43,997 bases of DNA from the NCBI GenBank assembly GCA_902785295.1, contig CACZYK010000018.1:1-43997 (forward strand). Reading direction: 5' to 3'. The notes under the pieces were generated by a model. That model saw only the letters and a list, made by a program, of their open reading frames with translations, searched no databases and was not told the origin of the DNA. A program made the position numbers and the translations under genes. The stretch is from an uncultured Clostridium sp. (GTDB lineage Bacteria; Bacillota; Clostridia; Clostridiales; Clostridiaceae). Shown piece by piece: positions 1 through 43,997 of this stretch; position 1 is the stretch's first letter, and each line of letters starts with the position of its first letter.

Positions 1-10
1 TACTTGCCAT
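1..10 (-). CDS. start of a CDS running off the left edge
   Basis: An ATG at 10..8 on the minus strand is preceded, 8-9 bases upstream, by a good AGGAG ribosome binding site at about 20-24. Only three codons (M-A-S) are inside the window, so no product can be named. It starts about 58 bases after the stop of the truncated methylase and may be the next gene of that restriction-modification remnant. Confidence 0.35.
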
Positions 11-67
11 TACAGTTCACTCCTTTTTTAAAATTTATATCTGTAATTTTAGCAAGTTAAAAACTCA

Positions 68-1486
68 TTAACTAGGCAGAAATTTTTTTACGCTTACATA
101 TATTCCATCATATTCAGTTAAGCTATCCTTATGTATAATATTTGTAGAACCATCTCCCATTAAAATCATATTCAAAACTGCTAAAAGATAAATATCTGAA
201 CGTTTTTCTATTCCTAATAGTTGTTTACACTTAATTTTAATTATCTTTTCATTAAGTTCTTTTGGACTATTTATTCTACTTTCAGCATCTTTTATCATCA
301 ATTTCATAGAAGAAATAAGAAATCCTGCTGAACCAACTGCATAATCCCATACATAACTATCCATATTAACTTGACCTAACTTAGCCATTAGTTCTGTTAC
401 ATATCTTGGAGTTAAAACGACATCGTTTTTATCACTGTCTGGAATATCTACCCATTCATTCAATACATTAAATAATTTACCTGTGAAATCTAAATGTTTT
501 GCAGATGTAAAAATGGGCATTATATCTTTCTTTACTATTGAATAAACATTTTTTAATTTACTTTCATTATTAATAGGTTTCCATAAATCTGAGTAAATAA
601 ATACTCTTGACAAATCATTAATTATCATATCTTTTTTTTCTTGAGGTAAATTACGTTCAGCAAAAAAAGAATCTATTTTATTAATAATTACTATTCCATC
701 ATTATTCTTTGTTCCTTGCTCTCCTTTTAAATCAGTGATTTCAAGAGGAGAAACTTTCCCTTCAACTCCTAAACCAGCTAATATCATACCTGTTATTAAT
801 TCTACTCTTGAGCCTACTGAAATCTTAAGTTCATCTTGCATAGTTTGGTTTAATTTTTTCAATTTTATTTCTATTTCATTTTCATATTCTTTTGCTTTAT
901 ATTCAATTTCTTCATCTGTTAAATTTAAAGTATTGATTTTTTTAACAAGGTTGTCTATATTTTCTGGAAGCAAAAATGAAACATCTGAATAATTATCAAT
1001 TTTTTTAGGAATACAATAATTTGAAGTGGATATATAGTAAACTCCTAGCTCAGTAATTATTTTTTTTCCTTCATAATAACCATTTATACCAATTGCAATT
1101 ACATCTTTATAACTATCTGTATAATTAACAATAGCATTTGCATAATGAATAGCTCCATTTACAGCATATTTATTAATGTTTGTATAATTAGGTGTTCCAT
1201 CCTTTTTTATATTATCAATATTACCAGTAGATGTCTGTTTTATAAAACTTCCTTTTAGTCCTTTTACTTCAATCATAACTGGAATATATTTCAAATCTTT
1301 AGTCTGTATAAATAATTTAATATCAGGATAATTAGCACCTTTTCCTCCTCTTTTTGAAGGTGATTTTTTTAATGCTTCTTCAATTTCACTATTAATACTT
1401 TCAGTTTTTGTAAAATATTTAGTTTTAGATAACTGATTTTTTATTAAATCTTCAACTTGTTCTTCTATACTTTTAACTTTTGACAC
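68..1486 (-). CDS. truncated nuclease-methylase of a restriction-modification system
   Basis: The 472-aa protein starts at GTG (1486) behind an AGGGAGGA site about 13 bases away. The N-terminal part shows a PD-(D/E)xK-like arrangement (D55, then E73-V-K75), suggesting an endonuclease domain. The C-terminal part is the beginning of an N6-adenine methylase (HsdM/type IIG-like). A SAM-binding motif I variant, VWDYAVGSAGFL, lies at residues 379-390, followed by the conserved LLGIEK and LNMILMGDGS stretch. The protein then ends after KDSLTEYDGIYVSVKKF. The family normally continues into F-P-A-N-x-F-L-x-N-P-P-Y, and nothing resembling NPPY is present before the next ribosome binding site. It therefore cannot methylate as it stands. 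It may be a decayed gene, or a surviving solitary nuclease domain. The family call is by motif recognition only. Confidence 0.7.
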   Translation of the reverse strand: MSKVKSIEEQVEDLIKNQLSKTKYFTKTESINSEIEEALKKSPSKRGGKGANYPDIKLFIQTKDLKYIPVMIEVKGLKGSFIKQTSTGNIDNIKKDGTPNYTNINKYAVNGAIHYANAIVNYTDSYKDVIAIGINGYYEGKKIITELGVYYISTSNYCIPKKIDNYSDVSFLLPENIDNLVKKINTLNLTDEEIEYKAKEYENEIEIKLKKLNQTMQDELKISVGSRVELITGMILAGLGVEGKVSPLEITDLKGEQGTKNNDGIVIINKIDSFFAERNLPQEKKDMIINDLSRVFIYSDLWKPINNESKLKNVYSIVKKDIMPIFTSAKHLDFTGKLFNVLNEWVDIPDSDKNDVVLTPRYVTELMAKLGQVNMDSYVWDYAVGSAGFLISSMKLMIKDAESRINSPKELNEKIIKIKCKQLLGIEKRSDIYLLAVLNMILMGDGSTNIIHKDSLTEYDGIYVSVKKFLPS

Positions 1487-2011
1487 AATAAACTCGCTTC
1501 CTCCCTTATAAAAACAATATTACTCATTTTATTAATATTAATCTCAACAATATAATGAAAAATTTATATATTATTTTCTTTGTATAAACCATCACTCTAT
1601 TAATAAAATAATAGCTAATACAGTATATAATTTATATTTTATTATACCATATAATAACTTAATATTATGTAATTATGTATATTTATAAATATTTATATTA
1701 TAGTTTCCTTTAATTAGAGCTTTTCCATATCTGATAAATTATTTTATTATTAGGTCACTTCTTATTATGCTATTTTTCTTGTTAGATTTATCCTTGAAGT
1801 TATAAAATGTTGAAAGAATGCTAAGTAAAAATTCATTATAAAAAATTTCATAATCAAATATTTTTCTTTATATTTCTATTAGAATACTTTTTTAAATTAT
1901 TTACCAATTAACTTTAAGATTTTTACAACCCTATATTCTTAGGTAGCTATTTTTTAACATCATCATTTTATAAATAATTCATATCTAACATATAAAAATT
2001 TACAAAAAAAT
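1487..2011. other. gene-poor AT-rich spacer
   Basis: About 520 bases between the truncated methylase and the toxin-antitoxin terminator. It is extremely AT-rich and has stop codons in all frames. I saw no convincing ORF, RNA gene or long repeat. It presumably contains the methylase promoter, but no -35/-10 pair stands out. Confidence 0.6.
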
Positions 2012-2012
2012 A

Positions 2013-2077
2013 AAAAAGCATTGCATTTAGATAATTAGTATAATTTTTTATACCTTTATCTAAAACAATGCTTTTTA
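2013..2077 (-). terminator. hairpin terminator of the toxin-antitoxin operon
   Basis: Outer arms AAAAAGCATTG and CAATGCTTTTT plus inner arms TTTAGATA and TATCTAAA form an interrupted stem. It has A/T tracts on both sides, so it could act in both directions. It lies just downstream of the toxin stop codon on the minus strand. Confidence 0.7.
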
Positions 2078-2095
2078 GTTAACTTTATTTTTTAC

Positions 2096-2410
2096 TTAAA
2101 AATTATTAAATAATATCTCCATATAATTTCTTCTACCATACAATATTCTATATATAGAAATAAACTCTTCTTCTACTTTATAAAATATGATATATTTTCC
2201 AGCAACAATAAATCTATAGTCTTTATCTACCTCTATAACTGATGATAGCTTTTTCCCCATAAGAGGAAATTCTACTAATTTTTCATATGATTCTATTATT
2301 TGTTTTACAGTTCTTAATGCAGCTTCTTCACTTAAAAGTTCTTCAGAAATATAACTTTTTATTTCCTTTAAATCTTTTAAAGCAATTGGTGTCATTCTTA
2401 CTTTTTTCAT
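2096..2410 (-). CDS. RelE/ParE-family toxin
   Basis: A 104-aa protein with the ParE/RelE plasmid-stabilisation fold: an N-terminal MKKVRMTPIALKDLKEIKSYI helix, a central PLMGKKL segment, the DYRFIVAGKYIIFYKV strand pair and the C-terminal YRILYGRRNY motif. The family includes gyrase poisons (ParE) and ribosome-dependent mRNA interferases (RelE/YoeB), and the target cannot be decided from sequence. Only four bases separate it from the upstream Phd-type antitoxin, so the two are co-transcribed and probably translationally coupled. An AGGAG sits in the end of the antitoxin gene, about 12 bases before the ATG. The organisation fits a type II toxin-antitoxin pair in which the two proteins form a complex that represses its own promoter. 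Confidence 0.88.
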   Translation of the reverse strand: MKKVRMTPIALKDLKEIKSYISEELLSEEAALRTVKQIIESYEKLVEFPLMGKKLSSVIEVDKDYRFIVAGKYIIFYKVEEEFISIYRILYGRRNYMEILFNNF

Positions 2411-2414
2411 TTAT

Positions 2415-2666
2415 TTATTCTACTCCTAAAACATTACGTACTTCTTCTGATGATATCCACATTTCTTCATCTTTAATAGAATTCTCAGCTTCTGAAAGCT
2501 TTGATAATAATTTTATAGCCGCCTTTGTCTTTTCATAGTCTTCAATATCAATTAAGACATATCTTCCTCTTCCATTTTTGGTTAAAAATACCGGTTCTCC
2601 AACTGCAATATCTCTTAATACTTCATTATAGTTTCTTAAATCTGATACTGGTTTAATATTAGGCAT
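2415..2666 (-). CDS. Phd/YefM-family antitoxin
   Basis: An 83-aa protein beginning MPNIKPVSDLRNYNEVLRDI, the standard N-terminus of the Phd/YefM DNA-binding antitoxins. It is followed by the AVGEPVFLTKNGRGRYVLIDI core and an acidic C-terminal tail that would wrap the toxin. I chose the ATG at 2666 because AGGAAG lies 8 bases upstream. The longer reading from a GTG at 2675 would overlap that ribosome binding site. The gene is first in the operon and is preceded by an extended -10 promoter. Family knowledge says it neutralises the downstream ParE/RelE toxin and, alone or in complex, represses the operon. Confidence 0.88.
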   Translation of the reverse strand: MPNIKPVSDLRNYNEVLRDIAVGEPVFLTKNGRGRYVLIDIEDYEKTKAAIKLLSKLSEAENSIKDEEMWISSEEVRNVLGVE

Positions 2667-2697
2667 ACTTATCACTTCCTTAATTTAATATATTACT

Positions 2698-2725
2698 ATT
2701 ATATCATATTTTTCTTAAAATTAAA
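2698..2725 (-). promoter_or_regulatory. promoter of the toxin-antitoxin operon
   Basis: On the minus strand an extended -10 (TGATATAAT, TATAAT at 2703..2698) sits about 30 bases before the antitoxin ATG. A weak -35 (TTTAAT) lies 16 bases upstream. Confidence 0.5.
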
Positions 2726-2751
2726 CGTAAAATATTTCTTAATATAAAAAT

Positions 2752-3543
2752 TTAAATTGAATCAATCCCTAATATTTTCAAAAATTTATCTTCACATAAA
2801 TCTAAAAAATCATTTATTTTAATGTCAGTAAACTCATCAAAATCTTGTCCTAAAAAATCCTCTAAGTACCATTCATAGTCTTTCTCAATATTATATTTTT
2901 CTTTTAATAAATCTGTAATATCTTCTTCTGCTATAAACTGATTGTCTACTACTCTTTTCATAATATTGTATGTTATCACATCTGATGAAAGGCTTAATAT
3001 TAAAATTTCACACCAAATATTAGTTACAAGTGTTTCATTTTTAGTAACTTCATACTCTAAACTCTTTATTTTTGCATTTTGCAAATTCATTAAGTATCTT
3101 ACCTTATTGGTTATGTCAGTATCTTCAATCTGCAATGATTGAATAAAAGCTATTCTTTCTTTTTCTTTTTTCTCTTTCTCTTGTATACACTCATAAGTTA
3201 TTTTAGATTTTTCTACACATTCATCTAATAACTCAGATAAATCAATATGCATATTTTCTTGCATTTGGTTAAATAACTCCTCAAGTGCATTTGGTAACAT
3301 TCTATTATTAGGCATTTTTAACATATTTCTTGTTATAAAATTACTTAATTCATCAGCTACAAAATCTATTCCTTGCATATAATCACTTGTCAATTCTTGT
3401 AATACAAAAATCATTCGACAATACTTTTGTATTTCTATCTCTCCTCTATCTATTATAATTCTTCTTGACCTATAATTATCTAGTATTCTAATAAATTCTT
3501 CTGCTAAACATGTTCTTCCATTAATGCTAATCCAATCTTTCAT
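2752..3543 (-). CDS. uncharacterised 263-aa acidic protein
   Basis: I do not recognise this family. The ATG at 3543 was chosen because AGGAG lies 6 bases upstream; a longer frame from 3597 has no such site. The protein begins MKDWISINGRTCLAEEF and has no signal peptide or membrane segment. It contains a charged helix around residues 120-150 with a run of K/E (EKEKKEKE) that may be coiled coil. The last 50 residues are rich in D/E and aromatics (DYEWYLEDFLGQDFDEF). It stands alone between the toxin-antitoxin module and the GGGtGRT operon, with the same AT-rich composition as the accessory left end. Confidence 0.65.
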   Translation of the reverse strand: MKDWISINGRTCLAEEFIRILDNYRSRRIIIDRGEIEIQKYCRMIFVLQELTSDYMQGIDFVADELSNFITRNMLKMPNNRMLPNALEELFNQMQENMHIDLSELLDECVEKSKITYECIQEKEKKEKERIAFIQSLQIEDTDITNKVRYLMNLQNAKIKSLEYEVTKNETLVTNIWCEILILSLSSDVITYNIMKRVVDNQFIAEEDITDLLKEKYNIEKDYEWYLEDFLGQDFDEFTDIKINDFLDLCEDKFLKILGIDSI

Positions 3544-3621
3544 AAAAAACTCCTGTCTTATTAAATATAAATTTAAAACAAATAAAGTATTTTTCAATAC
3601 AATAATTTCAGGGAAAAGAAA

Positions 3622-3662
3622 AAAGCTTGAAATATACTTTTTTCATATATATCCCAAGCTTT
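3622..3662 (-). terminator. terminator of the GGGtGRT operon
   Basis: Arms AAAGCTTG (3622-3629) and CAAGCTTT (3655-3662), followed on the minus strand by a T-rich tract, about 35 bases after the stop of the GGGtGRT gene. Confidence 0.75.
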
Positions 3663-3695
3663 AACTTATCTATTTTTTGCAAGTTTTAAAATAGA

Positions 3696-4697
3696 CTACT
3701 TATTCATTCCTTCTTCAACAGCAACTGCAACTGCAACTGTAGCTCCTACCATTGGGTTGTTACCCATTCCGATAAGACCCATCATTTCAACGTGAGCTGG
3801 AACTGAAGATGAACCTGCGAATTGTGCATCTGAGTGCATTCTTCCCATTGTATCTGTCATACCATAAGAAGCTGGTCCTGCAGCCATGTTATCTGGGTGA
3901 AGAGTTCTTCCTGTTCCACCACCAGATGCAACTGAGAAGTATTTCTTACCTTGTTCTATACATTCTTTCTTGTATGTTCCTGCAACTGGATGTTGGAATC
4001 TTGTTGGGTTAGTTGAGTTACCAGTGATTGATACATCAACACCTTCCATATGCATTATAGCAACACCTTCTCTAACATCGTTAGCACCGTAACATCTAAC
4101 CTTAGCTCTATCTCCATTAGAGTAAGCTTTTTCTGAAACGATAGTAACTTTTCCAGTGTAGAAGTCAAAATCAGTTTGAACATATGTGAATCCATTAATT
4201 CTTGAAATAACCTTAGCAGCATCTTTTCCAAGACCGTTTAAGATAACTCTTAATGGTTCCTTTCTTACTTTGTTAGCTTTTTCAGCTATCTTTATAGCAC
4301 CTTCAGCAGCAGCGAATGATTCGTGTCCTGCTAAGAATGCGAAACACTTAGTTTCTTCTCTTAAAAGCATAGCTCCTAAGTTACCATGTCCTAATCCAAC
4401 TTTTCTGTCATCTGCAACAGAACCAGGAATACAGAAAGCTTGTAATCCTTCTCCGATAGCTTCAGCAGCATCAGCAGCCTTAGTACATCCTTTCTTTATT
4501 GCTATTGCAGCACCTAATGTATAAGCCCATCCAGCATTTTCAAATGCAATTGGTTGAGTTTCCTTAACTATTGTATATGGATCTACTCCTATAGAAGCAC
4601 AAACTTCTTTTGCATCTTCTAATGTTTTCATTCCGTACTTTTCTAATACTGGAGTGATTTGTCCTATTCTTCTTTCATAACTTTCAAATAATGCCAT
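3696..4697 (-). CDS. GGGtGRT protein
   Basis: A 333-aa protein carrying the name-giving motif in SVASGGGTGRTLHPD. This conserved family has no established biochemical function. It is Gly/Ala-rich, with KIAEKANKVRKEPLRVILNGLGKDAAKVI in the middle and a C-terminal GLIGMGNNPMVGATVAVAVAVEE stretch. It starts at ATG 4697 behind AGGAGG and follows the NifU-like scaffold gene after a 27-base gap, so the pair forms an operon. The constant pairing with an Fe-S scaffold suggests a role in metal-cluster or cofactor biology, but that is inference. The stop is followed by a terminator. Confidence 0.85.
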   Translation of the reverse strand: MALFESYERRIGQITPVLEKYGMKTLEDAKEVCASIGVDPYTIVKETQPIAFENAGWAYTLGAAIAIKKGCTKAADAAEAIGEGLQAFCIPGSVADDRKVGLGHGNLGAMLLREETKCFAFLAGHESFAAAEGAIKIAEKANKVRKEPLRVILNGLGKDAAKVISRINGFTYVQTDFDFYTGKVTIVSEKAYSNGDRAKVRCYGANDVREGVAIMHMEGVDVSITGNSTNPTRFQHPVAGTYKKECIEQGKKYFSVASGGGTGRTLHPDNMAAGPASYGMTDTMGRMHSDAQFAGSSSVPAHVEMMGLIGMGNNPMVGATVAVAVAVEEGMNK

Positions 4698-4724
4698 GAT
4701 TTAACTTCCTCCTTGTTTTGCTAA

Positions 4725-5417
4725 TTATTCATTTCTTGGATTTACGAATTTTTCTGCATCGTCAACTCTTCCATATTGACCCTTAGCTTTTTCTAATGCT
4801 TCGTTAGCATCCATTCCTTTTCCGATCATTTCCATCATCTTACCAAGGTGAACAAATTTGTATCCGATTATTTCATTGTCAGCATCTAATGCAATATCAG
4901 TTACATATCCTTCTGCCATTTCTAAGTATCTTGGTCCCTTAGCTAAAGTTCCATACATAGTACCAACTTGGCTTCTTAGACCCTTTCCTAAATCTTCAAG
5001 ACCTGCTCCTATTGGTAGTCCACCTTCTGAGAAAGCAGTTTGAGTTCTTCCATATACTATTTGTAAGAATAATTCTCTCATAGCTGTGTTTATAGCGTCA
5101 CAAACTAAATCTGTGTTTAAAGCTTCTAATATTGTCTTTCCAGGTAATATTTCTGAAGCCATAGCTGCTGAGTGAGTCATTCCAGAACATCCAATTGTTT
5201 CAACTAGAGCTTCTTGAATAACACCATCCTTAACATTTAAAGTTAATTTACATCCTCCTTGTTGAGGTGCACACCAACCAATACCATGAGTTAAACCAGA
5301 GATATCCTTTACTTCTTTAGCTTTTACCCACTTACCTTCTTCAGGAATAGGTGCTGGTCCATGATTTACGCCTTTAGCAACTACGCACATTTCTTCAACT
5401 TCTTTTGAATACATCAT
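4725..5417 (-). CDS. iron-sulfur cluster assembly scaffold-like protein
   Basis: A 230-aa protein with the cysteine pattern of NifU/IscU-like scaffolds: GWCAPQQGGC (C49, C56), TIGCSGM (C77) and LVCD (C106). In this sub-family the domain is extended by a C-terminal region (YVTDIALDADNEIIGYKF, then a helix ending near KFVNPRNE). The start is at ATG 5417, 10 bases after AGGGAGGAG; a second ATG follows directly and could also be used. It is the first gene of the two-gene operon with the GGGtGRT protein. The promoter upstream has a palindrome next to the -35. Scaffold function is assigned from family knowledge; partner specificity is unknown. Confidence 0.82.
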   Translation of the reverse strand: MMYSKEVEEMCVVAKGVNHGPAPIPEEGKWVKAKEVKDISGLTHGIGWCAPQQGGCKLTLNVKDGVIQEALVETIGCSGMTHSAAMASEILPGKTILEALNTDLVCDAINTAMRELFLQIVYGRTQTAFSEGGLPIGAGLEDLGKGLRSQVGTMYGTLAKGPRYLEMAEGYVTDIALDADNEIIGYKFVHLGKMMEMIGKGMDANEALEKAKGQYGRVDDAEKFVNPRNE

Positions 5418-5458
5418 ATACTTTTTTCTCCTCCCTAATTATTAAATTACATTAGCTG

Positions 5459-5504
5459 AATATAAGCTATTAACATACTAGGTCAAAAATTGTCCCATAT
5501 GGGA
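5459..5504 (-). promoter_or_regulatory. promoter with upstream palindrome for the scaffold/GGGtGRT operon
   Basis: On the minus strand TTGACC (5486..5481), a 16-base spacer and TATATT (5464..5459) form a plausible sigma-A promoter. Six bases upstream of the -35 lies the perfect palindrome TCCCATATGGGA (5493-5504), centred near -46. This is a position typical of an activator site. The regulator is unknown. Confidence 0.55.
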
Positions 5505-5654
5505 TAACTTCATCCTACCATCTATTTTATCAAATGAATTTAATTCTAACAACAAAATTGTATAAAAAACTTATCAATTTCTCTAAAAAAATTTACTTCT
5601 TGCTTTTTTTTACTAAATATGATATTATCTTAATTGCATTTGAAATAATAAAAT

Positions 5655-5740
5655 GCCGGTGTGGCGGAATGGCAGACGCAGTGGACTCAAAATCCACCGG
5701 TGGCGACATCGTGCCGGTTCGACCCCGGCCACCGGCACCA
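5655..5740 (+). tRNA. tRNA-Leu (anticodon CAA)
   Basis: An 86-base class II tRNA with encoded 3' CCA. The acceptor stem GCCGGTG (5655-5661) pairs with CACCGGC just before the discriminator A and CCA. The D-arm is GGCGGAATGGCAGACGC, the anticodon loop is CTCAAAA (anticodon CAA, reading UUG), a long variable arm follows, and the TPsiC loop is GGTTCGACCCC. Class II shape and anticodon agree on leucine. It is transcribed opposite to its neighbours. Confidence 0.96.
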
Positions 5741-5753
5741 TAACATTTAAAGA

Positions 5754-5801
5754 ATGGCTATATCACTAAGTTTGAACGGTTTTTTGATATAGTCATTTTC
5801 T
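5754..5801 (+). terminator. likely terminator after tRNA-Leu
   Basis: Twelve-base arms ATGGCTATATCA (5754-5765) and TGATATAGTCAT (5785-5796) with one G-T pair, followed by a T-rich stretch, 14 bases after the tRNA. The loop is large (19 bases). Confidence 0.6.
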
Positions 5802-5984
5802 TTATTTGTCTCAATATTTGTCTCAACTAGAACCCCTTTTTATTTTTTATTTAGAATTCTGTAATTAATTTTCTATACAAGCGACTTTTTAATGATTAAG
5901 CAAAACTTTTTAAGTACCCCCTACCCCTGCAAAGCAAATAATAAAGCCTCTTCATCATCATTTACTACATAATACTATGTAAAT
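5802..5984. other. spacer with no recognised gene
   Basis: Between the tRNA terminator and the coiled-coil gene terminator. It contains a short direct repeat (TTTGTCTCAA at about 5805 and 5816) and a palindrome-like TTTACTACATAATACTATGTAAA segment near 5961-5983. No ORF or RNA gene is supported. Confidence 0.5.
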
Positions 5985-6040
5985 ATAAAAAGCTATGAGA
6001 AGAGGTATAAACTTACTTATACTCTAAACTTCCCATAGCT
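5985..6040 (-). terminator. terminator of the coiled-coil gene
   Basis: Arms AGCTATGAGAAG (5991-6002) and CTTCCCATAGCT (6029-6040) form an imperfect hairpin with an inner TATA-containing helix. On the minus strand it is followed by TTTTTATA. Confidence 0.65.
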
Positions 6041-6072
6041 CTAAAGCTTTCTACAATAAAATTGTATGGTAC

Positions 6073-6438
6073 TTATTTAACCTTTTTTAATCTTGCTATA
6101 TCTGCCCAATTATTAGCTGTTACAATTTCAACATTGGATATATTATTATTCAAGACATCTAATTTTGTATTAACTTCTGTTTTAAATTCTGTTAAATCTG
6201 CGGTTTGATTATAAACATTATCAATCTTTTCTTTAAGTTCTTTTACATCTATTTCAATTTTATCAAGTCTTATGTTGGTTTGTTCTTGGTTTGTCTTTAG
6301 TTCTTTTACATCTATTTCAATTTTATCAAGTCTTTTGTTAGTTTCTTCTTGACTTACTTCAATTTTATCAAGTCTTTTATTGGTTTCTTCTTGACCTTTA
6401 ACTAGCTTTTGTAATAGCTCCATCATTTCCTTATCCAT
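6073..6438 (-). CDS. small coiled-coil repeat protein
   Basis: A 121-aa protein with three tandem copies of a QEETNKRLDKIE-type unit, two of them extended by IDVKELK. Hydrophobic residues at heptad spacing predict a long coiled coil over residues 10-85; the C-terminal part ends NNWADIARLKKVK. There is no signal peptide or membrane segment. The ATG at 6438 was chosen because AGGAG lies about 11 bases upstream, while the GTG three codons earlier is too close to that site. Similar QEETNKRLD repeat proteins occur widely in Firmicutes without known function, and length varies by repeat number. A terminator follows. Confidence 0.72.
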   Translation of the reverse strand: MDKEMMELLQKLVKGQEETNKRLDKIEVSQEETNKRLDKIEIDVKELKTNQEQTNIRLDKIEIDVKELKEKIDNVYNQTADLTEFKTEVNTKLDVLNNNISNVEIVTANNWADIARLKKVK

Positions 6439-6568
6439 ACTTTCCACGCTCCTATAAATTGATTAATTATATTATATCAAATATTTAAATACTTTGGAGT
6501 ATATTATTGTGCTTTCTTCTTTTAAAGAAAAAATATATTATTCTGCTTACCTTTATTTATACTCACTA

Positions 6569-8560
6569 TTAGTTTTTATTCTTCAGGTTTTTTTCATAAA
6601 TATATTTTTCTGATTGACTAAGTTCAGTTTTTCCATTTGCACCTATTTGCATAATCATTACTTCATCTTCATTATCTAATTCTTCATCTTCAACTTCTAA
6701 AAGTTCTTTATTAATAAATATAGTTTTTAGTTTTTTATCATTTATATAAACATTACTAAACTCAGTAAAGTTTTCACCCGCAACATATATATTTCCATTA
6801 GCTGTATATACTCTATCTATCTTTACATCTTCCACATCATATCTCATATTTGTAGGTTTAAATGGATTTGTTTTTCCATATATATATTGTTTTCCATAAA
6901 GCATATCATATTGTAACAGTCTTAATTCTTGTTGATAATCAGGTGCATTTTGGAATTGTTGATGATACTTTATTAAAGTTCCATTATGAATATCTAATCT
7001 ATTTGCAATCTCTGCTGATAATTGATAAGCAAATAAATCTTTATCTTGTTTTTCTAATTCAAAATTACTCCACATAATGTATTCTGTTTGATACATATCA
7101 CCATTAGTTAAAATTTCATCAGAAACTTGCTTTCCATCTATATGTAATGTTGGAAGATGGTCTCCATACATTACTAAAACTACATCTTCATCATAATTTG
7201 ATAATGTTTCTGTAAGTTCTTTTACAAACATATCCATTTCATGAATTTGATTAACATAATACTCAAAAGCATTTTTTTCTCCTTCATCTTCAATGCCATC
7301 AATTGTTATCTCTTGATTTTCATCTACAATTTTCTTTGGATATTCACCATGACCTTGTACTGATATGGTATATATATAATCTGGATTATCATCATATTTT
7401 AAGCATTTCATTATTTCTTCTGTTAAATATTTATCTTTAGCCCAATCTATAGGATTCATTTCGTATGCATTCATAAATTCTAATGAAGTAAAGGTATCAA
7501 AGCCTAAATTAGGGAATACAACATTTCTGCTATAAAAAGTTGACCTATTATTATGAATTGCATGAGTGCTATATCCTAAATCTTTTAAAGTGTAATTTAT
7601 ATTTTCACAAGTTTTCTTTTTAAGTATTGTTTTATATGGATACTCTCCAGTTCCAAAATAGTCTAAAGACATTCCTGTCATAATTTCAAATTCAGTATTT
7701 GCAGTACCTGCTCCATATCCTGGGACAGTTAAATATCCTGATGAATACTTATCTCTAAGTTCGGTAAATGTAGGGATTGGATTTTCAGAAAATGTTAACC
7801 CCTTTACATGACTAGGATCAAAGAATGATTCTAATTGAAGCATAATAACATTAACCTTAGAATTTTTAGTTTCTTCATTTTTAGTTTTTTCTTTTATTTC
7901 ATTAATACGATTTTCAGAATAATCTTTTGGTCTAGAAACCCCAGTATTTATAGCAGTGCTACAAAAGCTATAAGGAAATCCATATTCTAAATAGGCATTT
8001 GCTATATTTCCAAAGTAAATAGAAAGAACTCCTTGTTTTATTAATATAACAGTTGTCATTAAAAAGAAAGCAGTATATGCTATTATGCAAACTAAATTTC
8101 TTTTATATGATATTTTTTCACTTCTTCTTGGTGAATAAATAAACATCAATACTAAACATACTAACACTAAAATTAATCCTATTACTATTAAGGCTATTTG
8201 AAAACCATTAAGATATTTATTTAATATTGTTAATACATTAGATAACATTTTTAAATCAATATAAGTTAGAGGTGTTATTCTATTAGATAAAACTATAGCA
8301 TTTGTTGTTGCTAGTCCAATCCATATAATAGAAACCAAACTCACATAAAAAATTCGCCTTTTTAATAAAAATGCAAGCTGATATGTTGCAAATAAAATCA
8401 TAACACTATATACAAATATAAGTGGATTTCCAATTATATGATTTATAGCACCTTTAAGTCCACCTTCACTTAGTACTTCAATTATTATGGTAACCAAAAA
8501 TGAAGCTAATATTGTAAAAGCAATAGAACTATCTTCCATTTTCTTTATTAACTTTTTCAT
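6569..8560 (-). CDS. LTA synthase family protein (phosphoglycerol transferase)
   Basis: A 663-aa membrane enzyme. The first 200 residues hold about five transmembrane helices, followed by an extracellular sulfatase-fold domain. Recognisable parts are MLQLESFFD (metal ligand), GAGTANTEFE with the nucleophilic Thr, HNNRSTFYSRN, SVQGHGEYP and MYGDHLP. These match LtaS-type enzymes, which transfer glycerol phosphate from phosphatidylglycerol to build lipoteichoic acid. A C-terminal extension of about 100 residues (after YGKTNPFKP) looks like a small beta domain. The ATG at 8560 lies 5 bases after GGAGG; a longer TTG reading overlaps that site. The gene is monocistronic. The exact acceptor polymer cannot be told from sequence. 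Confidence 0.88.
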   Translation of the reverse strand: MKKLIKKMEDSSIAFTILASFLVTIIIEVLSEGGLKGAINHIIGNPLIFVYSVMILFATYQLAFLLKRRIFYVSLVSIIWIGLATTNAIVLSNRITPLTYIDLKMLSNVLTILNKYLNGFQIALIVIGLILVLVCLVLMFIYSPRRSEKISYKRNLVCIIAYTAFFLMTTVILIKQGVLSIYFGNIANAYLEYGFPYSFCSTAINTGVSRPKDYSENRINEIKEKTKNEETKNSKVNVIMLQLESFFDPSHVKGLTFSENPIPTFTELRDKYSSGYLTVPGYGAGTANTEFEIMTGMSLDYFGTGEYPYKTILKKKTCENINYTLKDLGYSTHAIHNNRSTFYSRNVVFPNLGFDTFTSLEFMNAYEMNPIDWAKDKYLTEEIMKCLKYDDNPDYIYTISVQGHGEYPKKIVDENQEITIDGIEDEGEKNAFEYYVNQIHEMDMFVKELTETLSNYDEDVVLVMYGDHLPTLHIDGKQVSDEILTNGDMYQTEYIMWSNFELEKQDKDLFAYQLSAEIANRLDIHNGTLIKYHQQFQNAPDYQQELRLLQYDMLYGKQYIYGKTNPFKPTNMRYDVEDVKIDRVYTANGNIYVAGENFTEFSNVYINDKKLKTIFINKELLEVEDEELDNEDEVMIMQIGANGKTELSQSEKYIYEKNLKNKN

Positions 8561-8680
8561 CTTTTCCTCCAATTTCTTAACTTTAAATAATAATTTATAA
8601 GTTTTAATATACCATATTATATAATAAAAACAATAAGTTTAAAATTTAATTAAGAAAAACTTCATACTTTAATATTATGA

Positions 8681-8947
8681 CTACCTTTTAGACATTTTAT
8701 CTATAAGAGATATTATTTCATCTATTTTATTTTCTTCATCTCCAGATTCAAAAGCTTCTTTAACACAATGATGCATATGCCCACGAATAACTTCTTTATT
8801 TGCTTTTCCTATAATAGATTCTACAGCTAAAAGTTGATTAGATATATCAATACAATATCTATCATCTTCTATCATCTTTAATATTCCATCAATTTGCCCC
8901 CTTGCAGTTTTTAATAATTGTGTTACTTTTGCTTTATCTGCTTTCAT
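8681..8947 (-). CDS. csoR: CsoR-family copper-sensing repressor
   Basis: An 88-aa all-helical repressor of the CsoR/RcnR family. C32, H57 and C61 reproduce the Cu(I) ligand triad of CsoR with exact spacing (25 and 4 residues), within RYCIDISNQLL and GHMHHCVKE. Cu(I) binding releases DNA in this family. It starts at ATG 8947, 23 bases after copA ends, so it is the second gene of a copper operon. A GC-rich operator-like repeat lies at the operon promoter, about 2.6 kb upstream, consistent with autoregulation of copA-csoR. Confidence 0.92.
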   Translation of the reverse strand: MKADKAKVTQLLKTARGQIDGILKMIEDDRYCIDISNQLLAVESIIGKANKEVIRGHMHHCVKEAFESGDEENKIDEIISLIDKMSKR

Positions 8948-8970
8948 ACCTTTCCCACCTTATATTTTAT

Positions 8971-9204
8971 TTATTTTCCAAATAATCCTTTTTTTTCTGA
9001 TACTGAAACGCCTGTAAATCCTGCATCATTAACAGCCTTTAGTAAAATATCATCATTTACTTCTTTTTCTAAAGTTACTATTGCAATTTTTTTCTTTAAA
9101 TTTACTTTTGCTTCTGATACTCCATCTAGTGATGATAATGCACCCTCCACCTTTGCCTGACAATGTGAACAATTCATTCCATCTACTCTTACTATTTTTT
9201 TCAT
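8971..9204 (-). other. possible internal start giving a free CopZ-like domain
   Basis: Within copA, in frame, ATG 9204 begins a 77-aa HMA domain (MKKIVRVDGMNCSHC). It is preceded by AAGGAG at about 9221-9216, 11 bases away. The linker before it is very acidic (FEEGEDEE). The sequence looks like a copZ gene with its own ribosome binding site fused onto copA. Whether this start is used is unknown; the purine-rich site may simply reflect the Glu-rich linker. Confidence 0.35.
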
Positions 9205-11457
9205 TTCTTCATCTTCTCCTTCTTCAAACTCTTCATTAATATTTTTATCATAAGCTTTAAAGAATCTTAACCTTAAAGCATTTAATACTACACATACTGA
9301 GCTTAAGCTCATAGCAAAAGCTCCAAACATAGGATTTAGCTTCCATCCTAAAATATTATAAAAAACCCCTGCTGCTAGTGGAATACCTATTGAATTATAA
9401 AAAAATGCCCAAAATAAGTTTTCTTTAATATTCTTTATAACAGCCTTACTAAGCTTAATTGTAGTTACCCCATCTAACAAATCACTTTTCATAAGCACAA
9501 TATCAGCAGATTCTATAGCAATATCAGTTCCTGCACCTATTGCAATTCCAACATCAGCTCTTGCTAAAGCTGGTGCATCATTTATTCCATCTCCAATCAT
9601 AGCTACTTTTTTTCCTCTCTCTTGTATTCTTCTTACTTCCTTTTCCTTATCTTGAGGAAGGACTTCTGCAATAGCTTTATCAATATTAAGTTCTTTTCTA
9701 ATAGCTTCTGCTGTCTTTTTATTATCTCCTGTTAGCATTACAACATCTATTCCCATATTTTTAAATTCTTTAATAGCCTTTTTGCTTGTTGATTTTATAG
9801 TATCAGCTACTGCAATTACTCCAAGTAATTTATTTTCATCAGAAAAATATAATGGTGTTTTACCTTTTTCCGCCAAATCATTACTTACTTCATATACACT
9901 TGAACAATCTATATCATTTTCTTTCATTAAAGATAAATTTCCTGCATAATAAACTTTTTTATTTATTTCTGCCCTAACTCCCTTTCCTGTAATGGAAATA
10001 AAATTATCTACTTTTAAAAAATTTATATTTTCCTTTTTTGCCCTTTCTATAATTGCCTCTGATAAAGGATGCTCTGAGGGTTTTTCTATAGAAGCTGCAA
10101 TTTTTAATAACTCATTTTCATTTATATCAGAGTTTACAATAATATCTGTAACCTTAGGCTTTCCCTCCGTTATTGTTCCTGTTTTATCTAGTACTACTGT
10201 TTGAATTGTGTGAGCAATTTCTAAAGCTTCTGCAGATTTTATGAGTATTCCATTTTCTGCTCCTTTTCCTGTTCCAACCATTATAGCTACTGGAGTTGCT
10301 AACCCTAATGCACATGGACAAGATATTACAAGTACTGCTATTCCTATAGATAATGAAAATTCAAAAGATTGCCCTACTATTAACCATATTATTGTTGAAA
10401 TTATTGATATTAAAATAACTATTGGTACAAAAATTCCACTTATTTTATCTGCTAATTTTGCTATTGGAGCTTTTGAGGAGCTTGCATCTTCTACTAAAGT
10501 TATTATTTGAGCAAGGGTTGTATCATCTCCAACTTTTTCTGCCTTAAACTTAAAATATCCATTTTTATTTATGGTTGCTGCAATAACCTTATCTCCAATA
10601 TTTTTTTCTACAGGAATACTTTCTCCAGTTATTGCAGATTGGTCTATAGAAGAACTTCCTTCAATTATAACTCCATCTACTGGTATACTTTCTCCTGGTT
10701 TTACTATAACAATATCACCTTTAATAACATCATCTATTGAAACTGTAATTTCTTTATTATCTTTTAATATATTAGCAGTTTTAGGCGCTAAGTTCATAAG
10801 TTTTGTTATTGCTTCTGAAGTTTTTCCCTTAGATTTTTTTTCTAAGTATTTTCCTAAATTTATAAGAGCAAGTATCATCGCTGCTGATTCAAAATATAAA
10901 TCCATATGATATTTTTCTACCAGCTTAAAATCTTGAACTCCAAGACCATATCCCATACGATATATAGCAAATATACCATATATCATTGCTGCTGATGAGC
11001 CTATTGCAATTAAAGTATCCATATTAGGAGAACCCTTAAATAAAGTTTTAAATCCAACTTGATAATATTTTCTATTTACATATACTATAACAAGTGCTAA
11101 TAAAAATTGAGTCATTCCATAAGAGATAGCATTTTCTAAAGGTAATCCTATCATATGTCCCATTGATATGTACATTAGAGGAATTAAAAAAATAAATGAA
11201 ATAATTAAACGCTTTTTCATTTCTTTAATTTCATCTTGTATGTTAATTTTATCATTAATTTTTACTTCATTTTTATTAAATATACTTGCTCCATATCCAG
11301 CAGAAGTAACTGCTTCAATTATTTTATTTTCATTAGATATTTCTTCATCATAATCAACAATCATACTATTTGTAAGCAAATTTACATTAACAGAATTTAT
11401 TCCTTCAAGCTTTTTCACTGCTTTTTCTACACTAGCTGAACAAGCTGAGCAAGTCAT
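8971..11457 (-). CDS. copA: copper-translocating P1B-type ATPase with N- and C-terminal HMA domains
   Basis: An 828-aa reading from ATG 11457. It has an N-terminal HMA motif MTCSACS, transmembrane segments, the GESIPVEK actuator motif, the ISCPCALGLATP metal-site helix, DKTGT phosphorylation site, SEHPLSEA, GDGINDAPAL, and the last transmembrane pair. It also has a second HMA domain at residues 752-828 (GMNCSHC) resembling the chaperone CopZ. The architecture identifies a Cu(I) exporter. The start is abnormal: ATG 11457 has no usable ribosome binding site. The ATG with a good AAGGAAGG site at 11486..11484 is out of frame and meets a stop after 8 codons. One extra A in the six-A run at 11475-11480 would restore MNKKIYNVIGMTCSACS. 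The gene is therefore frameshifted at its first domain, or the base call is wrong. It is co-transcribed with csoR. Confidence 0.9.
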   Translation of the reverse strand: MTCSACSASVEKAVKKLEGINSVNVNLLTNSMIVDYDEEISNENKIIEAVTSAGYGASIFNKNEVKINDKINIQDEIKEMKKRLIISFIFLIPLMYISMGHMIGLPLENAISYGMTQFLLALVIVYVNRKYYQVGFKTLFKGSPNMDTLIAIGSSAAMIYGIFAIYRMGYGLGVQDFKLVEKYHMDLYFESAAMILALINLGKYLEKKSKGKTSEAITKLMNLAPKTANILKDNKEITVSIDDVIKGDIVIVKPGESIPVDGVIIEGSSSIDQSAITGESIPVEKNIGDKVIAATINKNGYFKFKAEKVGDDTTLAQIITLVEDASSSKAPIAKLADKISGIFVPIVILISIISTIIWLIVGQSFEFSLSIGIAVLVISCPCALGLATPVAIMVGTGKGAENGILIKSAEALEIAHTIQTVVLDKTGTITEGKPKVTDIIVNSDINENELLKIAASIEKPSEHPLSEAIIERAKKENINFLKVDNFISITGKGVRAEINKKVYYAGNLSLMKENDIDCSSVYEVSNDLAEKGKTPLYFSDENKLLGVIAVADTIKSTSKKAIKEFKNMGIDVVMLTGDNKKTAEAIRKELNIDKAIAEVLPQDKEKEVRRIQERGKKVAMIGDGINDAPALARADVGIAIGAGTDIAIESADIVLMKSDLLDGVTTIKLSKAVIKNIKENLFWAFFYNSIGIPLAAGVFYNILGWKLNPMFGAFAMSLSSVCVVLNALRLRFFKAYDKNINEEFEEGEDEEMKKIVRVDGMNCSHCQAKVEGALSSLDGVSEAKVNLKKKIAIVTLEKEVNDDILLKAVNDAGFTGVSVSEKKGLFGK

Positions 11458-11502
11458 TCCTATAACATTATAAATTTTTTATTCATAATTTCACCTTCCT
11501 TC

Positions 11503-11528
11503 TATCCCCCTCCCCTATGGGATGTATA
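11503..11528. promoter_or_regulatory. candidate CsoR operator
   Basis: On the minus strand ATCCCATAGGGGAGGGGGAT is an imperfect GC-rich inverted repeat in very AT-rich surroundings. It resembles known CsoR sites of the TACCC-n-GGGTA type and overlaps the expected transcription start of copA-csoR. The csoR gene in the same operon supports the assignment. Confidence 0.7.
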
Positions 11529-11531
11529 TTA

Positions 11532-11560
11532 AATATAACACTTTTATTTTTCTTTTTCAA
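11532..11560 (-). promoter_or_regulatory. copA-csoR promoter
   Basis: On the minus strand TTGAAA (11560..11555), a 17-base spacer and TATATT (11537..11532) give a good sigma-A promoter. The predicted start near 11525 lies inside the candidate CsoR operator, so bound repressor would block polymerase. Confidence 0.65.
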
Positions 11561-11728
11561 TATATATCTTTATCTATTTTCTATTTAATATACATAAATG
11601 TTAATTGTTTGTTAGTTTTTTCTCTATGTTAGCTCCAAATCAATACAAAATTTAAATAAAATTTCTTCACAGTATAAAAAATTAGAATATCTATATTATT
11701 TGCTAATTCAAAATTAAGACAAAGCAAT
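11561..11728. other. spacer between copA promoter and amt terminator
   Basis: No ORF, RNA gene or repeat could be supported here. Confidence 0.5.
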
Positions 11729-11772
11729 AAAAGCCACCTTAAATAGAATTTCTTCTACTTAAAATGGCTTTT
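11729..11772 (-). terminator. terminator of amt
   Basis: Arms AAAAGCCACCTTAAATAGAA and TTCTACTTAAAATGGCTTTT form a long hairpin with two small mismatches. On the minus strand it sits 16 bases after the amt stop and is followed by a T-rich segment. Confidence 0.8.
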
Positions 11773-11788
11773 AATTTTTTAGTTTTAA

Positions 11789-13465
11789 TTATTCAACATC
11801 TTGTAATGCTGCAAATCCTTCTTCTCCAGTACGAACTTTTATTACATTTTCAATGTTGTAAACAAATATCTTACCATCTCCAATGTGTCCAGTATAAAGA
11901 ACTTTCTTAGCAGTTTCAACTACTGTGTCAACAGGTACTTTACTTACTACTATTTCTACTTTAATCTTAGGTAATAAGCTCATTTCAACCTCAACACCTC
12001 TGTAGTATTCTGTGCTACCCTTTTGAACACCACATCCAAGTACATGAACAACAGTCATACCAGTAACTCCTATATTGTTCATTGCTTGTTTTAAAGCTTC
12101 AAACTTGCTTTCTTTAGCTATTATTACAATCTTCTTAATTGGTGGCTCTCCATCTACTGCTTTAACATCTGACTTTTTAGTAGCAGCAACTACCTTTTCT
12201 ACTGGTACTGCTTTTTCTACTGGAACAATCTTCTCCTTAGCAACAATTGTTTCAGGAATAGTTGAATCTAAAGCTGGCATAAAGTCTGCATAAGAACTTG
12301 CTAAACCATGTTCCACCTTGTCTAATCCAGCAATTTCTTCTTCTGCTGGTACACGAAGACCTATAGTGTTTTTAATTACTAAAAATACTATTGTCATTGT
12401 TACTGCAACCCAAGCAATTACTGATACAACACCTAAACATTGAATTCCTAAGAAGTGGAATCCTCCACCATAAAATACGCCATCTTCTAATGCAAAGAAA
12501 CCTGTTAATATAGTACCCATAGCACCACACATACCATGAACTCCTACAGCACCAACTGGGTCATCTATTTTTAATACCTTATCAACAAATTCTATACCAA
12601 AAGTTACTATAAATGCTGCAATTAATCCTATGAAGAATGCTCCAACTGGGGAAACTAAATCACAACCTGCTGTTATTGCAACTAGTCCTGCTAAAGAACC
12701 ATTTAATGTCATTGAAACATCTGGTTTACCATATCTAACCCAAGTAAGTAACATTGTTGCTACTGTTGCTGTTGCTGCTGCCATGTCTCCTGTTGCTGAA
12801 ACAGTTGAACATCCATTAAATCCAAACCAACAGAACCAAAGAATAAATACTCCTAAAGCTCCTAATGTTAAGCTATGACCTGGAATAGCTCTTGGCTTTC
12901 CATTTTTATCATACTTTCCAATACGAGGTCCAAGTATTTTAGCACCTATTAATGCTGCTACACCACCAACCATGTGAACTGCTGTTGAACCAGCAAAATC
13001 ATGGAATCCTCTTTGTGAAAGCCATCCGCCTCCCCATATCCAGTGACCTGATATAGGATATACAACTAAGCTTATAATTAAGCTATATATACAATATGAA
13101 GAGAACTTAGTTCTTTCTGCCATAGCACCAGAAACTATTGTTGCTGCTGTTGCACAGAAAACTGTTTGGAAAATTATATATACTGGAAGTGGAAAAGTTA
13201 ATCCTAAGTGTGAATAATCACCTCTTATTAATAAATCTATTGTTCCAATAAATCCATTTCCTTCTCCCATAAGAAGTCCAAAACCAATTACCCAAAATGC
13301 TAAAGTACCAATAGCAAAGTCCATCAAATTCTTCATTATAATGTTACCTGCATTCTTTGCTCTAGTAAACCCTGTTTCTACCATAGCAAAACCTGCTTGC
13401 ATGAAGAATACCAATACTGCTCCCAACAATACCCATATGGTATCTACTGATGAAAATTGTTCCAT
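11789..13465 (-). CDS. amt: ammonium transporter fused to a PII (GlnB-like) domain
   Basis: A 558-aa protein. Residues 1-400 are an Amt/MEP channel with eleven predicted helices and signatures GFAMVETGFTRAKN, SGHWIWGGGW, GSTAVHMVGG, FGFNGCSTV and GAVGVHGMCGAMG (pore histidines). A linker at about 400-443 has a short VPVEK repeat. Residues 444-558 are a PII domain (GVTGMTVVHVLGCGVQKG, then TGHIGDGKIFVYNIENVIKVRTGEEG). PII proteins normally act separately to plug the channel; here the sensor is covalently attached. The residue equivalent to the uridylylated Y51 of E. coli GlnB is Val493 (YYRGVEVEMSLLPK). Control by uridylylation is therefore unlikely, and effector binding (ATP/ADP, 2-oxoglutarate) is more probable. 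ATG 13465 follows AAGGGGG. It is preceded by an unusual structured region. Confidence 0.92.
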   Translation of the reverse strand: MEQFSSVDTIWVLLGAVLVFFMQAGFAMVETGFTRAKNAGNIIMKNLMDFAIGTLAFWVIGFGLLMGEGNGFIGTIDLLIRGDYSHLGLTFPLPVYIIFQTVFCATAATIVSGAMAERTKFSSYCIYSLIISLVVYPISGHWIWGGGWLSQRGFHDFAGSTAVHMVGGVAALIGAKILGPRIGKYDKNGKPRAIPGHSLTLGALGVFILWFCWFGFNGCSTVSATGDMAAATATVATMLLTWVRYGKPDVSMTLNGSLAGLVAITAGCDLVSPVGAFFIGLIAAFIVTFGIEFVDKVLKIDDPVGAVGVHGMCGAMGTILTGFFALEDGVFYGGGFHFLGIQCLGVVSVIAWVAVTMTIVFLVIKNTIGLRVPAEEEIAGLDKVEHGLASSYADFMPALDSTIPETIVAKEKIVPVEKAVPVEKVVAATKKSDVKAVDGEPPIKKIVIIAKESKFEALKQAMNNIGVTGMTVVHVLGCGVQKGSTEYYRGVEVEMSLLPKIKVEIVVSKVPVDTVVETAKKVLYTGHIGDGKIFVYNIENVIKVRTGEEGFAALQDVE

Positions 13466-13551
13466 AGAAATTCCCCCTTAAAAATAAAAAATAGACCTAT
13501 ATTTTATTTTGAACTTAAATACTTATATAAAAATTAAGCTCTAAATAGAAT

Positions 13552-13767
13552 ACACGCCTTTGTGTAAAGTTTTGCTTACTAACAAGCACTAATGTTTTGT
13601 CAGTCTAAGGGAGTGACTGTAAACCAAAATACCAAAATACTCAAAGAGGATTAATAAACATTAGTGCCCCTAGTAAACCTATAATTAAAATGAATGATAG
13701 CTGTGTTATTAAACACTCCCTTAACACAAAAGGCGCTGTAGGAATTTTTTAATCCTACAGCGCCTTT
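13552..13767. ncRNA. candidate structured RNA with interlocking stems and a kissing loop
   Basis: Perfect complementary segments were found. A 12-bp stem is 13586-13597 with 13656-13667. Hairpin CAGTC/GACTG is at 13601-13605/13615-13619. Hairpin TGTGTTA/TAACACA is at 13702-13708/13722-13728. The loops of the two hairpins are complementary over 10 bases (13606-13615 with 13714-13723). The segment 13555-13565 (CGCCTTTGTGT) can also pair with 13724-13735 and close the whole element. A 15-bp hairpin (13729-13743/13753-13767) ends it. Read on plus, it is a ~210-base RNA ending in a terminator. Read on minus, it is the amt 5' leader behind a consensus promoter. I cannot match it to a known RNA class, and strand is undecided. 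Confidence 0.5.
13729..13767. terminator. strong GC-rich hairpin, probably a bidirectional terminator
   Basis: Fifteen-base arms around GGCGCTGTAGG with a 9-base A/T loop and T-rich bases on either side (CCTTTTG on minus, CCTTTGCTGTTT on plus). It could terminate the pyruvate-kinase-like operon on minus or a plus-strand RNA. Confidence 0.6.
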
Positions 13768-13782
13768 GCTGTTTATGCTTAT

Positions 13783-13811
13783 ATAATATGCTAAATTAGT
13801 TTTTTTGTCAA
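13783..13811 (-). promoter_or_regulatory. consensus promoter reading toward amt
   Basis: On the minus strand TTGACA (13811..13806), exactly 17 bases, then TATTAT (13788..13783). The predicted start near 13776 would give a leader of about 310 bases that begins with the GC-rich hairpin and contains the interlocking stems. Confidence 0.6.
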
Positions 13812-13818
13812 TATATTT

Positions 13819-13917
13819 TCACGAAAATACCTTAAAAGTTTTATACAAAATATATATTAATATAACTCCTAACGAAATCCATAATAACATTAAAATATAT
13901 GTTTTATTTTTCTTCAT
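13819..13917 (-). CDS. 32-aa single-span membrane peptide
   Basis: A short ORF starts with ATG 13917, two bases after the stop of the pyruvate-kinase-like gene. It encodes MKKNKTY, a hydrophobic helix of about 18 residues (ILMLLWISLGVILIYILY) and a short basic tail. The positively charged N-terminus and the helix look like a small membrane protein. AGGAG lies about 18 bases upstream, which is far, so translation would rely on coupling to the preceding gene. No family recognised. Confidence 0.45.
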   Translation of the reverse strand: MKKNKTYILMLLWISLGVILIYILYKTFKVFS

Positions 13918-13919
13918 AA

Positions 13920-14936
13920 TTAAAATACTTTCATACTCCTATATTCACTAATTAAATTTCTTAAAAATTCTACTGTGCTTATTGGCACCTTTCCAATAGA
14001 TGTTTCCCCTGCAAGAAGAAATCCATTTACTCCATTTTTCAAATGATTAAAAATACTCTCAACCTCAGATAACTTAGCCTCCATTCCATCTCTCATACTA
14101 TTTAAAATATGAGTTGCTATAATGATATCCTTTCCCTTTGACGCTTTAATTATCATATCTTGATAAATTGGTACATAAGTTATTGAACTTTCTGGTATAA
14201 GGTCACCTCTTCCTATTATTATGCCATCAGCCTCTTCTAATATTTCTTTAATATTTTCTATTCCTTTTGGGGTTTCAATTTTTGCCCATATGATAGATTT
14301 AAAATTTTTACTATCTAAATATCTTTTTATATTACATATATCATCTCTTTTCTCTACAAAAGAAACACTTATTATATCAATTTTATTTTCTACTGCCCAC
14401 TGTAAATCTATTTTATCTTTTGTAGATAACTCTAAGCTCTCTCTTTTAAATCCTTTTATATTACACCCTTTTTCAGCTCTTACCATTCCACCTTTAATAG
14501 CTTCTGTTAATACTCCTGAAGAACCTATGCTCAATATTTTAAATTTCATTGTATTATCTTTCATAGTTATTTCTTCAATAGTATTTTTTATTAAAATCTC
14601 ATTACATAGATTTAAAGGAATGATTTTCTTACTACTAAAGGCTTCATTTTGTCCTTCTTTTTTATAAATATCCTCTCCACAAAATAACACCTTTTCTTTA
14701 TCATAAATTTTTAAAACATTTTTAAGCTTATATGATACCCTTATTTTTCTTCCTGATAAATCTTGAAGTATATGTATATTTTTGTCAGCCTCTTTCGCTA
14801 TCTTTATTATTTTTGAAAACTCCTCATAGCTACCATGGGAAAAATTTAGTCTAAGAACATTAGCTCCAGCTTTCACTATTTCTTTTATAACTCTTTTTTC
14901 TTTAGTGCTTGGTCCTACAGTTGCTATTATATACAT
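13920..14936 (-). CDS. pyruvate kinase-like protein lacking the C-terminal domain
   Basis: A 338-aa protein; pyruvate kinases are normally 470-590 aa. It keeps TVGPSTKEK, LRLNFSHG, DLSGRKIR, a reduced B domain, AKIETPKGIENI, GRGDL and GETSIGKVP. It therefore has the active-site barrel but lacks the C domain that binds allosteric sugars. Some catalytic segments differ from the norm (IATHILNSM instead of the usual TATQMLESM). It may be a divergent kinase or a PEP/pyruvate-binding relative. ATG 14936 follows AGGAG by 5 bases; an upstream in-frame ATG lacks such a site. The 32-aa ORF follows directly. A main glycolytic pyruvate kinase is probably encoded elsewhere (inference). Confidence 0.75.
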   Translation of the reverse strand: MYIIATVGPSTKEKRVIKEIVKAGANVLRLNFSHGSYEEFSKIIKIAKEADKNIHILQDLSGRKIRVSYKLKNVLKIYDKEKVLFCGEDIYKKEGQNEAFSSKKIIPLNLCNEILIKNTIEEITMKDNTMKFKILSIGSSGVLTEAIKGGMVRAEKGCNIKGFKRESLELSTKDKIDLQWAVENKIDIISVSFVEKRDDICNIKRYLDSKNFKSIIWAKIETPKGIENIKEILEEADGIIIGRGDLIPESSITYVPIYQDMIIKASKGKDIIIATHILNSMRDGMEAKLSEVESIFNHLKNGVNGFLLAGETSIGKVPISTVEFLRNLISEYRSMKVF

Positions 14937-15059
14937 AAAATCTCCTCTTATTTTCTTCATATTTAGTTTATTAATAAAGTTTTTCAAATATACTTTTTGT
15001 TATAAATAATATTTATATTTAATAAACTTTTATTGTACTTCAAAGTTAGGGGTGACTTT

Positions 15060-15545
15060 ATGAAAAGTAAGAAATTAATTATATTTATGATACTTTCACT
15101 ATTTCTTATTGGATGTGATATTAACAATCCTAAATACATAAATCTTAAAAAAAAAGAAAGTATAAACTACTACTCTAATGAAATCTACTTTAAAATTTTA
15201 AATAATGAAGACTATACCTTAACAATGTTTGATACAGATGTTTCAAAAAACACACTTATAGATAAGGAGGAACAAGTCATAATTGAAAATTTTCTAAGTT
15301 CTTTAACCACCTCTAATTATTTAAAAAAGAGTGATGATATTTCTAATAAAGAAGCCTTTCATCTTGTAATTGAATTTAAAGATAGTAAGTATATATTTAA
15401 TGTTTATGATGAAAATTTAGTTACTGTTTACCCTTGGGATGGTGTATTTCCTGAAGATATTATAACTTCTGAAAATGTACCTTTAAGATATAACCTATAT
15501 GATTTTTGCAATCACATAAAAAACAGAGCTAAACTTTCTGGCTAA
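15060..15545 (+). CDS. putative small lipoprotein
   Basis: A 161-aa protein on the plus strand. The signal sequence MKSKKLIIFMILSLFLIGC ends in a lipobox (FLIGC, Cys19), so it should be lipid-anchored on the outer face of the membrane. The mature part has mixed charged and aromatic residues (YTLTMFDTD, FHLVIEFKDSKYIFNVYDENLVTVYPWDG), consistent with a small alpha/beta domain. AGGGGTG lies 5 bases before ATG 15060. It resembles Clostridium lipoproteins of unknown function (possibly DUF4883; not certain). It is transcribed divergently from the pyruvate-kinase-like gene and convergently with the folate operon, with a shared terminator. Confidence 0.75.
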   Translation: MKSKKLIIFMILSLFLIGCDINNPKYINLKKKESINYYSNEIYFKILNNEDYTLTMFDTDVSKNTLIDKEEQVIIENFLSSLTTSNYLKKSDDISNKEAFHLVIEFKDSKYIFNVYDENLVTVYPWDGVFPEDIITSENVPLRYNLYDFCNHIKNRAKLSG

Positions 15546-15549
15546 TTAA

Positions 15550-15614
15550 AAAGAGCAGAATAAATATATTTTCTTTCTGTCCTATTAGACAAAATAATAT
15601 ATTTACTCTGCTTT
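15550..15614. terminator. bidirectional terminator between lipoprotein and folate operon
   Basis: Arms AGCAGAATAAATATATT and its near-complement ending ACTCTGCT flank a short loop, with A and T tracts on the outside. It serves the converging lipoprotein gene and the end of the folate operon. Confidence 0.75.
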
Positions 15615-15631
15615 AACTAAATCAAAAATTT

Positions 15632-16456
15632 TTAATTTGAATTTTCTTCAACCTTTTGTAAAAGTCTAAATACTCTTTTATTCAGTAATGGATGTACTTT
15701 ATTTGGACATAACTCATTTAGAGGTTTTAATACAAAATATCTTTCTTCCATTCTTGGATGAGGTAAAATAAGCTCTTCATCTTCTGATATTAAATTATCA
15801 TAGAAAACTATATCTATATCAATTATTCTTGGTCCCCATCTTAGCTCTCTTACTCTCTTCATTTCATTTTCAATATTTAATAGCTTTTTTAATAAGTCTT
15901 TTGGAGATAATAGTGTTTTTATTTTTAATGCTCCATTTAAAAATTCATCTTGTTCTAAATAGCCCCAAGGTTCTGTAACTATAAATGAAGATATTTTTTC
16001 TATCTTTGTATTTTCTAACTTTCCTATAAATTCTATTGCCTCATTAAGATTTTTCTCTTTATCTCCCATATTGCTTCCTATTGAAAGATATGCTTCATGC
16101 CATCCTCTTTCAATTTCAACTGCTGCATAATCTAAATGTCTTCCTATTGGTGCCCATGGCTTTTTTAATGTAACTTTTACACTTTCAACTATTGGATAAT
16201 TAACTAAAGTATATTCTGCTACCTTTTCTGCAGCAGTTTCAATTAAGTCATAAGAAACCTTTGTAAATTCTTTTTCTATACCATGACAAAGCTCTCCATA
16301 ATGAACACTTTTAGTTAAATCTCCAGTTTTTCCAGCCTCTTCTAAACTTAAAGTTAATTCTAAATCTAAAATAAACTTTTGTCCTAAGGTCTTTTCCTCT
16401 TGAAACACGCCATGATTTGCAAATATTTCAACATTTTTTAAATATATCTTATCCAT
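15632..16456 (-). CDS. folBK: bifunctional dihydroneopterin aldolase / HPPK (FolB-FolK fusion)
   Basis: A 274-aa fusion. Residues 1-118 are dihydroneopterin aldolase (NHGVFQEEKTLGQKF, SVHYGELCHGIEK, KVTLKKPWAPI). Residues 121-274 are 6-hydroxymethyl-dihydropterin pyrophosphokinase (LSIGSNMGDKEKNL, RVRELRWGPRIIDIDIVFYD, LPHPRMEERYFVLKPL). Together they turn 7,8-dihydroneopterin into the pyrophosphate substrate of FolP. The gene starts 12 bases after folP and is the last gene of the pab-fol operon, ending at a terminator. The fusion joins two consecutive steps. Confidence 0.95.
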   Translation of the reverse strand: MDKIYLKNVEIFANHGVFQEEKTLGQKFILDLELTLSLEEAGKTGDLTKSVHYGELCHGIEKEFTKVSYDLIETAAEKVAEYTLVNYPIVESVKVTLKKPWAPIGRHLDYAAVEIERGWHEAYLSIGSNMGDKEKNLNEAIEFIGKLENTKIEKISSFIVTEPWGYLEQDEFLNGALKIKTLLSPKDLLKKLLNIENEMKRVRELRWGPRIIDIDIVFYDNLISEDEELILPHPRMEERYFVLKPLNELCPNKVHPLLNKRVFRLLQKVEENSN

Positions 16457-16468
16457 AAAACCCCTCTT

Positions 16469-17278
16469 CTATTTAGCTGATAATATCTTATCTGTCATTA
16501 CTGCCGCTCTTTTATTCTCTAACACATCATGAACTCTTATAAATTCACAACCCTTCATTATTCCAATTACTGTTGTTGCTACTGTTCCCTCAACTCTTTG
16601 GTCTACTGGTAAATTTAATGTATTTCCTATCATTGATTTTCTTGATGTACCTAAAAGTATTGGAAGCTCTAATTCTTTTATCTCCTCAAGATTATTCATA
16701 ACAATTAAGTTTTCTTCATAAGTTTTAGCAAATCCTATACCTGGGTCTAATATGATATTTTCTCTCTTTACTCCTGCTTCTAATGCTAAATCTATACTTT
16801 CTATAAGGTCACTTATAACATCCTTCATTAAGTCTTTATATGGTATGTTTTCTCTATTATGCATTAATATACAAGGAACTTGATATTTTGCAGCAACTTT
16901 TGCCATATCTTTATCCTTTTTAAAGCCCCATACATCATTAATTAAATTGGCACCAGCTTTTATTGCTTCCTCTGCTGTTTTTGCTTTATATGTATCTATT
17001 GATATTGGAATATCAAACTTTTCTCTTATTGCCTTTATTATTGGTAAAACCCTCTTTATTTCTTCATCTGCTTCAACTGCTTGAAAGTTAGGTCTTGTAG
17101 ATTCTCCTCCTATATCGATTATATCTGCACCATCTTTTATCATTTGTTCTGCTCTTTTTACTGCTGTTTCTAGTTCATTAAATTTTCCTCCATCTGAAAA
17201 AGAATCTGGAGTAACATTTAAAATTCCCATAATATAAGTTCTTTCACCTAAAACAAATTCTTTATTACCAATTTTCAT
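16469..17278 (-). CDS. folP: dihydropteroate synthase
   Basis: A 269-aa TIM-barrel enzyme joining p-aminobenzoate to hydroxymethyl-dihydropterin pyrophosphate, the sulfonamide target. All family motifs are present: GILNVTPDSFSDGG, IDIGGESTRP, NLINDVWGF, MHNR, ILDPGIGFAKT, LLGTSRKS and IRVHDV. Length is normal. It lies between the HD-domain gene and folBK in the folate operon, with short gaps. Confidence 0.97.
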   Translation of the reverse strand: MKIGNKEFVLGERTYIMGILNVTPDSFSDGGKFNELETAVKRAEQMIKDGADIIDIGGESTRPNFQAVEADEEIKRVLPIIKAIREKFDIPISIDTYKAKTAEEAIKAGANLINDVWGFKKDKDMAKVAAKYQVPCILMHNRENIPYKDLMKDVISDLIESIDLALEAGVKRENIILDPGIGFAKTYEENLIVMNNLEEIKELELPILLGTSRKSMIGNTLNLPVDQRVEGTVATTVIGIMKGCEFIRVHDVLENKRAAVMTDKILSAK

Positions 17279-17299
17279 CTTATAAAGCCCTCTTTCTTA

Positions 17300-17773
17300 T
17301 TAAAATTTTATAGAATAATTTTTTTTACTTTCATCCCAATAACACTCTTCTTTTGCCTTACAGTTAAAACAGTTTCTTGAAAGCTTATCACTTTTATATA
17401 TTAAAATTGAAAGTTCATCATCTGAATCACTTCTATGATTATTAATAGCATTTAATATATTCTTTTTCTCTTCATCTGAAAAATTAGTTTCTTCTAATAA
17501 TTCCTTTGAAAGAATTACACTTCCTTCATGGTGTGGAATGCCTTTTTCATATTCTAAAACCCTTCCAATATCATGAAGAAGAGCTATAGCATATATAACT
17601 TCTTTAGAATATTTCATATCATTTTCTAATACTTGTATATATGATATTCTTGCTACATCTAAAAAGTGTTCTAATGTATGTCTGCAAAAAATCCTTTCTT
17701 TTTCAAACTCTTCAAGCTTTCTTAAATATTCTTTATATTTAGGATTATTTATGATGATATCTAGATTATTCAT
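17300..17773 (-). CDS. HD-domain phosphohydrolase in the folate operon
   Basis: A 157-aa protein with metal-binding HD superfamily residues: RHTLEHFLDVAR (H32, H36), LLHDIGR (H67-D68), HHEG (H81-H82), NHRS (H113) and KSDK (D129). It ends with a cysteine cluster (C135, C138, C144) that may bind a further metal. HD enzymes hydrolyse phosphomono- or diesters. Its place between pabC and folP, in an operon without folE or a neopterin triphosphate pyrophosphatase, suggests a pterin phosphate step. That substrate assignment is inference only. ATG 17773 follows AGGGGG. Confidence 0.8.
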   Translation of the reverse strand: MNNLDIIINNPKYKEYLRKLEEFEKERIFCRHTLEHFLDVARISYIQVLENDMKYSKEVIYAIALLHDIGRVLEYEKGIPHHEGSVILSKELLEETNFSDEEKKNILNAINNHRSDSDDELSILIYKSDKLSRNCFNCKAKEECYWDESKKNYSIKF

Positions 17774-17783
17774 CTTTAGCCCC

Positions 17784-18524
17784 CTACTTTTGTATTGCCT
17801 CTTGGTATGCTAATTGAATATTTTTTATTATTTTATTATTTTTATATTCTATATTTTCAAATTTCTTAACCTTCATTATTCCCATTAAACTATTTGTAAT
17901 GAATACTTCATCTGCATTTTTTAAATCATCTAATGTTAGTTCTGTTTCTATTATAGGGAAGTTTTTAACTACCCACATTCTTATTATTCCATTTAGCAAA
18001 CCACAACTTACTTTTGGAGTATATATCTTATTATTTTTTACAATGAATATATTAGCACAACTTGTTTCTGATAAATATCCATTTTCATTTAAAAATAAAA
18101 CATCCTTAAAGCCATCTTCCTTTGCTTTATTTTTTTCAATTATATTTTCTATATAATTTGTTGATTTTATGTAACAAAGCATTGAAGTGCTATTTCTTCT
18201 TACCTTTGATAATTTTAAGCTACTTCCTTCAATATAATCTTCTTCTATATATGGTATTTTTCTTTCTGTTATTATAATGTTTTGAGGAGTAACTAAAATT
18301 TTTACAGCCTTATTTTTTATAAAATTAAGTGAAATATAGTCAAGAAGCATTTCTTCTTCTAATTCTTCTAAGCCAAGCTCCTTCATTCCGTTTTTTAATC
18401 TTCCTATATGCTCTTTTAAAAATATTGGTTTTTCAAGAAAAAGTATTGTTTCAAAAACTCCTTTTCCAAAAAAAATTCCTTCATCTAAAATAGCTTCTCC
18501 TTGTTTATATATAATTCTTCTCAT
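17784..18524 (-). CDS. pabC: aminodeoxychorismate lyase (class IV aminotransferase fold)
   Basis: A 246-aa PLP enzyme of fold type IV (DEGIFFGKGVFETIL, lysine in IKSTNYIEN, then ENGYLSETSCANIFIV and GLLNGIIR). In this context, directly after pabA and pabB, it should release pyruvate from 4-amino-4-deoxychorismate to give p-aminobenzoate. Its ATG directly follows the pabB stop, with GAAGGTG upstream. By sequence alone, branched-chain or D-amino-acid aminotransferases are alternatives, but the operon makes PabC much more likely. Confidence 0.92.
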   Translation of the reverse strand: MRRIIYKQGEAILDEGIFFGKGVFETILFLEKPIFLKEHIGRLKNGMKELGLEELEEEMLLDYISLNFIKNKAVKILVTPQNIIITERKIPYIEEDYIEGSSLKLSKVRRNSTSMLCYIKSTNYIENIIEKNKAKEDGFKDVLFLNENGYLSETSCANIFIVKNNKIYTPKVSCGLLNGIIRMWVVKNFPIIETELTLDDLKNADEVFITNSLMGIMKVKKFENIEYKNNKIIKNIQLAYQEAIQK

Positions 18525-19874
18525 TTATAACACCTTCATTAATGCCTTTCCTTTATCTATTGTCTCAAACCACTCGTCTTCTTCTTTAGAATCCCAAGTT
18601 ATTCCTCCTCCTACCCCAAAGTAGGCTTTATCATCTTTTTTAATTATTGTTCTTATGACTATATTAAAATCACAATTTCCCCTTAAATCAAAATAACCTA
18701 TAGAACCTGTATATAAGTTTCTTCTTAATCCTTCAAGCTCTTCAATTATTTCCATAGCTCTTATTTTAGGTGCACCTGTTATAGACCCTCCTGGGAAACA
18801 TTCTCTTATACATTTTACAGCAGACACTCCATCTTCTAATTCTCCCTCTATTGTTGAAACAAGATGAAATACTGTTGCATATTCTTCTATTTTAAAAAGT
18901 TCTGTAACCTTAACTGAATTTGGTTTACATACCTTACTTAAATCATTTCTTTCTAAATCTACAATCATTAAAAGCTCAGCTTTATCTTTTTCTGAGTTTT
19001 CAAGTGCTTTCCTATTTTTCATATCCTCTAATGGATTTTTTCCTCTTGGTCTTGTTCCTTTTATAGGTCTAGTGTGTACAATTCCATCTTTTACATATAA
19101 AAATCTTTCAGGTGATGAACTTATAACTTGAAAATCTTTGAAATTCATATATACTGAAAAGGGAGCTTTATTTATACTCCTAAGCTTTTCATAAATAGAA
19201 AATGAATTTTCTTTATTATAGCACCATACCTGCCTTGTCATATTTGCTATATAAACATCACCACTTCTTATATATTCCCTAAGCTTTAAAATTTCCTTTT
19301 CATAATCTTCTTTTTCAAAGTTTGAAATAAATTTATTATTGCTTTCTAGTACTTTAGGCTCTGAAATCTCTTTATAATCTTTTAGCTTTTCTTCAATATC
19401 TTCTATTTCCTCTCCCATTCCTAAAGATGAAATAAATGTTTTCTTATTTTGAAGGTCAAATATTATAAGATTATTATAAAAATTAAATATAGCATCTGGA
19501 ATTTCTAATTCTTTTTTTGCTGTACTTGGAAGAACTTCTATTGTTCTACCTATATCATAAGAAAAATATCCTATAGCTCCTGCTATAAATGGAATACTAC
19601 TATCATAATTAATTTTATATTTATTCACAAGCTTCTCTAATGCTATAAAAGGGTCTTTTTCTTGTATTTCTTCTCCATTTATATATCCTTTTCCATTTTT
19701 ATATGTAAAATTACAAAATGGATTTATTCCTATAAAAGAAAACTTTGATAAATTTTTATCTTCTTTGGAACTGTCTAAAAAAACACTATTTAGTTCATCT
19801 TTAAATATATTATATACATAAAATGGATTAAGATTCTTTTTTAGTTCCTTTATTTTAAAGTTTATTTCTCTCAA
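18525..19874 (-). CDS. pabB: aminodeoxychorismate synthase component I
   Basis: A 449-aa chorismate-binding enzyme with TRPIKGTRPRG, LMIVDLERNDLSKVC, GGSITGAPKIRAMEIIEELE and a C-terminal VGGGITWDS. It makes aminodeoxychorismate with ammonia supplied by PabA. The TTG start at 19874 lies inside the end of pabA, so the two reading frames overlap by 20 bases and are translationally coupled. The PIKGTRP motif, with lysine where anthranilate synthases have Ala/Ile, supports PabB over TrpE. Confidence 0.93.
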   Translation of the reverse strand: MREINFKIKELKKNLNPFYVYNIFKDELNSVFLDSSKEDKNLSKFSFIGINPFCNFTYKNGKGYINGEEIQEKDPFIALEKLVNKYKINYDSSIPFIAGAIGYFSYDIGRTIEVLPSTAKKELEIPDAIFNFYNNLIIFDLQNKKTFISSLGMGEEIEDIEEKLKDYKEISEPKVLESNNKFISNFEKEDYEKEILKLREYIRSGDVYIANMTRQVWCYNKENSFSIYEKLRSINKAPFSVYMNFKDFQVISSSPERFLYVKDGIVHTRPIKGTRPRGKNPLEDMKNRKALENSEKDKAELLMIVDLERNDLSKVCKPNSVKVTELFKIEEYATVFHLVSTIEGELEDGVSAVKCIRECFPGGSITGAPKIRAMEIIEELEGLRRNLYTGSIGYFDLRGNCDFNIVIRTIIKKDDKAYFGVGGGITWDSKEEDEWFETIDKGKALMKVL

Positions 19875-20445
19875 AATTTTTACACTCCATAATAAAATTA
19901 TTTAAAAGTTTATGTCCTTCCTCTGTAAGCTCTGCTTCTGGATGAAACTGCACTCCATATATAGGATAAAATTTATGTTGTATTCCCATTATCACTTTAT
20001 CTTTTGTTTCTGCTGTTATTTCTATTTCATTTGGTAGATTTTCTCTATCTATAATGAGTGAATGATATCTTGTAACTTTTAGTGGATTTTTTAAATCTTT
20101 AAATATTCCTTTATTGTTATGATAAACTTCACTTATTTTACCATGTACAGGATACTCTCCCTTTTTTATTTTTCCTCCAAAGGAATATCCTATACATTGA
20201 TGTCCCAAACATATTCCTAGTATAGGTAATTTTCCCTTAAATTCATTTATTATGTCTAAACATATACCAGACTTTGTAGGCTCCTTAGGTCCTGGAGATA
20301 TTATTATACCTTGAATATCTTTTTGTTTTATGTTTTCTAAGGTTATTTTATCATTTCTATAAACTAATATTTCCTCATCTAACTCCCTAATATACCTTAC
20401 TAAGTTATAAACAAATGAATCATAATTATCTATCATTAGTAACAT
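19855..20445 (-). CDS. pabA: aminodeoxychorismate synthase glutamine amidotransferase
   Basis: A 196-aa class I glutamine amidotransferase: DNYDSFVYNLVRY, ISPGPKEP, GICLGHQCIGYSFGG with the nucleophile Cys, and GVQFHPEA with the His-Glu of the triad. It delivers ammonia to PabB. It is the first gene of the folate operon, behind AAGGAG. It could also serve tryptophan synthesis, but pabB follows directly. Confidence 0.94.
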   Translation of the reverse strand: MLLMIDNYDSFVYNLVRYIRELDEEILVYRNDKITLENIKQKDIQGIIISPGPKEPTKSGICLDIINEFKGKLPILGICLGHQCIGYSFGGKIKKGEYPVHGKISEVYHNNKGIFKDLKNPLKVTRYHSLIIDRENLPNEIEITAETKDKVIMGIQHKFYPIYGVQFHPEAELTEEGHKLLNNFIMECKNFERNKL

Positions 20446-20638
20446 AAATTTTTCTCCTTAAACTTATTAACTTTTTCTACTATTTAAAATTTATATCATT
20501 TACTATAAAATAAAAATTAGAATAAATATATTATTAGCTATCTAGTTATTTAAAACTTAGCAAATGATATAATTTTTTGATAATATAAAATAACAAATTA
20601 AATTATAACATATTTATAAATTGAAAGGAGATATTATA

Positions 20639-21472
20639 ATGACAAAAGTTGATTTTCATGTTCATAGCACCTGTTCTGATGGTCTTCTTACTCCAGAAAA
20701 TGTAGTAAAAAGAGCTTATGAAAAATCTGTAAAATACTTAGCTTTAACAGACCATGATACTGTTTCAGGATTAGATATAGCTAAAGCAAAGGCTAAATCC
20801 TTAGGTATAAATTTTATTCCTGGAATTGAGCTTTCTACTAACTATAATAAAGAAAGCATTCATATTTTAGGGTTTTTTAAAGATGAAAGCTATAAAGATA
20901 AAAAACTTATTAATTATCTTGATGAACTTAAAGAAAGACGTAATATAAGAGCTATAAAGATGATTGAAAAGCTTAAAGAAGAATTTAATATTATAATTGA
21001 TAAAGATAAGATTTTTAAAAAAGCAAATGGAAATGTTATTGCTAGACCTCATATTGCATATGAAATTATAGAAAGTGGATATAATTATACAAAAGATGAA
21101 ATATTTAAAAAACTTATTGGAAAAGACTGTCCTGCATATGTTCCTACAACCAAAATTTCACCTGAAGAAGGAATAAATATCTTAAGAAAGCATAATGCTT
21201 TAGTGTTTTTAGCTCATCCTATTTTAATAAAAAAATCTCCTATTACAGATTTTCTTGCCTTTGGCTTTGATGGAATTGAAGCAGTTTATTTTCAAAATTC
21301 AAAGGATGATGAAAAAAGATTTATTAATTTTGCTTTAGAAAATAATCTTCTTATAAGTGCAGGCTCTGATTGTCATGGTGATTTTAATGGAGATACTAGA
21401 CATGGAGATATTGGCTGTATGGATTTAGAAGAAAAATATTTAAAGGCTTTTTGCAATGAATATTATTCTTAA
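20639..21472 (+). CDS. PHP-domain phosphoesterase (TrpH/RNase AM-like)
   Basis: A 277-aa protein on the plus strand with the PHP metal-site pattern: VDFHVHSTCSDG, LTDHDTVSG, GIELST, RPHIAYEI, LAHPIL and GSDCHGD. Relatives hydrolyse 3',5'-nucleoside bisphosphates or short RNA 5' ends. The ATG at 20639 follows AGGAG by 8 bases. It is divergent from pabA and converges with hprK at a shared hairpin. Substrate not decided by sequence. Confidence 0.87.
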   Translation: MTKVDFHVHSTCSDGLLTPENVVKRAYEKSVKYLALTDHDTVSGLDIAKAKAKSLGINFIPGIELSTNYNKESIHILGFFKDESYKDKKLINYLDELKERRNIRAIKMIEKLKEEFNIIIDKDKIFKKANGNVIARPHIAYEIIESGYNYTKDEIFKKLIGKDCPAYVPTTKISPEEGINILRKHNALVFLAHPILIKKSPITDFLAFGFDGIEAVYFQNSKDDEKRFINFALENNLLISAGSDCHGDFNGDTRHGDIGCMDLEEKYLKAFCNEYYS

Positions 21473-21497
21473 TATATTACATAAATTTCTAAAATTA

Positions 21498-21526
21498 AAG
21501 TGATACAAAATTATTTTGTATCACTT
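21498..21526. terminator. bidirectional terminator shared by the PHP gene and hprK
   Basis: A perfect 13-bp stem (AAGTGATACAAAA and its complement) with a three-base loop. The loop is the TAA stop codon of hprK, so the hairpin covers the last codons of that gene. Confidence 0.85.
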
Positions 21527-22431
21527 ACTGCATTCATTCTAGCTGTAATAGTATCTACTGCTGTTACATCAGACATTTTAGAATGTCTATAGTTAACTGC
21601 TGCTGCTTCAATAATAACTGCTATATTTCTTCCTGGTCTTACTGGAAGGGTAAGTTTTTTGACTTTCACTCCTAATATTTCCATATATTCATCATCAATT
21701 CCTAATCTATCATAATCAGAATCGTCCTTCCAACGTTCAAAATGCATTGCTAAAGTTATTCTTTTTTTAGATTGAACAGAACTTAAACCATATAATGCAG
21801 TTACATCAATTATTCCAATTCCTCTTACTTCAAGCATTCCAAATGTAATTTCAGGTGAAGACCCTAAAAGTTCTCCATCAACTTCTTTAATATCTACTGC
21901 ATCATCAGTAACTAATCTATGACCTCTTTTTATAAGCTCTAAAGCAACTTCGCTTTTGCCAATTCCACTTTCTCCTGTTATTAAAATTCCTACTCCATAA
22001 ACATCCATTAAAACTCCATGTATTCTTGTTTCTGGTGCCAAATTATCAGCCATATACATAGTGTAATTTGTTACAAGCTTTGTAGTTGCAAGATTACTTC
22101 TTAAAACCCATATTTTCTTGTTTTTAGCCGCTTCTATAAGTTCTTTATGAGGTTCTAAATCTCTTGATATTACAACACAACCTAAATTCTCATAGGAAAA
22201 AAATTTTTTTAATCTCTTTTTTCTCACTTCTGCTTTCATATCTTCTAAAAAGCTCCACTCTGCTTTTCCTATTACTTGAAGTCTTTCTGGATTAAAGTAA
22301 TTATAAAAACCTGCAAGCTGAAGCCCTGGTCTATTAACATCGTTTACTGTTATTAATTTATCTTCCTCCCCTTCAAGTAATACTTCTAACTTAAAATCTT
22401 CTATAAACTTTTTTATTGTTACTGATGCCAC
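21511..22431 (-). CDS. hprK: HPr kinase/phosphorylase
   Basis: A 306-aa protein. The N-terminal domain is followed by the kinase domain with RIHGVLMD (His138), Walker A GESGIGKS (153-160), VTDDAVDIKE, and the HprK signature LEVRGIGIIDV. The C-terminus contains RPGRNIAVIIEAAA. It phosphorylates and dephosphorylates Ser46 of HPr, controlling carbon catabolite repression in Firmicutes. It follows the DUF896 gene with no gap (start 22431, upstream stop ending 22432), so the two are coupled. Confidence 0.96.
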   Translation of the reverse strand: MASVTIKKFIEDFKLEVLLEGEEDKLITVNDVNRPGLQLAGFYNYFNPERLQVIGKAEWSFLEDMKAEVRKKRLKKFFSYENLGCVVISRDLEPHKELIEAAKNKKIWVLRSNLATTKLVTNYTMYMADNLAPETRIHGVLMDVYGVGILITGESGIGKSEVALELIKRGHRLVTDDAVDIKEVDGELLGSSPEITFGMLEVRGIGIIDVTALYGLSSVQSKKRITLAMHFERWKDDSDYDRLGIDDEYMEILGVKVKKLTLPVRPGRNIAVIIEAAAVNYRHSKMSDVTAVDTITARMNAVSDTK

Positions 22432-22644
22432 TTATTTTTCATCCCCTTTTTTCCTTGGTTCTATACAATCTAATTGTGCTTTAAAGTTACGTTTTACATT
22501 GTCTAAATATCTTCTTCTAAAAAGCTGTTGTAACTCCTTTTCTTCTTCTGTTAAACCTTCTTCTTGGCTTTTTTTATAAAGAGAATTAATATTTTCAATA
22601 ACCTCTTCTATTTTCATTGAATTTATTTTTTCTTTTAAATCCAT
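22432..22644 (-). CDS. DUF896 family small protein
   Basis: A 70-aa helical protein, KIEEVIENINSLYKKSQ then GLTEEEKELQQLFRRRYLDNVKRNFKAQLDCIEP, matching the DUF896/YnzC type. Function is not established. AGGAG lies upstream of ATG 22644. It is the first gene of a two-gene operon with hprK. Confidence 0.85.
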   Translation of the reverse strand: MDLKEKINSMKIEEVIENINSLYKKSQEEGLTEEEKELQQLFRRRYLDNVKRNFKAQLDCIEPRKKGDEK

Positions 22645-22746
22645 CTAAAACTACTCCTTATATATCTATTTAAATTTATTTTACATATATTTTCTTATAT
22701 TATCAATATTTCTTTCGACATTTTATAGCAATAATTTTCTAATAAC

Positions 22747-22781
22747 AAAAAAATACCCCAACTTAAAGCTTGAGGTATTGA
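22747..22781 (-). terminator. terminator of 6S RNA
   Basis: On the minus strand AATACCTCAA and its complement form a 10-bp stem, followed by seven Ts. Confidence 0.85.
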
Positions 22782-22969
22782 ATGCTATTATTTCCCAACA
22801 TGCCGGTGCCTATATATCCAAACCTGCTACTCGCAGGTGGGTTAAGCTTCAGATTACTTCTGCCTTCTTCTAGTTACTAAAGCCCGACATCTATAACCAT
22901 ATTGCGAATCCCGTATATATAATGTAGGTTGAACATAATAAGCTTGTCGCACACATCAGGAATTGTTCT
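22755..22969 (-). ncRNA. ssrS: 6S RNA
   Basis: No protein is encoded here. The minus-strand transcript begins near AGAACAATTCCTGATGTGTG and, before its terminator, contains GGCACCGGCATGTTGGGAA. UUCCUGAUGUG and CAUGUUGGGAA pair over 11 bases (with G-U pairs) as the closing stem of 6S RNA. The flanking GCG and CCGGCA match the E. coli 6S ends (GAGATGTTCGC and GCGGCATCTC). A central region with partly paired arms lies between. A consensus promoter and terminator bracket about 215 bases. 6S RNA mimics an open promoter and sequesters sigma-A RNA polymerase. Confidence 0.82.
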
Positions 22970-22975
22970 ATTAAC

Positions 22976-23003
22976 ATTATATCACATTCTTTTTGCAATG
23001 CAA
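22976..23003 (-). promoter_or_regulatory. promoter of 6S RNA
   Basis: On the minus strand TTGCAT (23003..22998), a 16-base spacer and an extended -10 TGATATAAT (TATAAT at 22981..22976). Predicted start 22969-22967. Confidence 0.75.
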
Positions 23004-23012
23004 TATATTATT

Positions 23013-23408
23013 TTATTCTATATATTCCATTAACATATCGTCTATATCGTCAATTTCTTCATTTGTTATTATTGCTATAAATTTCATATAATCAGCTGAT
23101 TTAGCTGTCATTTCTAAAGCTTTACAGGCTGTTATGACTTCAAATTCTTCGCTTAATTCTTCCATTATTTCTTCTACATTATCCTTTGCTAAATCGCTTA
23201 AATAGCTTAAATACCAGTCAGTGTACCATTCTGCACTTTCACTTTCTAAGTCACTTTCCTCATTTGCATAAGCTCTTGCTGCACTTAATTCATCTTTATC
23301 AAAATCATAATAAAACTTAATTACAGAATAATTTTCCTCATTATCTATCTCTTCTATTTCTGATAAACCATTATTTTTTAAAAAATCTTCTACTTCTGAT
23401 ATTTCCAT
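23013..23408 (-). CDS. uncharacterised acidic 131-aa protein
   Basis: No family recognised. The protein is strongly acidic, with EWYTDWYLSYLSDL in the middle and helices before and after (DNVEEIMEELSEEFE, EIDDIDDMLMEYIE). There is no membrane segment. It starts at ATG 23408, 13 bases after the DUF1292 gene, and is probably in an operon with it. Confidence 0.65.
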   Translation of the reverse strand: MEISEVEDFLKNNGLSEIEEIDNEENYSVIKFYYDFDKDELSAARAYANEESDLESESAEWYTDWYLSYLSDLAKDNVEEIMEELSEEFEVITACKALEMTAKSADYMKFIAIITNEEIDDIDDMLMEYIE

Positions 23409-23421
23409 ATGTAAACACTTC

Positions 23422-23664
23422 CTAATAAATTAATTTTTTATATTCTTTTTTAACCGCAAGGAATTCTTTATCATCTTCCACTAAATTTAATTCTTCTTTT
23501 CCTTCTATATTATCAACTCTAAATATAAGTATATCTCCGTTTTCATCATTTAGCTGTGATAATAATAGATATTCCTTATCTTCTAAATATATTCTTGCTA
23601 TTGCTTCAAAATTAACTTTATTACCATCTTCGTCCTTAAAAGACATGATTTGTCTTTCTTCCAT
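23422..23664 (-). CDS. DUF1292 family protein
   Basis: An 80-aa protein, [29 protein letters not shown] then DGDILIFRV-like [10 protein letters not shown] and a Lys-rich end. This is the DUF1292 pattern: a small beta domain often near yrzL/ruvX-type genes, function unknown. ATG 23664 follows AAGGAG. Confidence 0.8.
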
Positions 23665-23736
23665 TTATAAATCATCTCCTTATTCTTACTTATATTCCTA
23701 TATTACCGTATTTTATTAAAATTCACAATATTTTTA

Positions 23737-26013
23737 TTATTTTATCAACTTAGTTATCTCATCTTTTTGAATAATATATTCTAAATGAAGTGATCTAGTT
23801 AAAGAAACATAAAGAAGTCTTTCATCTAATAAATTATTTTTATAAGTTTCTTCGCTTGGATTAAATATTATAGTAGCATCAAATTCTAACCCTTTAGTTA
23901 AATATGATGGAATTATAACAAAATTGCTATTCATTGCTTTTTCTTTACCTTTTATTAAAGTAAATTTATTTTTACTCTTTCTTTTTAAAACTTTAGATAA
24001 TTCTAAAGCCTCTTTTTCATTTTTAGTTATTATAGCAATACTATTTTTTTCTTTTTCTAATACTTCTTTAACTATTTCATCAATTTTTTTACCAAAATCA
24101 TCTTCTGAAACAACATCTATTATCTTAGGCTTTTCACCATGTCTTAACACTGGAAGTGCATTTTTAAGACCAAGATTTTGTGATTCTAATGCTTTTTTTG
24201 CAAAATCTATAATTTCCACAGTTGACCTGTAACTTTGTGTTAATTGAATATAAGTGGCATCTCCATTAAATAAGCCTTCAGTTATATCTTCCCACTTTTC
24301 AATTCCCTTATAATAATAAATTCCTTGAGCTAAATCTCCAACTAATGTTAAAGAATTTCCCTTTGCTAATTTATTTACAACATATACCTGAAATGGACTA
24401 TAATCTTGAACTTCATCTACTACAATATGCTGGTATTTCTCTTTTTCTTCAACTCCTTCAAGAAGTATTCTTATATATGAAAGAGCTGCTAAATCATCTT
24501 CATCAATTATGTTTTCATTATAGTTTTTATTATATTCTTCCTTCATAAAGACATATAAATCTTTAGAGACCTTTCCTTCTGCTACTATACAAAACAGTTC
24601 TTCATCATTAAAAAAGTTATAATATATGTCCTTTGAGTTAATTCCTCTCCATCTTTTAAAATAATCATTAAATTCATTTTTGGAGTTCTTTTTTATGTTA
24701 TCCTTTATCTTATCTCGTTCATTATAAATTTCTATAAGCTTCTCTCTTCTTTCTTGAGAATCCTCTAAACTGTTTCTTATGCTTTGAATCTTTCCTTCCC
24801 ATGCTCTATCTACTTTTAATATAAGTTGTTCTGTTCTCTCTTTTAGCTTTAAATTTAAATATCTTTTTATTTCATCTTTTCTCTTATTTATAGGATAGCT
24901 TCTCAAATCTTTAGTATATAATCTTTGTATTTCTTTTCTATTAAATAGGATTTCATCACCTATCATAATGTGTTTTATCTCTAATGCTTCTCCTTCTATT
25001 AAAGATATATATCTATCAAGCATTTTTCTAAATTCCATTGACCCTCTAAGGCTTGAAGATTTTAATATTAAATCAATTTTACTCTTATCTTTTTCTTCCA
25101 TTACAACCTTTAGCTTTTCATCTTTATTGTATATTTTCCCCTTTATTTTAAATTGCTTAGAAACAAGATTTTCAAATGTGCTTTGTTTAACTTCTCCTGC
25201 TCCAAGACTTGGTAAGATTTCTGATATATAATCTAAAAATAAAGTATTTGGAGCTAAAACTAGAATATCATTTCCCTTCATAGTATCTCTATATCTATAT
25301 ATTAAATATGCCAATCTATGAAGAGCTATTGTAGTTTTTCCTGAACCTGCAGAACCTTGAACTATTATTGGAAGATTTTTAGGCCATCTTATTATATCAT
25401 TTTGTTCCTTTTGAATTGTTGCAACAACTTCTTTAAGCTTTTTTCCTCTACTTTCCTCTAGATTTATCTTTAAAAATTCATCAACAAGCTCTTTTCCTTC
25501 TTCCCCATTTATCATAAGCTCGTTTAATCCTTCATCAAAAATTTCTTTTATATCTCCATTCTTAAATAAAAACTTTCTTTTAAGAGTAAGTACACCATTT
25601 ATAACTCCTCCTGGTGCTTTATAGCTTGCTTCTCCTCCTGTTCCACTATAATAAAGGTCTGCAACTGGTGCTCTCCAATCTACTACAACTTCTTCTCCTT
25701 CTTTAGTATTAATTATTCCCTTTTTTCCTATATAAATACTTTCATCAAGTTTTTTATGTTCTCTAAAATCAATTCTTCCAAAATAAGGTGCATCCAAAGC
25801 CTCTTTAAAGCTAGTAATATCTTTAGCTAAAACATTATAAATTTTCTCTGTAGTTTCTTTTTCTTCATTATAACTCCCTTTAGCTTCTTTGCTTAATTCT
25901 CTAAATTTGCTTTCTACATTATCAAGATTTTTTTGTTTTTCTTCTAATTCATCTTCTATAAGCTTTCTTTTAATTGAAAGAATTTCTCTCTCTTCTTGAA
26001 TTTTATCTTCCAT
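23737..26013 (-). CDS. HelD-like RNA polymerase-associated helicase (UvrD superfamily)
   Basis: A 758-aa protein. The N-terminal coiled coil (EEREILSIKRKLIEDELEEKQ) is typical of HelD, which enters the polymerase channel. It is followed by SF1 helicase motifs: GSAGSGKTTIALHR (Walker A), HIVVDEVQDYSPFQ (Walker B), LVGDLAQGIYY, LTQSYRST and a C-terminal LLYVSLTRS. HelD recycles stalled RNA polymerase in Gram-positives. The ATG at 26013 was chosen because AGGCAGG lies upstream; a frame extended by 30 hydrophobic residues to 26103 is not supported. Monocistronic. Confidence 0.87.
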   Translation of the reverse strand: MEDKIQEEREILSIKRKLIEDELEEKQKNLDNVESKFRELSKEAKGSYNEEKETTEKIYNVLAKDITSFKEALDAPYFGRIDFREHKKLDESIYIGKKGIINTKEGEEVVVDWRAPVADLYYSGTGGEASYKAPGGVINGVLTLKRKFLFKNGDIKEIFDEGLNELMINGEEGKELVDEFLKINLEESRGKKLKEVVATIQKEQNDIIRWPKNLPIIVQGSAGSGKTTIALHRLAYLIYRYRDTMKGNDILVLAPNTLFLDYISEILPSLGAGEVKQSTFENLVSKQFKIKGKIYNKDEKLKVVMEEKDKSKIDLILKSSSLRGSMEFRKMLDRYISLIEGEALEIKHIMIGDEILFNRKEIQRLYTKDLRSYPINKRKDEIKRYLNLKLKERTEQLILKVDRAWEGKIQSIRNSLEDSQERREKLIEIYNERDKIKDNIKKNSKNEFNDYFKRWRGINSKDIYYNFFNDEELFCIVAEGKVSKDLYVFMKEEYNKNYNENIIDEDDLAALSYIRILLEGVEEKEKYQHIVVDEVQDYSPFQVYVVNKLAKGNSLTLVGDLAQGIYYYKGIEKWEDITEGLFNGDATYIQLTQSYRSTVEIIDFAKKALESQNLGLKNALPVLRHGEKPKIIDVVSEDDFGKKIDEIVKEVLEKEKNSIAIITKNEKEALELSKVLKRKSKNKFTLIKGKEKAMNSNFVIIPSYLTKGLEFDATIIFNPSEETYKNNLLDERLLYVSLTRSLHLEYIIQKDEITKLIK

Positions 26014-26087
26014 AAAACTACCTGCCTTTAAAAAAATCACTTTTACCATTATAACAAAAAATATAATCTTAATGAACATAGTTAAAA

Positions 26088-26122
26088 AAAATCTTAGATT
26101 CATTAAATAAACCTAAGATTTT
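26088..26122 (-). terminator. terminator of the methyl-cycle operon
   Basis: Arms AAAATCTTAG and CTAAGATTTT, followed on the minus strand by T8, about 25 bases after the metH stop. Confidence 0.8.
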
Positions 26123-26148
26123 AAATATAACTTTTCTATTTTTTTATT

Positions 26149-28542
26149 TTAACTAAATACTTTTTTAGCTATTTCTGCAGATTCCTTTGCATCCTTTGCA
26201 TAATAATCTGCTCCTATCATATCTGCATATTCTGGTGTAAGAACAGCACCACCTACAAGCACTTCACCTTTATATCCATTTTCTTTTAATGCCTTTATTG
26301 TAGCTTCCATACTCTTTAAGGTAGTTGTCATAAGAGCACTTAATCCAACAAGTTTTACATTATTTTTTTCTGTTTCTTCAACTACAGTTTCTATAGGAAC
26401 ATCTTTTCCTAAATCTATTACTTCATATCCATAGTTTTCTAATATAACCTTAACTATATTCTTTCCAATATCATGAATATCTCCTTGAACTGTAGCTAAA
26501 ATTATTTTTCCCTTTGAAATTCCTGTTTCATTTTTTAAAACAAGTCTTCCTTTTATAACTTCAAAAGCTTTTTGCACTGTTTCTGCAGATTGTATAAGTT
26601 GTGGAAGGAATATTTCTCCTACTTCATACTTCTTTCCTACTTCATCAAGGGCTGGAATTAAAAGTTCATTTACAACTTCAAGCTCTTCCATATTTTCTAA
26701 AGCTTCTTCTGTTGCTTTAGCTGCTTCATCTTTAAGGCCTTTTATGACAATATATTTTATATCTTTTTCTTCTGAATCTTTATTGTCAGTTTTGCTTTCT
26801 GTTGTTTTTACTCCTCTTTCAACCTTTGCATTACCATATAAAGAAATGAATTTTTCTGAGCCTTTATCTATATTTGCAAGAACATTATATGAATTTATAA
26901 CATCCATCATTCCTCTACTATTAGGGTTCATTATAGGTAAGTCCAATCCATTTGCAATAGCTAAAGCTAAAAATGTTTCATTAATTAAATCTCTGCAAGG
27001 AAGACCAAATGAAATATTAGAAACTCCTAAAAGAGTTTTTACTCCTAATTCTTCCTTTACTTTTCTAACAGCCTTTAATGTTTCTTGAACTTCAGCTTGT
27101 TGAGCAGATGCTGTTAAAACTAAACAGTCTATAAATACATCCTTTTTATCTATTCCATAATCAGCAGCTCTTTTCACTATCTTTTGAGCTATTTTAAATC
27201 TTTCTTCACAAGTTGGTGGAATTCCTCTCTTATCTAGTGTTAACCCAACAACACTTGCTCCATACTTTTTAACTACAGGAAGGATTTTATCTAAAACCTC
27301 ATCTTCACCATTAACAGAGTTTACAATAGGTTTTCCATTATATTTTCTAAGACCTGCTTCTATTATATCAGGGTAAGATGAATCTATTTGAAGAGGAGCA
27401 TCTATAATGCTTTGAATTTCTTTAATTACCTTTAGCATCATTTCTTTTTCATCTACTTCAGGAGCTCCTACATTTACATCTAATATTTCAGCACCTGCCT
27501 CTACCTGCTCAATAGCTTGTTTTAAAACATAATCTAAATCATTATTTTTTAAAGCTTCTTTAAATATTTTTTTACCTGTTGGATTAATTCTTTCTCCAAT
27601 TACCTTTACCCCTTCAATTTTTACCACTTTTGAAGGTGTACATACAGCTGAAAAACTTACCTTTTCTCTTTGTATTCTTTTATTATTATCTGCAATTTCT
27701 CTAAGTGCCTTTGTAAATTGTGGAGTTGTACCACAGCAACCTCCAATTATGCTAACACCTTCATCTACAAACTTCTTAATCCAGCCTGAAAATTCATCTA
27801 CTGTTATATCATAAACAGTTTCTCCAAATGATATCTTAGGAAGTCCTGCATTTGGTTGAGTCATTACTGGAAGATTTGTTGAAGATATTATTCTTTTTAC
27901 TATAGGCATTAATTCTTTAGGTCCTAAAGAACAGTTAACCCCCACAGCATCTGCACCTAGTCCTTCTAAAGTTATTGCCATACTTTCTGGAGTACATCCT
28001 GTAAATGTTCTTCCATTTTCCTCAAAAGACATTGTACAAAATACTGGCAAATTAGTGTTTTCCTTAACTGCAAGAAGTGCCGCCTTTGTTTCATAAAGGT
28101 CTGTCATTGTTTCTAAAAGAATTAAATCTACTCCAGACTTTTCTCCTTGAACAACCTGTCTTTTAAAGATTTCATAAGCTCTATCAAAGCTTAAAGTTCC
28201 CATAGGTTCTAAAAGATGTCCTATTGGTCCAACATCTAATGCTATATAAACATCTTTGTCTTCTCTTGCTTCCTGTGCTATCTTTACAGCAGAATCTATA
28301 ATTTCTTCTACAGAAAAGCCAGTACTTTCAAGCTTTAGTTCATTTGCTCCAAAGGTATTTGTTGAAATAACCATTGCTCCATTGTCTATATATTCTTTAT
28401 GTATCTTTTTTATTATTTCTCTTTCTCTTATATTTAAAACTTCTGGATTTTCCCCAAGCTTTAATCCATTTTTTTGAAGCATTGTTCCCATAGCTCCATC
28501 AAATACCAAAATATTATCTTTTATTAATTCTCTAATTTCCAC
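26149..28542 (-). CDS. metH: B12-dependent methionine synthase without activation domain
   Basis: A 797-aa protein. Residues 1-290 are a homocysteine methyltransferase barrel with the zinc cysteines in GVNCSLGP and GGCCGTTP. Residues 320-590 are the pterin (methyl-THF) domain starting VIGERINPTGKK. Residues 630-797 are the corrinoid cap and binding domain with GDIHDIGKNIV carrying the cobalt-ligand His. The SAM-dependent reactivation domain of E. coli MetH is absent and is supplied by the separate upstream gene. The start was placed at GTG 28542, 7 bases after GAGGGG, overlapping the upstream stop by 11 bases. A frame to 28596 has no site. Confidence 0.93.
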   Translation of the reverse strand: MEIRELIKDNILVFDGAMGTMLQKNGLKLGENPEVLNIREREIIKKIHKEYIDNGAMVISTNTFGANELKLESTGFSVEEIIDSAVKIAQEAREDKDVYIALDVGPIGHLLEPMGTLSFDRAYEIFKRQVVQGEKSGVDLILLETMTDLYETKAALLAVKENTNLPVFCTMSFEENGRTFTGCTPESMAITLEGLGADAVGVNCSLGPKELMPIVKRIISSTNLPVMTQPNAGLPKISFGETVYDITVDEFSGWIKKFVDEGVSIIGGCCGTTPQFTKALREIADNNKRIQREKVSFSAVCTPSKVVKIEGVKVIGERINPTGKKIFKEALKNNDLDYVLKQAIEQVEAGAEILDVNVGAPEVDEKEMMLKVIKEIQSIIDAPLQIDSSYPDIIEAGLRKYNGKPIVNSVNGEDEVLDKILPVVKKYGASVVGLTLDKRGIPPTCEERFKIAQKIVKRAADYGIDKKDVFIDCLVLTASAQQAEVQETLKAVRKVKEELGVKTLLGVSNISFGLPCRDLINETFLALAIANGLDLPIMNPNSRGMMDVINSYNVLANIDKGSEKFISLYGNAKVERGVKTTESKTDNKDSEEKDIKYIVIKGLKDEAAKATEEALENMEELEVVNELLIPALDEVGKKYEVGEIFLPQLIQSAETVQKAFEVIKGRLVLKNETGISKGKIILATVQGDIHDIGKNIVKVILENYGYEVIDLGKDVPIETVVEETEKNNVKLVGLSALMTTTLKSMEATIKALKENGYKGEVLVGGAVLTPEYADMIGADYYAKDAKESAEIAKKVFS

Positions 28543-29221
28543 AGCTTTTCCCCTCTTTTCTAAAACTACAATTTTCATAGTTTTTACAAACCTCACAGCC
28601 TCTTTTCTTAACTTCCATATCTTTTGGAATTAGCCCTATTATAGCTGTTACAGATTTTCTTGGCATTAATAAATTATTTTCTGAAACTGTAAGTCCTATA
28701 GTTTTATCTGCTCTTAATGTATTCACAAAATTTTTCTGTACATCTAATGGTAAGTCTCCATACCCTGGGCTATACCTAAATGTTATCCCTAAATCCTCTT
28801 TTAAAGCTTCTTCTTTAACATATTCCTCAATTTTATCACATATTTCTTCAACTGCTGTTGTTGCACAAGAGTCTAAGATTACTGCTTTTGTAAGATTTAT
28901 TCTTTCATACAATCTTGTTTTTTGCTCTATGTTGTTTCCTAAAGTTACAGCCATTAAAACTACTTTTTTTGCAGACTTTAAATGTTTTTTTATGTCATTT
29001 CCTTCTAAAATTAAATTTGTACCATCAATTTTAACACCATTATCAATTAATGTTTTTGTATATTCTGCAAAAACAAATTTAGGATTTATTATTTTTTTAG
29101 TTTCTTCAATACATTCATCAATTAAATTATTAATATTATCATCTATCTTTTGAGAAGATTTATGTCCTAAATATCTAAGGACTTCTTCTCTAGGAATAAT
29201 TAATTCACCCAATTTAAACAT
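28532..29221 (-). CDS. B12-dependent methionine synthase activation domain protein
   Basis: A 229-aa stand-alone version of the MetH C-terminal reactivation domain (RYSPGYGDLPLDVQKNF and MPRKSVTAIIGL). It binds SAM and reductively remethylates inactive cob(II)alamin. It lies between luxS and metH, one base after luxS, with ATG 29221 preceded by GGTGA within the end of luxS. The C-terminal CEVCKNYENCSF cysteine cluster resembles extensions seen in clostridial homologues. Confidence 0.9.
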   Translation of the reverse strand: MFKLGELIIPREEVLRYLGHKSSQKIDDNINNLIDECIEETKKIINPKFVFAEYTKTLIDNGVKIDGTNLILEGNDIKKHLKSAKKVVLMAVTLGNNIEQKTRLYERINLTKAVILDSCATTAVEEICDKIEEYVKEEALKEDLGITFRYSPGYGDLPLDVQKNFVNTLRADKTIGLTVSENNLLMPRKSVTAIIGLIPKDMEVKKRGCEVCKNYENCSFRKEGKSCGN

Positions 29222-29222
29222 T

Positions 29223-29678
29223 TTATTCACCATAAATATTTAAAGAAAATCCTTTTTCTAAAACTTCTTTTGCATATTCCTTTGCACCAAATAATGATAA
29301 ATCTCTATAGTTTCCACACTGTATTTCATTTGCAGCAGGCATTTCTTCAGCTTTTAATACATCTTTTAATGCACTTTCTAAAGCATTTTTTATTTCTTCT
29401 GACTCTCTATCTCCCCATATACTTAAATAAAATCCTGTTCTACATCCCATTGGAGATAAATCTATAACTCCATCTAAATAAACTCTAAGTTGATGAGCTA
29501 ATAAATGTTCAAGTCCATGCATAGCAGCTGTTCCAAATGATTCCTTATTAGGTTGAAGAAATCTTAAATCAAATTTGCTTATTTTATCTCCTTTTTCTCC
29601 ATTTAAAACACAACATTTTCTTACATAAGGTGCCTTAACCTTTCTATGGTCTAATTCAAAACTTTCTACTTTTTCCAT
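29223..29678 (-). CDS. luxS: S-ribosylhomocysteine lyase
   Basis: A 151-aa enzyme cleaving S-ribosylhomocysteine to homocysteine and the autoinducer-2 precursor. Metal ligands are HGLEH (H54, H58) and C121 (EIQCGNYRDLS), with the catalytic Cys79 in MGCRTGFYLS. It starts at ATG 29678 behind TAGGAGG and is first in the operon, so homocysteine made here is directly remethylated by metH. Confidence 0.96.
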   Translation of the reverse strand: MEKVESFELDHRKVKAPYVRKCCVLNGEKGDKISKFDLRFLQPNKESFGTAAMHGLEHLLAHQLRVYLDGVIDLSPMGCRTGFYLSIWGDRESEEIKNALESALKDVLKAEEMPAANEIQCGNYRDLSLFGAKEYAKEVLEKGFSLNIYGE

Positions 29679-29786
29679 TGATATAATTCCTCCTATTTTT
29701 TATCTTTAAAACTAATTAAAAGCTTTGTAAATTTACATATAAAATTTTCTCTAATCACTATCTTTTTTTAATTGATTAGAAAAAAA

Positions 29787-29814
29787 TACCTAAAGAAAAC
29801 TTTCTCTTTAGGTA
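29787..29814 (-). terminator. terminator of the TagO/WecA-like gene
   Basis: Arms TACCTAAAGA and TCTTTAGGTA, followed on minus by six or more Ts. Confidence 0.85.
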
Positions 29815-29858
29815 TAATAATACTAAAATATATGCTTAGTTTCAACTAAGCTAATGAT

Positions 29859-30809
29859 TTATCTTTTTAATAAAAGAAGCACTATGGAAGTAAGACTGCA
29901 AACTAAGCTTATTAATATTATGTAGCTTACAACTTGATTTGTACTCATTCCTCTTTCTTTTAGTCTAAAATGCATTTGACTTCTATCTGCTTGATACACT
30001 GGTTTTCCTTCACGAAATCTTTTATATATAACAAATAAATTGTCAAATATAGGTACTGCTAAAGCTAGTATTGGAATAAAAAGGCTCATTACTGTAGTAC
30101 TTTTAAAAGCACCATCTAAGGCTATTATACTCAATAAAAAACCTATAAGATTAGCCCCTGAATCACCCATAAATATTTTTGCTGGATGTTTATTAAACTT
30201 TAAAAATCCAAGTATAGCTCCACCTAAAACACAACATGTTAAAGCAGACCATTCCTGCCCTAATATTATTGCTGCAAAGAAAAATGTAAAACAAGAAACT
30301 AAAGATATTCCTCCAGCTAACCCATCCATTCCATCAGACCAGTTAATTACAGTAGTAACTCCAAATATCCAAGTTATTGTTAATATAAGTTGAAGCCACT
30401 CTGGAAGAAATATATATGTATCTGCAAAAGGATTATCAAATCCAGTAAAAACAACTCCATTTTTATATACTATAAATGCTGCAATAATTTGTACTGCAAA
30501 CCTTGGATATATAGGGAATTCCTTGCCTACAGATTTATAATGGTCATCAACTAAGCCTATTGCTAAGATTAAAGTAGAACTTATAAATACTGCTATCTGA
30601 AAATCAAGCCTTTGCACCCTAAGTAGAAAATATATACTAAAAAATGCTATATACATTCCTATTCCTCCACATAATGGAATAGGACCCCTATGCTGTTTTC
30701 TTTGGGTTGGTTTATCTGTAAAACCCACCTTAATTGCTAACTTCATTAATGTTGGAATAATTAAATATACAACTAAAAAAGTTAGCACTACTCCTAATAT
30801 ATATTTCAT
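29859..30809 (-). CDS. MraY/WecA-family undecaprenyl-phosphate sugar-1-P transferase
   Basis: A 316-aa polytopic membrane enzyme with about ten helices and family signatures VGFTDKPTQRKQHRGPIPLCGG, LVDDHY, VINWSDGMDGLAGG and KIFMGDSGANLIG, and the HFRLKERG cytosolic loop. It transfers a UDP-sugar phosphate (usually GlcNAc-1-P) to undecaprenyl phosphate, the first step of wall teichoic acid or polysaccharide assembly (TagO/WecA type, not MraY). ATG 30809 follows AAGGAG. Monocistronic. Confidence 0.88.
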   Translation of the reverse strand: MKYILGVVLTFLVVYLIIPTLMKLAIKVGFTDKPTQRKQHRGPIPLCGGIGMYIAFFSIYFLLRVQRLDFQIAVFISSTLILAIGLVDDHYKSVGKEFPIYPRFAVQIIAAFIVYKNGVVFTGFDNPFADTYIFLPEWLQLILTITWIFGVTTVINWSDGMDGLAGGISLVSCFTFFFAAIILGQEWSALTCCVLGGAILGFLKFNKHPAKIFMGDSGANLIGFLLSIIALDGAFKSTTVMSLFIPILALAVPIFDNLFVIYKRFREGKPVYQADRSQMHFRLKERGMSTNQVVSYIILISLVCSLTSIVLLLLKR

Positions 30810-31018
30810 AAAATTATATACTCCTTATCTTGTTGTACATAATTCAAACTCATCTTGAATTATAACCATTTACATAAGAATTATACTATTATATGTTTTT
30901 TTTATCAATTACAAATATATTAATATTACCTTAATAAATCTTAGGTTGATTATGTTATTCGATTGCTTTAATTGGCAAGTTCTAAGTTACTGCTTCATAA
31001 AATAATAAATCTAAAGTA
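30810..31018. other. spacer upstream of the TagO/WecA-like gene
   Basis: AT-rich; presumably holds the promoter of the transferase gene. No ORF, RNA or repeat supported. Confidence 0.5.
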
Positions 31019-31067
31019 AAAAAAGATATTATAAATAGAAAATTTTTCTAAATATAATATCCTTTTT
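31019..31067 (-). terminator. terminator of the V-ATPase operon
   Basis: Long AT-rich arms around AAGATATTATAAATAGAAAA (31023-31042) and their near-complement ending near 31067, followed by T-rich sequence on minus, directly after the last ATPase gene. Confidence 0.75.
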
Positions 31068-31075
31068 AAAATATT

Positions 31076-31717
31076 TTATGCTCTTTGGTTTATCATACTC
31101 TTAACTTTCATAAGTCTTGTAGTAGCAGCTCTTTCATTTTCATCAAGCTTCATTCTTATGTACCTGATTGTTTCTTCAAGCTGAGGAATTGTCATATATT
31201 CAAGAGCATTAACTCTTCTTCTAGTTTTTTCAATTTCATCTGCCATAAGTTGACCTGATTTTTCTACTTCTGCAAGTTCTAGAAGCTTTGGAAGTATACT
31301 ATATAACTTAGATATAGCATCATCAAGTTCAGAAGAAGTATTTGCAAATCCATAAGGGAAAATACTTCCCTCATCCCCTTCAAGCTCACGCTTAAAGTTC
31401 ATTACTGGAACTGGTACACTCATAACATTCTTCTCACCAACTTCAACAGTGATATGCTCTTTTGGACAAGCTATAGCTTCCTCTAAGAATTCTGAACTCA
31501 TTACAGCTCTTGCCATAACAAAATCTTTTAAAGAGCCTTCTAGTTCAGCTTCAACTTCTTTTCTTAAAGTATTATTATATTTAATAAGATTTATAAATTG
31601 TCTCATTAACTCATCCTGCTTATCCTTTAGAAGTTTATGACTTCTTTTTGAGGTTACTAATCTTTTCTTTAGCTTAGTAAGCTCCATTCTGGTTGGATTA
31701 ACATTTAACATCGCCAT
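31076..31717 (-). CDS. atpD: V-type ATPase subunit D
   Basis: A 213-aa central stalk subunit: [35 protein letters not shown], then a C-terminal long helix ([22 protein letters not shown]). It rotates inside the A3B3 head. The start is 3 bases after the atpB stop. Last gene of the operon. Confidence 0.95.
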
Positions 31718-31720
31718 AGG

Positions 31721-33100
31721 CTATTCTTCCTTTCTTGGCATATATTTTTCAAGGTATTCGTCTCTAATTCTCTTAAGTTCTGTCTTAGGAAGCATACTTA
31801 ATAACTTCCATCCAGTATTTAAAGTTTCTTCGATACTTCTGTTTGTATTAAATCCTTGAGAAACATATTCTTCTTCAAAGGCTTCTGCAAACTTAGCAAG
31901 CTTTTTATCAGTTTCTGATAGTGCTGATTCACCTAATATTGCTGATAATTCTTTTGCTTGCTTACCTTGAGCATAAGCTGAGAATAATTGGTTCATTGTA
32001 TCAGCATGGTCTTCTCTTGTCTTACCCTTACCAATACCTTTATCTTTAAGTCTTGATAGTGAAGGTAAAACATCTATTGGAGGCATTACACCTTTCTTAT
32101 ATAACTCTCTTGAAAGTATTATTTGTCCTTCAGTAATATATCCAGTTAAGTCTGGAATTGGGTGAGTTTTATCTTCTTCTGGCATTGTAAGTATAGGAAT
32201 TTGAGTTATTGAACCTTCTTTTCCTTTTATTCTTCCTGCTCTTTCATATAAAGTTGAAAGGTCAGTGTAAAGATATCCTGGATATCCTCTTCTTCCTGGA
32301 ACTTCCTTTCTTGCTGCTGATATTTCTCTTAATGCTTCTGCATAGTTTGTGATATCAGTCATTATAACAAGAACGTGCATTCCTTTTTCATAAGCTAAGA
32401 ATTCAGCTGTTGTTAATGCCATTCTTGGAGTAGCTATTCTTTCAATAGCTGGGTCAGATGCTAAGTTCATAAATAAAACTGACCTGTCTATTGCACCAGT
32501 CTTTTTAAATTCATCAACGAAGAATTGTGCTTCTTCAAATGTTATACCTATAGCTGCAAAAACAACAGCAAATTTAGAATCTGAATTAAGAACTTTTGCC
32601 TGTCTTGCAATTTGTGCTGCTAATTGTGCATGAGGAAGACCTGATGCAGAGAACACTGGAAGTTTTTGTCCTCTAACTAGAGTGTTAAGTCCATCAATAG
32701 CAGAAATACCTGTTTGAATAAATTCTGATGGATAGTCTCTAGCCATTGGATTTATAGCTTCACCGTTTATATCTCTTCTTTCTTCTGGAATTATTTCAGG
32801 ACCATTATCATTTGGTCTACCCATTCCATCAAATACTCTTCCTAACATATCTTCAGAAACACCAATTTCAAGTGGTCTTCCTAAGAATTTAACCTTAGTA
32901 CCCTTTAAGTTAATTCCTGTAGAACCTTCGAAGATTTGTACCATTGCTTTAGAGCCATTAACTTCAAGAACCTTACCTCTTCTTTTTTCTCCAGTTTGTA
33001 ATTCTATTTCAACTAGTTCATCATATTTAACACCTTCAACACCTTCAACAACCATCAAAGGTCCAACAACTTCACTAACTGTTCTGTATTCCTTAAGCAT
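31721..33100 (-). CDS. atpB: V-type ATPase subunit B
   Basis: A 459-aa non-catalytic nucleotide-binding subunit ([19 protein letters not shown] in place of a P-loop, then [15 protein letters not shown] and [23 protein letters not shown]). Its reading frame overlaps the end of atpA by 8 bases. Confidence 0.97.
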
Positions 33101-34871
33101 CTAGTACACCTCCCTCTTTAATTAATTCATCAATTGTAGCTTTTAAATCTACTGCAATTTGGTCAATCTTTCCTATTTCATCTTCATGAACATACTTACT
33201 TCTTGCTATTCTATCAATAATTTCATCTTGTGCTAATATTTTATCTAAATAAACACCAGCATCTAATGCTCTTTCAGCTTCTCTTCTGAAAGTGATTATA
33301 AGCTTTAACATCTTGTATTGCTTATCTAATGATGTATAAGTATCTATTTCATGGAAACCATTTTGTTGTAAGTAGTCTTCTCTTATTGACTTAGCAACTT
33401 GAAGCTTTAATCTATCTCTTTCTGATAAAGCATCTATACCAACAAGTCTTACTATTTCTTGAAGGCTAGCTTCGTCTTGAAGTAAAGACATACATTCTTG
33501 TCTTAAAGAAGACCAATCTTGTGCAACATTTTCGTCCATCCACTTATCAATGCTATCTTGATATAATGAATATGAATTTAACCAGTTAATTGATGGGAAG
33601 TGTCTTTGGTATGCAAGCTGAGAATCTAGTCCCCAGAACACCTTAACAATTCTAAGTGTAGATTGTGAAACTGGTTCTGATATATCTCCACCTGGAGGTG
33701 AAACAGCTCCAATTGCTGTAATTGCACCTTGTCTTCCATCTTTACCTAAGCATACAACCTTACCAGCTCTTTCATAATAGTCAGCAAGTCTTGAACCTAA
33801 GTAAGCTGGATAACCTTCATCACCAGGCATTTCTTCAAGTCTACCAGACATTTCTCTTAAAGCCTCTGCCCATCTTGAAGTTGAGTCTGCCATGATTGAA
33901 ACTGAGTAACCCATATCTCTGAAGTATTCTGCTATTGTAATTCCTGTATAAATAGAAGCTTCTCTAGCTGCAACTGGCATGTTTGAAGTATTAGCTATAA
34001 GAACTGTTCTCTTCATCAAGCTTTGACCTGTTTTTGGGTCCTTTAGTTCTGGGAATTCATTTAAAACGTCTGTCATTTCGTTTCCACGTTCACCACAACC
34101 AACATAAACAACTATTTCAGAATCTCCCCATTTTGCAATTTGGTGTTGAACAACTGTTTTACCAGCTCCGAAAGGTCCTGGTACTGCAGCAGCTCCACCC
34201 TTAGCTACAGGGAAGAAAGTATCAATAACTCTTTGTCCTGTAGTCATTGGAGCTACTGGATTTAATTTTTGTGCATATGGTCTACCTTTTCTTACAGGCC
34301 ACTTTTGCATTAATTTAACTTCTTTATCTCCATTAGCAGTTTCAACTACTGCAACAACTTCTTCAACTGTGAAATCTCCACTAGTTATTGATTTTATTGT
34401 ACCTTCAATTCCATAAGGAATCATTATTTTTTGAACAACAACTGTAGTTTCTTGAACTGTACCTATAACATCACCAGAAGAAACTTTATCTCCTACTTTA
34501 GCAGTAGCAACAAAAGGCCACTTCTTTTCTCTATTTAATGATGGAACTGCAACACCCTTCTTTAAGAATGCTGATTGAGCAGCTTCCATAAAAGCATCTA
34601 GTGGTCTTTGTATTCCATCAAACATTGATTCTATAAGTCCTGGTCCAAGCTCTACGCTTAATGGTTCTCCAGTTGTTATAACTGGGTCCCCAGGTCCTAT
34701 TCCTGAAGTTTCTTCATATACTTGAATTGATGCCTTATCTCCTCTCATTTCAATGATTTCTCCGATAAGACCTTTTTCACCAACTTTACAAACATCATAT
34801 ATATTTGCTTCATCCATACCTTCAGCAACAACTAAAGGTCCTGAAACTTTAATTATCTTTCCGGTCTTCAC
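33093..34871 (-). CDS. atpA: V-type ATPase catalytic subunit A
   Basis: A 592-aa catalytic subunit with Walker A GPFGAGKT (232-239), [23 protein letters not shown] and the A-type non-homologous insertion at about 110-200. It hydrolyses ATP at the A/B interface. The start is GTG 34871, 8 bases after AGGAAGG. Confidence 0.98.
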
Positions 34872-34888
34872 CTTACCAACCTTCCTTC

Positions 34889-35200
34889 CTATAAAATATT
34901 AACGCCTACAGCTTTTTCTACGTTATCACTGATTCTTTGAGTACCTATATTTAATGTTCCTTGATTACTTGGAATTAATATTACAGCTGGAAGTGTCATT
35001 CTATTGTATCTTTCAATAGTTTCTTCAATGTCTTTTGCAACTTGTTCAGTTACAAATATAACTGCGTAATCATTCATTGCCATCTTATCTATAGTTTTTC
35101 TAGCCTCATCAGGTTCTACAACAGGGAAAACGTCTATTCCTAAAGCTTTAAATGCTAAAACTGAATCTTTATCTCCAACAACACCAATTTTCTTATACAT
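34889..35200 (-). CDS. atpF: V-type ATPase subunit F
   Basis: A 103-aa rotor subunit ([21 protein letters not shown], then [13 protein letters not shown] and [11 protein letters not shown]). The ATG at 35200 overlaps the atpC stop. A GTG three codons earlier (35209) is an alternative, being closer to AAAGG. In Enterococcus nomenclature this is NtpG. Confidence 0.9.
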
Positions 35201-36194
35201 AAATATCACGCAGCCTTTCTCTAATTACTTCCCCAGTAATATTATTGAGTTTGCCAACCATAATAATTCTAACAACTTTTATTTCTGTTTCTTTTGCATA
35301 AATATATGCTAATAAAGGTTCTCCTCCAAATGGAATCATTTTAGCTTCTTTCATAATGTCCATTATGTAATTATCAATTAATTTTTCAAGTAGACTAGCA
35401 GAACCACTCTTTACATATGAATCCACACCATTTTTTAATACTTCTGAATAATTAGTGAAGCTTAATTTATTTGGAATATTTTCTGTTGCATCTGTAAGTA
35501 ATGCCACAAGAGTGTCCTTATCAATAAATCCACCATCAATTACTACTGAAAGTAAGAAATCTCTACCTTTATTTTGCTTTTTAACTCTTAATAAAGTTTT
35601 TACATTATTTAAGTCAATTGTAGCTTTAACATATTTTTCTGCAAAAGTATCATTAAGACTTTTACAAATTGACATCATATCTTCAAACATAAATTTGTCT
35701 AATATAATATCAATTCTTTGAGGATCTTGTTTAGAATTATAATCATCTATTGTTTCTTCTACAGCCTTCTTCATTATTGATGAAAGTTCTGATAAACTTC
35801 CACTTTCAATTGATAGCTTTAATTTAAAAGGATCAATTCTTCCTACTGAAATAAACATACTTGATAAATCTTTCTTTAAGAACATTCCTTTTATTATTAC
35901 TTTTATATTATGATAATCATATCTAACACCCATTAAATCTATAAGCTCTTTACATGGGGACATATCATACATTTCATGATATATTCTCTTAAGTTCAGCA
36001 CTTAAAATTTCTTCATAATCCTCTGGTCTTTTTACATTTGACATTACATTAGCATACTCTGTTTCTTGAAGCACCTTTAATGCATCCTCAGCAGAATTTG
36101 AATCTATCATTCTGTCTATTTTAGTCTTATCAAGGAGTCTAGTCTCTAATACTCTAAGTCTTGGTACAACTCGAGTAAATTGCATTTTATCCAT
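35193..36194 (-). CDS. atpC: V-type ATPase subunit C
   Basis: A 333-aa subunit of the all-helical d/C type ([64 protein letters not shown]). It joins the rotor axle to the membrane ring. Operon position between E and F is standard. Confidence 0.94.
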
Positions 36195-36206
36195 TAATAA
36201 ACCTCC

Positions 36207-36806
36207 TTAATTAAATAGTGCCTTTGCCACTTCTAGTTGCATTTCTTCTTTCATAGATTCTACTAAAGCTTCAAAAGTATTGTTTATTTCTATTCCATTC
36301 TTTTCTAAAATAAATCCACCTTTAAAGCTTCCAACAGTTGAACTTAATTTTAAGTTTCCTGCCTTACCTTTTGAAGATAATTCTTTGTTAATTGATTTTA
36401 TAAAATCATCATTAACTAATTTTTGTCCTTCTGCATTTAAAATTAGATTTTCATCTCCAGTTATTGCTAAAGAAGTAACTCCATTTTTTATAAATGCTAA
36501 ATAATCATCTTTTCCTAGCTTGCAAAGTTCTTCAACAGCCTTTTCAAAAACTTCTTGAATTACTGTTTGCTTAGCTTGAAGTTTTTCATTTCTTGCTTTA
36601 AGTTCTGCACTAGAAATAACTCTTTCTTTTCTAGTTTGAGCTTCACTTTTAGCTTTTTCTAGCATTGTAGCTTCTAAAGTTTTTGCTTCATCTTTTTTCT
36701 TGTTAAGGATTTTAGCTTTTTCTTCTTCTGCTACTGCTAATATATTGTCTCTTTTAACTTCTGCATCCTTTAAGATTTTTGAAGTCAAGTTACCTATATT
36801 TGACAT
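36207..36806 (-). CDS. atpE: V-type ATPase subunit E
   Basis: A 199-aa peripheral stalk subunit. The long N-terminal coiled coil (AEEEKAKILNKKKDEAK and on) is followed by a globular C-terminal domain (GGFILEKNGIEINNTFEALVE). It pairs with the GH subunit as the stator. Confidence 0.93.
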   Translation of the reverse strand: MSNIGNLTSKILKDAEVKRDNILAVAEEEKAKILNKKKDEAKTLEATMLEKAKSEAQTRKERVISSAELKARNEKLQAKQTVIQEVFEKAVEELCKLGKDDYLAFIKNGVTSLAITGDENLILNAEGQKLVNDDFIKSINKELSSKGKAGNLKLSSTVGSFKGGFILEKNGIEINNTFEALVESMKEEMQLEVAKALFN

Positions 36807-36824
36807 AGCTCCACATCCTTAATC

Positions 36825-37331
<507 letters not shown>

Positions 37332-37342
37332 TTATTATTTTT

Positions 37343-39301
37343 TTATTTTTTTAAATTTATATATTTTTCTTCTGCTTTAAATGGAGTAAATGCTCTTCCT
37401 CCACCTTCATAGAACTTACCAAAATATTCAACATATTGTAATCTACATGTGTGAACGTAAGCTCCTAATAATGATAAAGCTAAGTTAAATATGTGTCCAA
37501 ATACAAATAGTAATGGTCCAAATAGTATTAGTGCAACTATATTGCTACTAAATAATCCTATTATCATATTAAATGCACCTGCAAGTGAGCCACCTGCTAA
37601 GCCTAATGCCATTAATCTTGTATAAGAAACAAGGTCTCCTACATAGCTTGTAATTCCATATAATGCATATGCTCCTTGACCAAGCTCTGCTGCTTTGCTT
37701 CCTGCACCTCTACCATTTGTTAATACAATAACAACCATTCCAAATATCATTAAAACAATTGCTATAGTTTTAACTATAGAAGGTACTCCTCCTACAAATG
37801 CACCAACAAGAACTACTCCTAATGAAATAAGTGTAATTACCCATGAACCAACATCATAAAATGCATCTAATGGCTTTCCAGCTTTTATTAGCATATATGC
37901 CTTTATTCCAAGACCACAGAATATTTGAATTGCTCCAAGTACTATTGAAAGTATTAATATTGTTGTAATATCTTTATTGGTATCTATAAGTCTTGGTAAA
38001 CTTGGTATTAAATCTCCAAAGAACGCACCATATATAGCTCCAAAAACTATTGTTGGGAAACCTAAATAGAAGAAGAATTTAATAAATTTTCTTGTTCCTT
38101 CATCTAACTTAAATTTCTTAAGTACAAATCCTGTAGCTAGTATCATCAATAGTCCATATCCCATATCTGCTACCATCATTCCAAAGAATAATAGATAAAA
38201 TGGTGTAAGAAGTGGTGTAGGGTCTATTTCATCATATTTTGGAGTACTATACATCTCTGTAATACTTTCAAAACAAGTACATAACTCATTATTTTTAAGC
38301 TTTGTAGGTACTTTATCATACTCATCTTCTTTTACATCTTCAAAAGTAAGATAAGCTTCATCACCTGCAACCTTTTTTACAACATTAATAAGTTCTTTTT
38401 CATCATCTGCAGCAAGCCATCCTTGAATGACCATAACATTTTCTGTTTTTAAGAAGTTACCTGTTGCTTCTTTTCTAACAATCATATTTTCATAGTATTC
38501 ATTAACTAATTCTAAAGTTTTATACTCCTCATCAAAATCAGCTAATTCTTCTTTGATAAAGAACTTTTCTGAATCAATTTTAGCCATTCTATCTATTGAA
38601 TCATGTATAGTCTTTAAAGGAGTAACTTTTTCTTCTGCTTTAAATTGACTAAAACCAAGAGCTCTTAGTTTTTCAGCAATTTCTTCTTTTTGCTCTGTAT
38701 TACACATTACAAAAAAGAATGTTTCATCATTGTTACTTGATACAATTTCAAGATAACAATTCTCAAGTTCAGAACTTAAGCTTTCTTCATTTTGTTTAGG
38801 AATACTACCTAAAAATTTTGGTATCTTTAGTGATTCTAATTCTTCAAATGAAGCATCAAAGTTTTCCCATGGAGAAAGTGAATCAATTGTAGATTGTAGC
38901 TTAGTTTTTTCATTATCTAGTTTATTAAACTCAGCTTCTTTTTCTTTAACCTTATCAAAAATAGCTTCCCAGTTACTGTTTAAAACTTTTTCTTCTAATT
39001 CCTTTAAGGTTAATTCTACTTTTCCTTCTTTTAAAGCCTGTAATCCTGATTTTTGAGGAACATATTCTTTTAAGAAATTAAGTGCAAACTTAGCTTTAGA
39101 CAATTTTTCTTCACACTCTGCGTATTCTGAATCAAGACCTTCTTTGCTTAAGTCTTTAAAATCTTCATTACTTTCTAAGAAGTCATTATCTTGAAGATTA
39201 ATAAATTCTACTTCTGCAAAAGCTTGTAATTTTTCTAAAAGCTCAGCTCTTTGTGATTCAAAAGCAAACAAAGTGAATTTTTTCATCTTAACTATTGCCA
39301 T
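37343..39301 (-). CDS. atpI: V-type ATPase subunit I (a-type)
   Basis: A 652-aa subunit. The N-terminal half is cytosolic with coiled-coil stretches; the C-terminal half has about seven membrane helices (DPTPLLTPFYLLFFGMMVADMGYG, then SYTRLMALGLAGG with the essential Arg). It forms the ion half-channels against the K ring. The start overlaps the end of the GH gene by 14 bases. Confidence 0.95.
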   Translation of the reverse strand: MAIVKMKKFTLFAFESQRAELLEKLQAFAEVEFINLQDNDFLESNEDFKDLSKEGLDSEYAECEEKLSKAKFALNFLKEYVPQKSGLQALKEGKVELTLKELEEKVLNSNWEAIFDKVKEKEAEFNKLDNEKTKLQSTIDSLSPWENFDASFEELESLKIPKFLGSIPKQNEESLSSELENCYLEIVSSNNDETFFFVMCNTEQKEEIAEKLRALGFSQFKAEEKVTPLKTIHDSIDRMAKIDSEKFFIKEELADFDEEYKTLELVNEYYENMIVRKEATGNFLKTENVMVIQGWLAADDEKELINVVKKVAGDEAYLTFEDVKEDEYDKVPTKLKNNELCTCFESITEMYSTPKYDEIDPTPLLTPFYLLFFGMMVADMGYGLLMILATGFVLKKFKLDEGTRKFIKFFFYLGFPTIVFGAIYGAFFGDLIPSLPRLIDTNKDITTILILSIVLGAIQIFCGLGIKAYMLIKAGKPLDAFYDVGSWVITLISLGVVLVGAFVGGVPSIVKTIAIVLMIFGMVVIVLTNGRGAGSKAAELGQGAYALYGITSYVGDLVSYTRLMALGLAGGSLAGAFNMIIGLFSSNIVALILFGPLLFVFGHIFNLALSLLGAYVHTCRLQYVEYFGKFYEGGGRAFTPFKAEEKYINLKK

Positions 39302-39614
39302 TTACTTTCACAATCCTCTCAATTACTAATTTAACAGCTTTCATCTTCTTTTCATCAGAAATGTTGTAAATATCTTGTGAGTCTTTCTCACCTTTTTTTA
39401 GAATTGGCTCAGCTTTGCTTTGCCCTTCAGCTATAGCCTCTTCAATAATGCTGTTACATTTTTCTTTAGCAGCTACTATAGCCTTTTGATACTGACTTTC
39501 AGCATCTTCATTGGCTTTTTGAAGTATTTCTTTTGATTTTGCTGTTGCATCTTTAATTATATTATCTGCCTCAGCTTCTACATTTTTGATTTGTGTTATT
39601 GCTTCTAATGCCAA
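39288..39614 (-). CDS. V-type ATPase subunit G/H
   Basis: A 108-aa, mostly helical, Ala/Glu/Lys-rich peripheral stalk protein (IKNVEAEADNIIKDATAKS and on), NtpF-like. The start codon is TTG (39614), 5 bases after AAAGGTGGTG. First gene of the nine-gene operon. Confidence 0.85.
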   Translation of the reverse strand: MALEAITQIKNVEAEADNIIKDATAKSKEILQKANEDAESQYQKAIVAAKEKCNSIIEEAIAEGQSKAEPILKKGEKDSQDIYNISDEKKMKAVKLVIERIVKVNGNS

Positions 39615-39696
39615 GATATCACCACCTTTTTTACTGTTTACACATTAATGTTAAACATATATGAATTAATGCTTTATATAGTATTAATTACTTTAT

Positions 39697-39724
39697 ATTA
39701 TACACATATTTGTGCAATTTTCAA
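39697..39724 (-). promoter_or_regulatory. promoter of the V-ATPase operon
   Basis: On the minus strand TTGAAA (39724..39719), a 16-base spacer, TATAAT (39702..39697), about 85 bases before the first gene. Confidence 0.65.
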
Positions 39725-39800
39725 TATTTTTATACTTTAAATAACTTTAAATTTATTTTTTTTATTTTAAAGCCATATTTTATTTATATTATTTAATTTA

Positions 39801-41468
39801 TTATGCAGTATATTGTATTTTTATTTTTTCTCCTTCATTACCTATTAAATAATAAATATCTCTTTTTTCTATTTTATTTTCATTTATAAACTTATCAATA
39901 TCTATTGAAAAATGTTCAACAGAAAATTTTCTAAATGAATATTCTTCTCTGTATTGATTTTTTATATCTTCTTCTATTTTTTTATCTATTTGGCTTCTTA
40001 AAAATTCTGGAATTCCTCTTTTTTTATTAAATGATAAGTAATCATAACGTATAATATCAACTAAATAATCTTCTTTCCCTTTTAATATTTCCATATTAAA
40101 GTCCAAAAATACCTTATAATATTCTGTATTTCCTATATTTTTATTAAAGTATCCTTTTTGTTCAAAATAATTTCCTAATTCATAAAAAAATTCATAAGGC
40201 GTTTCAAACTTATCATAGAAAAATTCTAATATTGTATTAAATTTTTGACTATTATAATACTTATCTACAACAGCCTCCACTCTTTTTAATATTTGAATTT
40301 CATCATAAGATATCTTATCTGTGCTTAATATCTCATAAGGTGGATATGGAGAATACTTCATATTATAAAGATAAGCATCTCTTCTCATATCTGAGCCTTT
40401 TAAAAGCTTTAAAAAACCTAATTGTATTTCTTCTGGCTTTATGCTATGTACATCATTAAAAGATTTTACAAATGATTTATAATCTTCTCCTGGAAGACCT
40501 GCTATTAAATCTAAATGCTGATTTATGTTATTTATAGATAAAAGTTCTTCTACCTTTTCTTTTATATCACTAAAATTAACAAATCTATTTATATTTTTAA
40601 GAACATTATCATTAGTTGTTTGAACACCAACTTCAAATTGGAATCTTCCTTTTGGTGCTTTTCTTAAAAGCTCTATTTCTTCCTCTTTTAAAATATCTGC
40701 AGATATCTCAAAATGAAATTTAGTATTTGTATCTGCTTTAATTAAAAAATCCCAAATAGCCATTGAATATTTATGATTACAATTAAATGTTCTATCTACA
40801 AATTTAACAAGCCTTACACCTTTTTTAATAAAAAAGTTTAATTCTTCTAAAGTTCTTTCTATGCTATGAAATCTAACTCCATGGGTAGTTGAGGATAAAC
40901 AATATTTGCATCTGAAAGGGCATCCTCGACTACTTTCGTAGTAAACAATTTTGTTATTTAAGTCCTCATCTTCTTCATAAGGAAATACTATTTCATCCAT
41001 ATTCATTAAAGGTCTTGGTCCATTAAATATTATTTCATCATTTTTTCTATAATATAATCCTTTTATGTCACTTAATTCTTTTAATCCAAGCTTATATTTT
41101 ACAAAATCCCTATATGTTTTTTCACCTTCCCCTTCAATTAAATATTCTCCTATATTCTTCTCCATAAAATCTTTGCTATCATAAGATACTTCAGGACCTC
41201 CATATAATATTTCAGTTTGTGGACTTACTAATTTTATTAAATTAGCAACACGAGAAACAATCTCCACATTCCATATGTAGGTTGAGAAAGCTACAACATC
41301 AGCCTTCTCTTCTATTATTTCTTTTAAAATTCTTTCTTCTCTATCATTTATAGAGAATTCCCTTATTTTACTTTCATAAGGAAGGTCTTTTGTAAATGCC
41401 TTTAAATATCTCACAGCTAAATTGCTATGAATAAATTTTGAGTTGATTGCCGTAAGTAAAATTTTCAT
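39801..41468 (-). CDS. B12-binding-domain radical SAM protein
   Basis: A 555-aa protein. The N-terminal B12-binding-like Rossmann domain (ILLTAINSKFIHSNLAVRYL, YGGPEVSYD) is followed by a radical SAM core with CPFRCKYC (CxxxCxxC binding the 4Fe-4S cluster) and VGVQTTN. The C-terminal DUF4080-like part ends about residue 555. Such enzymes often do methylations or other radical chemistry; the substrate is unknown. ATG overlaps the stop of the upstream gene (TAATG). Confidence 0.88.
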   Translation of the reverse strand: MKILLTAINSKFIHSNLAVRYLKAFTKDLPYESKIREFSINDREERILKEIIEEKADVVAFSTYIWNVEIVSRVANLIKLVSPQTEILYGGPEVSYDSKDFMEKNIGEYLIEGEGEKTYRDFVKYKLGLKELSDIKGLYYRKNDEIIFNGPRPLMNMDEIVFPYEEDEDLNNKIVYYESSRGCPFRCKYCLSSTTHGVRFHSIERTLEELNFFIKKGVRLVKFVDRTFNCNHKYSMAIWDFLIKADTNTKFHFEISADILKEEEIELLRKAPKGRFQFEVGVQTTNDNVLKNINRFVNFSDIKEKVEELLSINNINQHLDLIAGLPGEDYKSFVKSFNDVHSIKPEEIQLGFLKLLKGSDMRRDAYLYNMKYSPYPPYEILSTDKISYDEIQILKRVEAVVDKYYNSQKFNTILEFFYDKFETPYEFFYELGNYFEQKGYFNKNIGNTEYYKVFLDFNMEILKGKEDYLVDIIRYDYLSFNKKRGIPEFLRSQIDKKIEEDIKNQYREEYSFRKFSVEHFSIDIDKFINENKIEKRDIYYLIGNEGEKIKIQYTA

Positions 41469-41986
41469 TAAATAATATCCTCACTTTTTATATCTTTTTT
41501 CTTTACTCCATTTAGGAAAAATATATCTTCCCATTGCTTTTGCTCTTTTATTATATAATATTTTGAAAGAATTTTTTTAATTTCTTCAAAATTACAGCTT
41601 ATAAGAGGATTTAAGTTTTTAATAGGTACCTCTTTAATCTTATCATTTGGCAATATAACCTTTATTTTATAATCAACTATTTCTCCTCTATTTTTACTCA
41701 TATCCCAAAGATATATACTTCCATCATCCTTTAAAGAGTTTGTTACTTTCTTAATTAAGCTTTCTTTTTTCCATAATCCATTTACATTATTTAAATTAAA
41801 AAAGAAAGTGCATATATCATATTTTTTCTTTTCAAGTTTACTATCTTCATCTACATAATCTATAGAAAGTTCTTCTTCAACCTCTTTTGATAAGCTATAA
41901 ATCACACCTGCATTATCAGAAGTAACATCTAAAATATCGCCCTCTAGTTTTAAATGCTCCATATTCAATATCAATACCTTATTCAT
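41468..41986 (-). CDS. methyltransferase-like Rossmann protein
   Basis: A 172-aa protein resembling a short class I SAM methyltransferase: LEGDILDVTSDNAGVIYSL (motif I position, but without the usual GxGxG), DICTFFFNLN, and LKDDGSIYLWDMSKNRGE. The Gly-rich loop is degenerate, so SAM binding is uncertain. Directly coupled to the radical SAM gene by TAATG overlap, which suggests a shared pathway. Confidence 0.6.
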   Translation of the reverse strand: MNKVLILNMEHLKLEGDILDVTSDNAGVIYSLSKEVEEELSIDYVDEDSKLEKKKYDICTFFFNLNNVNGLWKKESLIKKVTNSLKDDGSIYLWDMSKNRGEIVDYKIKVILPNDKIKEVPIKNLNPLISCNFEEIKKILSKYYIIKEQKQWEDIFFLNGVKKKDIKSEDII

Positions 41987-42065
41987 AAAATCACCTCAAT
42001 ATTATTTTACTATATTTTACATAATTTAATAATTATTGATTAGCTTTTATGATAAAATTTTTTCT

Positions 42066-42117
42066 AAATACAAAGGAGTATTACAAAAGTTTTATTTTGT
42101 AATACTCCTTTGTATTT
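42066..42117. terminator. long perfect hairpin terminator
   Basis: A 23-bp perfect stem (42066-42088 with 42095-42117) around a 6-base loop. It overlaps the stop codon of the exonuclease gene and is flanked by T-rich DNA on the minus side. Confidence 0.88.
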
Positions 42118-42796
42118 ATGCTCCCATAATAGAAAGCTTGTCCAATTTCTTTTTTAACATATCCTCTAAAGTATATGTCATAGGCTGATTAGGCTTTAAA
42201 GCTTCTAATACAGGTTGCATTATACTATAAAATTTTTCTTCATTTTTAGATAAAATAAATATGGAAGCTGTATTTTTTGCATCCCATAAAGCATCATGTA
42301 CTTGTCCTTCAAATTCCTCTCCAATTGAGCTTATTGCCATGCTTAAAGAAATTCTTTTTTCAACTCCTAAAAGGCGACAATACTCCTTTTGAAAGTCACA
42401 CCAATCCACAATAAACATTTCAAAATCTTCACTTGAAATTTGCTTTAAATTAATTTCCTTAACAAGTTGATTTAAATCATTTTCGCTCCACTCATATATT
42501 TTAAACTCTTCATCTTCACAATTTTCTTTGCACCAATTCATAAACTCTTCAATTGCATCTTTAAAATTAGGAGCCGATTCTAAAATTTCATCTGTAATAC
42601 CTGTAAGCTTAGAACACTTTTTAGATATTTTATTATATTCTGGCTTCACATATTTTTTAAATTCAGATACCTTTTCAAGTGAATCATTAAGAATAACTGC
42701 ACCGATTTCTATTATCTCACTTTTACATAATTCACGAGCTTCTTTAAACTGCTTATCTATTGGATTCATTTCAAAATCTACAAAAATATGCTTCAT
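42116..42796 (-). CDS. DEDDh-type 3'-5' exonuclease
   Basis: A 226-aa protein with exonuclease motifs: ExoI FVDFEMNP, EIIEIGAV, ExoII GITDEI with YEWSENDLNQL, and ExoIII HDALWDAKNTA. DnaQ/KapD-like proofreading or RNase T family; substrate undecided. The ATG at 42796 lies 8 bases after AAAGGAAAG; the longer GTG reading is not needed. Confidence 0.85.
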   Translation of the reverse strand: MKHIFVDFEMNPIDKQFKEARELCKSEIIEIGAVILNDSLEKVSEFKKYVKPEYNKISKKCSKLTGITDEILESAPNFKDAIEEFMNWCKENCEDEEFKIYEWSENDLNQLVKEINLKQISSEDFEMFIVDWCDFQKEYCRLLGVEKRISLSMAISSIGEEFEGQVHDALWDAKNTASIFILSKNEEKFYSIMQPVLEALKPNQPMTYTLEDMLKKKLDKLSIMGA

Positions 42797-42896
42797 GCCA
42801 TTCACTTTCCTTTCTTTAAATATTATAAATTCTAATTATATAATACAATATTTAAAAGAAAACTAAAAGATAAAAATATTTATGAAACTTTTTATT

Positions 42897-43892
42897 TTAT
42901 AAAAGATTTATTATATTTTTTATTTCATTTAAATATTTATAATTATCATAATAAAGCTTTTCTGCCTCATACATAGATACTTTTTTAAATCTTATACTGC
43001 TATTTGGTGAAAGTTGTGCAAGTAGAGGAATATCAGCTTTTATCACATGAGCAAATTTTGGGTATCCGCCTGCTGTTTGTCTATCAGCTAATAAGATAAT
43101 GGGATTTCCATCTGGTGGAACTTGAATTGTTCCTAATGAAACCTCTCCTGATATCATCTCTATTTTTTCTTTAAACTTAATCTTACTTCCTTCTAATCTG
43201 TACCCCATTCTATCTGATTTTGAAGTCACCTTATAACTATTATTATAAAAATTATATAAACTATCTTTGTCTGCAAGATTATATTGCATGTCTTCAAATA
43301 CTCTTATCTCTTGATTTTGGTTTGTATAATTAAATGGATTTTTAGCAAACCACATAGCTTCAATAAAGCCACTTTTTTCTTTATATTTTAATAATGAATT
43401 TATTATTTTTTCTGAACTATTGCTTCTTTTACCTATTTTAATGGTATCTCCTTTAATTAAAGCTCTACCATTAAGCCCTCCTATTTTTCCTCTTATATAA
43501 GTGCTTTTACTTTCTAGAATTTTAGGTATTAAGAATCCTCCTGCAAAGGCTATATAAGCTCTACAGCCTTTAGTTGGTCCTTTAAAAGATAATATACTTT
43601 CTGTCTTTATAAATATAGGTTTATTATTTTCAACACTAATTCCATTAATAGTAGGTGAAAGTTCTGCACCAGTAATGGCTATTAATGTATTTTCACTTAT
43701 TTTTAACTCTGGTCCTAAAACTGTAGCTTCAAGGCACGCTTCGTTTATATCATTTCCAACTAATATATTAGCTAATTTTAGGCTAAATATATCCATTGCC
43801 CCACTTACAACTATTCCAAACTTTTCATAGCCCTTTCTTCCATCATCTTGAATAGTAGTTAAAAGACCTGGTTTAACTACTGTTATGCTCAT
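42897..43892 (-). CDS. pxpC: 5-oxoprolinase subunit C / biotin-dependent carboxyltransferase family (KipA/PxpC)
   Basis: A 331-aa protein with ITVVKPGLLTTIQDDGRKGYEKFG, ISGAMDIFS-like VSGAMDIFSLKLANILVGND, LRLEGSKI-like YRLEGSKIKF, and ADRQTAGGYPKFAHVIKAD. The PxpABC complex hydrolyses 5-oxoproline; KipA acts in sporulation control in Bacillus. The ATG at 43892 fits the usual family N-terminus; longer frames start at TTG 43922. No strong ribosome binding site is visible, which suggests coupling to an upstream pxpB beyond the right edge. Confidence 0.85.
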   Translation of the reverse strand: MSITVVKPGLLTTIQDDGRKGYEKFGIVVSGAMDIFSLKLANILVGNDINEACLEATVLGPELKISENTLIAITGAELSPTINGISVENNKPIFIKTESILSFKGPTKGCRAYIAFAGGFLIPKILESKSTYIRGKIGGLNGRALIKGDTIKIGKRSNSSEKIINSLLKYKEKSGFIEAMWFAKNPFNYTNQNQEIRVFEDMQYNLADKDSLYNFYNNSYKVTSKSDRMGYRLEGSKIKFKEKIEMISGEVSLGTIQVPPDGNPIILLADRQTAGGYPKFAHVIKADIPLLAQLSPNSSIRFKKVSMYEAEKLYYDNYKYLNEIKNIINLL

Positions 43893-43997
43893 ATGTTTTT
43901 CTGCTACTAAAAACATATACAAATATATATGCTAGATGATTCGGATAAATCTCACGATTTTATCTTACTGTTTCAATGTATCTGTTTTTGTTATAAA

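Follow-up and report, generated by a model that had tools for sequence, protein, structure and literature searches.

In the RNA targets of ANTAR proteins such as EutV, NasR and AmiR, a hairpin, P2, has a hexaloop stem sharing a strand with a terminator (PMC3369931, PMC3369936) and is separated from a second hairpin, P1, by a linker of 2-25 nt (PMC8164766). EutV needs both hairpins closely spaced, longer linkers strongly reducing or abolishing its action (PMC3369931, PMC8934654), yet its dimer contacts one hexaloop at a time, and the 2022 paper on its structure asks how far single-hexaloop motifs function (PMC8934654). In C. saccharobutylicum, NitR is said to antiterminate GS/GOGAT genes upon nitrogen limitation (PMC6316151).

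Here we describe the leader of an ammonium transporter gene, amt, from an uncultured Clostridium species, in which hexaloops of this kind appear to occur singly. The window is the whole stretch of 43,997 nt that was analysed. In the reading that we favor, with a probability of roughly three in four, the amt 5' leader would consist of two serial transcription attenuators, each under the NitR-like ANTAR regulator of the same genome and released by nitrogen limitation. The two-attenuator part rests on comparative evidence together with the biochemistry of the ANTAR family, and the role ascribed to the insert between the attenuators is conjecture. In order of transcription, the predicted features are:

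13783..13811 (-): promoter TTGACA-17-TATTAT of the amt leader, 11/12 matches, predicted start ~13776
13757..13772 (-): antiterminator hairpin 1, ACAGC-AAAGGC-GCUGU, with A1 and G4 in the hexaloop; all 16 bases recur in the glnN leader of the same genome (C6:45922-45937)
13729..13767 (-): terminator hairpin 1, 15 bp, then UUUUGUGUU; overlaps antiterminator 1, arms covary
13567..13728 (-): insert of ~160 nt between the two attenuators, in three sister species only within the searches made
13714..13724 (-): UUAAGGGAGUG, possible pseudoknot or kissing partner of 13606-13615, duplex -16.1 kcal/mol
13574..13678 (-): P3, the long stem in the insert, which pairs 13678-13656 (5' arm) with 13597-13574 (3' arm) and contains a perfect 12-bp stem
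13586..13668 (-): 83-nt stretch identical in the alignment of the three species
13601..13619 (-): small hairpin CAGUC-ACUCCCUUA-GACUG atop P3, invariant, loop able to pair with 13714-13723
13551..13566 (-): antiterminator hairpin 2, UACAC-AAAGGC-GUGUA, with the stem type most often seen in amt leaders of the genus
13493..13559 (-): terminator hairpin 2, long and AU-rich, overlapping hexaloop 2, -18.4 to -19.8 kcal/mol in three species
13480..13491 (-): terminator 2 U-rich tract, immediately preceding the ribosome binding site of amt (13470-13479)
11789..13465 (-): amt, encoding an ammonium transporter whose C-terminal end is fused to a P-II (GlnK-type) domain

The amt leader, its strand and its repeats

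An earlier note, made from the letters of this DNA, had described the promoter as reading into the element toward amt, and this promoter is present, with 11/12 matches; it is also kept in loci L004 and L005. It was the top scorer among five promoter-like sites in 800 bases, a number that is not above chance, given that shuffled sequences contain 4.4. On the plus strand no promoter-like site was found ahead of the element, and one 9/12 site lies beyond it at 13857. Each strand of the element folds more stably than 200/200 shuffles (z -5.3 and -5.5). The arms of P3 give -25.6, -26.3 and -30.0 kcal/mol in the three species as minus-strand RNA and -19.5, -19.5 and -27.7 kcal/mol as plus-strand RNA, and the one-sided changes that convert G-U to A-U (G051) or to G-C (G059) on the minus strand correspond to C-A mismatches on the plus strand. 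Given the direction of the promoter, the pairing of P3 and the lack of a preceding plus-strand promoter, we consider the element to be the amt leader on the minus strand; a plus-strand RNA of ~210 bases, which had been offered as the alternative, is disfavoured by the same promoter search and by the better pairing of P3 in the three species.

Through its C-terminal P-II fusion, the product of amt combines the transporter and its usual regulator in one protein. The adjoining gene, at 13920-14987 (-), encodes a short pyruvate-kinase-like protein (355 aa), in which the barrel domain alone was matched among the Pfam pyruvate-kinase domains.

The repeats on which the earlier note was built are all present: CAGTC/GACTG (13601-13605/13615-13619), TGTGTTA/TAACACA (13702-13708/13722-13728), the 10-base complement between TAAGGGAGTG (13606-13615) and CACTCCCTTA (13714-13723), the perfect 12-bp stem (13586-13597/13656-13667), the outer closing segments (13555-13565 and 13724-13735, with one extra A) and the 15-bp hairpin (13729-13743/13753-13767). 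Because a perfect 12-base inverted repeat arose anywhere in 0.1% of 1000 dinucleotide shuffles of 13545-13735 and a 10-base one in 2.7%, the 12-bp stem is solid, and the 10-base kissing match is only moderately unlikely by chance. The idea of an amt leader with mutually exclusive pairings, probably nitrogen-responsive, stands, but not that of the kissing loop and closing helix as its main switch, since comparison across species locates the switch parts mainly in two ANTAR-type antiterminator/terminator pairs. In alignments judged by eye, the closing helix CGCC-UUUUGUGU/ACACAAAGGCG loses pairs without compensation in G059 (L005), and so does the hairpin UGUGUUA/UAACACA, for which compensatory changes had been proposed as a check. 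Unlike these two, both hexaloop hairpins survive in G059, as do most pairs of a smaller hairpin, GUGUU/AACAC.

The element had been matched to no known class; both hexaloops, which by comparison appear to be parts of ANTAR-type antiterminators, had been overlooked, as had the second terminator. The element is also single-copy in the genome at E 0.001, which speaks against the end of an insertion element, and no plasmid or phage matches to it were found. At gathering score, the Rfam search of the whole window returned 6S RNA and one tRNA only, both outside the element, and with relaxed thresholds all weak matches in 13400-13950 (19/19) stayed below gathering, including STAXI, taken as chance (18.0 bits against a gathering score of 40.5). 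The 6S RNA lies at 22788-22965 (-) and scores 62.3 bits.

Hexaloop-terminator sites in the genus and the ANTAR regulator

What had been noted as a GC-rich hairpin is predicted to be terminator 1 (-31.4 kcal/mol for the 55-nt 5' RNA, z -9.05), overlapping a mutually exclusive hexaloop hairpin whose 3' strand also belongs to the 5' arm of the terminator. As predicted, hairpin 1 is thus of the P2 design of ANTAR targets. The tail of terminator 1, four U followed by GUGUU, is a weakness of the terminator reading. Near-full copies of the element were found in G051 and G059 only in a search of 68 genomes of the genus, and three contiguous pairs of hairpin 1 are kept in L004; L009 was taken as chance. 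In the same search the promoter-proximal part also matched leaders of glnN, the gene for type III glutamine synthetase, and did so in several genomes, the own one among them. Terminator 2, AU-rich and with a G-G mismatch, forms in 3/3 species and reaches -19.8 kcal/mol (z -4.8) in the own genome. Hexaloop 2 of G059 reads AAAGAC, and the partner of its altered base in the terminator 2 arm is still the same U.

Homologues of amt were detected at E 1e-60 in 33/68 genomes, from which 30 loci were retrieved; 24 of them (L037-L061 except L048, which had no usable upstream sequence) were examined in full. A hexaloop overlapping a terminator precedes amt in 22/24 loci. The scan found no such site before amt in L057, L058 or L065; L065 is one of the five most distant loci, and in the other four, L062, L063, L064 and L066, sites lie 635-674 nt upstream of the gene. 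Near 806-871 in L062, L063 and L064 there are two hexaloop-terminator units 54-65 nt apart, at least 600 nt before amt.

When the scan was run with no demand for A1 and G4, a loop AANG on a stem of at least four pairs was found in 14 of the 16 amt leaders with a located start, the exceptions being L042, with a three-pair stem, and L046, with G at loop position 1. Such hairpins occurred in 1/320 shuffled leaders and once in 20 kb of coding DNA; with any loop allowed, these controls gave 71/320 and 50 matches, respectively. Over 41 sites (35 distinct rows), the antiterminator helix was 93.7% paired with a covariation of 0.788, against 0.237 for shuffled and at most 0.199 for slid alignments, and the terminator helix was 96.2% paired with a covariation of 0.838, against 0.298 and at most 0.332; kinship among the sequences inflates these scores, and the slid controls are the safer guide. 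The alignment left out L056 (identical to L055), L062-L064, L066 and the second sites in L055, L056 and L059. Its rows carry A1 in 34/35, G4 in 35/35 and A2 in 35/35 cases; since A1 and G4 were demanded when rows were chosen (L046 being added by hand), their conservation is partly circular, whereas that of A2 is not. Each of the 15 glnN rows was confirmed to be 25-105 nt ahead of a glnN homologue, one of the matches being split in two pieces.

One ANTAR protein was found in the own genome, whose assembly is 96% complete. It has 189 aa, with a receiver and an ANTAR domain, its closest solved structures are PDB 1s8n and EutV (6wsh), and its gene follows glnA directly and is divergent from glnN. 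In an alignment of this NitR-like protein (L036 3004-3573 (-)) with EutV, inspected by eye, the loop methionine and one arginine are kept, and other RNA-contacting residues named in PMC8934654 are changed.

Hexaloops with a terminator occur in the own genome at two amt sites and before glnN, the glnA-nitR operon and genes for a putrescine aminotransferase (694.8 bits against an NCBIfam cut-off of 612), an amino-acid permease and an iron-dependent alcohol dehydrogenase (Fe-ADH), for which no specific model scored over its cut-off. The glnA-nitR terminator had 6/9 positions paired by script and the site was counted for its position, and L143, L148 and L150, with stems of at least five pairs but a poor terminator, were left out of this count. 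The pattern itself is not enriched in the genome (34 sites against 206 for the reversed control); 30/34 of these sites became loci and the other four lie outside the comparison. The exact 16-mer ACAGCAAAGGCGCTGT is present in 13/68 genomes, and all 13 encode an ANTAR protein, compared with 53/68 overall; in 12/13 the ANTAR gene lies at most 3 kb from an exact ACAGCAAAGGCGCTGT site. At the level of sequence, the analysis establishes the two predicted attenuators, the mutual exclusion of their hairpins with covariation over many sites, the set of genes carrying such sites and the ANTAR gene.

As to mechanism, in cells lacking active regulator RNA polymerase would leave the template after ~50 nt at terminator 1, and polymerase passing this point would stop at terminator 2, which immediately precedes the ribosome site of amt. 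When nitrogen is limiting, active regulator would bind the AAAGGC hexaloop hairpin that overlaps each terminator and hold the terminator 5' arm, so that transcription passes, each site using one hexaloop instead of a P1-P2 pair. The insert with its possible kissing pair, which separates the two checkpoints in a single small clade, may tune passage or add a signal. What we infer in this scheme is that the regulator binds, that the signal is nitrogen, which way control runs and what the insert does.

The insert and alternative readings of the leader

The 83 identical nucleotides of the insert compare with identities of 94% and 86% in the adjoining pyruvate-kinase-like gene; identical runs of 81-83 nt also occur within the well-conserved amt gene. 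A DNA search with the insert at E 0.1 matched 110/206 genomes of the family but covered most of the query in G000, G051 and G059 only; the other matches were short stretches, taken as chance. Its covariance model matched 4/200 family genomes at E 0.1 and, at E 0.01, 3/225 genomes of the order and 1/391 of the class, G051 and G059 not being among the class matches listed; the three genome sets overlap, and the order and class searches used stricter filters. G127 (E 0.035) and the reverse strand of G059 also gave matches. An exact scan of genome contigs returned JALFQD01 and ONGV01, taken as the G051 and G059 contigs, and a pattern scan of viral contigs with both kissing segments gave four contigs, taken as chance. 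Thus, no homologue of the insert was found outside the three sister species in family, order and class genomes, contigs, plasmids and phages.

Both kissing segments are invariant in the three homologues, so that no compensatory change is observable in them, and two-sided changes were seen in 0/47 of the insert pairs predicted by RNAalifold from the three sequences. As no homologue turned up elsewhere in what was searched, the kissing pair stays a plausible candidate. The model scored three P3 pairs of G059 as broken, a one-base gap having been misplaced near the base of P3 in the alignments, and a duplex fold of the G059 arms pairs most of these three positions. A GTG-started frame near 13716 was rejected because it is broken in G059, as judged by eye. 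At the start of the invariant core, 13641-13670 (-) holds a frame of six codons, MFINPL, whose ATG follows a ribosome-site-like GGGG at a distance of five bases; it may be a leader peptide or due to chance.

An unlikely but not negligible alternative is that the leader represents a new riboswitch-like RNA, switching between the GC-rich hairpin on one side and the kissing pair with the outer closing helix on the other. The perfect 10-base complement, the 83 invariant nucleotides, the strong folding and the lack of an Rfam match agree with such an RNA; however, in G059 the closing helix is disrupted, as is one hairpin (by eye), the three insert sequences display no covariation, a 10-base inverted repeat appears in 2.7% of shuffles, and ANTAR-type control explains the terminator and hexaloops in species without the insert.

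It is more doubtful still that the terminated leader is itself the product, acting as a small RNA that sequesters the ANTAR protein on its hexaloops in the way that EutX/Rli55 sequesters EutV. The EutX precedent (PMC8934654) would suit a sponge of this type, as would a single transcript with a pair of hexaloops and a pair of terminators, but a formed terminator excludes its own hexaloop hairpin, and amt, to which the leader is directly joined, has a good ribosome site, which also holds for species that lack the insert.

We regard as very improbable a translational switch within the insert, in which CACUCCCUUA would cover the amt ribosome site unless captured by UAAGGGAGUG. The duplex of CACUCCCUUA with the ribosome site is predicted at -12.0 kcal/mol and the one with UUAAGGGAGUG is stronger (-16.1 kcal/mol), but the best complement between insert and ribosome site is one of 11 pairs at another segment, and 91/500 shuffles reach at least 11; pairing of the insert against the ribosome site was accordingly rejected as not above chance (500 shuffles), and ribosome sites of the same type precede amt in species without the insert. 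Least probable are plain terminators free of any regulator, with terminator 1 serving to stop transcripts of either strand: intergenic terminators are common, and on the minus strand a U-rich tract follows the 15-bp hairpin, but an 11/12 promoter lies just upstream, the second, exclusive hairpin covaries too, and like units precede glnN and other genes.

Returning to the two-attenuator reading, we conjecture that the insert is most likely a folded domain tuning passage from the first to the second checkpoint; as an RNA domain it is conserved, unclassified and usefully placed. A wider proposal, which we put forward only tentatively and hold to be less probable than its reverse, is that single-hexaloop ANTAR antitermination at the 5' end of the RNA operates throughout the regulon, and that in one clade the amt insert, as a new pseudoknotted domain, supplies a second input, making amt expression a two-signal gate.

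Single hexaloops and the known ANTAR systems

Compared with what defines ANTAR targets, both loops in the window read AAAGGC and have A1 and G4, each P2-like hairpin is predicted to be exclusive with an overlapping intrinsic terminator, and an ANTAR protein is encoded in the same genome. A second hairpin, P1, was not found just upstream, the two amt hexaloop hairpins being 190 nt apart. At 25/41 sites the hexaloop hairpin begins 0-16 nt after the predicted start (promoter of at least 10/12), which leaves no room for P1; for another nine, glnN and amt stand in one row with the site between them, and seven have longer or uncertain leaders. These starts are predicted, not mapped, from the best promoter within 130 nt chosen by script, and the 41 sites are those of the alignment minus three second amt sites plus three sites of the own genome. 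P1-like matches within 60 nt upstream were found at 9/41 sites; eight either touch the predicted start or lie upstream of it, and the ninth (L051) lies within the end of glnN, as judged by eye; among the 41 sites scanned, none had a P1-like hairpin convincingly inside the predicted transcript.

By the EutV rule, such sites should not work, as they lack P1. If the hexaloop does form the extreme 5' end of the RNA, no recruitment hairpin is available to the regulator. EutV needs two hexaloops yet contacts one at a time; a natural set of single-hexaloop sites close to the RNA 5' end, in which both exclusive helices covary and for which there is one candidate regulator, makes the question of single-hexaloop function directly testable. 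We found no description of single-hexaloop leaders, or of amt or glnN leaders of this kind, in Clostridium, in a literature consisting mostly of papers outside subscription (including PMC8164766, PMC4676874 and PMC6316151).

The EutX/Rli55 small RNA is likewise a structured RNA with ANTAR hexaloops; the amt insert, unlike it, matches no Rfam family. EutX carries an adenosylcobalamin riboswitch. The NitR system of C. saccharobutylicum and C. acetobutylicum, for which Stutz 2007 is reportedly the primary paper, shares the response-regulator/ANTAR architecture, and the NitR gene adjoins glnA there, as here; in contrast to that system, sites are also located before glnN, amt and the genes for putrescine aminotransferase, permease and Fe-ADH in our genome. 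The targets of EutV, NasR and AmiR resemble the present sites in having an A1/G4 hexaloop on a short stem, whose 3' strand and half of the loop are common to the terminator, in lying upstream of nitrogen genes, and in the presence of an ANTAR protein in the genome. They differ in their dual P1-P2 hexaloops, whereas here there is one hexaloop per terminator, and amt has two complete units with a structured insert between them. The present sites therefore differ from the classic dual motif but fit its way of working, and they appear to be a single-hexaloop variant of ANTAR targets.
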